Source of the DNA: Bacteroidota bacterium
GTDB lineage: Bacteria; Bacteroidota; Bacteroidia; Chitinophagales; BACL12
Length of the DNA stretch: 61,828 bases
Direction: 5' to 3'
Assembly (NCBI GenBank): GCA_029571985.1
Contig: JAKQVC010000239.1
Span: 1 to 61,828, forward strand
The translations under genes were made by a program, and so were the position numbers. The notes under the pieces are model-generated. The model worked only from the letters and a program-made list of their open reading frames with translations, had not been told where the DNA came from and made no database searches. Positions within the stretch are counted from its first letter, which is position 1. Each line of letters begins with the position of its first letter. Shown here piece after piece: positions 1 to 61,828 of this stretch.

Positions 1-1
1 C

Positions 2-730
2 GCAGGTATCCACGTCACAAATATCACTGCCGGCGAACAAAGATTAACAACCGCTTCCGCAGCCTGGTCCTACCACAAGCGATTTGGCGGTGCAACCCTT
101 AGTGCAGGCTTATCCGGTGGTATTTTACAATACTCTCTGAATGGCGATAAACTGATAACACCAACAGGCACATATGGCGATGTTGTAGACCATAATGACC
201 CTAATTTGCCTGTCACATTAATGACAAAAGTGATACCCGACGCTGCTGCAGGTATCTATTTCTTTACGGACGATTTGCAGGTAGGGGTTTCGGCAAATCA
301 CGTGTTGCTGCCACTTTGGTCCGATAATGCACCAGCTGACGCAACCGTACAATATAATCCCAATGCCTACGTTTATGTGGCATACGGCTTTGATGCAGGG
401 CTTAGGTTCCGTATCATGCCAAATGTTCTTTATAAAACCGATCTCAATGCAGGGGTAGTTGACGTGAACACACTCGTTACCTACGATAATCGTTTGATGG
501 CGGGCATTTCAGCCAGAGCGGGCGTTCAGGGCACTTTTGATGCCATTTCGCTCATGGCCGGTGTGCATGTCGCTGATAAATGGCAAATCAGCTATGCTTA
601 CGATATTACCCTTTCTGAGCTGAATACCGTTAGCTCAGGATCGCATGAAATCGGTATCCGATACAGAATTCCGGTTGCGCGACCAAGAGCTGGAAAGATG
701 ATTAACAACCCAAGATTCCTGTATCATTAA
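2..730 (+). CDS. PorP/SprF family T9SS outer-membrane protein (5' end cut off)
   Basis: The reading frame is open from the window edge, so only the C-terminal 242 residues are present; family members usually have about 300-350. The visible part alternates short beta-strand-like hydrophobic segments with Gly/Asn turns, as in an outer-membrane barrel, and carries typical family phrases such as AGIYFFTDDLQVGVSANH and GIRYRIP near the end. PorP/SprF proteins act at the outer membrane in type IX secretion and gliding, and the gene normally lies just upstream of gldK, as it does here (147 bases to the gldK ATG). The true start is outside the window. Family assignment is from sequence style plus context. 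Confidence 0.85.
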   Translation, partial: AGIHVTNITAGEQRLTTASAAWSYHKRFGGATLSAGLSGGILQYSLNGDKLITPTGTYGDVVDHNDPNLPVTLMTKVIPDAAAGIYFFTDDLQVGVSANHVLLPLWSDNAPADATVQYNPNAYVYVAYGFDAGLRFRIMPNVLYKTDLNAGVVDVNTLVTYDNRLMAGISARAGVQGTFDAISLMAGVHVADKWQISYAYDITLSELNTVSSGSHEIGIRYRIPVARPRAGKMINNPRFLYH

Positions 731-836
731 CAGTTTAAAATTTGTGGAATGGAGAAAAGTGGCTAATTTCGGCCTACTTTTACCCAATCTGTGTGTATAA
801 ACAGTAGAATGCGTATTTGTTTTAGTAAAATAATGC

Positions 837-844
837 TATTTTTA
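837..844 (+). promoter_or_regulatory. possible weak promoter upstream of gldK
   Basis: TATTTTTA is one base off the Bacteroidota -7 consensus TAnnTTTG, and a TTTG lies at 816-819, 17 bases upstream. It sits 33 bases before the gldK ATG. The match is imperfect; gldK could equally be read through from the porP/sprF-like gene. Confidence 0.25.
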
Positions 845-876
845 CACGGAATAATAAGCACAAATTGATCTCAAGT

Positions 877-2160
877 ATGAAAAGAAACTTGCAATTGTTC
901 ACACTTGCACTGGTAGGACTTATTGTCGGCTCAGGCTGTAGTCATTCCTCGTGGGATGATTATCGCGGCCAACTCCTCGGTGTGCAGGATCGTCCGGAAT
1001 GGGAGCCGATCAACCCTTATGGAATGGTGTACATTCCTTCCGGAACGCTTCACATCGGTCCAAGCGACCAGGATGTGAATAGCAGCCTCTGGGCCAGAGC
1101 TAAATCCATCTCCATTCAGGGTTTTTACATGGATGATGCCGAAATCACAAACAATGAATACCGTCAGTTTGTGTATTGGGTGCGCGACTCCATCATGCAT
1201 ACCCTCCTCGACCACTATGTGGAAGAAGAAGAAGGCATGGAATCTGAAGTGCCGTTAATCGACTGGTCACAGGAGATTGACTGGGATGATGAGGAAACCC
1301 GCTCAAGACTCGAAGAACTCTATTTGCCGGCCAGCGAAACGTATTATGGTATTAAAGCCATCGATACCCGCCAGCTCATCTACAACTATCGTTGGGTGAA
1401 GTGGAAGGAAGCTGCCAGCAAATCTAACCGCGATAAAAACATTGCCGACTTCATTGTTGAAGAACCGGTAGAAATTTATCCGGATACACTCGTATGGGTG
1501 CATGACTATACTTACTCTTACAACGAGCCAATGACTCGTCAATATTTCAGCCACCCGGCTTTCGATGATTACCCGGTTGTGGGTGTTTCATGGAAACAGG
1601 CTGGTGCCTTTACAACCTGGCGTTCAGATTTCTGGAACGACTGGCGCAGGGCGCATGAAGAAGTACAAGTGGATGATTTCCGCCTGCCTACTGAACATGA
1701 ATGGGAATATGCCAGCCGCGGTGGTCGCGATATGGCACCTTATCCTTGGGGTGGTCCATATGTGCGCAATACCAAAGGTTGCTACCTCGCTAACTTCAAA
1801 CCTGGTCGTGGTAACTATCCGGAAGATGGTGGTTATTATACCGTGAAAGTATATTCATATGCACCAAACGATTTCGGTGTATATAATATGGCAGGTAACG
1901 TGTCTGAGTGGACGTCAAGTGCATTCCAGGAAAATACCTATTCCTTCCTGCACGATGAAAACCCTGACTATCGTTACGATGCTGAAGAAAGCGACCCGCC
2001 TGCCCTGAAACGTAAAGTTATCAGAGGCGGTAGCTGGAAAGATATCAGCTATTATATTCAAACAGGATCACGCCATTGGGAATTCCAGGATACATCCAAA
2101 TGTTATATCGGCTTCCGTTGCTGTATGACATTCCTCGGACGCTCAATGAGTGATTTCTAA
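877..2160 (+). CDS. gldK: GldK, T9SS outer-membrane ring lipoprotein
   Basis: The protein has 427 residues. It starts with a lipoprotein-type signal (hydrophobic residues 5-20, then GSGC), followed by a formylglycine-generating-enzyme/SUMF-like fold: GMVYIPSGTLHIG, DAEITNNEYRQFVYWV, the RLPTEHEWEYASRGG block, NMAGNVSEWTSS, and the closing VIRGGSWKD and YIGFRCC. GldK/PorK forms a periplasmic ring with GldN under the outer membrane in T9SS. I chose the ATG at 877 over an in-frame TTG at 865 because it gives the compact MKRN signal peptide. It heads the canonical order gldK-gldL-gldM-gldN. The enzyme-like fold is a family trait and does not imply sulfatase maturation. Confidence 0.95.
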   Translation: MKRNLQLFTLALVGLIVGSGCSHSSWDDYRGQLLGVQDRPEWEPINPYGMVYIPSGTLHIGPSDQDVNSSLWARAKSISIQGFYMDDAEITNNEYRQFVYWVRDSIMHTLLDHYVEEEEGMESEVPLIDWSQEIDWDDEETRSRLEELYLPASETYYGIKAIDTRQLIYNYRWVKWKEAASKSNRDKNIADFIVEEPVEIYPDTLVWVHDYTYSYNEPMTRQYFSHPAFDDYPVVGVSWKQAGAFTTWRSDFWNDWRRAHEEVQVDDFRLPTEHEWEYASRGGRDMAPYPWGGPYVRNTKGCYLANFKPGRGNYPEDGGYYTVKVYSYAPNDFGVYNMAGNVSEWTSSAFQENTYSFLHDENPDYRYDAEESDPPALKRKVIRGGSWKDISYYIQTGSRHWEFQDTSKCYIGFRCCMTFLGRSMSDF

Positions 2161-2236
2161 ACATACGTTTTTCCCAAGAGTAAACGCCTAACATTTTACC
2201 TCAATCAATTTTTAAAACCGTTAAAATCAAAGCAAA

Positions 2237-3064
2237 ATGTCAGCATTTTTTGAATCCGATCGTTTTAAACGAATCAAAAACCTGATCATCGGTATCGGTG
2301 CATCCGTTGTGTTGGTGGGTGCGCTTTTCAAAATCCTCCACTGGCCTGGTGCCGACCAGATGTTGATGGTGGGGATGTTAACTGAAGCATTCTTATTCCT
2401 CATGTTGGGTATTCTCCCACCTCACAAAGACTACTATTGGGAAAAGATCTATCCAGACCTGGATATCGCTCCTGAAGTAGAAGAAGCCAGAACAGGTAAA
2501 AAAGTTCATAAAATGCCTACTGAGCCTAAAGAAAGCGTTACACGTCAGCTTGATAAAATGTTGGAAGACAGCAAAGTTGAGCCAGTGATGATTGAACGTT
2601 TAGGTGAAAACCTGAAAAAATTAGGCGAAAACATCGAGAAATTATCTGATGTTCAGGATGCAGCCGTAAATACAAACGAGTATTCTACTAAAATTAAAGA
2701 TGCGTCAAATGCAGTTGCAGAAATGCGCGATGCTTATTCAAATGCAGCCCGCGCTATGGAGCAAATCACTTCATCTTCAGTAGATACAGGTAAATATCAT
2801 GAGCAAGTGCAAATGGTTACTAAAAACCTCAGCCAGCTTAATGCTATTTATGAACTCGAATTGCAGGATACAAACAACCACCTGAAGGCAATGAATAAAT
2901 TCTATGGCAGCCTGAACACTGCAATGGATAACCTTCAGGAATCAGTAACGGATACCAATAAATACCGCGAAGAAATCGCTCAGTTGTCTAACAACCTCTC
3001 AGCGCTTAACCGTGTGTATGGTAACATGTTGAGTGCAATGAGCATGGGTGCTACCCGTCAATAA
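2237..3064 (+). CDS. gldL: GldL, inner-membrane motor subunit of T9SS/gliding
   Basis: The protein has 275 residues. Two transmembrane helices lie at about residues 16-34 and 42-60, joined by the conserved KILHWPGAD turn. Helix 2 carries a glutamate (E50, in GMLTEAFLF), the position expected for the proton-relevant acidic residue of GldL. The long cytoplasmic tail contains three related segments with DTNKY/NTNEY and NLSxLNxxY phrases (about residues 152-270), a heptad-like internal repeat. GldL pentamers surround GldM and form the proton-driven motor. The length is within the family range (PorL proteins are similarly long). It is 76 bases from gldK and 50 from gldM, so co-transcription is likely. 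Confidence 0.95.
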   Translation: MSAFFESDRFKRIKNLIIGIGASVVLVGALFKILHWPGADQMLMVGMLTEAFLFLMLGILPPHKDYYWEKIYPDLDIAPEVEEARTGKKVHKMPTEPKESVTRQLDKMLEDSKVEPVMIERLGENLKKLGENIEKLSDVQDAAVNTNEYSTKIKDASNAVAEMRDAYSNAARAMEQITSSSVDTGKYHEQVQMVTKNLSQLNAIYELELQDTNNHLKAMNKFYGSLNTAMDNLQESVTDTNKYREEIAQLSNNLSALNRVYGNMLSAMSMGATRQ

Positions 3065-3114
3065 TGTAAAATCAAATTGATCACTTTTTTACTAACTATT
3101 AAATAATATAACTA

Positions 3115-4719
3115 ATGTCAATACCTAAGGAACCACGCCAGCTCATGATTAACCTCATGTACCTGGTGCTTACAGCCCTTTTGGCATTGAACGTATCTGC
3201 GGAAATCCTCAACGCCTTCAATACCGTGAATAAAGGTATCGGCGACAGTAACGTTTTGCTTACGCAAAAAAACGAACTGATGATGGGGATGATAAAAAAG
3301 GCAGCTGCGAAAGATTCTCGTGCTGAAACGCAAAAGATTCTTTCTCAGGCTGAAGAGGCAAAAAAATTAACCGATGATTTTGTTGCCTACGTAGAGTCAT
3401 TAAAAGCTGAGGTTAAAGTTCGTGCGGGTGGTCCACATCCTGACTATCCGGATAAATTGAAAACCGAAGGCGAAATGGAAAAAACCAGCCGCCTCTTCCT
3501 GAATGAAGGAAAAGGTAAAGAGTTGGAAAATAAAATCAATGAAGCTCGTCAAAAGTATTTGTCAATCCTCGATAAAAGCGCAGGTGTTGACGTACCTTTA
3601 AAAGTAACAGAGGTTCCAAAAGGCGAACACGCTACGAACTGGGAAGAATATAACTTCGACCGCGTTCCGGCAATCGCTGTAATGACTATCCTTACTAAAT
3701 TCCAGCAGGATGCGCAAAGTGCAGAATCTACAATCCTCGATTACCTCCGTCGCAAAATCAACGCTGAAGATATTCAGGTAGATAAAATGGCGGCCATGGT
3801 AACTGCGCCATCATCATACGTGCGTAAAGGCTCTGAATATACTGCTGACATCTTTATTGGAGCTACCTCTCAGGCAATTAAACCTGAAGTGTATGTTGGT
3901 ACTTTCACCGGTGCTGTGAAAAAAGACCCGGAAGATGAAACCGGAACTTCTTTCTTGCCTGTGGAAGGTAAAGACATGCCACTGTCTGGCGCCAGACCAA
4001 TTGATATGGTGAACGGTATCGGAAAAATTAAAGAATCCGCTTCCGGTCAACGCAATTTCCAAGGTGTTATTAAAATCCCGCATCCATCTAAAGAAGGTGA
4101 ATTCCGATTCTATCCTTTTGAAGCCGGTTACGAAACCTTTGAAGTTGGTGAAGCGGTAATTTCACCTACGGCAATGAACGTATTATATATTGGTGTAGAT
4201 AACCCGATTAAGATTTCCGTTCCTGGTTATGCTTCTGAAAAAGTAAGCGCATCAGGTTGCGGTATCTCTAAGGTTAAAGGCGAAGAATACAATGCTAAAC
4301 CAACTAAAGTTGGTGAAGAAAAAATTGTAGTAACCGTTCAAACCGGAAAAGGTACAGAAACATCAGATGAAGTGTTCCGCATTAAACGTATTCCGGATCC
4401 TTATGCATATATCCTGAATACAAAAGGTGGTCCGCTTAAAATTGGTGAATTCAAGGCTGCTGACGGTATTACCGTTAAAAACCCTGACTTCGTATTCCAA
4501 ATCAGCTACAACGTTTCCAGCTTCGAAATGGTTTACGCACCAAAAACCGGTAACGTGGTTTCCGATATCTCTAACTCGAGCAAATTCAGCGCGATTATGA
4601 AAGATATCCAAAAGAAATCTAAAGCCGGTGATACTATCGTATTACAGAACGTATCTGTGAAAATGCCTGATGGCCGCACAGTTCCTGTAAATACTTCGTT
4701 TAAACTCATTGGAGGTTAA
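3115..4719 (+). CDS. gldM: GldM, periplasm-spanning T9SS/gliding motor subunit
   Basis: The protein has 534 residues, close to the usual length. An N-terminal PKEPRQLMINLMYLVLTALL segment (residues 5-24) forms the single inner-membrane helix, typical of GldM/PorM. The rest is periplasmic and matches the four-domain layout: a helical first domain rich in Lys/Glu to about residue 215, then beta-rich domains ending with a domain that includes RIPDPYAYILN and KGGPLKIGEF. GldM passes through the GldL ring and contacts the GldK/GldN ring, transmitting motor rotation or torque. The gene is 26 bases upstream of gldN. Nothing unusual is seen. Confidence 0.95.
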   Translation: MSIPKEPRQLMINLMYLVLTALLALNVSAEILNAFNTVNKGIGDSNVLLTQKNELMMGMIKKAAAKDSRAETQKILSQAEEAKKLTDDFVAYVESLKAEVKVRAGGPHPDYPDKLKTEGEMEKTSRLFLNEGKGKELENKINEARQKYLSILDKSAGVDVPLKVTEVPKGEHATNWEEYNFDRVPAIAVMTILTKFQQDAQSAESTILDYLRRKINAEDIQVDKMAAMVTAPSSYVRKGSEYTADIFIGATSQAIKPEVYVGTFTGAVKKDPEDETGTSFLPVEGKDMPLSGARPIDMVNGIGKIKESASGQRNFQGVIKIPHPSKEGEFRFYPFEAGYETFEVGEAVISPTAMNVLYIGVDNPIKISVPGYASEKVSASGCGISKVKGEEYNAKPTKVGEEKIVVTVQTGKGTETSDEVFRIKRIPDPYAYILNTKGGPLKIGEFKAADGITVKNPDFVFQISYNVSSFEMVYAPKTGNVVSDISNSSKFSAIMKDIQKKSKAGDTIVLQNVSVKMPDGRTVPVNTSFKLIGG

Positions 4720-4745
4720 TCAATATCACTAAAGAGTATCAAGTC

Positions 4746-5576
4746 ATGAATAGAACATTGGTTTTGATCACATTCCTTCTCCTGAGCGCCACAGCAGTGT
4801 TCGCTCAGCCTGTCAGCCCTGCCCGTCAGGATGGCATTTATAAGAGGGAACTGCTCGGCACACGCGAGATCATTCCTTATGATGATATCCGTGAAGCCGA
4901 TGTGTATTGGGAAAAACGCATCTGGCGAAATATCGATTTCCGCGAGAAAATTAACCTGCCTTTTACCTGGCCGGTTGACCCATTCGCAGCTGTCGTTTAC
5001 GACGCCGTGAAAACAGGCGAATTGAAGGCTTATAGCCCTCTTTACGATGATTTCAGCGAAGGTACCGAATTGCCGCTCGAACAAATTTTAATTAAGTTCG
5101 AACGTATCGATACCTCATGGATTTTTGATGAAGAAACCTATGAGGAGAAACCGATTGTTATTAAATCGGAATTCGACCCATTCTCAGTGCAAAAAATTCA
5201 AATTAAAGAAGACTGGGTGTTTGATGAAGAAACATCTACCATGGTAGTTCGTATTATCGGTTTAACGATGATGCGCGATCGTATCGACCCTACCACCGGT
5301 GAAACACTTGGTTCTGAGCCAATGTTCTGGATCTATTATCCTGACCTCCGAAACATATTAATTCGTCACGAGGTGTTCAACGATCAAAATAGTGCACGTT
5401 ACCTCACTTTTGAAGATATTTTCGAGATGCGCTTATTCAATAGCTACATCGTTAAGGAAGATAACGTTTACGACCGTTTGATTGAAAACTATGCTACCGG
5501 TATCGACCAGGTACTGGAAAGCGAAAGAATCAAACAAGAGATTTTTGACTTCGAACACAATCTCTGGGAATTTTAA
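4746..5576 (+). CDS. gldN: GldN, T9SS periplasmic ring protein
   Basis: The protein has 276 residues with a clear Sec signal peptide ending about TAVFAQ (residue 21). The region after it shows family landmarks: DGIYKRELLGTREIIPYDDIREADVYWEKR and, later, PMFWIYYPDLRNIL and YDRLIENYATG. No long extension is seen. GldN/PorN binds GldK to form the ring beneath the outer membrane and docks on GldM. The gene is last in the gldKLMN run and is followed at once by an intrinsic terminator, so the block ends here. Confidence 0.93.
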   Translation: MNRTLVLITFLLLSATAVFAQPVSPARQDGIYKRELLGTREIIPYDDIREADVYWEKRIWRNIDFREKINLPFTWPVDPFAAVVYDAVKTGELKAYSPLYDDFSEGTELPLEQILIKFERIDTSWIFDEETYEEKPIVIKSEFDPFSVQKIQIKEDWVFDEETSTMVVRIIGLTMMRDRIDPTTGETLGSEPMFWIYYPDLRNILIRHEVFNDQNSARYLTFEDIFEMRLFNSYIVKEDNVYDRLIENYATGIDQVLESERIKQEIFDFEHNLWEF

Positions 5577-5606
5577 TTACCTTGCTTTTCTATTCATACT
5601 TGAACC

Positions 5607-5642
5607 GAAGGCCGGCTGAATAAGTCGGCCTTCATTTTTTTT
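5607..5642 (+). terminator. intrinsic terminator after gldN
   Basis: Stem GAAGGCCG (5607-5614) pairs with CGGCCTTC (5626-5633) around an 11-base loop, followed by a run of T from 5635. It lies 30 bases after the gldN stop, and its T-run abuts the convergent uvrC stop. Confidence 0.85.
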
Positions 5643-7449
5643 ATGCCTCTGGCTTTTCAGTCTCCGCAAAATAGGTAAGCAAAATTTTGGCCTTCGACGG
5701 CCCTATTACAGAGGTGATTTCTTCAGGTGTAGCAGCCCGCATATTTTTTACGGATGAAAAGGCCTGCATCAATAATTTTTTTGTCTGGTCGCCAATACCT
5801 TTTACCTGATCTAACTCCGAAACTAAAGCGGCATTACTGCGTTTCTGCCGGTGAAAGGTTATCGCAAAACGGTGCGCCTCATCTCGTAATTGTTGGATGA
5901 TTCTTAAGCTTTCACTTTTCTTGTTGATATACAAGGGAACCGGATCTTCAGGGAAATAAATTTCCTCAAGGCGCTTTGCAATACTACATATCGCCACCTG
6001 TCCATATATGCCCAACGATTTTAATGCATCTACAGCTGCGCCTAATTGGCCTTTACCACCGTCAATCACAATTAATTGTGGAAGCGGCGCTGCTTCATCT
6101 ATGAGTCGTTTATAGCGGCGGTAAACAATTTCCTGCATGCTGGCGAAATCATTCGGACCCTCAACGGTCTTAATGTTGAAGTGCCGGTAGTCTTTTTTAC
6201 TTGGGCGACCGTTCTTAAAGCATACCATACTCGCTACAGGGTTGGTGCCCTGGATATTGGAGTTATCAAAACATTCGATATGATAGGGGAGTTGTGTGAG
6301 TTTAAAATCGGCTTTAATGGTTTCTAAAACACGTGTATTCTGTGTGCGTGCTTCTCGTTTGTTTTTCCCGGCTTCTTTTTCTTCCCGCACATACAAGGCG
6401 TTTTTTAAAGCGAGTTCAAGGAGTTTGCGTTTATCTCCACCCAAAGGAACGGTTTGAACGATGCGTTCATCATATTCCGTTGTAAAGGGCACTATGATTT
6501 CTTGTGCATCACTGTCAAACTGTAAGCGTAATTCGGTGATGGCAATTTGTAAAAGCTCTTCAGGTGTTTCTTCCAGTTTGCGGGTTAATACTAAGGTATT
6601 GGCTTGCGTAATCATACCATGCATGATTTTAATATACCCAACAACACAATACGCCCCCCCATCTGTAAAGGCAAATACATCCACGTTGTCGATATGTGTA
6701 TTTACCACAGTGCTTCTGCCCTGGTAATCTTCAAGGCTATCAAGTTTTTGACGCATGGCCTCTGCCTGCTCGAACTCCAGCTGTTCAACATGCTCCTGCA
6801 TTTTCTTTTTAAAGGCTGATTTTACAGGACCAATATTGCCTTTCAGAATATGCACGATATTCTGCACATTCTCCATATAAGCTTCTTCCGTCATGAGTCC
6901 TTCACAAGGACCTTTACAATTCCCTAAATGAAATTCTAAACAAATTTTGAATTTGCCTGCAGCAATATTTTGCGGTGATAAATGAAAATTGCAGGTGCGT
7001 ATTGGAAATACCTGACGGATGAAATCAAAAATAGTTTTAACTCTCCCTTTTGACGTAAATGGTCCGAGGTAGGTGGAGCCGTCCTGAAGTTTTTTTCGAG
7101 TAAAGAAAATACGTGGAAAGCGCTCGTTTTTTACAACGATATACGGATAGGTTTTTCCATCCTTTAAATTGACATTGTATTTGGGTTGATGTTTTTTAAT
7201 GAGTGTATTCTCCAGTAAAAAAGCATCTGCTTCGGAATTGACTATGGTAAATTCGATTTTGTCAATCTTCTTAACCATGAGTTTAATACGAGCACTATGA
7301 TCGGTCTTTTGAAAATAGGAGCTAACCCTTTTTTTCAAATGCTTGGCCTTGCCGACATACAGCAATGTGCCATCTTTATCGTAATAGCGATATACCCCGG
7401 GTTTGTCGGGCAGAGTGATTTCTATATCCTTAAATTCCTCGGGTTCCAT
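5641..7449 (-). CDS. uvrC: UvrABC system protein C (excinuclease subunit)
   Basis: The protein has 602 residues, the usual UvrC length. An N-terminal GIY-YIG nuclease domain (PGVYRYYDKDGTLLYVGKAK, about residues 18-37) makes the 3' incision. A UVR motif region follows near residues 205-240 (EHVEQLEFEQAEAMRQKLD). An RNase H-like nuclease domain makes the 5' incision (IECFDNSNIQGTNPVASMV; LIVIDGGKGQL). A C-terminal helix-hairpin-helix region (LDQVKGIGDQTKKLLMQ) binds DNA. It acts in nucleotide excision repair with UvrA and UvrB. It lies 39 bases downstream of the penicillin-binding protein gene on the same strand. It ends against the gldN terminator. Confidence 0.97.
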   Translation of the reverse strand: MEPEEFKDIEITLPDKPGVYRYYDKDGTLLYVGKAKHLKKRVSSYFQKTDHSARIKLMVKKIDKIEFTIVNSEADAFLLENTLIKKHQPKYNVNLKDGKTYPYIVVKNERFPRIFFTRKKLQDGSTYLGPFTSKGRVKTIFDFIRQVFPIRTCNFHLSPQNIAAGKFKICLEFHLGNCKGPCEGLMTEEAYMENVQNIVHILKGNIGPVKSAFKKKMQEHVEQLEFEQAEAMRQKLDSLEDYQGRSTVVNTHIDNVDVFAFTDGGAYCVVGYIKIMHGMITQANTLVLTRKLEETPEELLQIAITELRLQFDSDAQEIIVPFTTEYDERIVQTVPLGGDKRKLLELALKNALYVREEKEAGKNKREARTQNTRVLETIKADFKLTQLPYHIECFDNSNIQGTNPVASMVCFKNGRPSKKDYRHFNIKTVEGPNDFASMQEIVYRRYKRLIDEAAPLPQLIVIDGGKGQLGAAVDALKSLGIYGQVAICSIAKRLEEIYFPEDPVPLYINKKSESLRIIQQLRDEAHRFAITFHRQKRSNAALVSELDQVKGIGDQTKKLLMQAFSSVKNMRAATPEEITSVIGPSKAKILLTYFAETEKPEA

Positions 7450-7488
7450 ACACGCGAAACTGCGTGCTAAAGTTACATGGAATGACTA

Positions 7489-9777
7489 TTAATTGTAACC
7501 TTCCATCAAATCCTGATAGTCGTTACGCTGATTTTCGTAGTATTTTCCACAATCGAGTTCTATCGTTTTGGTCCCGGTGTAAGGTTCAAACCTGGCATTT
7601 GGATCAATGCCCAGCGACTTGTCGGCATACACCCGTTTCAAAAACAACCCATAGATAGGTAAAGCCATATTGGCACCCTGACCAAGCGCGGTGCTTCGGA
7701 AGTGCACAACCGGGTCATCAGCACCAACCCAGGTGCCACAAACTAATTGCGGAGTCATGCCCATAAACCATCCATCGGTATTCTCCTGAGTGGTTCCGGT
7801 TTTTCCGGCAATCTCACTGGTAATACCGCCATACTCAGGGCGACGAATCCGTTGACCGGTACCGTTATTAACTACATATTTTAACATGTCGATCATCACG
7901 GCAGAAACTTCCTCGCGCATTACCTCAACGCGTTTTGGTGGAAATTCGGCAATGATGTTTCCGTTTTTATCCTCAATTCTGCTTACGAAAATAGGACGCA
8001 CAGCAACACCTTTATTGGCGAACGCACTGTAGGCAGCTGTCATTTCATAAACCGTAACTTCAGGTGTGCCCAAACAAATAGATGGCTGATAAGGTATTTC
8101 ACTCTCCACGCCCATATTTTTACTTAAATCAATCACAGGTTGTATGCCAACCTCGCGCAATAAAAATGCAGTTACGGTATTTACGGACTTACCTAAACCA
8201 GCTGAAAGGGTGAGCATGCCACCATATTCTCCATCGGAGTTTTTGGGTGTCCAGTCATTTAACAATCCCCACTTTTCACCTTTCTCAAACGTTACAGGTA
8301 AATTCGGAATCTGATAGCAGGGTGAAAAGCCTTTATCCGCAATAGCCGCAGTATACACGAATGGTTTAAAAGTTGATCCTACCTGACGGCCCTGTGCAGG
8401 CTTTACGTGATCTAATTGAAAATAGCGCATGTCAATGCCACCTACCCATGCCTTAATGGCTCCGGTATGAGGATCCATCGCCATAAAACCCGGATGCAAT
8501 AATTTTTTTACATATTTAATAGAATCATATGGCGTCATGACCGTATCCAAATCGTGCGTTGGATTTTTCCATGAAAATACGGTCATGGTATCCGGTGTAT
8601 TAAATGCCTTTAGAATTTCTTCTTCTGATTTTCCGGCTTTTTTCATGGACCGGTATCGATCCGTTTGTTTGAGAGCCCGGTCTATTAATTCAGGATTCGT
8701 ACGTCCTTTATACGGATAAGCCCATGGCTCATATTTATTGCCCTTCCAATGATTGTCAAATTGTGTTTGCAATTTTGACAACCACTCTTGTGAAGCGGAC
8801 TCTGCATAAGCCTGCATGCGACTGTCAATCGTTGTGTATATTTTTAATCCGTCTTTGTAAATATCCCATTTACCTCCATCCGGTTTTGGATTTTCTTCAA
8901 CCCAATCAGCTAACCATTGACGTAAATACTCTCTGAAATAAGTTCCGGAACCTGCCTTGTGGTCCTGACGTTTAAAATCTAATTGAAGCGGTGTGTTTTT
9001 TGCTTTTTCATAATCTGCATCATTCAGCTTACCGGCTTCATGCATTTCACCTAAAACAAGATTACGTCGGGATAAGCAACGTTCAGGAAAGCGCACTGGA
9101 TTAAAATAAGAAGGGTTTTGTACCATACCCACCAGCACCGCCGATTCTTCTACCGATAATTGACTAACAGGTTTATTGAAAAAAGTTTTTGCAGCTGTTT
9201 TAACACCGCTCGCATCATATACATAGGAAACAGTGTTGAGATACATTACAATAATCTCCTCTTTCGTATACCTGCGTTCTAATTTAGCAGCTGTAATCCA
9301 TTCCTTAAACTTGATTAAACCTAACTGAAATTTATTTGAAGCCACGGGCCTGCCGTATAAGTTTTTTGCAAGCTGTTGTGTTAACGTACTGCCTCCGCCG
9401 GATTCCTCCTGACGCAATAAAATGGTTTTAAAAATAACACGCATGATACTTTTAGCATCGATGCCGCTATGTTCGTAAAACCGCCTGTCTTCAGTTGAAA
9501 CCAGGGCGTCTATCAGATGTGGTGGTATTTCTTTGAAGCTTGCATTGGTTCTGTTCTCTCGGTAGAACCTGCCAAGCAGCTCACCATCAGAGGTGAGAAT
9601 CTGAGTGGCCAGATTGCTCTGTGGGTTTTCTAATTCTTCAAAGGAAGGAAGTTTGCCAAATACACCAAGGGAAAGCAGGGTGATAAAGAGGGCGACAAAC
9701 AGTACGCCTCCGCCAATTATCATCCAAAAAATTTTTACGTAACGCTTGTATTGCGTGTATTGCTCCTTTATGGTCAC
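7489..9777 (-). CDS. Bifunctional penicillin-binding protein 1A-type (glycosyltransferase/transpeptidase)
   Basis: The protein has 762 residues with one N-terminal membrane anchor (about residues 14-38). The GT51 domain shows ALVSTEDRRFYEHSGID and GGGSTLTQQLAKNLYGR, the lipid II polymerising site. The transpeptidase domain shows the serine motif STFK at about residues 466-470, a SVN motif (GKSVNTV) and the KTGTTQE motif near residue 657. It polymerises and cross-links peptidoglycan at the inner membrane. It lies between porW/sprE-like and uvrC genes on one strand (90 and 39 base gaps), suggesting one transcription unit. Class A PBP assignment is firm; the exact paralogue name (PBP1A, MrcA-like) is less so. 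Confidence 0.95.
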   Translation of the reverse strand: MTIKEQYTQYKRYVKIFWMIIGGGVLFVALFITLLSLGVFGKLPSFEELENPQSNLATQILTSDGELLGRFYRENRTNASFKEIPPHLIDALVSTEDRRFYEHSGIDAKSIMRVIFKTILLRQEESGGGSTLTQQLAKNLYGRPVASNKFQLGLIKFKEWITAAKLERRYTKEEIIVMYLNTVSYVYDASGVKTAAKTFFNKPVSQLSVEESAVLVGMVQNPSYFNPVRFPERCLSRRNLVLGEMHEAGKLNDADYEKAKNTPLQLDFKRQDHKAGSGTYFREYLRQWLADWVEENPKPDGGKWDIYKDGLKIYTTIDSRMQAYAESASQEWLSKLQTQFDNHWKGNKYEPWAYPYKGRTNPELIDRALKQTDRYRSMKKAGKSEEEILKAFNTPDTMTVFSWKNPTHDLDTVMTPYDSIKYVKKLLHPGFMAMDPHTGAIKAWVGGIDMRYFQLDHVKPAQGRQVGSTFKPFVYTAAIADKGFSPCYQIPNLPVTFEKGEKWGLLNDWTPKNSDGEYGGMLTLSAGLGKSVNTVTAFLLREVGIQPVIDLSKNMGVESEIPYQPSICLGTPEVTVYEMTAAYSAFANKGVAVRPIFVSRIEDKNGNIIAEFPPKRVEVMREEVSAVMIDMLKYVVNNGTGQRIRRPEYGGITSEIAGKTGTTQENTDGWFMGMTPQLVCGTWVGADDPVVHFRSTALGQGANMALPIYGLFLKRVYADKSLGIDPNARFEPYTGTKTIELDCGKYYENQRNDYQDLMEGYN

Positions 9778-9867
9778 GGTCTGATTAGATTGAGTATGCT
9801 TGTAAAACTACGATTTAGGCTATAATCCGGATGGTGTGTACTGCACATTTCCCGGGCAGCCGTCTAA

Positions 9868-12474
9868 TTATTCATCCAGGTAGTTTTCCTCAAAGTACAA
9901 TTCATAAGCATTGATGTCTTTAACTTTAAAGAACTGCACGTAATTGCTTTTGGAAATCACCATTGGCGTGAATAGTGTTTTTTCCAAATCTTTAAACACA
10001 CCGGTATTATCCTTCACAGCATAATAATAATTCATGGCGTTTTCTGCATTTGTAAACGACTTAACCAGAATCAGGCTGTTTTCTTTACCTAACAGCATGG
10101 AGCTGATTTTCAAATTGTCGCTGCCAAATGCGGTTGAATTAAAGGTGGCTATATTGTTTTTGAGTGTAGTTGCATTCTTGCCTGTTCCGGTCATCACAAA
10201 CATGAAGTATTGTTCCTCTGATGCATTGAAGGTGTAGGTAGCTGTTTCTATCGATTTGCCGGCATCTTCCATAACACTGCCCCTGCGTAAATAATCTAAT
10301 ATCTCCTGGGCTTTAGCGCCAACTTCATGCTGAGGATATTTCAACGCAATTTTTTGCAATGAATTTTTAAATTCATCAATGCTGTCGGCATCGGCTAACG
10401 CATTCAGCATGTCGAATTTAGGTTTCAAAACACTGGCCGGGAATAAAGAATCTGATGCAGCTACACGAGCTTTTACTCCGGCATAGTTGTGTGATTGTAA
10501 CATAGAATACGTCTCAGCATAGTAAGAGTCCAATGCCTGCTGGGCTTTTTCTTTCTGACGGAAATAATCCGGATCCTCAATTACACGTGCATAATCGGTA
10601 TTGCTATATTCTTTTAATATTCGGTCTTTATACAAATCCTTTTTGGGCTGATTAGTCAGATTGTATAATTGAAACAAAGCCTGCACCTCGTAAGTATTGC
10701 CGGCGTAGTTATTTACATTTTGTTCAAATTGATCAATTGCTTTTGCCTTATCCTTAAAGTTCTCTTTGTAAATCACACCAGATCTGAATAAAGCCGCTGC
10801 GATGCGGGCATTGCTAGCGGAAATTTCTTCTGGTGTTTTCGGCAGACTTTGAACAATTTTATCAATCGTCAGGTTCTTACCGGTTAAATCAATCGAAGCT
10901 TCCTCAGGCTGGGTTTCTGTGCCATCCGGAGCATCTTCTGAAAAGGTGTTTTTTTCACTTCTGCGCCAATTATCCTCCAGCTTTCTCGTGCCCCAAACTT
11001 TTTTGAACTCTGTGAAACCGCGACTGCGCAAATTCGTGTTGTAAAAATAAAATTCGCCACCGGTTGCATTAGCCTGCAAGGCATTGGTGTTTGCCGGAAG
11101 TGTAGTAGTTGTGGTAGAATCTTTTTCCTCTGTTTCAGGAACCAGTTTTTCCAATTCTTTATACAGGTCTTTTTCCGACAGTCCTGCCCAATATTGCAAT
11201 TTGGTTTCGGTTTCTATAATCGTTAATTCATCAACCAGTAACTTAAGATTGTCTCGAAGCGATTTCACTTCTTTGAAGCGGGCGTGTTCGCCGGGTAATG
11301 TATTTACGGTGCTGTCGTAATAGGCATATGCCAATTTATATTCAGGTATGGCAAATTCAATATCACCGAGTTTCATGTATGCGAGACCGCGCTGCTTGCC
11401 GTCATTCGTGCTTCTGATGCATTGATTCAGATAGTCAATTCCCAATTCGTCATCCTTGGCTGCAAAGGCAATATCAGCTAAAGTGTAATAAATCAGGCCA
11501 TAAAAATCACGATACTTTTCATCTTGTAATAAGGACAACAATTCTTCCTTCGACTCGCGACCGCTGACACCGTATTCCGACAAGCTCAATTTAGCCATAT
11601 TCAGTTTGGCATAAAAATCCATGTCGTATGTAGGCTTGCTTTCTAAAACAGCTTCATATTCTTTCATGGCATTTGCATTGTCCTTTTGCAGGGCATATAA
11701 CTGTGCAAGAATAAAATGATAGCGTCCTACCAGCTTTTTATCTTCCGTATATTTAGCAGCTTCTTTTAAAGGCTCTATGGCATTTTCATATTGACCCTGC
11801 TGCATATAACCGTATGCTTCAATCGCATTTATTTCACCTAATAACCATTGAGGAAAATTCTCTTTGCTTTGCAATACACTGATAACCGTATGCGCCTCAC
11901 TGTATTTTTTCATTTGAATCAGTGTGCGCGCCACCCAAAGTCCGGCTTCTGTTGAAACAGGCTGATGTCGTAACGATTCAAAAAAAGTGAGCTCACCATC
12001 TTCATCTTCCTGAATGCGTTTGCTCTTCGATTGTTTCTCAATTAAATTGGAGTAATCACTCACAATTTGTTGAAACGTGGCCAATGCGTTATCGTAATTG
12101 CGCTCATAGAAATAGGCCTTGCCAATCAGGAAATAAGAGTCGTCAATCCATTTACTCTTTTTATGAATCTGAATGACAAATGAGCATTTGTTAATGACTT
12201 CATCCATTTGTGCTTGCATGGCAGTAGCCTGTTCCTGGGTGCCATACTTGAAAATGGGTAATACCTCTTCGTAGTTTTCTGCCTGTTCATTCCAAATGGT
12301 CTTTTCTGCCTCACGCATAATCAGCCGTGCATTGAAATAACCATTGTCACGCGCCATCAGGTCATTTACCCCGCGGGCAACGATATTACTATCGGCATTT
12401 TTACTAGAATTGCAGGCCGATAGGAAAAAAAGAAGTAAAATTGTGACAGCAAAAAGCGCTGTGGATCGTTTCAA
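9868..12474 (-). CDS. PorW/SprE-type TPR lipoprotein of T9SS
   Basis: The protein has 868 residues. It carries a lipoprotein signal with a good lipobox, LSAC, lipidated Cys at residue 21. The N-terminal half is tetratricopeptide-rich: KKSKWIDDSYFLIGKAYFYE, NYDNALATFQQIV, YGYMQQGQYENAIEPLKEA, LAYMKLGDIEFAIPEYKLA. The middle has EFYFYNTNLRSRGFTEFKK, and the last 120 residues form a compact domain (NASEEQYFMFVMTGTG). Length and lipidation match SprE of Flavobacterium and PorW of Porphyromonas, which are needed for T9SS secretion and link outer-membrane parts to the motor. The plain alternative is an unrelated TPR lipoprotein, but the combined features fit SprE/PorW well. Confidence 0.85.
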   Translation of the reverse strand: MKRSTALFAVTILLLFFLSACNSSKNADSNIVARGVNDLMARDNGYFNARLIMREAEKTIWNEQAENYEEVLPIFKYGTQEQATAMQAQMDEVINKCSFVIQIHKKSKWIDDSYFLIGKAYFYERNYDNALATFQQIVSDYSNLIEKQSKSKRIQEDEDGELTFFESLRHQPVSTEAGLWVARTLIQMKKYSEAHTVISVLQSKENFPQWLLGEINAIEAYGYMQQGQYENAIEPLKEAAKYTEDKKLVGRYHFILAQLYALQKDNANAMKEYEAVLESKPTYDMDFYAKLNMAKLSLSEYGVSGRESKEELLSLLQDEKYRDFYGLIYYTLADIAFAAKDDELGIDYLNQCIRSTNDGKQRGLAYMKLGDIEFAIPEYKLAYAYYDSTVNTLPGEHARFKEVKSLRDNLKLLVDELTIIETETKLQYWAGLSEKDLYKELEKLVPETEEKDSTTTTTLPANTNALQANATGGEFYFYNTNLRSRGFTEFKKVWGTRKLEDNWRRSEKNTFSEDAPDGTETQPEEASIDLTGKNLTIDKIVQSLPKTPEEISASNARIAAALFRSGVIYKENFKDKAKAIDQFEQNVNNYAGNTYEVQALFQLYNLTNQPKKDLYKDRILKEYSNTDYARVIEDPDYFRQKEKAQQALDSYYAETYSMLQSHNYAGVKARVAASDSLFPASVLKPKFDMLNALADADSIDEFKNSLQKIALKYPQHEVGAKAQEILDYLRRGSVMEDAGKSIETATYTFNASEEQYFMFVMTGTGKNATTLKNNIATFNSTAFGSDNLKISSMLLGKENSLILVKSFTNAENAMNYYYAVKDNTGVFKDLEKTLFTPMVISKSNYVQFFKVKDINAYELYFEENYLDE

Positions 12475-12514
12475 GGTGTTTAGATTTACGCCGGAATGAA
12501 TAACTGTATTTCAG

Positions 12515-12522
12515 CAAATTTA
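12515..12522 (-). promoter_or_regulatory. possible -7 promoter element for the porW/sprE-like operon
   Basis: On the minus strand this reads TAAATTTG, a match to TAnnTTTG, 40 bases upstream of the lipoprotein gene start. No well-spaced -33 TTTG is visible. A perfect palindrome CAAAATTTTG (12535-12544) lies between this site and the divergent M23 gene. Confidence 0.35.
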
Positions 12523-12559
12523 TTGCTATTCAGCCAAAATTTTGAGCAATTAGTAATCA

Positions 12560-13441
12560 ATGGCTAAGGGGAGGACTAAAACCAGCATATTATGGAACCG
12601 CCTGCGTACCAAGTACAGGCTGGTATTGATGCATGACAAGACCTTTGAAGTGCAGGCCTCTCTGCGTTTGAGCCCCCTGAACGTCATTATCCTGTTCAGC
12701 ACGCTTTTTGTGGTAATCGGGCTTTTAGTGTATATGACAATCGTATTCACGCCGCTCAAAAACCTCGTGGTTGGCTATAGTGAGGTGTCTACAACACGCC
12801 AGATCACCGAAAACAAGCGTATTACGGATAGTATGGCCCAGGTTTTGAATGCCTACGATATGTATTATGCCAACCTCCAGAAACGCCTGAAGGGTGAAAC
12901 AGATACCATTATTCCTATCGACAGCCTGCAAAAGAAGGATTATAGCCAGGTAGTCATCGGCAGCCCTTCTGAATTAGAGCTGAACATGCGCGACCAGATT
13001 GAGCGTGAAGACCTGTTTAACCTCAGCGTTGGTGACCCCCGGGAAGCTACCGGAGAGCAAAACGTGCAGTCGCTCCATTTTTTCCCTCCGATTAAGGGCA
13101 CGGTAACCTCTGATTTCAGCGCCCGCGAAGCACATTATGGTATCGATATCGTAGCCAAGGAAAATACACCCATTAAAGCATGCCTTGATGGGGTTGTGCT
13201 GGACACCTATTGGAATTTTGAGACAGGCAACGTAGTCATTATTCAGCATGATCATGGCCTGATTAGCTTTTATAAACACAATGCCCAGGTACTTAAACAT
13301 GCAGGTGCCAAGGTGAGAGCCGGTGATGTAATTGCTATCATTGGCAATTCCGGCGAAATGAGCTCCGGTCCTCACCTGCATTTCGAGCTGTGGCACGATA
13401 AAACACCGTTGAATCCGGCAGAATTTATTAACTTCAACTAA
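12560..13441 (+). CDS. M23-family metallopeptidase, membrane-anchored (peptidoglycan endopeptidase type)
   Basis: The protein has 293 residues. A transmembrane helix lies at about residues 33-58, then a short helical stretch, then a C-terminal LytM/M23 domain. Zinc-binding residues are intact: H192 and D196 in HYGID, and the HLH pair H272/H274 in GPHLHFELW. This supports an active endopeptidase cutting peptide cross-links of peptidoglycan from the periplasmic face. It lies 12 bases upstream of a bactofilin gene, a pairing seen in several bacteria where bactofilin positions the enzyme during cell shaping. It is divergent from the porW/sprE-like gene (85-base gap). Confidence 0.93.
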   Translation: MAKGRTKTSILWNRLRTKYRLVLMHDKTFEVQASLRLSPLNVIILFSTLFVVIGLLVYMTIVFTPLKNLVVGYSEVSTTRQITENKRITDSMAQVLNAYDMYYANLQKRLKGETDTIIPIDSLQKKDYSQVVIGSPSELELNMRDQIEREDLFNLSVGDPREATGEQNVQSLHFFPPIKGTVTSDFSAREAHYGIDIVAKENTPIKACLDGVVLDTYWNFETGNVVIIQHDHGLISFYKHNAQVLKHAGAKVRAGDVIAIIGNSGEMSSGPHLHFELWHDKTPLNPAEFINFN

Positions 13442-13453
13442 AATTTTGGCAAC

Positions 13454-13870
13454 ATGTTTCAAGGTAAAACAAATCAATCTCAGGGAACCCCAAACACGTT
13501 TATTTCTAACAGGATTAATCATGGTACCATCGTAGAAGGCACCATTGAAAGTGATGGCGATATCCGGGTTGAGGGTGTAATCAGGGGTACTATGCGCACT
13601 TCCGCTAAAGTAGCTGTGGGTCCAACCGGATTGATTGAGGGCGATGTGCATTGTAAAAGTGCCGATGTGGAAGGCCGTATAACCGGTGATCTTGAAGTGG
13701 CTGAAGTGCTCACACTGAAATCAACAGCCATCGTAGAAGGCAATATTTATACCGCCAAAATTGTCATCGAAAACGGTGCGCATTTCGATGGCATCTGTAA
13801 TATGGGCGCTAAAGAAAAAGAGACTAAAGTGCACCATGGACAAAAACAACTCGAAGAAGCCGCCATTTGA
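13454..13870 (+). CDS. Bactofilin (polymer-forming cytoskeletal protein)
   Basis: The protein has 138 residues. The central part (about residues 18-115) is a run of short beta-helix rungs with the bactofilin rhythm: GTIVEGTIESDGDIRVEGVI, GLIEGDVHCKSADVEGRITG, AEVLTLKSTAIVEGNIYTAK. Flanking ends are short and polar. Bactofilins self-assemble into filaments near the membrane and act as scaffolds. The preceding M23 peptidase gene makes cell-wall remodelling the likely role. The end of this gene overlaps the start of the following AtpZ-like gene by 35 bases, suggesting translational coupling. Confidence 0.93.
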   Translation: MFQGKTNQSQGTPNTFISNRINHGTIVEGTIESDGDIRVEGVIRGTMRTSAKVAVGPTGLIEGDVHCKSADVEGRITGDLEVAEVLTLKSTAIVEGNIYTAKIVIENGAHFDGICNMGAKEKETKVHHGQKQLEEAAI

Positions 13871-14060
13871 TAACTATATCAGGTATTCCGGTATGGCATT
13901 CCAATTGTTTGCCGGGATATTCTTAGGGGTTTGGGGAGGTATGCGCCTCGATGATGCCTGGGGAACAAAACCATTGCTGACTATCGTTCTATCTTTGTTG
14001 GGTATCGCAGCTGCGATGTACTCCGTTTTGAAAGATTTTATTAAACCACGTAACAAATAA
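13836..14060 (+). CDS. AtpZ/AtpI-family small membrane protein (F0F1 ATP synthase accessory)
   Basis: The protein has 74 residues. The start is the ATG at 13836, inside the end of the bactofilin gene; longer in-frame extensions upstream have no family likeness. FDNYIRYSGMAFQLFAGIF starts helix 1, GVWGGMRLDDAWG is the conserved link, and a second helix (PLLTIVLSLLGIAAAMYSVL) follows. This is the AtpZ pattern: two helices with Gly-rich first helix and an acidic residue after it. AtpZ and AtpI help assembly of the rotor ring and have been linked to Mg/Ca transport. In this phylum such genes often precede atpB; here no ATP synthase subunit gene follows. Confidence 0.82.
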   Translation: MDKNNSKKPPFDNYIRYSGMAFQLFAGIFLGVWGGMRLDDAWGTKPLLTIVLSLLGIAAAMYSVLKDFIKPRNK

Positions 14061-14083
14061 TCAGGTTCGTTTAATGTATTGAT

Positions 14084-14494
14084 ATGGGAAAGTTTGTTTT
14101 AAGGTTATTGCCATTTTCAGGGGTCGTTGCCATTGTATTGTTTATCCTCGGATTCGTAAGTGTTTTTAAGGAGGTTATGATGTTTGCGTGGATTTGCTAC
14201 GCGTTGTTCTTGAGTTTGACCCTGATTACCTATTATTTTAGTATGAAAACCATGCAACACAAATTCAGCAGTTTCATGAATGTGTTTTTTGTGGCTATTT
14301 TTTCAAAACTCATACTGTCGGCAATACTGGTACTCATATTTAAGGCGTCACATGATACAACCGGATTGAACTATATTGTGCCGTTTGCTATTATATATTT
14401 CTCATTCTTGTTTTTCGAAACGATAGAATTGGTGCGACTTTCCCGTAAAATTGGAAATAATGCTCCGCCTAAAAATGATACAACTGCAAAATAA
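14084..14494 (+). CDS. Small four-helix membrane protein, AtpI-like by position
   Basis: The protein has 136 residues with four predicted transmembrane helices (about residues 10-28, 33-52, 66-86, 96-115) and a polar C-terminal tail. I do not recognise a defined family from the sequence itself. Its position right after the AtpZ-like gene (23-base gap), size and helix count match the AtpI-type proteins that sit between AtpZ and atpB in many bacteria. The end overlaps the aminopeptidase gene by 20 bases (from that gene's ATG at 14475). An AtpI-like role is inferred from position only. Confidence 0.6.
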   Translation: MGKFVLRLLPFSGVVAIVLFILGFVSVFKEVMMFAWICYALFLSLTLITYYFSMKTMQHKFSSFMNVFFVAIFSKLILSAILVLIFKASHDTTGLNYIVPFAIIYFSFLFFETIELVRLSRKIGNNAPPKNDTTAK

Positions 14495-16445
14495 CTTTCG
14501 GGCAATACTATTGGCATGTGTTTTTATGGGCCCGGGTTGGTTGTGGGCTCAACAAGCACCTATTGATCGATTCTACACAGACATAGTTTTGCCGGAACAA
14601 TATGCGGCCCAAAGTAAAATGGATGTTATTAATTATACGGAAACGTCTAATTATGACATGCAGTTTCAACATTGCTATTGGACAATTTTACCTGAAGATG
14701 CATTTATTTCCGGTAACATAACCAGCACACTTACCCTGCTTGAAGAAGCCGCTGAAATTCATATGGATGCCAGCGACAGCCTCAACATAATGCTCGTTGA
14801 GGTAAATGGTGAAGCCGCTTTATTTACACATGTAGATAATGATTTATCTATTTCATTTGGCATTAACCTGCCCGCCGGAACTCAGCTGGAAATAGTGGTT
14901 TCCTATATGGGCTTTCCAACAGCAACCGGATTAGGTTCTTTTACTACCGGAGAAAATGAAGCAGGCATAGTACTCTGGACACTCTCACAACCCTATGGCG
15001 CTAATGATTGGTGGCCATGTAAACAATCGCTCAGCGATAAATTGGATTCTATTACACTCGACATTAAAGTGCCCTCTATTTATCAAACAGGTGCACCTGG
15101 TATTTTGACCAATATAGAACCGGATGCGGAAGGTATGACCCTCTATACCTGGAAACATAAACATCCTATTCCTACTTATTTAGTCGGCATTGTTGTTGCA
15201 CAATTTGAAGAATATACATTTGACCACATTATTGGTGATGATACTCTGCTGATTCAAAATATGGTTTATGCTGAATCTTTGCCGGATGCCATCGGTGGTA
15301 TCGATGCCTTTTTACCGGCTTTTGATTTACTCGATTCTATTTATGGCCAATATCCATTTATGGATGAGAAATATGGTCATATGCAATTTAGCAGAGGAGG
15401 CGGAATGGAACATCAAACCATGAGTTCTGTTACCAATTATTATTACGAATTATTAGTGCACGAAGCCACGCATCAATGGTTTGGAAATAAAGTTACCTGC
15501 GGCTCGTGGCAGGATATTTGGTTAAACGAAGGCTTTGCCACTTACACTACCTGGATGAGTTTTCAACTACTGAATGACCCAAATGGCTATTTTGAAGGTT
15601 GGTTGCAGACTTCAAAAGATTTAGTCATTTCCCAACCCGATGGATCTGTTTGGGTGGATGATACCACTTCATCTGCACGTATTTTTGACAGACGCCTTAC
15701 TTATTATAAAGGCGCATGGCTTCTGCATATGTTGCGTTGGGAAGTAGGGGATGATGCTTTTTTTACAGGGCTTTATAGTTATATAAACGACCCCGAACTC
15801 GAATGGGGTTTCGCCCGTGTTGATGACTTTATCGAACATGTGGAAGCCGCTGCGGATACCTCGCTGACAAGCTTCTTTGATGATTGGTATTATGGAGAAG
15901 GATTTCCACAATATACTATTTTATATAATCAGGGTCTGACAAATGGTCCTGTTCAAATATCACTTTCGCAAAGGCCTTCCGACCCTTCAGTAGATTTTTT
16001 TGAAATGCATGTCCCATTGCGCTTAATTGGGGATACAGATACGATGGATATTGTGTTGCATAATACACAAAACGGACAAATATTTTCGATTGACCGAAAT
16101 TTTACTATCCGTAAAATCGAATTAGACCCTGAATTAAAACTTTTACAAACAAATGCAACAATAGCCGAATTGTTTGTTCCCGAAAGCGTTCTCGCGCTTG
16201 AACTATATCCGAATCCGGCAACAACTGAATTGCGCTTGCAGGTGGTCGATCAGACAACAGGCAACTTTAATGTCTCTGTCTGGAACATGGCAGCCGATTT
16301 AGTTTTTCAGGAGCAGATTTATTTAGATGGACAACATGGTTTGTTTGTTCTGGATGTCGCCCATTGGCCTGCCGGCACTTACAGATTATTATGCAAGGGT
16401 GATACCGAAGAAATTGTAAAATCCTTTGTCATAAGTTCACATTGA
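14475..16445 (+). CDS. Secreted M1-family aminopeptidase with T9SS sorting domain
   Basis: The protein has 656 residues. A signal peptide is followed by AQQAP. The M1 catalytic core is intact: [11 protein letters not shown] (the GxMEN-type site, with H for N), zinc motif HEATH at residues 329-333, and the third zinc ligand E352 in LNEGFATY. It should remove N-terminal residues from peptides outside the cell. The last 80 or so residues begin [14 protein letters not shown] and end [19 protein letters not shown], the type A C-terminal signal for T9SS export and surface attachment or release. Start at 14475 chosen for signal peptide; an ATG at 14460 is an alternative. Position among T9SS genes is coincidental but consistent. 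Confidence 0.92.
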
Positions 16446-16501
16446 AAGCTCTGCCGGCAGAGGTTGTGCTAAATTCACGATATTCGCATCAAATATTTTA
16501 T

Positions 16502-17668
16502 ATGCAGAAGATTATGCTGTTGGGTAGCGGAGAACTCGGTAAAGAGTTTGTCATCGCCTGCAAGCGTTTGGGTCAATATGTGATTGCAGTCGACAGCTAC
16601 AATGATGCTCCGGCACAACAGGTTGCTGATGAGCGGGAAGTCATTAATATGTTAGATGGGGATGCCTTAGATGCCATCGTGCAAAAACATAATCCGGATA
16701 TTATACTCCCTGAAATTGAAGCCATACGCACCGAACGTTTCTATGATTATGAGCAATGGGGAAAACAGGTTGTTCCGTCAGCAAGAGCAGCCAATTTTAC
16801 CATGAACAGAAAAGCTATCCGTGATTTGGCGGCTAAAGAATTGGGATTGCGCACGGCTAAGTATGCCTATGCTTCAAGTTTGGAGGAATTAATCGGCGCG
16901 GTGGAAATTATTGGGCTGCCGTGTGTTGTTAAACCGTTAATGAGTTCAAGTGGAAAAGGTCAAAGTGTAATTAAAACAGCCGCAGATATTGAAACATCAT
17001 GGGATTATGCACAGAGCGGTAAAAGAGGAGATATTGCTGAAGTAATTGTCGAGGAATTTATTCGTTTCGAATCTGAAATCACCCTGCTTACGGTTACACA
17101 AAAAAATGGTCCAACCTTATTCTGTCCACCCATTGGTCATCGTCAGGAACGTGGTGATTATCAGGAAAGTTGGCAGCCGGCTTATATAAAGCCTGAACAT
17201 TTGGCTGAGGCTCAACATATTGCAAAACAGGTAACAGAAGCATTAACGGGTGCAGGCATTTGGGGTGTCGAATTTTTTCTTGCAGATACCGGAGTATATT
17301 TTTCTGAATTAAGTCCGCGCCCACACGATACAGGCATGGTTACACTCGCAGGAACACAAAATTTATCTGAGTTTGAATTGCATGCACGTGCAGTGCTTGG
17401 ATTACCCATAACAGAAATTACCTTAGAACGTGCTGGTGCGAGTGCCGTCATATTAGCAGCACAAGAAAGCACAAATTTCAGTATCACCGGAGTAGCAGAG
17501 GCATTAAGTATGCCGCACATGGATATAAGGATTTTTGGAAAACCCTCAACGCGTAAATATCGTCGCATGGGTGTTGCTTTGAGTTATGGATCACCAGAAT
17601 CATCAACTGACAATTTGAGAAAGACGGCAGCAGAGGCAGCAGCGAAAATTTCCATACACTATCACTAA
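16502..17668 (+). CDS. purT: Formate-dependent GAR transformylase (phosphoribosylglycinamide formyltransferase 2)
   Basis: The protein has 388 residues, close to the 392 of E. coli PurT. The start is the ATG at 16502 giving [16 protein letters not shown], the usual N-terminus. It is an ATP-grasp enzyme: nucleotide-binding region near residues 100-200 ([20 protein letters not shown]) and catalytic/metal part [20 protein letters not shown]. It uses formate and ATP to formylate GAR in step 3 of purine synthesis, as an alternative to folate-dependent PurN. It is followed by a bidirectional terminator. Confidence 0.96.
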
Positions 17669-17742
17669 AAAACAGTGTAAAGTTTTGCAGTGTTGTTCAA
17701 TAGGTAGGAACCTGAATAAACAGCTTATTGCATCCGCATAAA

Positions 17743-17769
17743 AAAAGCCACCGTGATGAGGTGGCTTTT
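17743..17769. terminator. bidirectional intrinsic terminator between purT and accC
   Basis: Stem GCCACC (17747-17752) pairs with GGTGGC (17760-17765), flanked by AAAA on the left and TTTT on the right, so it can end transcription from both convergent genes. Confidence 0.88.
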
Positions 17770-17790
17770 CTATTTTCAAATAGTATGTAT

Positions 17791-19182
17791 TTAATCATTT
17801 AATGTGCTCAGATCAAAACTGTTCATGAACGAAGTATCAAAATTACCTGCTCTGAAACGTTCATCGCGCATCAGTTTTTTATGGAATGGAATAGTTGTTT
17901 TAATACCTTCCACAATAAACTCATCTAAAGCACGCTGCATTTTCAATATTACCTCTTCACGGGTTCTTGCTTTACAAATAAGTTTAGCAATCATTGAATC
18001 GTAATACTGTGGAATGGTATAACCTGCATACACATGTGTATCCACCCGAACACCATGGCCTTTCGGCGAATGGAAACTGGTAATGCGACCCGGACTTGGA
18101 GCGAAATTGCGGGCAGGGTCTTCAGCATTGATACGACATTCCATCGCATGTAATTCCGGATAATAATTTTGACCGGATATTTTTTCGCCCATGGCAATTT
18201 TGATTTGTTCTTTAATCAAATCAAAATCAACCACTTCTTCCGTAACAGGATGCTCTACCTGAATACGGGTATTCATTTCCATGAAATAGAAGTTGCGGTG
18301 TTTGTCCGTCAAAAATTCAATAGTACCAACACCTTCATATCCAATTGATTCAGCAGCTAATACGGCAGCATCACCCATCAACTTGCGCAATTTATCATCC
18401 ATAAATGGTGAAGGGCTTTCTTCAACCAATTTTTGGTGACGACGTTGAATGGAACAATCACGTTCACTCAGGTGACAAGCGCGACCGTATTGATCGCCGG
18501 CAACCTGAATTTCAATATGGCGTGGTTCTTCGATATATTTTTCCATGTATAAGCCATCGTTACTAAACGCGGCTTTAGCTTCCATACTGGCAGTGTTGAA
18601 TGCGTTTTCTACTTCACCTTCATTCCACACGATACGCATCCCTTTACCTCCACCACCGGCGGTTGCCTTCATGATTACCGGGTAACCGATTTTCTTGGCT
18701 AATTTTTTTGCCTCAGCTACATCTTTCAATAATCCGTCACTGCCCGGAATTACAGGCACACCGGCTTTCTTCATGGTGTCTTTTGCTGTAATCTTATCAC
18801 CCATCTGGCGAATCTGATCAGGCGTAGGACCGATGAATTTAATTCCGTACTTAGCGCAAATAGCGGAAAACATTTCATTTTCACTTAAGAATCCATATCC
18901 CGGATGTATCGCATCTGCATTGGTGATTTCTGCAGCCGCCATGATCTTTGGAATATTCAAATAGGATTCTTTTGAAGATGGTGGTCCGATGCATACAGCT
19001 TCATCAGCAAAACGCACAGGAAGACTTTCCTTATCTGCGGTTGAATAAACAGCAACCGTTTTAATACCCATTTCCTTTGCAGTCCGGATAATACGAAGCG
19101 CAATTTCGCCGCGGTTGGCGATCAGGATTTTTTTAATGGGCTTTATGATTGTAGTCGGAGTAGAACTTTTTTTATTGGCCAT
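17791..19182 (-). CDS. accC: Biotin carboxylase subunit of acetyl-CoA carboxylase
   Basis: The protein has 463 residues. A short basic N-terminal extension (about 17 residues) precedes the usual [23 protein letters not shown]-grasp motifs are intact: [15 protein letters not shown] (Gly-rich loop), [27 protein letters not shown] and [17 protein letters not shown], the catalytic block. It carboxylates biotin on AccB with bicarbonate and ATP, the first step of malonyl-CoA and fatty-acid synthesis. It is 17 bases downstream of accB in the same run. No carboxyltransferase (AccA/AccD) gene is present here. Confidence 0.97.
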
Positions 19183-19199
19183 GCTGAATACCCTTTAAG

Positions 19200-19694
19200 T
19201 TATTTAGGTTCAATCAGGAATAATGGCTGATCATATTCAACTGGTGATGCGTCGTCGGTTAGAATTTTTACCACACGTCCACTCACTTCACTTTCTACTT
19301 CATTGAACAACTTCATGGCCTCAATGATGCAAATTTTTGTACCAACGCTGATTTCGTCACCAACTTTCACAAAGACTTCTTTGTCTGGTCCTGGTGAGCG
19401 ATAAAACGTTCCTACCATTGGCGATTTAATCGTAATGGTATTTCCGCCGCTAACTTCAGCATTGTCTGATTTAGATTCTGTGGAAGTTGTTTGTGGTTTT
19501 TCAGGTGCTGCACTCATCAATTGAGGTGCTGCCATTTGTTGAACAGCTGGCATCACAACAGGCGTTTGAATAGTATTCGATACTGCTAACGCTGTTTTGA
19601 TTTTAATGCGTGAATCCTGATTTTCAATGGTAAGCTCAGCAATATTATGCTTGTTTACCATGCGGATAAGTTCCTGAATTTCTTTAAAATCCAT
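19200..19694 (-). CDS. accB: Biotin carboxyl carrier protein of acetyl-CoA carboxylase
   Basis: The protein has 164 residues. It begins MDFKEIQELIRMVNKHNIAE, the usual AccB N-terminal helix, has a Pro/Ala/Gln-rich linker (about residues 35-80) and ends in a biotinyl domain: SPMVGTFYRSPGPD (thumb region) and IIEAMKLFNEV with the biotinylated lysine at about residue 128. It carries carboxybiotin between AccC and the carboxyltransferase. It lies 5 bases after efp and 17 before accC. Confidence 0.97.
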   Translation of the reverse strand: MDFKEIQELIRMVNKHNIAELTIENQDSRIKIKTALAVSNTIQTPVVMPAVQQMAAPQLMSAAPEKPQTTSTESKSDNAEVSGGNTITIKSPMVGTFYRSPGPDKEVFVKVGDEISVGTKICIIEAMKLFNEVESEVSGRVVKILTDDASPVEYDQPLFLIEPK

Positions 19695-19699
19695 ATGTT

Positions 19700-20263
19700 T
19701 TATTTTACACGTTCAACGTAATCAAAAGTGCGTGTATCTATTTTGATCACATCACCTTCATTAACAAAAAGTGGCACCTGAATGCGGGCTCCTGTTTCAA
19801 CCGTTGCATATTTCATGGCATTGGTTGCAGTATTTCCCTTAACACCCGGCTCTGCAAATGTAACGGTAAGTATGATATGTGCAGGCAATTCGCAGAATAA
19901 AGGTTTTTCAGTATCGGCATGAAACAGGATGTCAATTTCCTGACCCTCCTTAAAAAATTCCTTGCCTTCAATCATGTCGCCATCCAATGTCACCTGATCA
20001 AAGGTTTCATTGTTCATAAAGTGATAGCCGGTTTCGTCGTTATACAGATACTGGTAGGTGCGACGTTCAACCCGAACCGGGATTAGGGTTGCGCCTGAAG
20101 GGAAAGTGTTCTCCAATACCCGGGCAGTGGTTAAACTTCTCAGTTTGGTGCGCACAAAGGCATTACCTTTTCCTGGTTTCACATGCTGGAAATCGATAAT
20201 CTGCCAAATATCATGGTTGAAATCGATACAAAGTCCTTTTCTGATATCTGCTGTTGTAGCCAT
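19700..20263 (-). CDS. efp: Translation elongation factor P
   Basis: The protein has 187 residues, the family length. It begins with DIRKGLCIDFNHDIWQIIDF and contains the loop HVKPGKGNAFVRTKL, with Lys at residue 32 at the tip; this is the residue that receives a modification in EF-P of many bacteria. Three KOW/OB-like beta domains are evident, ending DVIKIDTRTFDYVERVK. It rescues ribosomes stalled on proline runs. No modification enzyme (epmA, earP) is in the window. The fabH-efp-accB-accC order is typical of this phylum. Confidence 0.97.
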   Translation of the reverse strand: MATTADIRKGLCIDFNHDIWQIIDFQHVKPGKGNAFVRTKLRSLTTARVLENTFPSGATLIPVRVERRTYQYLYNDETGYHFMNNETFDQVTLDGDMIEGKEFFKEGQEIDILFHADTEKPLFCELPAHIILTVTFAEPGVKGNTATNAMKYATVETGARIQVPLFVNEGDVIKIDTRTFDYVERVK

Positions 20264-20343
20264 AAAATAGAATAGTGTGTAAAAATACGATGTTTATTGG
20301 TGTCAGAAGCTATTTGGATGCTTCCGGAGGGCGATAATCTCTC

Positions 20344-21333
20344 TTAATATGCCCACTTAATGAGGGTTGCACCCCAGGTGAATCCACCTCCGAATGCCGC
20401 CAGTACGATATTATCACCTTTCTTGAGCTGGGATTCCCATTCCCATAAACAAAGGGGCAGGGTTCCGGCTGTGGTGTTGCCAAATTTTTCAATGTTAATC
20501 ATCACCTTCTCCTTGGATAATCCCATGCGCTCAGCAGTAGCGTCAATGATGCGCAAATTTGCCTGATGCGGAACCAGCCAGGCGATATCGTCACTCTGCA
20601 GATTGTTCCGCTTCATGATTTCTTCTGCGGCATCCGCCATGTTTTTTACGGCAAACTTGAAAACGGTTTTACCTTCCTGATAAACCGTGTGTTCATTGCC
20701 ATCAACGGTTTCATGAGAAGCTGGTTTGAGCGAACCACCTGCCTTCTGATGCAGATAATGCCGACCCGAACCATCCGACTTCATAACGCTATCAATAACA
20801 CCTGTTCCTTCGGTGGTCGGTTCTAAAAGCACAGCACCGGCGCCATCACCAAAAATCACGCAGGTTGTGCGGTCATTGTAATTGATGATGGATGACATTT
20901 TATCTGCCCCTACAATCACTACTTTTTTGTAGGTGCCGGTTTCTATAAACTTAGAACCGGTGGTAAGTGCAAATAAAAAACCACTGCACGCAGCACTGAT
21001 ATCGTAACTTAAAATGTGATTGGTGCCAAGTTTATCGCAGGCAATATTAGCCGTTGCCGGAAAGGGCATATCGGGTGTCGTTGTTGCCACAATAAGCGCA
21101 TCAATATCGGTTGGCTTATTGCCGGTTTTTTCGAGCAAACCTTTAACAGCCTCTACAACCATATCGCTGGTGGCTAAACCCTCACCCTTCAGGATGCGGC
21201 GTTCCTTGATGCCCGTACGAGTCATAATCCACTCGTCCGTGGTATCTACCATTTTCTCCAACTCAGTGTTGGTGAGTCTGTATTCCGGTACGTAACCAAA
21301 TACGCCGGTGATTGCTGCGTTGACCTTTTGCAT
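20344..21333 (-). CDS. fabH: 3-oxoacyl-ACP synthase III (KAS III)
   Basis: The protein has 329 residues. The start is the ATG at 21333 ([20 protein letters not shown]), which gives the family's N-terminus; a longer frame upstream overlaps rpmF and has no family likeness. Active-site residues are present: C116 in DISAACSGF, His in [10 protein letters not shown], and Asn in [12 protein letters not shown]. It condenses acetyl-CoA with malonyl-ACP to start fatty-acid chains. It follows rpmF by 35 bases and precedes efp by 80. The end carries the usual [16 protein letters not shown]. Confidence 0.96.
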
Positions 21334-21368
21334 ACGAACGTTCAGATTGTCTACCTGTTGTCCTGCTT

Positions 21369-21548
21369 TCAGGCTTTTTTCTCGATAGCAATCTTGCCTC
21401 TGTATGCACCACATTCAGGGCATACGCGATGACGTAATACGGGTGCACCGCAGTTTGAGCAGGCTGAAACGTTTGGCGCTTCAATTCCGTGATGCGTCCT
21501 GCGCTGACGAGTCCTGGTTTTGGAGTGGCGTCGTTTTGGATTTGGCAT
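21369..21548 (-). CDS. rpmF: 50S ribosomal protein L32
   Basis: I translated this short frame by hand: 59 residues starting [20 protein letters not shown] and ending AIEKKA. Two CxxC pairs (CSNC and CPEC) form the zinc-ribbon of the zinc-containing L32 type. It lies 11 bases after the DUF177 gene and 35 before fabH, the classic order that couples ribosome and fatty-acid gene expression. Other reading frames across this stretch are spurious. Confidence 0.96.
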
Positions 21549-21559
21549 GGTATATTGTT

Positions 21560-22102
21560 TTAATTAATATTTAAATCATTCAGTTTGTCCCATCGGGGAT
21601 CTGTGTCATCCACTTCTGGTTCTTCCGGTTGTTGCAATAATTTCAATATCTCTGTGTCACATCCGGGCTCCCCATTCCTGTTGTCAGGATGTACCTTCAC
21701 CATCGGCACGGAAAGATGCACGAACTCATACATCGGCGCACTGATGTCTAACAGCGACTCATTATCCGGAATCCACATCACCTCCTCACTGTCTCTATCC
21801 TCTTCACGCTTATCACCTAACTTCACATATAAGGTGTAATTCCCATGAATGGGTAAGTCAAAGGGCTGACCACATCTATCACATTCTGTGTCGATAGAAC
21901 CGGAAATATCAAAATTCAGAACAAATAACCGCTCTTTCTTGTCGAGGCTCAAATCCACGAAAACCTTACCCCGCTGTACCTGACTCTCCGGGAAATGCCC
22001 GAAGAATACGTCGTCCAGCTCGTAGTTGAAGTGGTGTAACCCAGTCTTCAGCCCCACAAAGGGGATCTGGTATTCCCTCAAGTCGTTCACCCCGATTTTC
22101 AA
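21560..22102 (-). CDS. DUF177/YceD family protein
   Basis: The protein has up to 180 residues. Family marks are a central CDRCGQPFDLPI (CxxC near residue 75) and the C-terminal acidic tail with DPRWDKLNDL. YceD proteins lie upstream of rpmF in most bacteria and are needed for normal 23S rRNA levels; the mechanism is poorly known. The listed start at 22102 is TTG; an in-frame GTG at 22090 also fits, because homologues usually begin near REYQIPFVGLK. A TACCTTTG element only 8 bases upstream of the TTG favours the shorter form or a nearly leaderless mRNA. Confidence 0.9.
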   Translation of the reverse strand: MKIGVNDLREYQIPFVGLKTGLHHFNYELDDVFFGHFPESQVQRGKVFVDLSLDKKERLFVLNFDISGSIDTECDRCGQPFDLPIHGNYTLYVKLGDKREEDRDSEEVMWIPDNESLLDISAPMYEFVHLSVPMVKVHPDNRNGEPGCDTEILKLLQQPEEPEVDDTDPRWDKLNDLNIN

Positions 22103-22110
22103 AAAGCGAA

Positions 22111-22118
22111 CAAAGGTA
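22111..22118 (-). promoter_or_regulatory. -7 promoter element for DUF177-rpmF-fabH-efp-acc operon
   Basis: The minus strand reads TACCTTTG, a full match to TAnnTTTG, lying in the 97-base gap between pdxA and the DUF177 gene. No clear -33 TTG is seen at 17-23 bases. Confidence 0.45.
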
Positions 22119-22199
22119 GGGAAGTTTTTTGAGGTTTGGAAACCTTTTTGGCGCCAAAATGCAGCCTGTGGCCAATCTAAATATGGGTAAATTGCACTT

Positions 22200-23243
22200 T
22201 TAGCCCCTCTCGGAGGCCACTTCCGTGCGTTTTAACGGGTTTTTGGAGGCTTCCAGATACTCCCGGCGACTCCGAACAATATCAATAGCCGTAAACGTCG
22301 CCTGCAGCAAACTCTCCGGATTCGCCTGATTCTTGCCGGCAATATCATAAGCAGTGCCATGGTCAGGGGAGGTGCGGATAAAGGGTAAACCGGCTGTATA
22401 ATTGACACCGTTGCCAAAACTCAGGCTCTTAAAGCCTACAAGACCCTGGTCGTGATACATCGCCAAAACAGCATCAAAAAACTGGTACTGCCCGCTACCG
22501 AAAAAGCCATCAGCCGAAAAAGGCCCGGTAACCAGTATTCTTTTGTCCTGAGCCATTTTGATAGCCGGAATAATTATTTGTGTTTCTTCAGCCCCCAAGG
22601 CACCACCATCTCCGGCGTGCGGGTTTAGACCCAAAACGGCAATTTTAGGACTGGTAGACGCAAAATCCTGTTTCAGGGCATGATGTACTACTTCTATCTT
22701 TTTAAGTATGCCGGCACTGCTCAATTGCTGGGCCACGTCCTTTACCGGAACATGCCCGGTAATCAACCCAACACGTAAATCGCCCTGCATCAGTAACATC
22801 AACCCCTCCTGATTACCGGCCTGAGCCGCAAAATATTCTGTGTGACCGGGATAGGCAAATCCAATCGATTGCAAATTGTGTTTATTAATAGGTGCCGTAA
22901 CCAGCGCATCAATCTTGCCCGAAAGTAAATCTGCCGTAGCAGCTTCCAGGCTTGTTAAAGCAACCTGTGCCCCTGTTTCGTTTTCCTGTCCGGGCAATAT
23001 CATCACCTCATGCTGTATACAATTGATAACATTAACGGCCTTTGCATTCAACTGGTCTGCCGACTGTGCAGTTGTATAGCTCAGGCCTTCGAGGTTGAAC
23101 ATCTTTTTGTAAAAGGAAATAATGCGGTTGGAGCCATATATAACCGGCGTGCATATGCCTAACATACGCTTGTCTTCCAATGCCTTCAACACCACTTCCG
23201 GCCCAATACCATTAACATCACCTAAAGTAAATCCGATTTTCAT
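22200..23243 (-). CDS. pdxA: 4-hydroxythreonine-4-phosphate dehydrogenase
   Basis: The protein has 347 residues. It begins MKIGFTLGDVNGIGPEVVLK, the family signature. Metal-binding and active-site parts are present: VTAPINKHNLQSIGFAYPGH, LGLNPHAGDGGALGAEE and MYHDQGLVGFKSL. The enzyme oxidises 4-phosphohydroxy-L-threonine in pyridoxal phosphate synthesis (DXP-dependent route). No pdxJ lies nearby in the window. It is the first gene of the minus-strand run and diverges from rsmA (165 bases between the chosen starts). Confidence 0.96.
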   Translation of the reverse strand: MKIGFTLGDVNGIGPEVVLKALEDKRMLGICTPVIYGSNRIISFYKKMFNLEGLSYTTAQSADQLNAKAVNVINCIQHEVMILPGQENETGAQVALTSLEAATADLLSGKIDALVTAPINKHNLQSIGFAYPGHTEYFAAQAGNQEGLMLLMQGDLRVGLITGHVPVKDVAQQLSSAGILKKIEVVHHALKQDFASTSPKIAVLGLNPHAGDGGALGAEETQIIIPAIKMAQDKRILVTGPFSADGFFGSGQYQFFDAVLAMYHDQGLVGFKSLSFGNGVNYTAGLPFIRTSPDHGTAYDIAGKNQANPESLLQATFTAIDIVRSRREYLEASKNPLKRTEVASERG

Positions 23244-23408
23244 GCCCGGTTTTTGCAGTAAAGGTAATTCTTTCCAAATAAGGCCGACTCATCAACAGGG
23301 TGGTGCGGGGGCATAACGCACCTGTTTCGATGTTAAATGCAACTACAGGTGAAATCGAACAATTTAGTGGCAATTGAGTCATGCATTGTCTGTATTATTG
23401 CAGGCGCA

Positions 23409-24179
23409 ATGTCTGATTTTAAACATAACAAAGCTTTTGGCCAGCACTTTCTAAAAAGCAGTGAAACAGCAGCTCAAATTGTGCAGGCATTGCAGCCTTT
23501 AGCATCCGATATTCCGGTGCTTGAAATTGGACCTGGTTTAGGGGTGCTGTCAAAAATTTTATTGGCCGGAAATAATCCTGTTTTTTTTAGTGAAATCGAC
23601 CGGCGTATCATTCAATTTTTACAAGAAGATTTGCGTGTGCCGCAAGCACATATTTTGGCTGGAGATTTTCTGCAAATGGACTTAACAAAATCATTTCAGC
23701 AACCTTTTGCGATTATTGGAAATTTCCCCTATAATATTTCCTCTCAAATTTTATTTACCGTGCTCGATCATATGCAACTGGTTCCGATAGTAGTTGGTAT
23801 GTTTCAAAAGGAAATGGCCATGCGGGTGGTTGCGGATCATGGCAATAAAGACTATGGTATCTTATCTGTGTTGGTGCAGGCCTATTACCGCACCAGCTAT
23901 ATATTTGAACTCCCCCCGGATGCTTTTGATCCGCCGCCGAAAGTGCATTCTGCCGTGATTAAACTGGAACGTATATATACAACGCCAGATGCCCTGTATC
24001 CGAAATTGCGCACTGTTGTAAAAATGGCCTTTAATCAGCGGAGAAAAACCTTGTCTAATGCACTGAGCGGGATGCAGGGTGCCCGCGATCTTTTAGCAGC
24101 AAAACAATTATCCGGAAAGCGCGCAGAAGAATTAAGTGTAGCTCAGTTTATTGACTTTACCCAATCGCTCAACCAATAG
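23409..24179 (+). CDS. rsmA: 16S rRNA (adenine1518/1519-N6,N6)-dimethyltransferase
   Basis: The protein has 256 residues. The ATG at 23409 gives MSDFKHNKAFGQHFLKS, the standard KsgA/RsmA beginning; the frame is open further upstream without likeness. SAM-binding motif I is VLEIGPGLGVLSK and the catalytic motif is NFPYNISS (the NLPY type, with F for L). The C-terminal part has PPPKVHSAVIKLER and FNQRRKTLSNAL. It dimethylates two adenines in helix 45 of 16S rRNA, a late step of small-subunit assembly. It ends 7 bases before the dehydrogenase gene. Confidence 0.96.
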   Translation: MSDFKHNKAFGQHFLKSSETAAQIVQALQPLASDIPVLEIGPGLGVLSKILLAGNNPVFFSEIDRRIIQFLQEDLRVPQAHILAGDFLQMDLTKSFQQPFAIIGNFPYNISSQILFTVLDHMQLVPIVVGMFQKEMAMRVVADHGNKDYGILSVLVQAYYRTSYIFELPPDAFDPPPKVHSAVIKLERIYTTPDALYPKLRTVVKMAFNQRRKTLSNALSGMQGARDLLAAKQLSGKRAEELSVAQFIDFTQSLNQ

Positions 24180-24186
24180 AATAGTA

Positions 24187-25137
24187 ATGGCACAGAAACG
24201 CGTAATTATTACGGATTATTTACATGCTTATTTTGCAGAGTGGCTAACATCAGCCGGCTTTGAAGTTGACGAAAAACCTGATATTACAAATGCCGAATTG
24301 TCGGAAATTATTCACCTGTATCATGGCATTGGTTTAAGCACTAAAATTTTGCTTACGCAGGAGGTGCTGGATAAAGCCACCCGCCTTGAATTTATAGCAC
24401 GTGCAGGCAGTGGCATGGAAAACATAGATGTGGCCTATGCACAGGCAAAAGGGATACATGTGGTCAACTCCCCTGAAGGAAATGCAAATGCCGTTGGCGA
24501 ACATACCCTCGGCCTGCTGTTATCGGTTATGCATAACATTGCGCGCTCCGACCGTGAAATACGCGCCGGTATCTGGCAACGTGAAGAGAACAGGGCGGTA
24601 GAATTATTGGGACGAACAGTGGGTATTATTGGTTACGGACATACCGGAAAGGCGTTTGCCCAAAAGTTAACAGGTTTGGGCGTTTTTGTGCTGGCACACG
24701 ATAAATATGTGACAGGATTTGGAAATGACTTGGTTGAGGAGGTTTCCAGCGAGCAGATTCGCCTCGAGGCGGATATCATATCGTTTCATTTGCCCCTGAC
24801 AGAGGAAACCCATCACTACTGCAACGCAGATTTTTTGCGTGGATGTCGCACGGGCGTATGGATACTGAATGCCTCCAGAGGCAGAATTGTGGACACCGGA
24901 GCCCTTCTGGAAGCCCTGGAATCAGGCAAGGTTAGGGGTGCCGGACTGGACGTGTATGAAAATGAACAGTTTTATCACCTTCCTGAAAAGGACAGGAGGT
25001 ATATGGAAGCACTTGCCGACCGGAAGGACACGGTTCTTACTCCTCATATCGCCGGTTGGAGTGTCGAATCTTATTTAAAACTTAGTAAAGTGTTAACGGA
25101 AAAACTCGCTGCATTAGGGGTTTCAGGGTCAATTTGA
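24187..25137 (+). CDS. D-2-hydroxyacid dehydrogenase, phosphoglycerate dehydrogenase-like
   Basis: The protein has 316 residues; the start is the ATG at 24187 (MAQKRVIITDYL). It shows the NAD-binding motif GIIGYGHTGKAFAQKL, the substrate Arg region EFIARAGSGMENIDV, ILNASRGRIVDT with GAGLDVYENE, and the catalytic His in VLTPHIAGWS. The length matches short D-2-hydroxyacid dehydrogenases without an ACT domain. Phosphoglycerate dehydrogenase (serine synthesis) is likely, but glyoxylate/hydroxypyruvate reductase or another substrate is possible; no serC or serB is adjacent. Confidence 0.85.
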   Translation: MAQKRVIITDYLHAYFAEWLTSAGFEVDEKPDITNAELSEIIHLYHGIGLSTKILLTQEVLDKATRLEFIARAGSGMENIDVAYAQAKGIHVVNSPEGNANAVGEHTLGLLLSVMHNIARSDREIRAGIWQREENRAVELLGRTVGIIGYGHTGKAFAQKLTGLGVFVLAHDKYVTGFGNDLVEEVSSEQIRLEADIISFHLPLTEETHHYCNADFLRGCRTGVWILNASRGRIVDTGALLEALESGKVRGAGLDVYENEQFYHLPEKDRRYMEALADRKDTVLTPHIAGWSVESYLKLSKVLTEKLAALGVSGSI

Positions 25138-25192
25138 CCAAATTATGAACCTAATGTGACGAGGTTATGACGTGAAATAAAAAAGTTCACTT

Positions 25193-25200
25193 TACCTTTG
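25193..25200 (+). promoter_or_regulatory. -7 promoter element upstream of the TonB-dependent receptor
   Basis: TACCTTTG matches the Bacteroidota -7 consensus, 61 bases before the receptor ATG, giving a leader of about 55 bases. A -33 TTTG is not obvious. Confidence 0.5.
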
Positions 25201-25261
25201 TTTCTAATTATTTGCATATTTTAGCGACCCTTAACACTCTTTAATTCAAATATTTAGGTCT

Positions 25262-28200
25262 ATGAATAAACTCCTTTACGCACTAGTCGTACTCGTTTTG
25301 TGTGTAGGTTCTGCGGCGGCGCAGTCGTCCGGTGAGATCCAGGGAAAGGTTATAAACGAAAAGGGCGAAGGTATTCCTTTCGCAAACGTTGTCGTTTATA
25401 AGAACGGTGTCCTCCAAACAGGGGCATCAACGGATTTTGATGGAAAATATTCTGTGTCGGCCCTCGAACCGGGTACTTATGATGTTGAGGCATCATATGT
25501 AGGATTGAAACAAAAATTGACCGGCATTACGGTATCTCTTGGTATCGTGTTCCTTCCGGATATCACCCTCAGCGAACAAGTGCTGGATGTGGTTATCGTA
25601 AAATACCAGGCACCACTTGTTGATAAGGGTAATACCAGTACCGGTGGTGTGGTTACCAAGGAAGATATCCAAAAGATTGCCACACGTAACGTTACCTCTA
25701 TCGCTGCTACTAAAGAGGGTGTTTATCAAAGCGATGAAGGCGGTGGCCTGAATATCAAAGGTTCCCGTGGTGATGCTACGGAATATATCATCGATGGTGT
25801 TCGCGTGAGCGGTTCCCTGAAATTACCTCAGGATGCCATCGAACAGTTATCTGTTATTACCGGCGGTGTTGACCCTAAATATGGTGATGCAACCGGTGGA
25901 TTCATCAGCATTACAACTCGCGGTCCAGCAAAAGAATATAATGGTAGCATTGAGCTCGCAACCAGCGAATTGCTCGATAACTATGGATATAACCTCGCCA
26001 CTATCTTCCTGACCGGTCCTTTCATTGTTAAGGATAAAGGTACCGACTCTGCTCAGGCTAAATTTGGTTTCTTCATTGCCGGTGAATTGGAAATGGAGCG
26101 CGACCCTGATCCTTCAGCGGTTGATGTTTACGGCGTGACAGCAAGTGCTATGGACGACCTGATTGCTAATCCTTTGCGCCCTTCTGTTAGCGGTGCAGGT
26201 TTTAACAAAAACAGCGAATTCGTAACTATGGATGATCTGGAAGTGATTGATTACCGTGAAAACGTGAACAACTACGGATTATCCCTCAATACTAAGTTTG
26301 ACTACAAATTCTCTCGTAATACAAACATTCAAATGGGTTTAAACTGGCGTAAATTCCATGCTAATACTTATAGCAGAAACTTTGCCTTGTTTAACTCAGA
26401 AAACAACCCGGTTGATGACCAGAATACTTACCGCGGTTTCTTGCGCTTTACTCAACGTTTCCCTGAGAAACGTTCTGCAGATGGCAATGAATCAATCGTA
26501 GGTAATGCTTATTACTCAATTCAATTGGACTATACCAAATTCATGACTTCACGTCAGGATGCTGACCATGGTATGAATCCGTTTGCTTATGGTTATATCG
26601 GACAGTTCAATACTTATAAAGCGCCGGTATATTTTTATACTACAGATGAAACAACCGGCTTAACCGGATGGGTGTTGGCTGGTTATGCAGATACTTTAGT
26701 TGAGTATACGCCAGGCACTTCTAACCCCGCTCTGTCAGAATATACAACCGAATTTTACGAAGGTAGTGCTATCGACCCGAGCAGTTTGTTTGATATTCAG
26801 TTAGGTGGCGGTTTATTGAATGGTGATGCAGCAAACTTATTCTTATCTACATATAATATGTGGTGGAATAACGGTGTGCCTTGGTTCAACTATTCTAAAT
26901 CAAATGATGACCAATACAGCCTTGTATTCAATGCTGCCCTCGATTTAAAAAATCCGAATTCAACAAAAAGTTCTAAACACTCAATTGAATTTGGTTTTGA
27001 ATTCCAACAACGAGTTGAACGCTTCTATGGCGTTAACCCAATTTCTTTGTGGACTATTGCTCGTCAGTTAACGAACAAACATATTCTTACGCTTGATACT
27101 GACAATCCAATATTGGTTGTTGATGGTCAGCAATATACTTATGAAGAATTCCTGAATACACCTGGAATTTATTTCGGCGAATTTGATACCATTACATATG
27201 ATCGTTTATTCCTTGCTGATGATCAGGCTTATTTCGATGCGCAATTGCGTAACAAATTAAATGAGCTTGGCTATAACATCGGTGAACTCGATTATATTAA
27301 TATAGATAATCTGCCGTTAGATGTATTCTCCATGGATCTCTTCAGTGCAGATGAATTATTGAACCAGGGTTCTTCTCTGGTATTCTATAATGGTTTTGAC
27401 TACCTCGGTAATACACAGGGTCCGGTTTCGTTTAACGACTTCTTTACGGCTGAGGAAAATGGTGTTAAAACCAGGCCAATTGATGCGTTCCGTCCGGTGT
27501 ATACTGCCGGTTATATTCAGGACCGATTTAACTTTAATGATATCGTATTCCGTGTTGGTGTGCGTGTTGACCGTTTTGATGCTAACCGCAAAGTATTGCG
27601 TGATAAATACTCTTTATATGATGTATATAGCACAGCAGAAGTTGATGGTGGCTTAAATCCAAATGGCGCTCACCCGGGTAATATTGGTGATGATTATGTA
27701 GTTTACGTAGATGACTTTAACAGTCCTTCTCCAACTGTATTAGGGTACCGCGATGGTGATACTTGGTTTAATGCTGATGGTGAAGAGGTAACTGACCCGA
27801 ATGTTATCGCTGTATCGTCATCAACAGGTACCATTACACCGTATGTTGTTGATCCGAATGCAGATATTAAAGATGATAACTACGATCCAAATTCATCTTT
27901 CGAAGACTATACGCCTCAGATTACACTGATGCCACGTATCGCTTTCTCATTCCCTATTTCTAAAGTAGCGGATAAAGAAGCATTATTCTTTGCTCACTAC
28001 GACATCCTGACTCAACGTCCTCCAACCGGTAACAATACAACACCGGCTGATTATTATTTCTTCCTGGAAAATGCAGGTGCGTTGATCAACAACCCGAACC
28101 TGCGTCCTGAAAAAACAATCGACTATCAGATTGGTTTTCAGCAGCAGTTATCTACCAGCAGCGTAATTAAAATTTCGGCATTCTATCGTGAATTGCGTGA

Positions 28201-28975
28201 TATGATTCAGGTAATTCAGGTGCCTTATGCTTATCCGCTGTCTTATTCAACTTATGGTAATATCGACTTCGGAACAGTTAAAGGTCTTTCCGTATCTTAT
28301 GATATCGCTCGTCGCACAAGAAACCTGAAATTGTCAACCAGCTATACTTTACAGTTTGCTGATGGAACAGGTTCAAGTGCAACTTCTCAAATCAACTTGG
28401 TGGGTGCAGGTCAACCAAACTTACGCACCATTATTCCATTATCTTATGACTCACGTCACAGCGTGAAATTGGTGATGGATTACCGCTTTGATGATGAAGA
28501 AGGTTCTCAACCTACATGGTTAGACTACACAGGCTTAAACCTGACATTCAATGCGCGTTCAGGTGAACCTTATACACGTCAGTCAAACCCACTTCCAACT
28601 GCTCAATTTGGTATTAACAACCGTGCAACATTGGAAGGTGCGATCAACGGCTCACGTTTACCTTGGCACTTTAGAACAGATATCAAGTTAGACCGTTCAA
28701 TTTATTTCAATATGGGTGCTAATGATCGCCCTGTTACTGCGAACGTATATCTGTGGGTACAAAACCTGTTTAATAACCAGAATATTATTGCGGTTTATCC
28801 TTATACAGGTAACCCGACTGATGATGGATACCTGACATCTGCAGAAGGTGTTGAATCTATCAGCGCTCAGGTAAACTCAGCTTCATTTATTGATTTATAT
28901 AATATCAAGATGGCTAATCCGGATAATTATAGTATCCCACGCAGAATTCGTCTTGGTGTTTCATTTGACTTCTAA
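25262..28975 (+). CDS. TonB-dependent receptor with CarboxypepD_reg N-terminal domain
   Basis: The protein has 1237 residues. A signal peptide (residues 1-21, ending AAAQ) is followed by a carboxypeptidase-regulatory-like beta-sandwich (about 25-105: GEIQGKVINEKGEGIPFANV, FDGKYSVSALEPGTYDVEAS), then a plug domain (about 120-220, with GGGLNIKGSRGDATEYIIDG). The rest is a large barrel with long loops, ending in IRRIRLGVSFDF with a terminal Phe typical of outer-membrane barrels. It resembles SusC/OAR-type receptors, but no SusD partner follows. It is instead followed by a large surface protein and a PorV/PorQ-like barrel, so its cargo may be a protein or an unusual ligand; substrate unknown. Confidence 0.92.
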   Translation: MNKLLYALVVLVLCVGSAAAQSSGEIQGKVINEKGEGIPFANVVVYKNGVLQTGASTDFDGKYSVSALEPGTYDVEASYVGLKQKLTGITVSLGIVFLPDITLSEQVLDVVIVKYQAPLVDKGNTSTGGVVTKEDIQKIATRNVTSIAATKEGVYQSDEGGGLNIKGSRGDATEYIIDGVRVSGSLKLPQDAIEQLSVITGGVDPKYGDATGGFISITTRGPAKEYNGSIELATSELLDNYGYNLATIFLTGPFIVKDKGTDSAQAKFGFFIAGELEMERDPDPSAVDVYGVTASAMDDLIANPLRPSVSGAGFNKNSEFVTMDDLEVIDYRENVNNYGLSLNTKFDYKFSRNTNIQMGLNWRKFHANTYSRNFALFNSENNPVDDQNTYRGFLRFTQRFPEKRSADGNESIVGNAYYSIQLDYTKFMTSRQDADHGMNPFAYGYIGQFNTYKAPVYFYTTDETTGLTGWVLAGYADTLVEYTPGTSNPALSEYTTEFYEGSAIDPSSLFDIQLGGGLLNGDAANLFLSTYNMWWNNGVPWFNYSKSNDDQYSLVFNAALDLKNPNSTKSSKHSIEFGFEFQQRVERFYGVNPISLWTIARQLTNKHILTLDTDNPILVVDGQQYTYEEFLNTPGIYFGEFDTITYDRLFLADDQAYFDAQLRNKLNELGYNIGELDYINIDNLPLDVFSMDLFSADELLNQGSSLVFYNGFDYLGNTQGPVSFNDFFTAEENGVKTRPIDAFRPVYTAGYIQDRFNFNDIVFRVGVRVDRFDANRKVLRDKYSLYDVYSTAEVDGGLNPNGAHPGNIGDDYVVYVDDFNSPSPTVLGYRDGDTWFNADGEEVTDPNVIAVSSSTGTITPYVVDPNADIKDDNYDPNSSFEDYTPQITLMPRIAFSFPISKVADKEALFFAHYDILTQRPPTGNNTTPADYYFFLENAGALINNPNLRPEKTIDYQIGFQQQLSTSSVIKISAFYRELRDMIQVIQVPYAYPLSYSTYGNIDFGTVKGLSVSYDIARRTRNLKLSTSYTLQFADGTGSSATSQINLVGAGQPNLRTIIPLSYDSRHSVKLVMDYRFDDEEGSQPTWLDYTGLNLTFNARSGEPYTRQSNPLPTAQFGINNRATLEGAINGSRLPWHFRTDIKLDRSIYFNMGANDRPVTANVYLWVQNLFNNQNIIAVYPYTGNPTDDGYLTSAEGVESISAQVNSASFIDLYNIKMANPDNYSIPRRIRLGVSFDF

Positions 28976-28999
28976 TTGTAAAATAGTAAACCAGTGAAT

Positions 29000-31900
29000 A
29001 TGTTACATAAAAAGCAGATTTGGTTTGTAATACTGTCACTTTTCCTGGGCTTCAGCGCTCAGGCAAAAGAGAACGTCGGCGTAACCGGAAAACGCAGCAG
29101 CAATTATGCGCGTCTTTCTGCAGGTTGTTCTGATGCTACAACTCAGGTTGATCTCGACATTAATAACGTACGTGCACGTTTATTAGGTGCAGGTGACTTT
29201 TGGTGGGATTTACAAAATGACGCCAAATACGAAATTCCTAAAGTTGACCCGTCAACAGGTATCATTCCGGTTAGCTCAAGCTTTGCCGGTGCCTTATGGA
29301 TTGGTGGTATCGATGCCGGTGGTCAGTTGAAAATTGCCGCACAAACGTATCGTCAGAGCGGTAACGACTTCTGGCCTGGTCCGTTAGATGCTGATGGAAC
29401 TATTGAAGAAGCAACTTGTAATGCTTTCGACCGTCATTGGAAAATCAACCGCACTGAGATTGATGATTTCTTTGAAACAATCTTAACGTATAATGGTGTT
29501 CCGGGTGTAACTGAAACAGCAACACTCATTCCGGAAAATGAAATTCCGCAAATTATTCGCGAATGGCCAGGTGCTGGTAGCAATTTTGCGGTTGGTAAAG
29601 CCGGAGAATCTATCAACGTGCAAAAAGATTTAGCACCGTTTGTGGATGTGAACTTCAACGGACAATACGAACCAGACAAGGGTGAATATCCTGATATCGA
29701 TGGAGATCAAGCCATTTTCTGGGTGTATAATGATAAAGGTAATATCCATACTGAATCAGGTGGTGATGCAATCGGTGTAGAAATTCAGGCAATGGCTTTT
29801 GGTTTCCAGACAAATGATGAAATCAATGACATGACCTTCTACCGTTATAAGGTAATTAACTATGCGACTACAGCACTCGACTCTACTTACTTCGGTCAGT
29901 GGGTTGACTCTGACTTAGGCGCTTACGATGACGACTGGGTTGGTTGTGATACCGTACTTTCTTTAGGTATGTGTTACAATGGTGACCTGAACGACGGTCC
30001 TACTTCTCCAAACTACGGAGCTAATCCTCCGATTTTTGGAACTGACTTTTTCCAGGGCCCAATTAAATATGTATTTGAAGATGGCGCTATCGTAGATAGT
30101 TTCCGTCTTGGAATGGCAGCATTCTTATACTATAATAACGACTTCTCTATCATCGGTAACCCTGAGGTTGCTGCACACTATTATGGTTATATGTCCGGAA
30201 CCTGGAAAGATGGTTCTCCATTCACCAGTGGTGGCAATGGTTATGGTGGTACAGAATTGTCAAACTACATTTTCCCAAGTGATCCATCAGATCCTGAGGG
30301 ATGGAGTGAATGTACTGAAAGTAACCCGGCAGCTGACCGTCGTTACCTTCAATCATCTGGTCCATTTACTTTATTGCCAGGTGCAAAAAATGAAATTGTG
30401 ATGGGTGCCATCTGGGTGCGTCCTCCGGTATCCGGTGGTTGTCAGACCTCATTTGATTTGGCTAAACTGGCCGACCAAAAGGCACAGTCATTGTTTGATG
30501 CCGACTTCCAATTAATTGGTGGTCCTGATGCACCAGACATGAATATCCGTGAATTAGACCAGGAAATCGTGTTATCCTTAACAAATGGTCCTACTTCAAA
30601 TAATATCGGTGAATCTTATCAGGAAACAGATCCATTATTGGTGAGTATTATTTCTGAATTACCGGATAGTATTATTGAAGCAAATCCAAACTCTACAGAT
30701 AGTACCTTTAATTTCCAGGGATATAAAATTTATCAGTTAGCAAACTCACAGGTTTCACCTTCAGAATATAACGATGTTACAAAGGCGAAACTGATTTATC
30801 AATGCGATTTAAAAGATGGCGTTGAGAAAATTGTAAACTATAGTTTCGATGTTAATATCGGAGCAGATGTGCCGGAATTAATGGTGGACGGAAATAACGA
30901 AGGTATTAAACACACCTTCCAGATAACCGATGATGCCTTCGCTTCCGGGGTTACCAGCCTGGTTAACTTTAAAACATATTATTTCTCAGTTGTATCATAT
31001 GCCTATAACAATTTTATCGACTATGATGTAACGAATCCTAACTCGCAAAAGCGACCTTATCTGGAGGGTAGAAAGAATATTAAAATATACACAGCTATTC
31101 CGCATAAACCAGATCCTGAAAATGGAGGTATGGTGCTGAATGCCGAATATGGTTCCGGACCAGATATCAATAAAATTGAAGGTCTTGGAAACGGTGGCAA
31201 CTTCCAGGTATTAACTGATGCATCAGTAGATACAATCTTATCAACCGGTATTGACGTTTCACCAACTTATTTTGGTCGTCAGGCTCCAATTGATGTGATG
31301 GTGTATGATCCAGTGCGTGTGCCTGCAGCTGATTTCGAATTGAAATTAATTGACTCAACAAATAGCAATCCTTTAAATCCGGATTCAACCTGGTGGATGT
31401 TAACTAACCTCACTGAAAATGTGAGTATCATGTCTGACTTCCCAATTAACTTCGTAAACGAACAGGTTATTGAGGAATGGGGACTTGCCGTTACGGTGAA
31501 AAATGTATTTGATCCGGGAGGAAGCACTGTTTCAGGATCATTTGTAGAGAAGGAAGAAAACAATGGATTAATTGCAGGAACGTTAACGTTTGCTGATCCA
31601 AATAAAGCCTGGTTAACAGGGGTTCCGGATAATGATGGAACAATTTTAGACTGGATTCGTGCGGGTGTTGCGGATGATGATGTATTACCAAATCCGGATG
31701 AGAATCAGATTTTCGAAGGTGTACTTGGTGGAACATGGGCTCCAACAGAATTGGTAGCATTTAGTACCGACGCTTCACCACACACACCGTTGCGCTCTAT
31801 TGCGGGTTTACGCGCGCAAATTCCAATTGAAGAAACTATTGGAGTAGATGTTGTATTTACCAGCGATCAATCAAAATGGTCACGTTGTATTGTGGTTGAA

Positions 31901-32866
31901 ACAGGTGTTTGTACAACCATTCGCGATGAATCCATAGGAGATATGCGCCAATTGAACTCTAAAAATATCGACGGTTCAGATGACGCCTCTGAAGTGGGTT
32001 ATTCCTGGTTCCCTGGATATGCCATAGATGTTGAATCAGGCACGCGTTTAAATATCTTCTTTGGTGAAGATGGCTGTAATATTCAGCCTGACGGACGCGG
32101 TCGCGACATGTTCTGGAACCCTTCAGATGTATTCTTTGATCCAAGCGGTAATCCAATTTATGGCGGTAAACATTACTTATATGTGCACAAAACACGCTAT
32201 GATGGTTGTGAAAATATCCACGACTCTTTACAATGGATAGGTGGTGTGCAACCTGAGTCAAGTGTTTACAAAGACATATATGAAAATGTGGTTTGGATTA
32301 GCATGCCATTCCTGAATACAGGTTATGCATCTCCTGTTGGTTCAACTATGGAAATACCAACTGAGACAACTGTTCAGTTACGTGTAACTAAACCATATAT
32401 TAATAAGTTTGTAACAGGTGAAAACTTTGGTTTCCCACTTTATACATTCTCAACCGGAAACCTTGCTCCGTCATTGAATAACACAGATGTAGCATCTTCT
32501 GCGCTGGATATGATCAGAGTAGTTCCAAATCCTTATTACGCCTATAGCAACTATGAAAATAGTTCTATCGATAACCGGGTGAAAATCACGAACCTCCCTG
32601 CACAATGTACCATTTCCATATTTACACTGGATGGCACATTGGTTCGCAGATTCGAAAGGGATGTATTATCCGATAATACAGCAGGTGGCGAGCTGAATAC
32701 TAAATCTTCAAACCTGGATAGTTCACTTGAATGGGATTTAAAGAATAGCAAAAATGTTCCGGTAGCAAGTGGTATGTATATAGTACATATCGACGCCGGC
32801 GCACTAGGTGAAAAAACAGTTAAGTGGTTTGGTGTAATGCGCCCAATCGATCTTGATACATTCTAA
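29000..32866 (+). CDS. Large exported surface protein with T9SS-type C-terminal tail
   Basis: The protein has 1288 residues. I chose the ATG at 29000 (an in-frame GTG lies at 28994); a signal peptide ends about SAQAKE. The N-terminal part has recurring FWWDLQNDAKYEIPK- and ALWIGGIDAGGQLKIA-type phrases and many Asp/Asn-rich beta segments, including possible calcium-type loops (DVNFNGQYEPDKGEYPDIDG). The last 125 or so residues start DMIRVVPNPYYAY and contain RVKITNLPAQCTISIFTLDG and GMYIVHIDAG, a FlgD/T9SS type A-like Ig fold. It therefore looks like a T9SS-exported surface protein. The function of the main body is unknown. It lies 24 bases after the receptor and 25 before the PorV/PorQ-like gene. 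Confidence 0.85.
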   Translation: MLHKKQIWFVILSLFLGFSAQAKENVGVTGKRSSNYARLSAGCSDATTQVDLDINNVRARLLGAGDFWWDLQNDAKYEIPKVDPSTGIIPVSSSFAGALWIGGIDAGGQLKIAAQTYRQSGNDFWPGPLDADGTIEEATCNAFDRHWKINRTEIDDFFETILTYNGVPGVTETATLIPENEIPQIIREWPGAGSNFAVGKAGESINVQKDLAPFVDVNFNGQYEPDKGEYPDIDGDQAIFWVYNDKGNIHTESGGDAIGVEIQAMAFGFQTNDEINDMTFYRYKVINYATTALDSTYFGQWVDSDLGAYDDDWVGCDTVLSLGMCYNGDLNDGPTSPNYGANPPIFGTDFFQGPIKYVFEDGAIVDSFRLGMAAFLYYNNDFSIIGNPEVAAHYYGYMSGTWKDGSPFTSGGNGYGGTELSNYIFPSDPSDPEGWSECTESNPAADRRYLQSSGPFTLLPGAKNEIVMGAIWVRPPVSGGCQTSFDLAKLADQKAQSLFDADFQLIGGPDAPDMNIRELDQEIVLSLTNGPTSNNIGESYQETDPLLVSIISELPDSIIEANPNSTDSTFNFQGYKIYQLANSQVSPSEYNDVTKAKLIYQCDLKDGVEKIVNYSFDVNIGADVPELMVDGNNEGIKHTFQITDDAFASGVTSLVNFKTYYFSVVSYAYNNFIDYDVTNPNSQKRPYLEGRKNIKIYTAIPHKPDPENGGMVLNAEYGSGPDINKIEGLGNGGNFQVLTDASVDTILSTGIDVSPTYFGRQAPIDVMVYDPVRVPAADFELKLIDSTNSNPLNPDSTWWMLTNLTENVSIMSDFPINFVNEQVIEEWGLAVTVKNVFDPGGSTVSGSFVEKEENNGLIAGTLTFADPNKAWLTGVPDNDGTILDWIRAGVADDDVLPNPDENQIFEGVLGGTWAPTELVAFSTDASPHTPLRSIAGLRAQIPIEETIGVDVVFTSDQSKWSRCIVVETGVCTTIRDESIGDMRQLNSKNIDGSDDASEVGYSWFPGYAIDVESGTRLNIFFGEDGCNIQPDGRGRDMFWNPSDVFFDPSGNPIYGGKHYLYVHKTRYDGCENIHDSLQWIGGVQPESSVYKDIYENVVWISMPFLNTGYASPVGSTMEIPTETTVQLRVTKPYINKFVTGENFGFPLYTFSTGNLAPSLNNTDVASSALDMIRVVPNPYYAYSNYENSSIDNRVKITNLPAQCTISIFTLDGTLVRRFERDVLSDNTAGGELNTKSSNLDSSLEWDLKNSKNVPVASGMYIVHIDAGALGEKTVKWFGVMRPIDLDTF

Positions 32867-32891
32867 CATAACGAAACTCAACATAGCAGAA

Positions 32892-33944
32892 ATGAAAAGG
32901 ATTTTTATAGCACTTTCAATATGCATGCCTGCAGCACTTTTTGCAGGAAACCCGGATCGTACCGGTGAAGCAGGTGCTTCTGAGTTGCTCATTAACCCAT
33001 GGGCGCAGAGTTCTGGCTGGTATGGATTAAATATTGCTTCCGTTCGCGGCGTTGAGGCTCCAAACCTGAACGTGGCCGGTATGGCTTTTATTGATGGTTC
33101 ACAACTGGAATTTTGTCGCACAGAATGGTTAGTTGGCTCCGAAATCAGTCTGAATACCTTCGGCTTCGCTACTAAAGTAGGTGAAGGCGCACTCGGACTT
33201 ACACTCACCAGCATGGACCTCGGCGAAATTGAGGTAACAACAACTGAGAACCCTGATGGAACAGGTGCCGTATACCGCCCGCGATTTTCGAATATCGGGT
33301 TGAGTTACGCCCGCCGGTTTGCCGATTACCTCACAGGCGGTCTTACCGTGCGCGTGATTTCAGAAAGTATTTCTGATGCAAAAGCAATCGGTGTTGCGAT
33401 GGATGTGGGTATCCAGTATATCTCAGGAACAAAAGAACATCCCGAAAAAATTAAAATGGGTATCGCATTGCGTAATGTGGGCACGCCAATGAAATTTAGT
33501 GGAGATGGTCTGAGCTTCAGAGGTGATATTCCCGGAGCCGATTATTCTATGACCACCGAGTTTCGTTCTGAATCATTCGAATTACCTTCATTACTTACTA
33601 TCGGGGTGTCTTACGACTTCTTTTTTGGAAGTACTAACCGACTGACAGCTGTAGGTAATTTCGTTTCAAATTCATTCTATAAAGATCAGTTCGGTGCAGG
33701 TTTGGAATATGCATTGAAAGTGAAAAATATTGACATGTTCATGCTGCGCGCCGGCTATCGTTACGAAAGCGGTATTACCAGCGATGAAGAGCGCACATCT
33801 GCAAGCACTGGTATTGCAGCCGGTTTAACATTTCAATATCCACTCGATGATTTAAATCGCAGTATGGTGTCTTTAAGCTACTCTTATCGCACCTCTTATC
33901 AATATGAAGGTTCTCACGCATTCGGTTTGCGTTTGAGCTTCTGA
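32892..33944 (+). CDS. PorV/PorQ-family outer-membrane barrel protein
   Basis: The protein has 350 residues; the ATG at 32892 gives a signal peptide (MKRIFIALSICMPAALFAG). The mature start DRTGEAGASELLINPWAQS is typical of the PorV/PorQ family, as are FGFATKVGEGALGLTLTSM and the later beta strands. It ends AFGLRLSF with a terminal Phe. PorV carries T9SS cargo from the translocon to the cell surface attachment complex; PorQ has a related role. Its placement right after a T9SS-type surface protein suggests a dedicated shuttle or partner. It may be co-transcribed with the receptor and surface protein. Confidence 0.88.
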   Translation: MKRIFIALSICMPAALFAGNPDRTGEAGASELLINPWAQSSGWYGLNIASVRGVEAPNLNVAGMAFIDGSQLEFCRTEWLVGSEISLNTFGFATKVGEGALGLTLTSMDLGEIEVTTTENPDGTGAVYRPRFSNIGLSYARRFADYLTGGLTVRVISESISDAKAIGVAMDVGIQYISGTKEHPEKIKMGIALRNVGTPMKFSGDGLSFRGDIPGADYSMTTEFRSESFELPSLLTIGVSYDFFFGSTNRLTAVGNFVSNSFYKDQFGAGLEYALKVKNIDMFMLRAGYRYESGITSDEERTSASTGIAAGLTFQYPLDDLNRSMVSLSYSYRTSYQYEGSHAFGLRLSF

Positions 33945-33964
33945 TAAATTTCTTATTACCTTTG
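33932..33964 (+). promoter_or_regulatory. promoter for greA (TTTG-N21-TACCTTTG)
   Basis: TTTG at 33932-33935 and TACCTTTG at 33957-33964 are 21 bases apart and match the -33/-7 consensus. The predicted start near 33971 falls inside the hairpin described next. The -33 part overlaps the end of the PorV/PorQ-like gene. Confidence 0.55.
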
Positions 33965-33966
33965 TG

Positions 33967-34001
33967 GAAACGTTTCTGAACAGGAAACGTTTCTTTTTTT
34001 T
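33967..34001 (+). terminator. intrinsic terminator hairpin in front of greA
   Basis: Two copies of the perfect palindrome GAAACGTTTC (33967-33976 and 33984-33993) are separated by TGAACAG and followed by eight T (33994-34001). They pair as a 10-bp stem with a 7-base loop plus U tract. It may end the upstream outer-membrane operon or act in the greA leader, 20 bases before the greA ATG. Confidence 0.8.
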
Positions 34002-34020
34002 ACATCAAACAGAGAATACG

Positions 34021-34494
34021 ATGGCTGAAGTATCTTATTTAAGCAAGGAAGGCATGGAGAATCTCAAAGCTGAGATTCAGGAGTTGAAAACGAAAGGCCG
34101 TGCAGATATGGCTCGTCAGATTAAGGAAGCGCGGGAAAAGGGCGACCTATCTGAAAATGCTGAATATGATGCAGCTAAAGAAGCGCAGGGGTTATTGGAA
34201 ATGCGCATTGCCAAGTTGGAAGAGCTGCTGGTAAATGCACGTCTGCTCGATGAAAGTAAAATAGATACATCTAAAGTGTCCGTATTTACAAAAGTGCGGT
34301 TGCATGATGTGAAATTTAAACGGGAAATCAGCTATACACTTGTTTCTGAAAAAGAAGCAGATGTTAAGAGTGGCAAAATCTCGGTAACCTCTCCCATCGG
34401 AAAAGGATTGCTGGGAAAGAAAGTAGGTGAGGTGGTAAAAATTACCGTGCCTGCAGGTGTGCTCGAGTTTAAGATTCTTGAAATTTCAATGTGA
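34021..34494 (+). CDS. greA: Transcription elongation factor GreA
   Basis: The protein has 157 residues, as usual. The start ATG at 34021 gives MAEVSYLSKEGMENLKAEI; the frame runs upstream across the hairpin but without likeness. The N-terminal coiled coil (residues 5-75, with the tip REKGDLSENAEYDAAKEAQG carrying the acidic residues that reach the RNA polymerase active site) and the C-terminal FKBP-like domain (SPIGKGLLGKKVGEVVKI) are complete. It rescues backtracked RNA polymerase. It ends 1 base before the HIT gene ATG, so the two are probably co-translated. Confidence 0.97.
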   Translation: MAEVSYLSKEGMENLKAEIQELKTKGRADMARQIKEAREKGDLSENAEYDAAKEAQGLLEMRIAKLEELLVNARLLDESKIDTSKVSVFTKVRLHDVKFKREISYTLVSEKEADVKSGKISVTSPIGKGLLGKKVGEVVKITVPAGVLEFKILEISM

Positions 34495-34495
34495 T

Positions 34496-34888
34496 ATGCC
34501 AACTATTTTTTCCAGAATAATTGCAGGCGAAATTCCCTGCCATAAGATTGCTGAGAATGATATGTATCTGGCTTTTCTGGATATTATGCCTTTAGCACCG
34601 GGGCATGTTTTAGTCGTACCGAAAATCGAAATCGATTATATTTTTGATTTAGATCAGGATGTGCTGGCCGGGATTTTGCCCTTTGCACAACCAATAGCCG
34701 CTGCCATGGAAAAAGTGGTTCCCTGCGAAAGAATTGGTATTTCCGTTATTGGTTTAGAAGTGCCTCATGCACACGTGCACCTCATTCCATTACGCACAAT
34801 GGACGATATTAATTTTAGTCGGCCTAAAATGAAAATGTCGGCTGAAGAATTGGCTGCAATGGCAGAGGCTATCAGAAAGCACCTATAA
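34496..34888 (+). CDS. HIT family hydrolase (Hint-like)
   Basis: The protein has 130 residues. The N-terminus PTIFSRIIAGEIPCHKIAEN and the histidine triad HAHVHLIP (HxHxHxx) are intact, with DIMPLAPGHVLVVPK in between. These enzymes hydrolyse nucleotide phosphoramidates and related nucleotide conjugates. It follows greA by one base, an arrangement common in Bacteroidota. It converges with ruvC, overlapping by 6 bases. Confidence 0.95.
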   Translation: MPTIFSRIIAGEIPCHKIAENDMYLAFLDIMPLAPGHVLVVPKIEIDYIFDLDQDVLAGILPFAQPIAAAMEKVVPCERIGISVIGLEVPHAHVHLIPLRTMDDINFSRPKMKMSAEELAAMAEAIRKHL

Positions 34889-35452
34889 CTTTTTCACCTT
34901 GCCCGGGTTTGCCTCAATATAATCTGCCCAGTTTGAATACGAGGAAGATTTTTGAGCAATGCGTTTTCCCGAATAATGATGACAAATCGCCACCGCCAAA
35001 GCATCTGTGGCGTCAAAATGTTTTGGCAGGGTTTCCATTTTTAAAACACTTTGCAGCATTTTAGCCACTTGTTCCTTGCTGGCGTTACCGTTACCTGTAA
35101 TCGACTGTTTTACGCGGCGCGGACTGTATTCTATCACCTCAATACCCTGCGATGCGGCAGCTACAATGGCAGCTCCCTGGGCACGGCCAAGTTTGAGCAT
35201 TGACTGCACGTTTTTCCCAAAAAAGGGTGCCTCAACCGCCATTGCTTCCGGTTTATATGTTTGAATATATTCTGTTAGACGCGAAAAAATAATACTCAAA
35301 CGGGTGTAATGATTATCTGTTTTTTTTAATTGGATAACACCCGTGCTAATAATTTTGATTGTATTTTTATCGGCAGACACCAGACTGTAACCCAGGATAT
35401 TTGTTCCCGGGTCAACACCCATAATAGTACGTGGAGCAGTTTGTGCAGGCAT
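34883..35452 (-). CDS. ruvC: Holliday junction resolvase RuvC
   Basis: The protein has 189 residues. Catalytic acidic residues are in place: D14 (MGVDPGTNILGYS), E74 (AVEAPFFGKN), and D147/D150 (HFDATDALAVAICHH). It cuts Holliday junctions after RuvAB branch migration. Its start is only 12 bases from the divergent GTG of the flippase-like gene. The 3' end overlaps the HIT gene by 6 bases. Residues 150-189 form the usual basic tail. Confidence 0.97.
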   Translation of the reverse strand: MPAQTAPRTIMGVDPGTNILGYSLVSADKNTIKIISTGVIQLKKTDNHYTRLSIIFSRLTEYIQTYKPEAMAVEAPFFGKNVQSMLKLGRAQGAAIVAAASQGIEVIEYSPRRVKQSITGNGNASKEQVAKMLQSVLKMETLPKHFDATDALAVAICHHYSGKRIAQKSSSYSNWADYIEANPGKVKKL

Positions 35453-35464
35453 TAAATTTGAACC

Positions 35465-36445
35465 GTGAAATCTGTAAATAGAAAATCTTTCTGGTTATCT
35501 GTTGCCATAAAAGTAACGGTTTTTGTTGTGCTTATCTGGGCGCTTTATAAACAGGTGTACCAGAATGATCAGGTACATCAGATCCCCGAACAATTATTTG
35601 CACCGGGGCCCGGAAAGGTAATTCCGCTGCTGATTGTGCTCGCATTTGCCATGTTATGTAATTGGGGACTCGAAGCTGCGAAATGGTTACTGGTTATGCG
35701 CAAACTTACACCGATAAGATTTGTTCGGGCCTTTAAAGCAGTTTGGACCGGTGTAACACTCGGCCTGTTCACACCAAACCGGGTGGGTGAATTTGGCGGT
35801 CGCATCTTATATGTTCCCCGGAAATTTCGCATCCGCGCAGCTATCGTTTCACTCATCGGAAGTTTCAGTCAAAACCTGATTACCGTTGCTGCCGGTATGT
35901 ATGGCGCGGCCTGTTATTTACTCTATATTGAAGATGCCAAAATTCAGGTGGTGCTGGCCGTTTTGCTGCTTGGTGCCATTGCGGTCATCCTCCTGTTATT
36001 GGCCTATTATAACCTCGAAGTTGTAGTGGCCCTATTCCGGAATAACCGGTTTCTTAAGCGGGTTTACAGTTATACCACCGTTTTGCAGGAATACAGTCAG
36101 GCCGACCTTTCCAGGCTGCTGGGACTCGCGCTGCTGCGCTATTTGGTATATACGGCACAATATTTGATTTTATTAAACATGTTTGGGGCAGAATTAAAAG
36201 TAGTGGATGGTTTTGCAGCTATATCACTCATCTTTCTGGCCCAAACAGTGGTACCCAGTTTTGCGATTGCAGATTTGCTGACGCGATTACCGGTAGCCGC
36301 CCTGATACTTTCGGAATATGGTGTTCCCGTTCAGGTTTCGTTGGCAGCTACTACCAGCATCTGGATTCTGAATCTGATTATACCAGCTATATTAGGATAT
36401 ATTTTTATTATTAGATATAACATTTTTAAAAACCGACAATCATGA
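35465..36445 (+). CDS. YbhN/AglD-type flippase-like multi-pass membrane protein (LPG synthase TM family)
   Basis: The protein has 326 residues and about eight predicted transmembrane helices, with the family pattern of a cytoplasmic loop after helix 1 and a GLFTPNRVGEFGGR block (residues about 99-112). It belongs to the lysylphosphatidylglycerol-synthase transmembrane / UPF0104 group, many of which act with glycosyltransferases or lipid precursors. Substrate is unknown. It uses a GTG start (35465), 12 bases from the divergent ruvC start, and overlaps the next gene by ATGA. Confidence 0.78.
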   Translation: MKSVNRKSFWLSVAIKVTVFVVLIWALYKQVYQNDQVHQIPEQLFAPGPGKVIPLLIVLAFAMLCNWGLEAAKWLLVMRKLTPIRFVRAFKAVWTGVTLGLFTPNRVGEFGGRILYVPRKFRIRAAIVSLIGSFSQNLITVAAGMYGAACYLLYIEDAKIQVVLAVLLLGAIAVILLLLAYYNLEVVVALFRNNRFLKRVYSYTTVLQEYSQADLSRLLGLALLRYLVYTAQYLILLNMFGAELKVVDGFAAISLIFLAQTVVPSFAIADLLTRLPVAALILSEYGVPVQVSLAATTSIWILNLIIPAILGYIFIIRYNIFKNRQS

Positions 36446-37290
36446 TTAAACCACTTCTGATCACCGCAGTTTCATTCAGCACCATATTTTCTGGCGCTGT
36501 TGAAGAACCCGCAGAATCAAGAGTATTACCTCCTGCCGGTTCTTGTGAAGTTCCGCATATGGCATTCAAAGGCGGCGAATCACTCACCTACAAAGTTTAT
36601 TATAACTGGGGAACGCTCTGGTTAAGTGGAGGTGAAGTGTATTTCAAACTCACGGAGGAAACCTATAAAAATATTCCGGTTTTACACGCTTCCGGTGAGG
36701 CTATCAGCTATAAATCGTTCGACTGGTTTTTTAAAGTACGCGATAAGGTAGATACCTACATGAATAAAGAAACCTTACAGTCGTATAAATTTAGTCGCGA
36801 CGTATATGAAGGCGGATACACCTTTTATCGCTCTTATGATTGGGATAGAGATAAAAATATTATTTACAGTTATCAGGATAATCGCAAAGGCAAAAAGACA
36901 ACCACTACCATTAAAGATGTTGATCCTTGTGGTGTTGATTTGCTCTCTACCTTCTATTGGATTCGCACGATTGATTTTACAAACCTGAAAAAAGGAGATA
37001 AAATTCCCGTGAAAATGGCGATTGATGATGAGGAATACGATATGTATGTGCGCTACGACGGTAAAGAAGTTTATGAAACAAAATTGGGGAAATTCAATTG
37101 TGTTAAAATTAAACCTCTCCTGATGTCAGGTCAGGTGTTTAAAGAAGGCGAAGGTATGACACTTTGGGTTACCGATGATGACAACCGCATACCGGTTCGT
37201 ATCGAATCCGATTTACGCGTTGGCCGTATCACCTGCGATTTGAAATCGTATGGTGGAAATAAATATCCCTTTACTTCAAAAATTAATTAA
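36442..37290 (+). CDS. DUF3108 domain-containing secreted protein
   Basis: The protein has 282 residues with a probable signal peptide (hydrophobic residues 3-20). The body shows DUF3108 phrases: GGESLTYKVYYNWGTLWLSG, ISYKSFDWFFKVRDKVDTYM and TLWVTDDDNRIPVRIES. DUF3108 proteins are predicted beta-rich periplasmic or envelope proteins of unknown role. The start overlaps the flippase-like gene (ATGA), implying a shared function in the envelope, perhaps lipid or glycan handling. An intrinsic terminator follows at once. Confidence 0.85.
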   Translation: MIKPLLITAVSFSTIFSGAVEEPAESRVLPPAGSCEVPHMAFKGGESLTYKVYYNWGTLWLSGGEVYFKLTEETYKNIPVLHASGEAISYKSFDWFFKVRDKVDTYMNKETLQSYKFSRDVYEGGYTFYRSYDWDRDKNIIYSYQDNRKGKKTTTTIKDVDPCGVDLLSTFYWIRTIDFTNLKKGDKIPVKMAIDDEEYDMYVRYDGKEVYETKLGKFNCVKIKPLLMSGQVFKEGEGMTLWVTDDDNRIPVRIESDLRVGRITCDLKSYGGNKYPFTSKIN

Positions 37291-37310
37291 GCTTATCGAA
37301 TATCAGAGAG

Positions 37311-37336
37311 GCCTGCTGCAAAGCGGGCTTTTCTGT
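37311..37336 (+). terminator. intrinsic terminator after the DUF3108 gene
   Basis: GCCTGC (37311-37316) pairs with GCGGGC (37323-37328), with one T-G wobble, around a 6-base loop and followed by TTTTCTGTTTT. It lies 20 bases after the stop. Confidence 0.75.
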
Positions 37337-37337
37337 T

Positions 37338-38237
37338 TTACAGGGCCGTTAACACGCTGCCCGTAGCCGTTACCTCTAGTCGCGCCGTATTGCCCAGCAC
37401 TAAGGTTTGGTTATCATCAATATGTCCGAATGGCATTCCAAAGGCAACAGGAATGTTGAGCTGTGCTGTAAGACGGTGTATAATAGTTTCAGCATCCTCA
37501 CCAAAGGGAGTTGCGTGGTCCTTCATGTCGGTCATGCCACCAACTACCAAGCCGGCAATATGGTCAAGTTTTCCTGCTAATTGCAAACTCATCATCATCC
37601 GGTCAATATGATATACGTATTCATCCAAATCTTCAATCACCAAAATTTTCCCGGCAGTAGAAAATCCATATCGTGTGCCGAGCAAGGAATAGAGTATCGA
37701 TAAATTTCCGCCAATGAGTGGTGCGGATACATCTCCGGATATATTTAACGCATGTGCCGGAGCCTGCAGTGGTTTTGGCGATCCGGATAAAGCGTGTTGC
37801 AAACTGAGTAAAGCCTCTGGTGTATTATGCATCCAGGAATAGGGCATAGGTGCGTGCAAAGTTGGTAACCCGAGTTTATCGTTGATGTGTGCATGCAAAA
37901 TCGTAACATCGCTAAACCCGATTATCCATTTTGGATGCTTTGTAAATGCAGTGAAATCAAGATGATCAATGAGGCGAATGATGCCGTAACCACCTCTTAA
38001 AGTGACGATGCCCTTTATGTTCGGATTATCCAGCATGGCCTGCAAATCAGCAGCGCGTTCTGCATCTGTGCCGCCAAACTGGTTGTGCTTTTTGTGCACG
38101 GTATCACCTAACACTACCTGATATCCCCATTCGGAAATCATCCGACAGGCATCTTCTATAAATTCAGGATTTACCCAACGTGCTATAGCAACCAATCCTA
38201 TCGTGTCTCCGGGTAATAATCGCATGCCGTTGCGCAT
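37338..38237 (-). CDS. LD-carboxypeptidase (S66 family, muramoyltetrapeptide carboxypeptidase type)
   Basis: The protein has 299 residues. The nucleophile serine S109 lies in WIIGFSDVTILHAHIN; the Glu is in VIEDLDEYVYHIDRMM and the His in MPFGHIDDNQT, giving the S66 Ser-Glu-His triad. TLRGGYGIIRLI is the family's Gly-rich loop. It removes the terminal D-Ala from the tetrapeptide of recycled peptidoglycan in the cytoplasm, although some members have other substrates such as microcin-type peptides. Start at 38237, or 12 bases further in at the second ATG. It diverges from metG by 35 bases. Confidence 0.92.
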   Translation of the reverse strand: MRNGMRLLPGDTIGLVAIARWVNPEFIEDACRMISEWGYQVVLGDTVHKKHNQFGGTDAERAADLQAMLDNPNIKGIVTLRGGYGIIRLIDHLDFTAFTKHPKWIIGFSDVTILHAHINDKLGLPTLHAPMPYSWMHNTPEALLSLQHALSGSPKPLQAPAHALNISGDVSAPLIGGNLSILYSLLGTRYGFSTAGKILVIEDLDEYVYHIDRMMMSLQLAGKLDHIAGLVVGGMTDMKDHATPFGEDAETIIHRLTAQLNIPVAFGMPFGHIDDNQTLVLGNTARLEVTATGSVLTAL

Positions 38238-38244
38238 ATATTGT

Positions 38245-38252
38245 TAATTTTG
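38245..38252 (+). promoter_or_regulatory. possible -7 element for metG
   Basis: TAATTTTG fits TAnnTTTG and would place the transcript start near 38259, 14 bases before the TTG start of metG. There is no good -33 at the expected distance. Confidence 0.35.
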
Positions 38253-38272
38253 CGTTCAAAATTGCCTAAATC

Positions 38273-40351
38273 TTGCAAGAACCTAAAAGATATTTGATCA
38301 CATCGGCATTACCTTATGCCAATGGACCCTTACATATTGGTCATATTGCCGGCGCTTATTTGCCTGCCGACATTTACGTACGGTATTTGCGGCGCATGGG
38401 TAAAGATGTAGTATTTATTTGTGGTTCTGATGAACATGGCGCAGCTATCACCATACAGGCTAAAAAAGAACAAACAACGCCGGAGGCAATTATCAATAAG
38501 TATCACGCCATTATTGGAAAAGCTTTTCAGGATTTAGGTATCAGCTTTGATATCTACCATCGCACCTCTTCACCTATTCATCATGAAACCTCTCAGGCGT
38601 TTTTTGTGCAATTATATGAAAAGGGTGTTTTTGAAGAACGTGAAAGTGAGCAGTATTACGATGAGGCATACAGCCAGTTTTTAGCCGACCGATACATCAT
38701 GGGCACCTGTCCGGTATGTGCCAACCCGCAAGCATATGGAGATCAATGCGAGAAGTGCGGCACTTCCTTGTCGCCTACCGATTTAATCAATCCGGTAAGC
38801 ACCCTGAGCATGCAAGCGCCGGTTAAACGGAAAACTAAACATTGGTATCTGCCGCTGAATAATTTTCAAACCTGGCTCGAGCAGTGGATTATTGCAGGTG
38901 AGGGCAGAACTGAAGACTGGAAAAAAAATGTGCTGGGACAATGCGCCAGCTGGTTAAAAGAAGGCCTCCATCCGCGTGCGATTACACGTGACCTCGATTG
39001 GGGTGTAAAGGTGCCATTGCCGGGGGCTGAAGGCAAAGTGCTCTACGTTTGGCTTGATGCGCCAATAGGCTATATCAGCGCAACCAAACAATGGGCTATG
39101 GATCATGGTAAAGACTGGAAACCTTATTGGCAGGATGCAGATTCAAAACTGGTTCATTTTATAGGTAAAGACAATATTGTTTTCCATTGTCTGATTTTTC
39201 CATGCATATTGAAAAGTCATGGTGAGTATATTTTGCCGACGAACGTGCCCGCAAATGAGTTCATGAATCTGGAAGGCGATAAAATGTCAACATCCAGAAA
39301 TTGGAGTGTGCAGGTGCATACCTATCTGGAAGAGTTTCCGGGTAAGGAGGATGTGTTGCGCTATGTGCTTTGTGCGAATATGCCGGAAACAAAGGACAGT
39401 GAATTTACCTGGAAAGATTTTCAGGCCCGAAATAATAATGAGCTGGTTGCCATTTTCGGCAATTATGCGAACAGGGTTATGGTGTTGACGCAAAAATTTG
39501 CTGCAGGCCGTGTACCGGCATTTGATAAAGCCTTGGATAGCGATAAGCTGGTGGCAGATTATCGTGCTCAAATTGACCAATTATATGCGGTTTATCAGCA
39601 AAGCATTCTAGCCTACCGGTTCCGGGATGCATTGATGGCCTTTATGGATATCGTAAGGCTGGGTAATAAGCTGCTGACGGATTTTGAGCCATGGAAACTG
39701 ATTAAAACGGATGAACCGAAAACATTAGGTATTCTGCGGATTTGTCTGGAAAGCCTGGCTGATATTGCCGTTTTATGTGAGCCGTTTATGCCTTTCAGTG
39801 CGCAGCGATTACTTGGCTATTTCGGGGCAGATGCAGCCTTTACCGGTGCTATTGGCGAGCAGAAGCTGGTTGAAGGAGCCAACCTGGGAGAACCGTTTTA
39901 TCTGTTCGAGAAAATTGAAGATGCCGTGATACAAACGAAACTGGACGCTTTGGAGGCAGTGAGGCTTTCACGCAATCAAGTTGCAGAGCAGTCTAAACCA
40001 GTAGTGGTGTTAACTCCCGTTAAGCCCGAAATTACCTATGATGATTTCGCCAAACTGGATTTGAGAAATGGCGTAATCCTGGCTGCAGAAGCCGTTAAAG
40101 GGGCAGATAAATTACTGAAACTCACGGTTGACCTGGGTTTTGAGCAGCGAACCATTGTTTCGGGCATAGCCTTACACTTTGCCCCGCAGGATATTGTCGG
40201 GAAAAAGGTAGTGGTTCTGGCAAACCTGGCACCACGTAAGATGCGCGGCGTAGAAAGCAATGGTATGATTCTGATGGCTGAACAGGCCGACGGCTCCTTG
40301 CAATTTGTTGCTGCCGAAGGAGATGGCGCCCCCGGCGACTCAATAAGTTAA
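38273..40351 (+). CDS. metG: Methionyl-tRNA synthetase
   Basis: The protein has 692 residues, a long MetG with C-terminal tRNA-binding domain. Catalytic motifs: ALPYANGPLHIGHIAGAY with HIGH at residues 21-24 and the KMSKS loop as KMSTS at residues 337-341. The zinc knuckle region has CPVCANPQAYGDQCEKCG. The C-terminal EMAPII-like domain contains DLRNGVILAAEAVKGADKL and ends MILMAEQADGSL. The start is TTG at 38273: no ATG is available before the HIGH block in frame, and the first residues (QEPKRYLITSALPY) match the family N-terminus. It charges methionine on tRNA-Met. Confidence 0.95.
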   Translation: MQEPKRYLITSALPYANGPLHIGHIAGAYLPADIYVRYLRRMGKDVVFICGSDEHGAAITIQAKKEQTTPEAIINKYHAIIGKAFQDLGISFDIYHRTSSPIHHETSQAFFVQLYEKGVFEERESEQYYDEAYSQFLADRYIMGTCPVCANPQAYGDQCEKCGTSLSPTDLINPVSTLSMQAPVKRKTKHWYLPLNNFQTWLEQWIIAGEGRTEDWKKNVLGQCASWLKEGLHPRAITRDLDWGVKVPLPGAEGKVLYVWLDAPIGYISATKQWAMDHGKDWKPYWQDADSKLVHFIGKDNIVFHCLIFPCILKSHGEYILPTNVPANEFMNLEGDKMSTSRNWSVQVHTYLEEFPGKEDVLRYVLCANMPETKDSEFTWKDFQARNNNELVAIFGNYANRVMVLTQKFAAGRVPAFDKALDSDKLVADYRAQIDQLYAVYQQSILAYRFRDALMAFMDIVRLGNKLLTDFEPWKLIKTDEPKTLGILRICLESLADIAVLCEPFMPFSAQRLLGYFGADAAFTGAIGEQKLVEGANLGEPFYLFEKIEDAVIQTKLDALEAVRLSRNQVAEQSKPVVVLTPVKPEITYDDFAKLDLRNGVILAAEAVKGADKLLKLTVDLGFEQRTIVSGIALHFAPQDIVGKKVVVLANLAPRKMRGVESNGMILMAEQADGSLQFVAAEGDGAPGDSIS

Positions 40352-40489
40352 TTTCCGTAATTCTTTAACCTGCAGGCAACTGAACAGGTCAATTATACGT
40401 CTTGACAGGGTTGTTCATCCAATAATCAACCCGGATTTATGCGGAAATTAATATTCCGATTCTATACGGGAGCATTGGCAGAATACCCT

Positions 40490-40497
40490 TATCTTTG
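40490..40497 (+). promoter_or_regulatory. promoter -7 element at the head of the polysaccharide locus
   Basis: TATCTTTG matches the consensus -7 exactly and sits 21 bases before the ATG of the SLBB export gene. A TTG at 40475-40477 is too near (12 bases) to be a normal -33. This gap of 167 bases between metG and the locus is the only sizeable space before the gene run, so a promoter is expected here. Confidence 0.55.
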
Positions 40498-40518
40498 CAC
40501 GAAATTTTGAAAAAACCT

Positions 40519-42900
40519 ATGAAGAATTTTTCTTCTGCGGCCCTATTGGTGCTTACAATCGGGCTCTTTAACACCCTGAACGCACAAACTCCTGTTATAC
40601 CGGGAGTTTCCTCTTCAACACTTGAATCACTTGGTTTTGACAGCGGTGAAATTGATGCTATCATGAGTACAACGGGTGCTTCAACCTCCATTGAAGCAGC
40701 TGCTTCCATTCAGGATGCTCAACAATCTGCCGTACAACAGGCAAATGATCAGTTGAACAGCTTACCTCCTGCAGTTACAGAAACAGCTCCTCCGGCAGCT
40801 TTACAAGCAGTATTACAGGATGAACCACAAGCAGGTCCGGCAGCACCGGTAGTTTGGGGACAGGATTTTTTCAGAAATGGTTCTGTTGACCTTTTTGATA
40901 AAGTGCCTAACGCCAAGGTGAACGATAATTATATTATTGGCGAAGGCGACCAGCTGACCATTTCAGTTTGGGGTTATGCCTATTATAACTCAAATTTTAC
41001 TGTAAATGACGAAGGCTATATCACGACTGTTGAAGTAGGTCGTATTTACGTTAAAGGCCTTACCTACAGTGCTGCACGTCAATTGTTGCGTCAGCGTTTT
41101 GCATCTGCATTTGACTTGGTAAACAGCAAATTTGATGTTGCTTTAACCTATTCTAAAACCATCAAAGTAAATATTGTTGGTGAGGTGGTTAATCCAGGTT
41201 CTTATAACGTTTCATCGTTAAACACGGCCTTCAATGCCTTAGTTGCAGCAGGTGGTGTTACAGATATCGGTTCAGTTCGTAACATTCAGGTTAAACGCAA
41301 TGGTAAAATCATTAAGACATTAGATGTTTATCAATTCTTAATGAATCCGGGTTCTACTGACGACACCTACCTGGAGGCTAACGATTACATCATTGTAAAC
41401 GGTATTGGTCGCGTGGTTGATGTAATGGGAGAAATTAACCGCCCAATGAAATATGAGTTGGTGAAAGGTGAAAATTTAAATGAATTAATTACGTATGCCG
41501 GTGGGTTGAAATCAACAGCCTACAAGCGCAATGTAACTATATATCGTTATTACCAAAACGAGAATATTGTTTTAGATTTTAATCTGGATAGTCTGGAACG
41601 TGAACGCATTAACTTCAATTTACTTGACGGTGATAAAATTACATTTGCCCGTATTCCTGAGGTTGTTGAAAATGTTGTTACCATTCAGGGTTCATGCCGC
41701 TTTCCTGGTAATTATCAGTTATCAGAAGGTATGCGTATCTACGACCTGATTACCAAAGCAAAAGGTTTAAACTATGATGCCTACACTGATCGTGCGTATT
41801 TAATCAGGAAGAATGATAAACTGAATGATATTTATGTGCCGTTTGATTTAGGTGAAGTATTAGAAAATCCGTCATCACCATTCAATTTCGAATTGACAAA
41901 ATTTGATGTGATTGATATCTTCAGCAAAGAGGAATTCCGTGAAACATTTACTGTAAGTGTTCAGGGTTCTGTTAAAACGCCCGGTTCATTTCCATACTAT
42001 GAGAAAATGACCCTGAAAGATTTATTGTATTACGCTGGTGGTTTACGTGTGGAAGCTGCAAACAGCCGCATTGAAATTTCACGTATTGTAAACTTTAATG
42101 AAGCAAGCAACGATAATGAACCAACACGTGTGGTTATACAAAGTGTAACCATTGGTAAACTGCTTGAGTTGGATGATGCTGCAAACACCTTCCAATTACA
42201 ACCATATGATCAGGTATTTGTGCGCAATACACCTGAATTTGAATATCAGAAAAACGTTACCCTTTTAGGTGAGGTGAAATATCCAGGAACCTATACTTTA
42301 ACCAGCCGGACTGAAACACTTGCTGATTTAATTGAACGCGCAGGCGGTCTTACCCAGTGGGCATATGCCGAGGGTGCTACGATGAATCGTTCAGATGTTA
42401 CCTCTACTTTAGTGTTTCTGCACAAAGCGTTGGAAAATCCGGAGTCTAAATATAACTATGTTTTACGCGAGGGTGATGTTGTAACTGTACCAAAACAAGG
42501 CGACCTGGTTGCGCTTAAAGGTGAAATTCGTTATCCATTTATTGGTGATCCGGGCAACGTAATCGTGCCTTTCGAAAAAGGTCGTTCTGCACGTCATTAC
42601 ATTCGTAAGTATGGAAAGAATTTCGGTGATAATGCCAAGCGCAGTGAAACCTATATTATTGAACCGAACGGATATGTGCGCAGAACGCATAATTTCCTGT
42701 TCATCCATTTTTATCCAAGAGTAAAAGTAAAAGGTTGTCAGGTAGTAGTGCCTGCTAAGCCAGAAGAAAAGGAAACACCGGATGCACCAACCGCTCCAAG
42801 CGAACCATTCGACTGGAATACTTTCATGAGTACGCTGAGTGCAGGTATCCTGAGCTTCGCAACAATTTATGTATTAGTGGCACGAGTGCCGGCAGAATAA
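40519..42900 (+). CDS. SLBB-domain polysaccharide export protein (Wza-like)
   Basis: The protein has 793 residues; the ATG at 40519 gives a signal peptide ending FNTLNAQ. An N-terminal low-complexity part rich in Ala/Gln/Ser (about 60-115) precedes the Poly_export domain (NYIIGEGDQLTISVWGYAYY). At least five SLBB-like repeats follow, each with a VxGEVxxPGxY-type phrase: NIVGEVVNPGSYNVS, DVMGEINRPMKYEL, IQGSCRFPGNYQLS, VQGSVKTPGSFPYY, LLGEVKYPGTYTLT. A C-terminal hydrophobic helix (NTFMSTLSAGILSFATIYVL) could be the outer-membrane helix as in Wza. No lipobox is seen. It should form the outer channel for the polysaccharide made by this locus. Confidence 0.9.
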   Translation: MKNFSSAALLVLTIGLFNTLNAQTPVIPGVSSSTLESLGFDSGEIDAIMSTTGASTSIEAAASIQDAQQSAVQQANDQLNSLPPAVTETAPPAALQAVLQDEPQAGPAAPVVWGQDFFRNGSVDLFDKVPNAKVNDNYIIGEGDQLTISVWGYAYYNSNFTVNDEGYITTVEVGRIYVKGLTYSAARQLLRQRFASAFDLVNSKFDVALTYSKTIKVNIVGEVVNPGSYNVSSLNTAFNALVAAGGVTDIGSVRNIQVKRNGKIIKTLDVYQFLMNPGSTDDTYLEANDYIIVNGIGRVVDVMGEINRPMKYELVKGENLNELITYAGGLKSTAYKRNVTIYRYYQNENIVLDFNLDSLERERINFNLLDGDKITFARIPEVVENVVTIQGSCRFPGNYQLSEGMRIYDLITKAKGLNYDAYTDRAYLIRKNDKLNDIYVPFDLGEVLENPSSPFNFELTKFDVIDIFSKEEFRETFTVSVQGSVKTPGSFPYYEKMTLKDLLYYAGGLRVEAANSRIEISRIVNFNEASNDNEPTRVVIQSVTIGKLLELDDAANTFQLQPYDQVFVRNTPEFEYQKNVTLLGEVKYPGTYTLTSRTETLADLIERAGGLTQWAYAEGATMNRSDVTSTLVFLHKALENPESKYNYVLREGDVVTVPKQGDLVALKGEIRYPFIGDPGNVIVPFEKGRSARHYIRKYGKNFGDNAKRSETYIIEPNGYVRRTHNFLFIHFYPRVKVKGCQVVVPAKPEEKETPDAPTAPSEPFDWNTFMSTLSAGILSFATIYVLVARVPAE

Positions 42901-42928
42901 TTTAATACAAATCGGTACCACAAACGCT

Positions 42929-44074
42929 ATGCAATACGATCGTCCGTATAATGATGAAATCAACATTGGTGACCTGTTTACCAAGTTTGGTGAATACCGG
43001 AGATATCTGGTAAAAAAATGGTGGGTTATCCTGCTTTGTGCATTGGCTTTAGCATTAGGTTTACGCTTTTATGCTGTTTGGAAAAAAGAGCATTATGTAG
43101 CGCATGCCGACTTTGCCGTTAAAGGAACAGAAGGTTCATCAACCTCCTCTTTAGCGTCTTTGGCCAGTTCATTTGGTATTGGTATCACAACAGGTACTGA
43201 GTTTACAAATGAGTTATTTTTGGGTATCCTTCAATCGCGCACGCTGGTTAAGGAGGCATTGATGCAGAAATACACCATGTCTGTTAAAAAAGGTGTTGCA
43301 CCACGTGAAGATTATTTAGCCAATTTTTATGTGGAAATGTATCCACGCTGGGCTAAGAAGAAAAAGGTGAAAGACTTCAAGCTGGAGCATGGATCACTAG
43401 ATTCCATTACGCGTTATGAAGATAGTTGTTTAACCGTTATTTATGACGAGATTGTGGATGCTGATATCACCACTGAATTCAGTGATGAGTTGGGTATGAA
43501 TCAAATGGAAGTGTCATCGCTGAGTTATGATTTCTCTTACGCTTTAGCGAATTATCTGGCATACGCAGGCTCTGAGTATTATATCAATAATCAGGTTGTA
43601 AATGAGCAACGAACTGTTGATTTGATGCAAGGTAAGGCTGACTCACTTCGGGCTCTGCTGGACGCGAAGGAAGAAATGCTGGCACGTATTCAGGATGGAA
43701 GCGCTTTTCAGGTGAAATTTACAGGCTACCTCAATCAAAATAGATTAATCAGAGAAATTGGCCTGATTACCACTGAGTATTCTACCACTTTTGCCCAGTT
43801 GCAGCTTGCCTTATTTGACTTACAAAATAAGGCACCACTGGTTGATATGATTGACCGGCCAAAATATGCTACTATCAAAGAAAAGGAGCAAACAACCATG
43901 ATGATGATTATCGGTTTCATTTTAGGAATCATATTCACATCGATTGGCCTCAGCTTCAGAAAATATATTCGGGATAGTGTTGAAGAAGCCCGTCAGAAGC
44001 AATTGGTGATTGAAAAATATAATAAGGAGCAGGAAAATCAATCGCTCATAAATCCGGATAGCAACAAAATCTGA
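42929..44074 (+). CDS. Wzz-type chain-length determinant protein (no kinase domain)
   Basis: The protein has 381 residues. An N-terminal INIGDLFTKFGEYRRYLVKK leads into TM1 (about 31-52), a long periplasmic part with coiled-coil character (about 205-270), and TM2 near residue 320-345 (MMMIIGFILGIIFTSIGLSF). This is the Wzz/PCP layout. The tyrosine kinase domain of Wzc-type proteins is missing, so the protein is of the separate or kinase-free kind. It sets chain length and connects Wzx/Wzy to the export protein. It lies 28 bases after the SLBB gene. Confidence 0.87.
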   Translation: MQYDRPYNDEINIGDLFTKFGEYRRYLVKKWWVILLCALALALGLRFYAVWKKEHYVAHADFAVKGTEGSSTSSLASLASSFGIGITTGTEFTNELFLGILQSRTLVKEALMQKYTMSVKKGVAPREDYLANFYVEMYPRWAKKKKVKDFKLEHGSLDSITRYEDSCLTVIYDEIVDADITTEFSDELGMNQMEVSSLSYDFSYALANYLAYAGSEYYINNQVVNEQRTVDLMQGKADSLRALLDAKEEMLARIQDGSAFQVKFTGYLNQNRLIREIGLITTEYSTTFAQLQLALFDLQNKAPLVDMIDRPKYATIKEKEQTTMMMIIGFILGIIFTSIGLSFRKYIRDSVEEARQKQLVIEKYNKEQENQSLINPDSNKI

Positions 44075-44104
44075 AACTAAACACCGCTTTTGTGAGTTAG
44101 CCTT

Positions 44105-45604
44105 ATGATTTTCAATTCGTTACATTTCCTGATTTTTCTACCTGTAGCGATATTCTGCTATTTCTCAATTAATTATAAGTGGCGCTGGTTATTCTTATTG
44201 TTTTCCAGCTACTACTTTTACATGAGCTGGAAGCCGGAATATGCTTTCCTGATTGTATTTTCTACTACTGTTGATTACATCACAGCAAATGCAATGGCAA
44301 AACAATCAACCCGAAAGGGTCGAAGGCCATTCATGCTGATTAGTTTGTTCTCTAACCTGGGCTTATTATTTAGTTTTAAATACTTCAATTTCTTTAATGA
44401 TTCGGCACGTGCTGTGTTCGACTCATTTGACATTTTTTATAATGTTCCGGAGTTTAATTTATTTCTGCCGGTTGGTATTTCGTTTTATACTTTTCAGGCT
44501 TTGTCCTATACCATCGATGTGTACCGCGGTGAGGTGAAGGCAGAAAAACACTTTGGTTACTTTGCTCTGTTCATTAGCTACTGGCCACAATTGGTTGCCG
44601 GTCCGATTGAAAGACCGGGTGACTTACAGCCCCAGTTAAAAAGTAATTTTGATTTTGATTACGAACGCACTAAAAAAGGACTTATACGTATTTTATACGG
44701 GTTCTTTAAAAAGTCGGTAATTGCCGATCGCCTGGGCATTTTTGTTCAGGCCGTTTATGGTCAGAATGATGGTATGGGCGGATGGACTTATCCGCAATTT
44801 GAACACGGTGGCTGGCCGGTGGTAATAGCTACCTGGTTTTTTGCCATACAAGTGTATTGCGATTTTAGCGGGTATTGCGATATCGCCATTGGAAGTGCAA
44901 AAATAATGGGCCATAACCTGACAGATAATTTCCGAACGCCATATTTCTCGAAGTCTATTCGCGAATTCTGGGAGCGATGGCATATCACACTTACAGTCTG
45001 GGTGCGCGATTACCTCTATATTCCATTGGGCGGAAGCCGAGTCTCGTTCGGGCGTATGCTCTTTAATAACTGGTTTACATTAACGGTAATGGGCTTCTGG
45101 CATGGAGCCAATTGGACCTATGTCATGTTTGGATTTATTCATGGTATGTTCATTGTAATTAGCCGAGTCAGAGATAAATACATGCCTAAGCTGGTGCTCA
45201 AAAAGATGTTGCCGAATATGGTCTGGCTGACCAATATCCTGCTTATGTTTTGGATATTTAACCTTACCTGTATTCCGGATATTTTCTTTAGAAGCAACAC
45301 CGTAGGCGACGCTTGGGTGACTATCGGAAATATGTTTAAGCAGAGTACTATGCATGAATTTATGTACAATAGTACTTTAAGAGGGGCTGTGCCGAGTATC
45401 GTTGAGTTTTGGGTAAGTGTTGTATTTATCGCGATATTGTTATTCATTGATTATAATCTGTACATCCGCAAGAGCGCAACAATTGAAGATCAGGTTGCTA
45501 AGCGTCATTGGGTGTTGAGATGGGGTTATTATATTGTTTTTCTGGTTTTAGTGGCCTGTTTTGCGGTTACAACCAGTTCTGTATTCATCTATTTTGCCTT
45601 CTAA
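44105..45604 (+). CDS. MBOAT-family O-acyltransferase (AlgI-like)
   Basis: The protein has 499 residues with about ten transmembrane helices. Family motifs are present: LPVGISFYTFQALSYTIDVY and RGEVKAEKHFGYFALFISYW, RLGIFVQAVYG, VYCDFSGYCDIAIGSAKIMG, FWERWHITLTVWVRDYLYIPLG and the catalytic His in MGFWHGANWTYVMFG. AlgI-like proteins move an acyl group, normally acetyl, across the membrane for transfer to polysaccharide. The neighbour at 45607 (SGNH-like) is the expected partner. Acceptor is presumed to be the polysaccharide of this locus. Confidence 0.9.
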   Translation: MIFNSLHFLIFLPVAIFCYFSINYKWRWLFLLFSSYYFYMSWKPEYAFLIVFSTTVDYITANAMAKQSTRKGRRPFMLISLFSNLGLLFSFKYFNFFNDSARAVFDSFDIFYNVPEFNLFLPVGISFYTFQALSYTIDVYRGEVKAEKHFGYFALFISYWPQLVAGPIERPGDLQPQLKSNFDFDYERTKKGLIRILYGFFKKSVIADRLGIFVQAVYGQNDGMGGWTYPQFEHGGWPVVIATWFFAIQVYCDFSGYCDIAIGSAKIMGHNLTDNFRTPYFSKSIREFWERWHITLTVWVRDYLYIPLGGSRVSFGRMLFNNWFTLTVMGFWHGANWTYVMFGFIHGMFIVISRVRDKYMPKLVLKKMLPNMVWLTNILLMFWIFNLTCIPDIFFRSNTVGDAWVTIGNMFKQSTMHEFMYNSTLRGAVPSIVEFWVSVVFIAILLFIDYNLYIRKSATIEDQVAKRHWVLRWGYYIVFLVLVACFAVTTSSVFIYFAF

Positions 45605-45606
45605 CC

Positions 45607-46734
45607 ATGGTGAAAAAATTATTCATACGACTTGCCCTGTTAATTGTCATTGTGTATGGCATTTGTCAGGTTATTCTTATGTCTATGCCATTCAGTTGGG
45701 GTAATACGCGTTTGAATACCAAGTATGAAGCCTATGTGCAAAAACACGAAAGCTATAACACCCTATTAATAGGGGCCAGTACAACCTATCGCCATATTGA
45801 TCCTACAAGGTTTGATTCTATTGTCAACAGCAGGTATCCTGAATTAGGTGTGCATGCATTCAATTTCGGAATTCCTGCAAACAGAACGCCGCAAACCATC
45901 TATATGCTGGATAATATTTTAGATGGATATGGTGATGAAATAAAGTATGTAGTTATTGATTTATCTGAATTAACTAAAATGGGTGCCGATAATCTCCACA
46001 AGAAGGAGATGTTATATTGGTATACATGGGATAATATCGGTGGGGTAATGCGCGCCTCAAATGAATCTGAAAAAGGCATGAATAAATATGGTGTTCCTTT
46101 TCTGCATGCTTTTTCCTTTGCAGAAAAATCATTCCTGGTTGGTATGGGAACCACCGTTGTTCAACAGCATGCCGGTTTAAATAATGAACCGCTATCAGTT
46201 GGCCCAGATGGAAATGGGTTCTATTCATTGGATCAGGAAATGCATGACGACCCTGCAGGAGATCTCGCCATCAGGTATAACGATTTGCGCACACCAGACA
46301 CCATTGCCTTCCGCACACAGCGATGCCAGGCTTTATACGATAAGTATAAGGATCAGGGTAAAAACCTGAACAAGGAAATGGAAGCGCAATTAGAAGATAT
46401 TATTAAAACATGTGATAAACGTGGGATTCATGTAGTTATTATGTTGAGCCAGCGTTTAGGTGATCGGTATGAATATTTAATTCCCCTGTTTAATCGCCTG
46501 CCGGAAGAAAATAGAATTGGTTTTCAAAATCCATCAGCGTATCCTGTATTAAACGAACGAGAACACTTGTTTGATCTTGCCCACTTGAACGCTGCCGGAG
46601 CCGAAATATTTACAGGCATTTTTGCAGATGAATGGCTTAAGCGCATGGAAATGCAAAAAGTAATTATGCCTAAACAGTCTGCACCTGCTGATACTACTAA
46701 CCTGAATATTCAAACGAATGGTGATGCATTATGA
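45607..46734 (+). CDS. SGNH-like exported protein paired with the MBOAT (AlgX/DltD-type partner)
   Basis: The protein has 375 residues; the start ATG at 45607 is 2 bases after the MBOAT stop. It has one N-terminal membrane segment (about residues 5-22), then an extracytoplasmic domain with LLIGASTTYRHIDP (GDS-like block I) and, near the end, LFDLAHLNAAGAEIF (DxxHLN, with Asp and His of the catalytic dyad). These features fit an SGNH-type acyltransferase or esterase working with the MBOAT in polysaccharide O-acylation. Ends with ATGA overlap into the flippase gene. Only part of the family motifs can be read, so the exact enzyme is uncertain. Confidence 0.75.
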   Translation: MVKKLFIRLALLIVIVYGICQVILMSMPFSWGNTRLNTKYEAYVQKHESYNTLLIGASTTYRHIDPTRFDSIVNSRYPELGVHAFNFGIPANRTPQTIYMLDNILDGYGDEIKYVVIDLSELTKMGADNLHKKEMLYWYTWDNIGGVMRASNESEKGMNKYGVPFLHAFSFAEKSFLVGMGTTVVQQHAGLNNEPLSVGPDGNGFYSLDQEMHDDPAGDLAIRYNDLRTPDTIAFRTQRCQALYDKYKDQGKNLNKEMEAQLEDIIKTCDKRGIHVVIMLSQRLGDRYEYLIPLFNRLPEENRIGFQNPSAYPVLNEREHLFDLAHLNAAGAEIFTGIFADEWLKRMEMQKVIMPKQSAPADTTNLNIQTNGDAL

Positions 46735-48218
46735 TAAAAAAGATCACCAAAAAGTTCAGGCGAAAATTTAAGGATCGCGATTTTAGTGAAATTCTAAAAA
46801 AAGGGTTTACAGGTACCATCATTAGTTTGGTTGGGCGATTCTCAGGTTATCTGTTATTGATGGTCATTGGCTGGATTTATGGCCAGGAAGCACTTGGCGT
46901 GTATACCGTAGGATTAAGTTTACTGAGTATCGTTGGTATTCTAGGCCGTTTTGGTGTAGATATGGCCATGTCTCGATTTGTAGCACAATATGGCGGCGCG
47001 GGTCGATGGGATTTAATTCGGGGTTCTTATAGAACTGCTTTTACTATTGTATTCGTATTAGGCTTATTGCTATCAACAGCGACCTATTTCCTGGTACCCT
47101 ATTTTATTGATGATTTTTTTGACACCGCCTCTCCGAATTACGACAGGTATGCTCTTTTCATGCAGCTGTTTGCTGTCAGTATTTTGTTTTATGTACTTGG
47201 TGGATTGAGTGAAGAATGCATCAAAGGATTAAAGAAAACAAAACAATATAATTGGATAAGCCAGGTAGTAAATCAGGTGGCTGCTATTGTTTTTCTTGTG
47301 ATTTTTGGCTTGTTTTCAAAGGATGAATTGTGGGTTAATTTAAGTTATTGTTTAGGTGTCTTCGTTGCCTTCGCTTTTGCTCAATATTATTGGCTTCTGT
47401 ATTTGCGAAAACCTGAACTTGGTGGAACAGAATTTGCTCAGCCAAAAAAGCCTAAGAAACCGGGTGCAGAAAAGAAATTCGAGGTTAATCTCGATAAGCC
47501 ACTCACTACCAGTGAAATGTTGCGCATCAGTGCACCGATGATGTCGGCGAAGTATCTAACCATGATTTATACCTGGTTGGATATTTTGATTTTAGCCCAT
47601 TATGTTGAGGAGGCAAAGGTGGCCATTTATCGCGTAGCTACCCGATTAACTTCTCTTGCTACAATCCCTTTAATATCCATTAATGCGATTGCCGGACCAA
47701 AATTCGCGGAAGCATACGGCAATAACGACACGAAAGGATTGCACTATAGTGTACGTCAGGCAACGCGTATGATTTTTTGGAGTTGTGTACCCATCCTTTT
47801 TATTTTTCTGGTTTTTCCGAAGTGGGGTTTGTATACATTCGGCAAGGGATATACTTCGCATGAAGCAGTTACCGTATTTGTCATTGTGACATTAGGACAG
47901 GTAGCAAACGTCCTTACCGGGCCGGTTACTGTGTTGTTAAATATGACGGGCAGACAAAAAGTAACCATGTATTATGCACTTGCAACTGTCGTAATTGATA
48001 TTAGCTTGAACCTTATCCTGATACCTCTTTATGGTTTGATTGGCGCTGCCATCGCAACGGCAGTTTCCCGAACGGTTTTAAATTTGGGATGTGCTTTGCA
48101 AATTTACTTTAGCATGGGTGTCAGCACAATCTATAATCCATTTACGGATTTGATGGGTTTGATAAATAAAAAGAATAAGAACGTGCAAAAAAAACAGGAG
48201 GTTGACCATGGCGACTAA
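46731..48218 (+). CDS. Wzx-like oligosaccharide flippase
   Basis: The protein has 495 residues and around 12-14 predicted transmembrane helices. The opening KKGFTGTIISLVGRFSGYLL and the later LTTSEMLRISAPMMSAKYLT and PVTVLLNMTGRQKVTMYYA fit the polysaccharide-transport (MOP) family. A charged insertion (about 223-255, lysine- and proline-rich, AQPKKPKKPGAEKKFE) lies in a cytoplasmic loop. It should flip undecaprenyl-linked repeat units. It overlaps the SGNH-like gene (ATGA) and the first sulfotransferase gene (11 bases). Confidence 0.88.
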   Translation: MIKKITKKFRRKFKDRDFSEILKKGFTGTIISLVGRFSGYLLLMVIGWIYGQEALGVYTVGLSLLSIVGILGRFGVDMAMSRFVAQYGGAGRWDLIRGSYRTAFTIVFVLGLLLSTATYFLVPYFIDDFFDTASPNYDRYALFMQLFAVSILFYVLGGLSEECIKGLKKTKQYNWISQVVNQVAAIVFLVIFGLFSKDELWVNLSYCLGVFVAFAFAQYYWLLYLRKPELGGTEFAQPKKPKKPGAEKKFEVNLDKPLTTSEMLRISAPMMSAKYLTMIYTWLDILILAHYVEEAKVAIYRVATRLTSLATIPLISINAIAGPKFAEAYGNNDTKGLHYSVRQATRMIFWSCVPILFIFLVFPKWGLYTFGKGYTSHEAVTVFVIVTLGQVANVLTGPVTVLLNMTGRQKVTMYYALATVVIDISLNLILIPLYGLIGAAIATAVSRTVLNLGCALQIYFSMGVSTIYNPFTDLMGLINKKNKNVQKKQEVDHGD

Positions 48219-49116
48219 TTGGCCAAATTTCTTGATTGTTGGAACTGCACGAGCAGGCACAACCAGTTTGCATGAGTACCTCGGTGGTCATAAGGATATT
48301 TTTATGCCCTTACAAAAGGAGCCATGTTTTTTCTCCTTTTATGGAAAGCATCCGGAGTATAAAGACAGCAGGCACCGCTATCTAACTGATATTCCGGGAT
48401 ACCAGGAATTATTTGCCGGACATGATAAAAAAATGAGTGGCGAATCGTCTACACCGTATTTATATTTTTATCAGCAGTCTATCGCCAATATATTAGCCTT
48501 AGTGCCCAATGCTGCGGAAGAGATGCGCATCATCATTGTGTTGCGAGATCCTGCCGAAAGGGCATATTCGCAATACATGCATAACCGCCGCGATTTACGA
48601 GAACCTTTAACTTTTGAAGAGGCCATTGATGCTGAACAGCAAAGATTACAGGATAATTGGCATTTTGATTATGCGTATGTAGATAAAGGATTTTATTACC
48701 GTCAGGTTAAGGCTTACCTGGATAATTTTAAGCATGTCAAAATTTTATTTTACGATACGCTTGAAAAAAATCCGGATAAACTGCTGGATGATGTGTATGA
48801 TTTCCTCGGTGTTGAACGCGCCGAATCGGGTAAAATGATCAAACGCAATCAGAGCGGAGAAATGAAAGTGAAATGGTTTAAGCAAATCATCACCACCCGA
48901 AAAAATCCGGTCCTCAACTTTTTTAGAAAGTTAATGAGTCGCGATACAAAGAAAAAACTCCGTAACTGGATTAAGGATAAGTTACTTCGGTATAACCTGA
49001 AGAAAACAGAAATGCTGCCGGCCACGCGGAAAAAATTAATTGCCCTGTATCAGGACGATATTAAATCATTACAAACTTTAGTAGACAAAGATTTAAGCGA
49101 CTGGATGCGTATATGA
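48208..49116 (+). CDS. Sulfotransferase 1 of polysaccharide locus (variant PAPS loop: Arg)
   Basis: The protein has 302 residues; the start is the ATG at 48208, with an alternative TTG at 48202. The 5'-phosphosulfate loop reads FLIVGTARAGTTSLHEYL, where the usual catalytic/PAPS-contact Lys of the KxGTT loop is Arg (R15). The 3'-phosphate site IIIVLRDPAERAYSQYMHNR is intact. The C-terminus LQTLVDKDLSDWMRI matches the ending of the other sulfotransferases in this locus. It is predicted to transfer sulfate from PAPS to a sugar of the polysaccharide, in the cytoplasm before flipping. Overlaps the flippase gene by 11 bases and the next gene by ATGA. Confidence 0.85.
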   Translation: MATNWPNFLIVGTARAGTTSLHEYLGGHKDIFMPLQKEPCFFSFYGKHPEYKDSRHRYLTDIPGYQELFAGHDKKMSGESSTPYLYFYQQSIANILALVPNAAEEMRIIIVLRDPAERAYSQYMHNRRDLREPLTFEEAIDAEQQRLQDNWHFDYAYVDKGFYYRQVKAYLDNFKHVKILFYDTLEKNPDKLLDDVYDFLGVERAESGKMIKRNQSGEMKVKWFKQIITTRKNPVLNFFRKLMSRDTKKKLRNWIKDKLLRYNLKKTEMLPATRKKLIALYQDDIKSLQTLVDKDLSDWMRI

Positions 49117-49997
49117 GTAAAGGGCAGATATATCAAAATTTTGTTTGCATCGGCGCACAAAAAGCCGGCACAACCACGCTGGCCGATATCCTGAGTGCGC
49201 ATCCGGACATGTGTATCCCGCCCATTAAGGAAACCAAGTTTTTTTTATTTGATGACGACTATCAAAAAGGTAAATCTTTTTATGATGGTTACTTTTCGAA
49301 TTATTCCGGTCAGCAGGCAGTAGGGGAGTTTGATCCCGATTATATGCTGTTCCCGTTTACGGCTCAGCGATTGAAGGATACACTTGGCGCTGAACTGAAA
49401 ATAATTGTTGTTTTACGTAATCCTGCCGACAGAGCCTATTCGCATTATTTAATGACAAAGAGGAAGGGTTTGGAGCCTCACCCGTTTATTAAGGCGCTGG
49501 ACGAGGAAAGAAACAGACAACAGGATATAAAAACCAGAAAGATATATGCCTACAAGGAAAGAGGCATGTATGGCAGACAAATTGAAGCCTATTTACAGGT
49601 TTTTGAAAAAAATAATTTTCTCTTTTTGGAGTTCGAGCGGGACTTTCTACGTAACCGGGAGGAAACCATACGTAACGTACAGGCCTTTCTTGGCGTTCCA
49701 TACCATCAATTGGATGTTCTGGTGCACAGCAATGAAGCGGGCGAGCCCATCCATGATACGGTGAATGAGTTAGTTAGAAAGCCTAATTTTGCAAAGCGAA
49801 TCCTGAAATTCCTGCTGCCGGTCAAATCCTTGCGTAAAGCCATGCGAAAGAAAGTTATCGCCGGCAATATGCAAAAGGCCAGTGTGGCTAAACTGGATTC
49901 AGAAACCAGACAAATCCTCATTCGTGAGGTATTTGCTGAAGATATTTTATTAACGGAAAAATTAACTGGTCTCGACTTGTCGGGATGGTACAAATGA
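49113..49997 (+). CDS. Sulfotransferase 2 of polysaccharide locus
   Basis: The protein has 294 residues. The PAPS loop NFVCIGAQKAGTTTLADIL has Lys at residue 17, and the 3'-phosphate site KIIVVLRNPADRAYSHYLM is intact. AVGEFDPDYMLFP follows the usual place of a substrate-facing acidic motif. It ends LTEKLTGLDLSGWYK, like the other members. Overlap with sulfotransferase 1 is ATGA (4 bases), so the two are translationally coupled. It lies 1 base before the Wzy-like gene. Predicted to sulfate a sugar of the repeat unit. Confidence 0.9.
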   Translation: MSKGQIYQNFVCIGAQKAGTTTLADILSAHPDMCIPPIKETKFFLFDDDYQKGKSFYDGYFSNYSGQQAVGEFDPDYMLFPFTAQRLKDTLGAELKIIVVLRNPADRAYSHYLMTKRKGLEPHPFIKALDEERNRQQDIKTRKIYAYKERGMYGRQIEAYLQVFEKNNFLFLEFERDFLRNREETIRNVQAFLGVPYHQLDVLVHSNEAGEPIHDTVNELVRKPNFAKRILKFLLPVKSLRKAMRKKVIAGNMQKASVAKLDSETRQILIREVFAEDILLTEKLTGLDLSGWYK

Positions 49998-49998
49998 T

Positions 49999-51333
49999 AT
50001 GGGTATTTTAACCTACGAAAAAGGAATATACAAGGAGCCGATGTCCGTGTTTGGAAAAACACTGATATTGGTGGTGTTTATTCTGTTTACCACCCGTATC
50101 CTGACCAGAACACCACTGGTTGACTACTACATGCCATTTGAAATCATGTGGTACACCTTTATTATCAGCTTTACCTTCATCTATGCACTGTATCTCTTTC
50201 TTGTACGCAAAACAGTGGATGAGATACATTATTACTATGTGCTGATCATCATCATGCCCATATGGGCCGGTGTGATGGCGAAACTATCAGAAGATCAGGC
50301 AATCATGGTGGGTTTGAGTTCGCAACGACATTGGTATGGGATTAGCGGAATTTTCGTTTTGGCTTACCTGCTGCAAACCCGGTTCTTTACCATGGGCGAT
50401 TTATTCCGAGCTATGAAATGGCTGGGTTGGGGAACAATGGTGTATTTCATTCTGTGCTATATGTTCCTTGATCCAAAACAATATCTGGATTATTCATTTG
50501 TGGGTTATAGTGATATCAAAGGTGGTTACCGTTTTAAATTCGGTATAGACTTTATTGCCTTTCTTTCTGTGTATTATACCGTTAGATATATTAAACAGAA
50601 AGAATCATCTGCCATTTGGCTATCCGGCATCAATTTATCTTATTTATTCTTCCTCCATCAGGGAAGATCTGTAATGATTTCTGTTGTAGCTACTTTGTTT
50701 GTTTTTTACATGTTCGAAGTAAACTGGCAGCGTGCTGTCCGCATTTTTGCAACGATTGGGGCTGTTATATTAGTGATTATGGGTGTTATGTATGCCATCA
50801 TTCCAGATCGGGTAAATGACTATATCTACCAATATACCAGCCTAGCAACCGTAGTGTTTACAGGAAATGTGTCTGGTGAAAGCTCGGTTGATGCACGTCT
50901 GGAAGAAATTGCTATTCTCTTATTGTATTTGCAGGATTATCCAATTGGATGGTGGATTGGAATTGGAAAGATGGGGTCAGAATCTGCAGTTACAGGAGAC
51001 CATACCATTCATACGGTGCCTCCCGGAGATATAGGCATTTTAGGTAGTATCATGACCTATGGAATTTTAGGTTCTTTATTGATTTATCTCCAGTTCTTAA
51101 TTCCCTATCGCAGCCTTAAGTTTATACGTCGCTATAAAGATGAGCCTTTCAAAATGGCGGCTACATACTTTTTGATATTTTGTTTCCTCTCTTCCCTGGC
51201 TAAGGGTTATTTATTCATGCAACCCGGTTCAACAGCCATTTTCATTTTGGTGATTTATTCGTATAAGTTGTTAGAAGTGCAAATGGATAAGCAGGGATTG
51301 CCGGAAACATTAACATTGAAGAATTCATTTTAA
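49999..51333 (+). CDS. Wzy-like polysaccharide polymerase / O-antigen ligase-type membrane protein
   Basis: The protein has 444 residues and about ten to eleven transmembrane helices, with a large extracytoplasmic loop near residues 275-350 that contains ESSVDARLEEIAILLLYLQD and HTIHTVPPGDIGILGS. The topology and position next to Wzx and Wzz point to a Wzy-type polymerase, although such proteins have little sequence conservation. It would join flipped repeat units in the periplasm. An O-antigen ligase-type role is the alternative. Starts 1 base after sulfotransferase 2. Confidence 0.75.
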   Translation: MGILTYEKGIYKEPMSVFGKTLILVVFILFTTRILTRTPLVDYYMPFEIMWYTFIISFTFIYALYLFLVRKTVDEIHYYYVLIIIMPIWAGVMAKLSEDQAIMVGLSSQRHWYGISGIFVLAYLLQTRFFTMGDLFRAMKWLGWGTMVYFILCYMFLDPKQYLDYSFVGYSDIKGGYRFKFGIDFIAFLSVYYTVRYIKQKESSAIWLSGINLSYLFFLHQGRSVMISVVATLFVFYMFEVNWQRAVRIFATIGAVILVIMGVMYAIIPDRVNDYIYQYTSLATVVFTGNVSGESSVDARLEEIAILLLYLQDYPIGWWIGIGKMGSESAVTGDHTIHTVPPGDIGILGSIMTYGILGSLLIYLQFLIPYRSLKFIRRYKDEPFKMAATYFLIFCFLSSLAKGYLFMQPGSTAIFILVIYSYKLLEVQMDKQGLPETLTLKNSF

Positions 51334-51342
51334 CTTTATCAT

Positions 51343-52338
51343 ATGGAACTCATATCAGCTGATAAACGCATATTAGTTATTGGTTCGTTAAACGCCAATC
51401 CAGCCGACAGAGCAATTGACAGAAAGGATATTCGCAGTATGCAGTTAATCGATGACCAGCAGCGTATATCTCCTGTTGCGTTTTTTAATACCTGGGGCGA
51501 GCTTGGGATGAGTAGCATGTGCTGGCAGGAACAAGATCCTTATATCTTGTATATTGCCTCCAGCTCTGAAGTATTCAGATTTGATCTGCATGCAAAATCC
51601 TATACGCAATTAGATATTCCGAATCTTACAGATATTCATGAAATTAGTATGATTGGAGATCATGTGTGGATTTCAAATACCAAACATGACGAAATTGTCA
51701 GCTATAATATCATCGAACAAAAAATTGGTCAACGGATTAACCTGACCGACTTTAAATCCAACACACCGGAAGAAGGCGAAGAGGAACAGGATGTGGAAGT
51801 GGTAGATAAATTTCATTGCAATCTCGTTTTCGAGGGGTATGAAGGTGATATATATATTCTGGTGCACCATACTTCCGGCCGTCAGTTAATGAAGCGGATC
51901 GCTCAAAAATTTATTAAAAGCCAAGGAAACGGAGGTGTGGTGGATATTACCGCCAGAAAACGCTATCCGCTAAATTTTAAAGCTCCACATAGTGTAAGAC
52001 GTATCAATAATCAATATTGGGTTTTTGATAGCGGACACTTTGAGTTGAAAGTATTTGACAAAAACTGGAATTTTATTCGCACGCTCGATACAAAAGGTTT
52101 TGGCCGTGGAGGAGATATGGATACTGCGCGCGGTATTTATTATGGCGGCGTTAGCGAAACACGGAAACGTTACCTCGGATTATTTCCGGGTGGAGAGGCC
52201 GTGCCTAATATGGTACAGGTATTCCGCACGGGCGATTACACATTGTTAGGTTCCATTAAAATACCAAATATTGAGCAAATTAATAACGTGTATTGCCTCG
52301 ATAAGCAGGTTGCAGATGCGTTGATGCAATTTTCGTAA
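51343..52338 (+). CDS. Beta-propeller-like protein of unknown role in polysaccharide locus
   Basis: The protein has 331 residues with no signal peptide or membrane segment, so it is probably cytoplasmic. I do not recognise a named family with certainty. The body shows repeated beta-strand segments with ending phrases such as VFRFDLHAKSYTQLDIPN, VWISNTKHDEIVSYNI, YWVFDSGHFELKVFDKNW and GIYYGGVSETRKRYLG, which resemble blades of a propeller; a DUF4915-like fold is possible. It sits between the Wzy-like gene and sulfotransferase 3 (stop and start overlap by one base, TAATG). It may bind a glycan or regulate its enzymes, but this is a guess. Confidence 0.6.
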   Translation: MELISADKRILVIGSLNANPADRAIDRKDIRSMQLIDDQQRISPVAFFNTWGELGMSSMCWQEQDPYILYIASSSEVFRFDLHAKSYTQLDIPNLTDIHEISMIGDHVWISNTKHDEIVSYNIIEQKIGQRINLTDFKSNTPEEGEEEQDVEVVDKFHCNLVFEGYEGDIYILVHHTSGRQLMKRIAQKFIKSQGNGGVVDITARKRYPLNFKAPHSVRRINNQYWVFDSGHFELKVFDKNWNFIRTLDTKGFGRGGDMDTARGIYYGGVSETRKRYLGLFPGGEAVPNMVQVFRTGDYTLLGSIKIPNIEQINNVYCLDKQVADALMQFS

Positions 52339-53297
52339 TGAGTAATCAGCCATACATATTACCCAATTTTATTGTTGTTGGCGCAAATAAAGGTGGTACC
52401 ACGTCTATTTATCACTACCTGAAGCAACATCCCCAGGTTTATCTTTCGCCAATTAAAGAGCCGCATTATTTCTCTACCGATATAGATGTAAATCAGTTTA
52501 AAAAAGAGTTCGCTCATAATAAACTGCAGGATATTGAAAAATATGTAAATGGGGAGATGGAGCAGGAATATCATGCGGCATTCGTCAGAGATTTTAATCA
52601 GTATCAAAAACTATTCAGGAAGGCCGGGGGATTTAAAGCCATAGGCGAACTTAGTACTTCCTATTTGTATTCTAAAAATGCTGCACAGGAAATTCATGCA
52701 GTAGTTCCTGATTGTAAGATTATCATTTGTTTGCGCAATCCGATTGAACGGGCTTATTCGCACTATCGGATGAACTTGTGGACCGGCAATAGCAATCAGT
52801 TCGATTTTTACAAAGCGCTTGTCGAGGATTATCAGCATACACCTAAGGTTTGGGGTAATGCGCATCTGTATACCGAAATAGGCATGTATTACGAACAGGT
52901 AAAGCGCTACATCGACACATTTGGGCGCGAGCATGTGCTGATTATCTTTAGTGAGGATTTAAAAAAGCGTACAGCGGAAATTATCCGTGAGGTGTATGCC
53001 TTTATTGGAGTGGATGATCAGTTTATTCCGGACACCTCTACACAATACAATGAGGTATATACGCCCAAGTATAAAAATTTAACCTGGTTTTTAAATAAAA
53101 CAGGTATACGCCCGCTGATGAAGAAAATTAGCCCTTCTTTTATTAAGAAGGCTGTTATCCGTACTTTTTATAAAAGTAAAGCGGATAAAGGTGAAATGTC
53201 GAAGGAGGCTAAACAGTTTTTGCTCGATAAGCTTTCGGATGATGTACGTCAATTGGGCACATTATTAAATAAAGATTTGTCAGGTTGGTTAAAATAA
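52338..53297 (+). CDS. Sulfotransferase 3 of polysaccharide locus
   Basis: The protein has 319 residues. The PAPS loop FIVVGANKGGTTSIYHYL has Lys at residue 18. The 3'-phosphate site KIIICLRNPIERAYSHYRM is intact. AIGELSTSYLYSKNAAQEIH and GMYYEQVKRYIDTFG are shared closely with sulfotransferase 5 (AIGEVSNSYLY, GLYYEQVKRYTDLFP), as is the ending LGTLLNKDLSGWLK, so the two are likely paralogues. Predicted to sulfate a sugar of the repeat unit with PAPS. The start overlaps the propeller-like gene's stop by one base. It lies 5 bases before the glycosyltransferase gene. Confidence 0.92.
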   Translation: MSNQPYILPNFIVVGANKGGTTSIYHYLKQHPQVYLSPIKEPHYFSTDIDVNQFKKEFAHNKLQDIEKYVNGEMEQEYHAAFVRDFNQYQKLFRKAGGFKAIGELSTSYLYSKNAAQEIHAVVPDCKIIICLRNPIERAYSHYRMNLWTGNSNQFDFYKALVEDYQHTPKVWGNAHLYTEIGMYYEQVKRYIDTFGREHVLIIFSEDLKKRTAEIIREVYAFIGVDDQFIPDTSTQYNEVYTPKYKNLTWFLNKTGIRPLMKKISPSFIKKAVIRTFYKSKADKGEMSKEAKQFLLDKLSDDVRQLGTLLNKDLSGWLK

Positions 53298-53302
53298 GTT
53301 GA

Positions 53303-54343
53303 ATGACACCGAAAGTTTGTATCGTATTGGTGAACTACAAAACCTGGCAAGACACGGTTGAATGTATGGAGAGTATTCTCCGTTCATCTTACCCCCACTA
53401 TCAGATTGTAGTAGTAGAAAATGGCAGTGGTGATAACAGTTGGGAGATGATGCTCAAATGGGCACGAGGCGAATATCAGCATGCAATAGCAACCAATAAT
53501 CCGTTATTTACTTTATCGCATCCGCCAGTGGCGAAACCTTTGCTCTATTTCAGGGCAACTACAGATGATTCTGGTCATTTGCGTTTAGGACCCTTAGATG
53601 GTATTATGCCCATTCTCTTTATTAAAAGTGAAAAAAATCTGGGTTTTGCAGGTGGTAATAATGTGGGTATGCGGTATGCTTTGCAAAGTGATTTTGATTA
53701 TGTGTGGTTACTTAATAACGATACCGTTATTGATGAACACGCCATACGTGCCTTAGTGCAGTATGCAGAGGTGCAAAAAGAAAAAGGAAATACAATTGGT
53801 ATTGTAGGCAGCAAATTGCGTGTGTATCATCAGCCTGATAAAATGCAGGGCATCGGTGCTATCTTTAATAAATACAGTGGGAAGAGTAAAATTATTGGTG
53901 CTCAGGAAGTAGACAAAGGTCAGTATGACGACAAGGAAATTGTGTGTAATTATGTTATTGGTGCCGCCATGTTTGTGAACCGGCCTTTTTTAGTGGATGT
54001 GGGTTTGATGAGTGAGGAGTATTTCCTCTATAACGAAGAAAATGATTGGAGTGCGCGGGCAAAGCTGAAAGATTGGGGCGTTGGTGTGGCTACCAAAAGT
54101 ATTGTTTATCATAAGCAGGGAGCATCAACCGGCAATAGCCCTAAAAAGAGTAAATGGCAAATTAAGGCTCTGCATTATAAATACAGAGGTAAAATCAAAT
54201 TATATAAAAAGTACTATCGCTTGCAATTACCTTTTTTATACTGGCATTTATTTACACGAAGCCTTAAGTATATGGCTAAGGGTAATTTCAGTGAAGCTAA
54301 GGTTATCTATCAGGCAATGTTTAATACAAAATTTGAATCATGA
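53303..54343 (+). CDS. Family 2 glycosyltransferase (WbbL-like)
   Basis: The protein has 346 residues. GT2 features: VCIVLVNYKTWQDTVECMES (nucleotide-binding start), IVVVENGSGDNS, KNLGFAGGNNVGMRYAL, YVWLLNNDTVIDE (the DxD-type acidic pair as NND) and YFLYNEENDWSARAKLKDWG with WSAR. It resembles rhamnosyltransferase-type GT2 enzymes. Between VENGSGDN and NLGFAGG there are about 65 residues where about 20 are usual, an insertion. It is the only glycosyltransferase in the locus. Overlaps the next gene by ATGA (54340). Confidence 0.9.
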   Translation: MTPKVCIVLVNYKTWQDTVECMESILRSSYPHYQIVVVENGSGDNSWEMMLKWARGEYQHAIATNNPLFTLSHPPVAKPLLYFRATTDDSGHLRLGPLDGIMPILFIKSEKNLGFAGGNNVGMRYALQSDFDYVWLLNNDTVIDEHAIRALVQYAEVQKEKGNTIGIVGSKLRVYHQPDKMQGIGAIFNKYSGKSKIIGAQEVDKGQYDDKEIVCNYVIGAAMFVNRPFLVDVGLMSEEYFLYNEENDWSARAKLKDWGVGVATKSIVYHKQGASTGNSPKKSKWQIKALHYKYRGKIKLYKKYYRLQLPFLYWHLFTRSLKYMAKGNFSEAKVIYQAMFNTKFES

Positions 54344-55071
54344 TTATCAGTCATAAACATCGATATGTATTTGTAGAGCTACCTCAAACTGCATCCAGTG
54401 CGATAGCTAAGGAACTTAAGGCAAATTACGATGGCCATGAGATACTCTTTAAGCATGCGTTGTACAGCACAGATTTTCTGAAGCAGGCAACGGAGGAGGA
54501 AAAGAAATATACCCGTGTAAGTGGCTTGCGCAATCCGATGGATATCTGTGTGAGTAATTATTTCAAGTTTAAAACAGACCATGAGAACAGATACTCAAAT
54601 CCACGTTTGATGAAGCATGGTTTCCTGCGCAAATACATCATGCGATGGTGGAATGTGAAGCAGTATAAATCCATTGTGGAACGCGGCGAAAACTTTGAAG
54701 GCTTTTTCATGCGCGCTTACACCATGCCTTATGCCAGCTGGAGTATTATTGAGCATAAACGCATGGATTATATCATCCGCTTCGAAAACCTGCAGTCTGA
54801 TTTTGCCTGGGCACTTGAAACGATAGGTGTAGAAAAGGTAAGGGATATTCCGGTGGCCAATAAAACTGCTGAAAAAACCAAAACTTTCTGGGAATACTAC
54901 GAAACAGATAAGGCAAAACGCCGCGCTAAATATATTTTTGGTCCCTATATGAAACGCTGGGGATATGCTTTCCCTCCTGAATGGGATTATATCAAAACAC
55001 CATGGTATGCATTCCCTTTGTATAATTGTATGAATGTTGCCCGTATCATTTTCTGGAAGTTTTTACGTTGA
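54340..55071 (+). CDS. Divergent sulfotransferase-like protein 4 (PAPS loop Lys replaced by Gln)
   Basis: The protein has 243 residues, shorter than the other sulfotransferases here. The N-terminus YVFVELPQTASSAIAKEL follows the Sulfotransfer_2 pattern VFxxxPKTAxxSI, but the key Lys is Gln (Q16). A second likely PAPS site is VSGLRNPMDICVSNYFKFK. Residues 140-150 YIIRFENLQSDF match the family's downstream segment. Residues 180-243 are rich in Tyr/Trp and end with a weakly hydrophobic stretch. It may be a catalytically changed sulfotransferase or a binding or helper protein. It overlaps the glycosyltransferase gene by ATGA. Confidence 0.65.
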   Translation: MIISHKHRYVFVELPQTASSAIAKELKANYDGHEILFKHALYSTDFLKQATEEEKKYTRVSGLRNPMDICVSNYFKFKTDHENRYSNPRLMKHGFLRKYIMRWWNVKQYKSIVERGENFEGFFMRAYTMPYASWSIIEHKRMDYIIRFENLQSDFAWALETIGVEKVRDIPVANKTAEKTKTFWEYYETDKAKRRAKYIFGPYMKRWGYAFPPEWDYIKTPWYAFPLYNCMNVARIIFWKFLR

Positions 55072-55080
55072 TCTATTCTG

Positions 55081-56028
55081 ATGTCTGTTAAGCCCACATT
55101 CCTGATCGTTGGCGCTGTTAAAGCAGGTACAACTTCTATTCACGAATATCTGCAAATGCATCCGGAGGTATATATGTCGCCTGTAAAGGAGACGAATTAC
55201 TTCAGCGATGCGGATATGTTGTTTGATCATTTTAATGTGGATTACAAGCAGGACATCAATGTGAACCTCGACAAATATTTGTCAGGGCCGATGGATACTA
55301 AAATTCATATTGCCCATGTGCGCACAGCTGCGCAATATGATGCTTTATTTAAGAATGTGACCAACCAGAAAGCTATAGGGGAAGTGAGCAATTCGTATTT
55401 ATACTGCCCGTCAACCGCACAGAAAATTAAGGAGGCGTTGCCGGATGTTCAGATTGTGATGATATTGCGTAACCCGATTGAGCGACTGTATTCTCAATTT
55501 CTCATGAATCTGAAGTTGGGTAAAATTGCTGAACGTGATTTGTTAAAGGAAATTGCAGCAGATCAGGCTAAATCCGTAAAAGGGTGGGGTGTGAGTCATT
55601 TATATCTGGAGGTTGGCTTGTACTATGAGCAGGTAAAACGTTACACAGATTTATTCCCTGGGCATAAAATAAAAATATTATTCTACGACGATTATAAGCA
55701 ACAGCCTAAACAGGCAATGCAGGAATTGTTTGCTTTTTTGCATGTGAACCCTGCCTTCGAACCCGATATGTCGCAACGATATAATGAAGCAGGTATGCCG
55801 CGATTTGGAAAGTTAAATTACTGGCTTACACAAATAGGTGTGTATGGCCTTGTGAAACGCCTGTTCCCTGCTGATATTAAAGAGCGATTAAAATCGGTCA
55901 TCTACACACGGAGTAATATTCCAAGTATTACACCGCAAGAAAAGGCGTGGTTGATTGATTATTATAGATCCGATGTGCAACAATTATCGACCCTGTTGAA
56001 TAAAGATTTAAGTCACTGGTTAAAGTGA
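55081..56028 (+). CDS. Sulfotransferase 5 of polysaccharide locus
   Basis: The protein has 315 residues. The PAPS loop FLIVGAVKAGTTSIHEYL has Lys at residue 14 and the 3'-phosphate site QIVMILRNPIERLYSQFLM is intact. It resembles sulfotransferase 3 in several blocks (GLYYEQVKRYTDLFP, SNSYLYC, LSTLLNKDLSHWLK). It is the last gene of the locus and runs 9 bases into the end of the convergent ClC gene; I see no terminator between them. Predicted to sulfate the polysaccharide repeat unit. Confidence 0.92.
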   Translation: MSVKPTFLIVGAVKAGTTSIHEYLQMHPEVYMSPVKETNYFSDADMLFDHFNVDYKQDINVNLDKYLSGPMDTKIHIAHVRTAAQYDALFKNVTNQKAIGEVSNSYLYCPSTAQKIKEALPDVQIVMILRNPIERLYSQFLMNLKLGKIAERDLLKEIAADQAKSVKGWGVSHLYLEVGLYYEQVKRYTDLFPGHKIKILFYDDYKQQPKQAMQELFAFLHVNPAFEPDMSQRYNEAGMPRFGKLNYWLTQIGVYGLVKRLFPADIKERLKSVIYTRSNIPSITPQEKAWLIDYYRSDVQQLSTLLNKDLSHWLK

Positions 56029-57426
56029 TTGTCCTTTTTTTTCTTTGAGCAGCAGTTGTTGCAACTTCCACCCATCGAGCGAATAGCCGAGTAAATATCT
56101 CGATACACCAAAGCTAAGTGCGGATACAATCATCAGTGGAATAATTAAATCATATCCACCGGTAATTTCAGCAATAAGGAAAATTGCGGTTAGCGGAGCA
56201 TAAAATACACCACTTAATATACCGCCCATCGCCACCACTGTGAAGTTTGCAGTAGGCACACTCACAATTCCCGTTAGATTAATAATACCGGCAAACACAA
56301 ATCCTAAATAAGCACCGGTAAACAGCGATGGTGCAAAATTTCCACCATTACCACCGCTTCCTAAAGTGATGGAGGTGGCAATAACTTTCAATAAGATGAT
56401 AACGCTCAGCAGCAACAATATAATGGCATCATGATCAATGGAAGAAAAAAGCGCACTATCCTTAAAGAGATTCACCGTATCATCGTTGGCGAGTGTTTTA
56501 ATGGATTCATATCCCTCGCCAAATAAAGGAGGAAACAACCAGATTAATATGCCCAATAATATGCCTCCGGCGATGGCTTTATAATATCGATACCGGCTTT
56601 TAACCCGATGGAAGATAGTCTCAAAAAATCTCGAGGTTCGTATATAATAAGCGGATGTAACACCGCACAGAAAGCCCAGTAGCAAATAAAACACCACATT
56701 ATGCGGATCAAAGGGGGCCATATCATGAAAGTTCAGCAAGATGCTTTCCTGAAGAATCAGGTTCGAGAGAATTGCACCGGTGGCGGCTGAAATGAGGAGT
56801 GGGGTAAAGGCGGCTACTGAAATCTCACCCAGCAACACCTCAATGGCAAACAAAACTCCGGCAATTGGGGCATTAAACGTGGCTGCAATGCCTCCTGCAA
56901 CGCCGGAAGCCAGGAGTATGGTTCTGTCCTGAGGTGAAACGCGATAGGTTCTGCCATAATTTGCCCCTATAGCGGCCCCGGTTGACACGATAGGGGTTTC
57001 CAGACCGGTAGAGCCACCTGTTCCTACCGTGATGGCACTGGTAAACACGTGCGCATACATCCATTTTCGGGGCAGCAGGCTTCTTTTTTGTTGTATGGCA
57101 TGCATGATTTTTGCATTTCCCCCTGAGAGGTTGCCATCAAAATAGCGCTTGGTTAGCCAGGAAGTAACCAAAATGCCAACCAAAGGCATGGCAGAATAAA
57201 TCAAAGGGTTAACGGAGGCAGCATGTTGCGGAAATACGGTGACATGGATATAATAGACCATCGCCTTCAGCAAAATGGCCGCCACGGCTGCACTTATGCC
57301 TATCAACACCCCTGAAACGGTCAGGAATTGCTTATCGGTAAGATAGCCCTGAAGCACCCTCACCAGCTGCTCATGTATATGCATGATACGGATAGTGAGT
57401 CGGCTAATTTTCCTGCGTTTGTCCAT
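56020..57426 (-). CDS. ClC-family chloride channel/antiporter
   Basis: The protein has 468 residues and many membrane helices. Family motifs: GTGGSTGLETPIVSTGAAIG, where the usual GREGP is GLETP and the gating Glu is kept; GVAGGIAATFNAPIAGVLFA, with the NAPIAG helix; and GSGGNGGNFAPSLFTGAYLG, the GxFxP part. The Ser/Tyr chloride ligands cannot be fixed with certainty by eye. It moves chloride or similar anions, with or without proton exchange. It is unrelated to the sulfated-polysaccharide locus apart from convergent overlap with the last gene; its promoter region is shared with rpsP. Confidence 0.93.
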   Translation of the reverse strand: MDKRRKISRLTIRIMHIHEQLVRVLQGYLTDKQFLTVSGVLIGISAAVAAILLKAMVYYIHVTVFPQHAASVNPLIYSAMPLVGILVTSWLTKRYFDGNLSGGNAKIMHAIQQKRSLLPRKWMYAHVFTSAITVGTGGSTGLETPIVSTGAAIGANYGRTYRVSPQDRTILLASGVAGGIAATFNAPIAGVLFAIEVLLGEISVAAFTPLLISAATGAILSNLILQESILLNFHDMAPFDPHNVVFYLLLGFLCGVTSAYYIRTSRFFETIFHRVKSRYRYYKAIAGGILLGILIWLFPPLFGEGYESIKTLANDDTVNLFKDSALFSSIDHDAIILLLLSVIILLKVIATSITLGSGGNGGNFAPSLFTGAYLGFVFAGIINLTGIVSVPTANFTVVAMGGILSGVFYAPLTAIFLIAEITGGYDLIIPLMIVSALSFGVSRYLLGYSLDGWKLQQLLLKEKKGQSL

Positions 57427-57438
57427 TTATGAGAGGTT

Positions 57439-57469
57439 CAAAAGTAACCAAACCGTTTAGATTTCCCAA
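57439..57469 (-). promoter_or_regulatory. promoter for the ClC gene (TTG-N20-TACTTTTG)
   Basis: On the minus strand TACTTTTG lies at 57446-57439 and a TTG (57469-57467) is 20 bases upstream, matching the -33/-7 spacing. It lies 12 bases from the ClC start and overlaps in position the divergent rpsP promoter. Confidence 0.5.
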
Positions 57470-57485
57470 TAATTAGATATCTTTG
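57455..57485 (+). promoter_or_regulatory. promoter for rpsP operon (TTTA-N19-TATCTTTG)
   Basis: TATCTTTG at 57478-57485 matches the -7 element; GTTTA near 57455-57459 lies 18-19 bases upstream as a near-match to -33 TTTG. The transcript would have a leader of about 66 bases before the rpsP ATG. Confidence 0.55.
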
Positions 57486-57493
57486 CACCCCAA

Positions 57494-57528
57494 TCTCAAC
57501 TCTCCGGTTAGTCCGGGTCGATCTGAGA
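57494..57528 (+). promoter_or_regulatory. structured leader of the rpsP mRNA
   Basis: Outer arms TCTCA (57494-57498) and TGAGA (57524-57528) can pair, and within them two CCGG copies (57504-57507 and 57513-57516) pair around TTAGT. Such nested hairpins in ribosomal-protein leaders can be autoregulatory, but this is only a prediction. Confidence 0.35.
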
Positions 57529-57558
57529 CTTTTATTCACAATAAAAACATGTTTTAAC

Positions 57559-58116
57559 ATGGCAACTAAAATCAGATTACAGCGTCACGGTAGAAAGAAA
57601 GCGCCTTTCTATCACATTGTTGTGGCCGACGTTCGCGCACCTCGCGACGGTAAATTTATTGAACGCTTAGGCAGCTATAACCCTACAACCGTTCCTGCCC
57701 AAATCAACATTGATGTTGACAAGGCAGTTGATTGGTTGCAAAAAGGGGCTCAGCCTACTACTACTGTAAATGCTATTTTGCGTTACAAAGGTGTTTTATA
57801 CAAAAAACACTTACTCCGCGGTGTGGCTAAAGGTGCTTTCAGCATGGAAGTGGCTGAACAAAAATTCCAGGAATGGGTTGACAGTCACCAAAATGCCATT
57901 ATGGACAAAGTGAAGTCTATAGAGGCTGGTGAAGCACAGAAAAAAGCAGCGGAAGTAGCACGTATCAATGCGAAACGCCTTGAAGAAGCTTCTAAGAAGG
58001 CTGCTGCCGAAAGAGAAGCTGCTGAAGCAGAAACAGCGGTAGCCGAAACAACTGAAGAAGCGTCTCAGGAAGAGGCAGCACCTGAAGTTACTTCGGAAGA
58101 ACCAACGAATGAATAA
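57559..58116 (+). CDS. rpsP: 30S ribosomal protein S16, with long charged C-terminal tail
   Basis: The protein has 185 residues. The S16 core is residues 1-85 or so: [58 protein letters not shown]. The remaining 100 residues form an Ala/Glu/Lys-rich helix and an acidic end, not present in E. coli S16 (about 82 residues) but common in this phylum. It binds 16S rRNA in the body of the 30S subunit. First gene of the rpsP-rimM-trmD-rplS operon (rimM starts 9 bases on). Confidence 0.96.
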
Positions 58117-58125
58117 TACTAAGCC

Positions 58126-58629
58126 GTGCAGGAATCACTGGTCGAAATCGGTTATGTGATCAGAACCCATGGTGTGAAAGGACACCTCCGCATCGCTTTT
58201 GATGACTATTGTAAGGAGCTTTCGGTTTCGGAAGCTCTTTACTTTTTGGTAAAGGGTGCATATCTACCCCATTTCATAGCTGAAATCAGCTATTTTGACA
58301 ATGGAGACGCCCTTGTATTACTTGAAGAAATTCAGGTGCGGGAAGAGGCGGATTTGTTGACCAAAAAACCAGTTTTTGGACCCGGAGCATGGATTGAAGA
58401 ACCTGAAGAAGAAGAAACCACCTTTGTTGGCTTTACAATTCAGGATGAGCAGTTTGGCGTACTTGGTCCTGTTATTGCCGAAGCGGATATGGGGTCATAT
58501 TTATTGCTCACGGTTCAGTATCAAAATCGCGAAGTGCTGATTCCCCTGCATGAGCATTTGATCCGGTCAATAGATCCTGATAAGTTAATCGTTATTACCG
58601 GCTTACCTGAAGGTTTAATAGAACTCTAA
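58126..58629 (+). CDS. rimM: Ribosome maturation factor RimM
   Basis: The protein has 167 residues. The start is GTG at 58126 ([25 protein letters not shown]). It has the usual RimM N-terminal domain and a PRC barrel-like C-terminal part ([20 protein letters not shown]). It acts in 16S rRNA processing and assembly near S19. It lies 9 bases after rpsP and 10 before trmD, as in most bacteria. Confidence 0.95.
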
Positions 58630-58639
58630 ACACAGGATT

Positions 58640-59320
58640 ATGCGCATCGACATCATCACCGTACTCCCTGAGTTATTGCAATCGCCGTTTCAACATAGCA
58701 TAATGAAACGAGCGGTAGATAAGGGTTTGCTGGAAGTGAATTGTATCAATTTGCGCGATTATGCCGATGGCCCGCATCAACAGGTGGATGATTATCAATT
58801 TGGCGGTGGAGCAGGTATGGTGATGATGGTTGAACCCATTTTTGCCTGTATCAACCACCTGAAATCTCAAAGGACCTACGATGAGGTTATTTATTTAACG
58901 CCCGACGGACCGCGCTACGACCAGAAAACGGCTAATTTTCTGTCCATGCAGCAAAACCTCATCCTGTTATGTGGCCATTACAAGGGGGTTGATGAGCGTG
59001 TGCGAGAACACCTGATTACCCGTGAAATCTCCATCGGCGATTATGTGTTGAGCGGAGGTGAGTTGGCTGCAGCAGTGCTGGTCGACAGTATAGGCAGGCT
59101 GTTACCTGGTGTGCTGAATGATGAAACATCGGCGCTTTTTGACAGTTTCCAGGATAATTTGCTTGCCCCGCCGGTATATACCAGACCGGCATCTTTTAAC
59201 GGCTGGGAGGTGCCTGAGATACTTTTAAGCGGTCATACAGCCAAAATTGAGGATTGGCGGCATGAAAAAGCCCTGGAAAAGACCCAAAAACGCCGCCCAG
59301 ATCTTCTCGACGAAAACTAA
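58640..59320 (+). CDS. trmD: tRNA (guanine37-N1)-methyltransferase
   Basis: The protein has 226 residues. It begins [20 protein letters not shown], with the SPOUT knot SAM site including [17 protein letters not shown] and [36 protein letters not shown] is the conserved middle. It methylates G37 of tRNAs to prevent frameshifting. It is followed by the rplS promoter and gene (65 bases between them). Confidence 0.97.
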
Positions 59321-59329
59321 GCCGGAAAG

Positions 59330-59360
59330 TTGCCAATCAGCAGAAAAGGCTTTATCTTTG
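59330..59360 (+). promoter_or_regulatory. internal promoter before rplS (TTG-N20-TATCTTTG)
   Basis: TTG (59330-59332) and TATCTTTG (59353-59360) are 20 bases apart, a good match to the -33/-7 consensus, in the gap between trmD and rplS. The leader would be about 18 bases. Confidence 0.6.
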
Positions 59361-59384
59361 CAGTCCACTTTAAAAATTTGGGTT

Positions 59385-59744
59385 ATGGACGTACTTAAAT
59401 CGCTTGAACAAGACCTTATCGGAAGCAGAGAAATCCCGCAATTCAAAGCAGGCGATACTATTACTGTGAATTACAAAATCATTGAGGGTGACAAGTCAAG
59501 AATTCAGGCCTTCAAAGGTGATGTTATTCAGCGCAAAGGCACTGGAAGAACACAAACCTTTACAGTTAGAAAAATTTCTAATGGTGTTGGTGTAGAAAGA
59601 ATTTTCCCTTTATTTTCGCCTAATATTGAAAGCATTGAATTGCACAAATCAGGTAAAGTACGCAGAGCACGTATTTTCTACCTCCGTGGTTTAAAAGGTA
59701 AATCGGCTCGTATTAAAGAAGTGAAAACCGTTTCAGCGGATTAA
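59385..59744 (+). CDS. rplS: 50S ribosomal protein L19
   Basis: The protein has 119 residues; the ATG at 59385 gives [20 protein letters not shown]. Family phrases [26 protein letters not shown] and [18 protein letters not shown] are present; [20 protein letters not shown] ends the core. It sits at the 30S-50S interface. The frame also runs open upstream across trmD's end, but the upstream part is not L19-like. It is followed by an intrinsic terminator. Confidence 0.97.
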
Positions 59745-59773
59745 AAAGCTGTTTTGATTATATAGAATGAATG

Positions 59774-59802
59774 AAGGCTGTCGATTGACAGCCTTTTTTT
59801 AT
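59774..59802 (+). terminator. intrinsic terminator after rplS
   Basis: AAGGCTGTC (59774-59782) pairs perfectly with GACAGCCTT (59787-59795) around GATT, then a T run. It ends the rpsP-rplS operon 30 bases after the stop. Confidence 0.9.
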
Positions 59803-59848
59803 TTTGTAACACAGAGCTTTCTTACTGAAATCTACAGTTGCTTTTTTA

Positions 59849-60565
59849 TCAGAAGAGCATGGATAAATCGCTGATGCCGATTGGGCGTTTACAGCTAAAT
59901 CCTTCGGCATACAAGCATTGACCAAAGCGGCCAACTTCTCTTGCACGACTTTCTATTCCGTCGAAAAATCCTTTTGAGGAAATATATGTTGCCGGTTCAT
60001 CGCTGGCCGGATCATAAAATTGAGATTTATGTGCTTTAATGCTTTCCATACGCACATCCCATACATCCGAAATGTTAAAAATAATATCCGGTTGTATCCA
60101 GCGATCCTGCATGTAATGTAACACAAGTTTTGGTCGCCAGGGAGCCTGCAGTTCGCCGTTGCGAAAGGTTTCAATTTTGATTAGTCCGGATAAAAATGAG
60201 GCAGCTTCAACTAAATCAGCACCTCTGCCGTGGTCTGAGTGTCGGTCATCCATCGCATTGCAAAAAACAATATCAGGCTGATAGGCACGAATTGCTTCAA
60301 TAACTAATAAGCGTGCAATTTTATCGTGTTCAAAAAATCCATCATCCAATCCCAGATTTTCCCGAATACGGCAACCGAGTATATTGGCAGCAGCTTCGGC
60401 TTCTGTAGCGCGAATTTCAGCATTGCCTCTTGAACCTAATTCACCGCGTGTCAAATCGATGATGCCGGCTGACATCCCCTTTTTAACAGAGGCGGCAATG
60501 GCTCCGCTGCAGCCTAATTCTACATCATCAGGATGTGCTCCGAATGCAAGGATATTGAGTTTCAT
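59849..60565 (-). CDS. bshB1: Bacillithiol biosynthesis deacetylase BshB1
   Basis: The protein has 238 residues. The zinc site motif AHPDDVELGCSG (AHPDD at residues 10-14) opens the domain; DLTRGELGSRGN follows, and MDDRHSDHGRGADLVEAA holds further metal-binding His residues. It removes acetyl from GlcNAc-malate in the second step of bacillithiol synthesis. Bacillithiol is the low-molecular-weight thiol found in Firmicutes and many Bacteroidota. bshA and bshC are not in the window. It follows the glutathione peroxidase gene (27 bases), overlapped by an inverted repeat. Confidence 0.93.
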   Translation of the reverse strand: MKLNILAFGAHPDDVELGCSGAIAASVKKGMSAGIIDLTRGELGSRGNAEIRATEAEAAANILGCRIRENLGLDDGFFEHDKIARLLVIEAIRAYQPDIVFCNAMDDRHSDHGRGADLVEAASFLSGLIKIETFRNGELQAPWRPKLVLHYMQDRWIQPDIIFNISDVWDVRMESIKAHKSQFYDPASDEPATYISSKGFFDGIESRAREVGRFGQCLYAEGFSCKRPIGISDLSMLF

Positions 60566-60569
60566 ATCA

Positions 60570-60577
60570 CAAAGGTA
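60570..60577 (-). promoter_or_regulatory. -7 element in front of bshB1, overlapped by an inverted repeat
   Basis: The minus strand reads TACCTTTG here, 5 bases from the bshB1 start, so a transcript from it would be almost leaderless. No -33 TTG is seen. The right arm of the 60575-60598 inverted repeat overlaps its first bases. Confidence 0.35.
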
Positions 60578-60598
60578 TAGAACTCGGCGGTTCTATAC
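60575..60598. promoter_or_regulatory. perfect 9-bp inverted repeat between gpx and bshB1
   Basis: GTATAGAAC (60575-60583) and GTTCTATAC (60590-60598) are exact inverted repeats around 6 bases. The repeat overlaps the stop codon of the glutathione peroxidase gene and the -7 element of bshB1. It may be an operator or an mRNA 3'-end hairpin; there is no U run. Confidence 0.4.
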
Positions 60599-61111
60599 AG
60601 TTACCGGTTCTGTTACTTTAAGGGCACGTTCTATTGCGCGAATAAATTTTGCATTATCCGGTTTTCTGTAAGTCCAGAAATAATCAATCACATGCCCGTC
60701 GCGACCAATCAGATATTTATAGAAATTCCATTTCGGTTTGCTCGAAATAGCACCGTTTAATTTTTTATCTGCAAAAAAACGATAGATAGGATGTGCATCC
60801 TGTCCGCGCACTTTTGTTTTTTGCATCATCGGAAAAGTAACGCCGTAATTAATCGAACAATGTTCTGCAATACCTTCGCTATCTAATGGTTCTTGCGCAA
60901 ACTGATCAGAGGGAAATCCGACTATCACCAATCCCTGATCTTTATATTTTTTATACACTGATTCAAGCATGCCTAATTGATAATCGTGACCACACCGGCT
61001 TGCGGTATTCACCACCAGGATTACCTTACCGCGAAATTGGTCAAAGGAAATCTCCTTGCCATTCAGCAGTGTAGATGTATACGGATAAATTGTTTGCACT
61101 TCCTCGCTCAT
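60593..61111 (-). CDS. Glutathione peroxidase family protein (thiol peroxidase)
   Basis: The protein has 172 residues. The active-site Cys is C40 in VVNTASRCGHDYQL; the Trp/Asn of the catalytic tetrad are in SKPKWNFYKYLIGRDG. The second usual Cys motif FPCNQF reads FPSDQF (residues 66-71; Ser replaces the resolving Cys). It reduces peroxides, normally using thioredoxin rather than glutathione in bacteria; here thioredoxin reductase is 62 bases upstream on the same strand and a bacillithiol gene is downstream. The start is the ATG at 61111, flanked by a perfect palindrome. Confidence 0.92.
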   Translation of the reverse strand: MSEEVQTIYPYTSTLLNGKEISFDQFRGKVILVVNTASRCGHDYQLGMLESVYKKYKDQGLVIVGFPSDQFAQEPLDSEGIAEHCSINYGVTFPMMQKTKVRGQDAHPIYRFFADKKLNGAISSKPKWNFYKYLIGRDGHVIDYFWTYRKPDNAKFIRAIERALKVTEPVTV

Positions 61112-61133
61112 ATTATATGTACTAACATATAAT
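61112..61133. promoter_or_regulatory. perfect palindrome (9-bp arms) abutting the gpx start
   Basis: ATTATATGT (61112-61120) and ACATATAAT (61125-61133) are exact inverted repeats around ACTA. On the minus strand the palindrome ends directly at the glutathione peroxidase ATG. It is a good candidate operator for a redox-responsive regulator. Confidence 0.45.
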
Positions 61134-61173
61134 TTATAGGAAAAGTTTACCCATCACCAATAAAATTGAGGGA

Positions 61174-61828
61174 TTAATGAATACCCTTATTTGTCAGGTA
61201 ACGTTCTGCTTCCAATGCCGCCATACAACCGGTTCCTGCAGCGGTAATGGCTTGTCGGTAGTGTTTATCCTGCACATCGCCTGCGGCAAAAACGCCTTCA
61301 ATATTTGTTCTGGTTGTGCCGGGTTGGGTTACAATGTACTCTTGTTCATCGAGGGTAATCTGGCCTTTAAAAATGCCGGTATTGGGCTGATGTCCAATGG
61401 CAACAAAGAAACCGGTGATGCTGATGTTTTCTTCCGCCCCGGTTTGTGTATTTCTGATGCGCACCGCCTCAACGGTTTGATCGCCTAATATTTCAACCGT
61501 TTCTGTATTCCAGTGCACTGTGATATTAGCTGCGTTCAACACACGTTCCTGCATGATTTTACTTGCGCGGAAATGATCTTTCCGTACCAGCATATGCACA
61601 TGCGTACATAATTTAGATAAGTATAAAGCTTCTTCGCAGGCTGTATCTCCACCACCTACCAAAGCAACGTGTTGATTTCGGAAAAAGAAACCATCACAAA
61701 CCGCACATGCACTCACACCGTTTCCATTTAATCTTTTTTCAGAAGGAATACCCAGCCATTTAGCACTTGCACCTGTTGAGATAATAACGGTATAAGCTTC
61801 AATGCTGGTACCATCATCGAAGTGCACG
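61174..61828 (-). CDS. trxB: Thioredoxin reductase (5' part outside window)
   Basis: The frame is open to the window edge, leaving the C-terminal 218 residues of about 310-320. The redox centre CAVC in ACAVCDGFFFR is present, followed by the NADPH-binding VALVGGGDTACEEALYLSK and the FAD-contact GVFAAGDVQDKHYRQAITAAG near the end. It passes electrons from NADPH to thioredoxin. It is first in the trxB-gpx-bshB1 order on the minus strand (62 bases to gpx). Confidence 0.95.
   Translation of the reverse strand, partial: VHFDDGTSIEAYTVIISTGASAKWLGIPSEKRLNGNGVSACAVCDGFFFRNQHVALVGGGDTACEEALYLSKLCTHVHMLVRKDHFRASKIMQERVLNAANITVHWNTETVEILGDQTVEAVRIRNTQTGAEENISITGFFVAIGHQPNTGIFKGQITLDEQEYIVTQPGTTRTNIEGVFAAGDVQDKHYRQAITAAGTGCMAALEAERYLTNKGIH

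Follow-up and report, generated by a model that had tools for sequence, protein, structure and literature searches.

The window analysed here, a stretch of 61,828 nucleotides, makes up the whole of contig C280 in a Chitinophagales genome of 4.0 Mb that is assembled in 282 contigs and is 97% complete. Positions 40519-56028 hold a run of thirteen genes, all on the + strand and with no more than about 30 bases between neighbours, in the order OPX, PCP, MBOAT, SGNH, Wzx, ST1, ST2, Wzy, DUF4915-like, ST3, GT2, ST4 and ST5 (Table 1). A preliminary description of this DNA had named most of these genes, and every one was found where it had been placed and on the one strand; the starts chosen there at 40519 and 48208 are in-frame ATGs lying a few codons within the longest open reading frames. 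Its SLBB export, MBOAT, Wzx-like and GT2 assignments are borne out by Pfam scores above cut-off. The Wzz-like, Wzy-like and SGNH-like names also fit, with profile scores below cut-off for the first two (Wzz, 24.3 against 25.5 bits; Wzy_C, 24.9 against 31.7 bits) and with motifs in place of any match in the Pfam search for the third. The PCP has two TM-like segments close to its ends. The Wzy-like protein is multi-TM, and its position and conservation fit a Wzy polymerase. In NCBIfam the MBOAT protein matches a DltB-like model, at a score below the cut-off of that model.

Table 1. Genes of the run and the evidence for their assignment
Feature	Position	Strand	Evidence
OPX/Wza-type outer-membrane polysaccharide export protein, Poly_export and several SLBB domains	40519..42900	+	PF10531 E 2e-49, PF22461, PF02563 E 2.6e-21; clearly above cut-off
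Wzz-like polysaccharide co-polymerase (PCP), without kinase domain	42929..44074	+	PF02706 E 4e-5, below cut-off; hydropathy
MBOAT O-acyltransferase	44105..45604	+	PF03062 E 4e-23, above cut-off
SGNH-like membrane-anchored MBOAT partner	45607..46734	+	GxS and DxxH-type motifs conserved; N-terminal TM-like segment
Wzx-type flippase	46731..48218	+	PF01554 (MatE) E 1e-26, PF01943 (Polysacc_synt) E 1e-16, both above cut-off
Sulfotransferase ST1	48208..49116	+	PF00685 E 1.7e-15, PF13469 E 3e-14; motifs intact
Sulfotransferase ST2	49113..49997	+	PF00685 E 4e-16; clade common to second family of order (tree)
Wzy-like polymerase	49999..51333	+	PF04932 E 2e-5, below cut-off; kept in all six family genomes
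DUF4915-like cytoplasmic beta-propeller protein	51343..52338	+	PF16261 E 2.6e-7, below cut-off; AlphaFold pLDDT 79; Foldseek matches are beta-propellers
Sulfotransferase ST3	52338..53297	+	PF00685 E 1.3e-16; PDB 3rnl E 2.6e-51
GT2 glycosyltransferase, only one in run	53303..54343	+	PF00535 E 6e-15
ST4, predicted sulfotransferase fold, PF03567-related, Gln for P-loop Lys	54340..55071	+	Homologues and AlphaFold model
Sulfotransferase ST5, 42% identity to ST3	55081..56028	+	PF00685 E 7e-14

Sulfotransferases of the run

Four of the encoded proteins, ST1, ST2, ST3 and ST5, are above the curated cut-offs for PF00685/PF13469 in a Pfam profile search, and when they are aligned the P-loop GTT, KExxxF and RxPxxRxxS residues are invariant. 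By family profile and motifs, they are clear members of the PAPS-dependent sulfotransferase family. In a comparison with PDB entries, ST3 was nearest to a solved bacterial sulfotransferase (3rnl) and then to the heparan sulfate 3-O- and N-sulfotransferases. Hydropathy revealed no TM-like segments in the sulfotransferases, so that sulfation is expected to take place in the cytoplasm. Mutual identity among the four is 26-42%, and those of the host family form separate, supported clades in a tree, with ST2 grouping with the ST2 of a second family and ST5 with a third family and other Bacteroidota. Judged from this tree the clades are old, and a recent tandem duplication was rejected on the basis of their age and of the low identity. 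Compared with a congener, the dN of the sulfotransferases is 0.11-0.25; dS is saturated for nearly all genes in this comparison, and low dN is used here alone, with no dN/dS ratios. That the sulfotransferases have been kept as distinct genes argues for different acceptor positions.

Five proteins with sulfotransferase-like PAPS loops had been counted initially. Pfam and motifs uphold this for the genes starting at 48208, 49113, 52338 and 55081, whereas the product of the gene at 54340, ST4, is linked to sulfotransferases through its homologues and a structural model. ST4 itself has no Pfam match at E 0.1 and none to PF03567 at E 1, and five of the 11 members of its family match PF03567 (best E 4e-11). 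Its AlphaFold model (pLDDT 83) aligns to PAPS-sulfotransferases in all of the best 50 matches listed; among these, 2-O- and 6-O-heparan sulfate sulfotransferases come first and are followed by other sulfotransferases only. The best alignment is to heparan sulfate 2-O-sulfotransferase (2-OST; VIA-align Z 7.8, 172 residues, 3.8 A), and a Foldseek search with the model gave a best E of 0.035 and no match below E 0.001. The P-loop lysine (PKT) is Gln in ST4 and its orthologues and Leu in a paralogue on contig C243, and within the group it occurs only in more distant members, for example L046 and L036. ST4 is thus predicted to be a sulfotransferase-fold protein and a putative sulfotransferase, the activity of which is uncertain because the P-loop lysine is replaced by Gln. 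Members of the ST4 group (window 54340-55071; L020:2557-3282) have an invariant KH pair downstream of the altered P-loop. A relative with 45% identity to ST4 is encoded by the gammaproteobacterium Thiocapsa marina (L058:10001-10735), with an export gene on the same contig, and a scan of viral contigs with ST4 found no relative.

Loss of the P-loop lysine in the ST4 orthologues (Gln) and the C243 paralogues (Leu) bears on a somewhat unlikely alternative, that only one or two of the sulfotransferases act on the polymer, the others being redundant, alternative or inactive, and that the product is lightly sulfated. In one of two sulfotransferase mutants of synechan biosynthesis, neither bloom formation nor EPS accumulation changed substantially (PMC8205485), and some loci homologous to the one described here manage with 0-2 sulfotransferases. 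Light sulfation is harder to reconcile with ST1, ST2, ST3 and ST5, which keep all motifs, form separate clades across genera and change slowly.

Conservation of the locus and related genes on other contigs

All 13 genes are syntenic in the congener Chitinophagales bacterium SSF59 (G043), where they also lie between metS and CLC and encode proteins with 71-87% amino-acid identity. The thirteen-gene run, being fully syntenic in this congener, is by this comparison not a chance arrangement. Contamination or a chimeric contig was rejected, since the locus lies between metS and CLC/rpsP-rimM-trmD and this arrangement is kept in relatives. The five-sulfotransferase module was found again in two other genera. 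ST1 to ST5 are present in ES-bin-175 (G056), in which the contig ends at ST1; in UBA3022 (G030) the run is divided over two contigs; and in RI_103 (G014) the locus is reduced, keeping ST3 and ST5, and the same contig also has a C243-type sulfotransferase and GT4. Co_bin.20 (G067) was also among the relatives compared. The DUF4915-like beta-propeller gene (51343-52338) is retained in the five-sulfotransferase loci of three genera.

Across the order, a Wzy homologue occurs in 33 of 398 genomes, which belong to three families. Within regions of up to 20 kb around it, there are 1-7 sulfotransferases in the second family (six or seven in six genomes) and 0-1 in the third, counts that come from home-made profiles, mostly on metagenome-assembled genomes, and that are lower bounds, some of the regions stopping at a contig end. 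An order-wide sulfotransferase census scored only the best candidates per genome and was left out of these cluster counts. The preliminary description regarded the density of sulfotransferases as unusual. This holds against the few characterised clusters found (synechan has two), but the homologous loci of the second family indicate that high sulfotransferase density is a feature of the lineage and is not unique to this genome. The third-family Wzy loci (L095-L105), several of which have an MBOAT gene and which have 0-1 sulfotransferase, offer a natural comparison for the unsulfated state. Within 7 kb, a Parafilimonas MAG (L060:5171-12099) carries about six genes of sulfotransferase-like proteins, of which two are ST4-type.

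The window has no initiating transferase, Wzc kinase or PAPS synthesis gene, as had been noted, and the initiating and PAPS genes lie elsewhere in the genome. A search for cysD/cysN/cysC and WcaJ-type genes, suggested at the outset, found both. The first form a cysN-cysD-cysC set on contig C164 that includes the PAPS kinase. Four initiating transferases (Bac_transf) are present, of which that on C282 scores above the cut-off for WcaJ (TIGR03023, 467 against 411 bits). This initiator gene is preceded by four heptose-type genes in one operon and followed by a Wzi-like gene. The best NCBIfam matches of the four are HddA, GmhA, HddC and GmhB, all at scores below the equivalog cut-offs (for example, HddA 440 against 600 and GmhA 205.1 against 209.45). 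On C243, genes for a GT4, a PF13469 sulfotransferase and an ST4 paralogue stand in a row. The run and C243 have together about seven sulfotransferase-like genes against two glycosyltransferases and the initiator, compared with five against one in the run alone. Three more sulfotransferase genes lie outside polysaccharide loci, on contigs C256, C129 and C51 (L004, L007 and L008 of G000).

Contigs C280, C243 and C282 are not joined by the assembly, and we infer that they belong together because relatives carry these pieces jointly. For example, one contig (L080) has Wzx-ST3-Wzy-ST5 together with a C243-type sulfotransferase and GT4; L095 has Wzx-Wzy-ST5-GT4-GmhA-initiator-Wzi, with MBOAT; L045 and L046 have initiator-Wzi-MBOAT-heptose genes; and L040 has heptose genes, the initiator and a C243-type operon together. 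In other Bacteroidota MAGs, one locus brings together OPX, Wzx and Wzy with the initiator, genes like ST1, ST4 and ST5, and a C243-type gene.

PAPS synthesis is necessary for sulfation and not specific to it. A PAPS kinase is present in 98 of 120 genomes of the order and was rejected as a specific marker, and a role of PAPS in sulfation alone is not supported, since a CysH-like reductase gene is present (162.7 against a cut-off of 165.1 bits). CysQ is above cut-off on C166, where a single frame of 566 aa joins it to RmlD, next to rmlC and rmlB (L085:5058-6755, - strand). Many Chitinophagales genomes have rmlD and cysQ either fused or side by side, a linkage that may couple the synthesis of rhamnose to the removal of PAP and may point to sulfated rhamnose. 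In at least five second-family loci (G114, G002, G037, G050 and G136), cysQ directly adjoins the MBOAT gene.

Predicted product and comparison with known systems

We consider a sulfated, O-acylated surface polysaccharide, made by the Wzx/Wzy route with PAPS-dependent, multi-site, cytoplasmic sulfation of a short lipid-linked repeat unit, to be the likely product of the locus. A sulfated, O-acylated Wzx/Wzy polysaccharide had been proposed from the window alone, and the homology, active-site motifs, complete PAPS pathway and initiator support it, with the sulfate ester as a prediction. In the proposed route, the WcaJ-type enzyme would start the repeat unit on undecaprenyl phosphate, the GT2 of the locus and the C243 GT4 are the best candidates to extend it, and a GDP-heptose-type sugar is a plausible component. 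While the unit is still in the cytoplasm, soluble ST1, ST2, ST3 and ST5 would place sulfates from PAPS at different positions, probably joined by ST4 and the two C243 sulfotransferase-like proteins; CysN-CysD-CysC would make the PAPS and CysQ would clear PAP. Wzx would then flip the unit and Wzy polymerise it, the PCP and SLBB protein would set chain length and export the polymer, and the MBOAT/SGNH pair would acylate it outside the cytoplasm. We infer the substrate, order of steps, number of sulfates and product from the gene content, motifs, conservation and linkage in relatives that were observed.

If the Wzy-like protein were instead a ligase, the glycan would be attached to lipid A or surface proteins, giving a sulfated O-antigen or protein-linked glycan and not a free polysaccharide or capsule. 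Its sole Pfam match, to Wzy_C/O-antigen ligase, is weak, and the small number of glycosyltransferases points to a glycan that is short; an SLBB export protein and PCP in the same operon and a Wzi-like gene beside the initiator nevertheless fit long-polymer export, and we find the ligase role quite improbable. Acceptors of PF00685 enzymes are of many kinds, and the genome has sulfotransferases outside the locus (C256, C129, C51), but it is highly improbable that those of the run modify a lipid, peptide or small molecule and stand there by chance, given how repeatedly sulfotransferases are interleaved with Wzx, Wzy, GT2 and MBOAT in three families of the order and in other Bacteroidota.

A sulfated polysaccharide made by the Wzx/Wzy route would make Chitinophagales, a group not known for heavily sulfated polysaccharides, a likely producer of one. 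Outside cyanobacteria, sulfated polysaccharides are said to be rare among bacteria (PMC8205485), and no sulfotransferase turned up in the Bacteroidetes genomes of one mat survey (PMC9723792). A search of the open-access literature gave no description of a comparable locus in Chitinophagales. Wzx/Wzy clusters with sulfotransferases are already known; what looks new is a conserved Bacteroidota locus in which sulfotransferases outnumber glycosyltransferases. In granular sludge, sulfated glycoconjugates are common, their pathways are not well known, and few matches with reference sulfotransferases have been obtained (PMC10483923). A conserved, recognisable Chitinophagales cluster provides named genes to seek in such communities, and it is possible that these bacteria have a role in granular-sludge sulfation. 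The related enzymes, which probably differ in specificity, are candidates for regioselective sulfation. We also speculate, while regarding it as unlikely, that this lineage makes a hypersulfated, heptose-containing polysaccharide with a unit of about three sugars, and that as many as seven dedicated sulfotransferases in the cytoplasm each add a sulfate of their own to the lipid-linked unit. Such a polymer would be a bacterial counterpart of heparin- or fucoidan-like sulfation density and a possible source of granular-sludge sulfated polymers of unknown producer.

Among known systems is the xss cluster for synechan in Synechocystis PCC 6803, in which two sulfotransferases stand beside eight glycosyltransferases (PMC8205485). 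Like the Chitinophagales locus, it is a Wzx/Wzy/PCP cluster with sulfotransferases and with part of the machinery encoded at another site of the genome (for synechan the OPX gene, in Chitinophagales the initiator). The sulfotransferase to glycosyltransferase ratio differs, 2:8 there against 5:1 here, or about 7:3 with the linked loci and initiator; in addition, the phylum is different, and the Chitinophagales locus has MBOAT/SGNH genes. The capsule of Vibrio sp. KMM 8419, for which three sulfotransferase genes are spread across an 80-gene region (PMC11641403), and that of Cobetia marina KMM 1449 (PMC11766843) resemble the Chitinophagales system in that sulfotransferases go together with PAPS and sugar genes, and their structures are solved. 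The Vibrio polymer also carries an O-acyl group. Unlike the predicted Chitinophagales polysaccharide, these capsules are exported by an ABC transporter, and the PAPS genes are inside the cluster. Pontiella sulfatireligans F21 has a putative sulfated GAG cluster, likewise a polysaccharide cluster with a sulfotransferase, and a sulfated exopolymer was measured (PMC7356697). It differs in having one sulfotransferase in the cluster and in being a marine member of the Verrucomicrobiota. The animal heparan sulfate sulfotransferases (3-OST, NDST, 2-OST and 6-OST) are sequence kin of ST3 and fold kin of ST4, and there too several enzymes act at different positions of one polymer. The animal enzymes are Golgi enzymes with the polymer as acceptor, whereas those described here are predicted to be soluble, cytoplasmic and probably directed at lipid-linked units.
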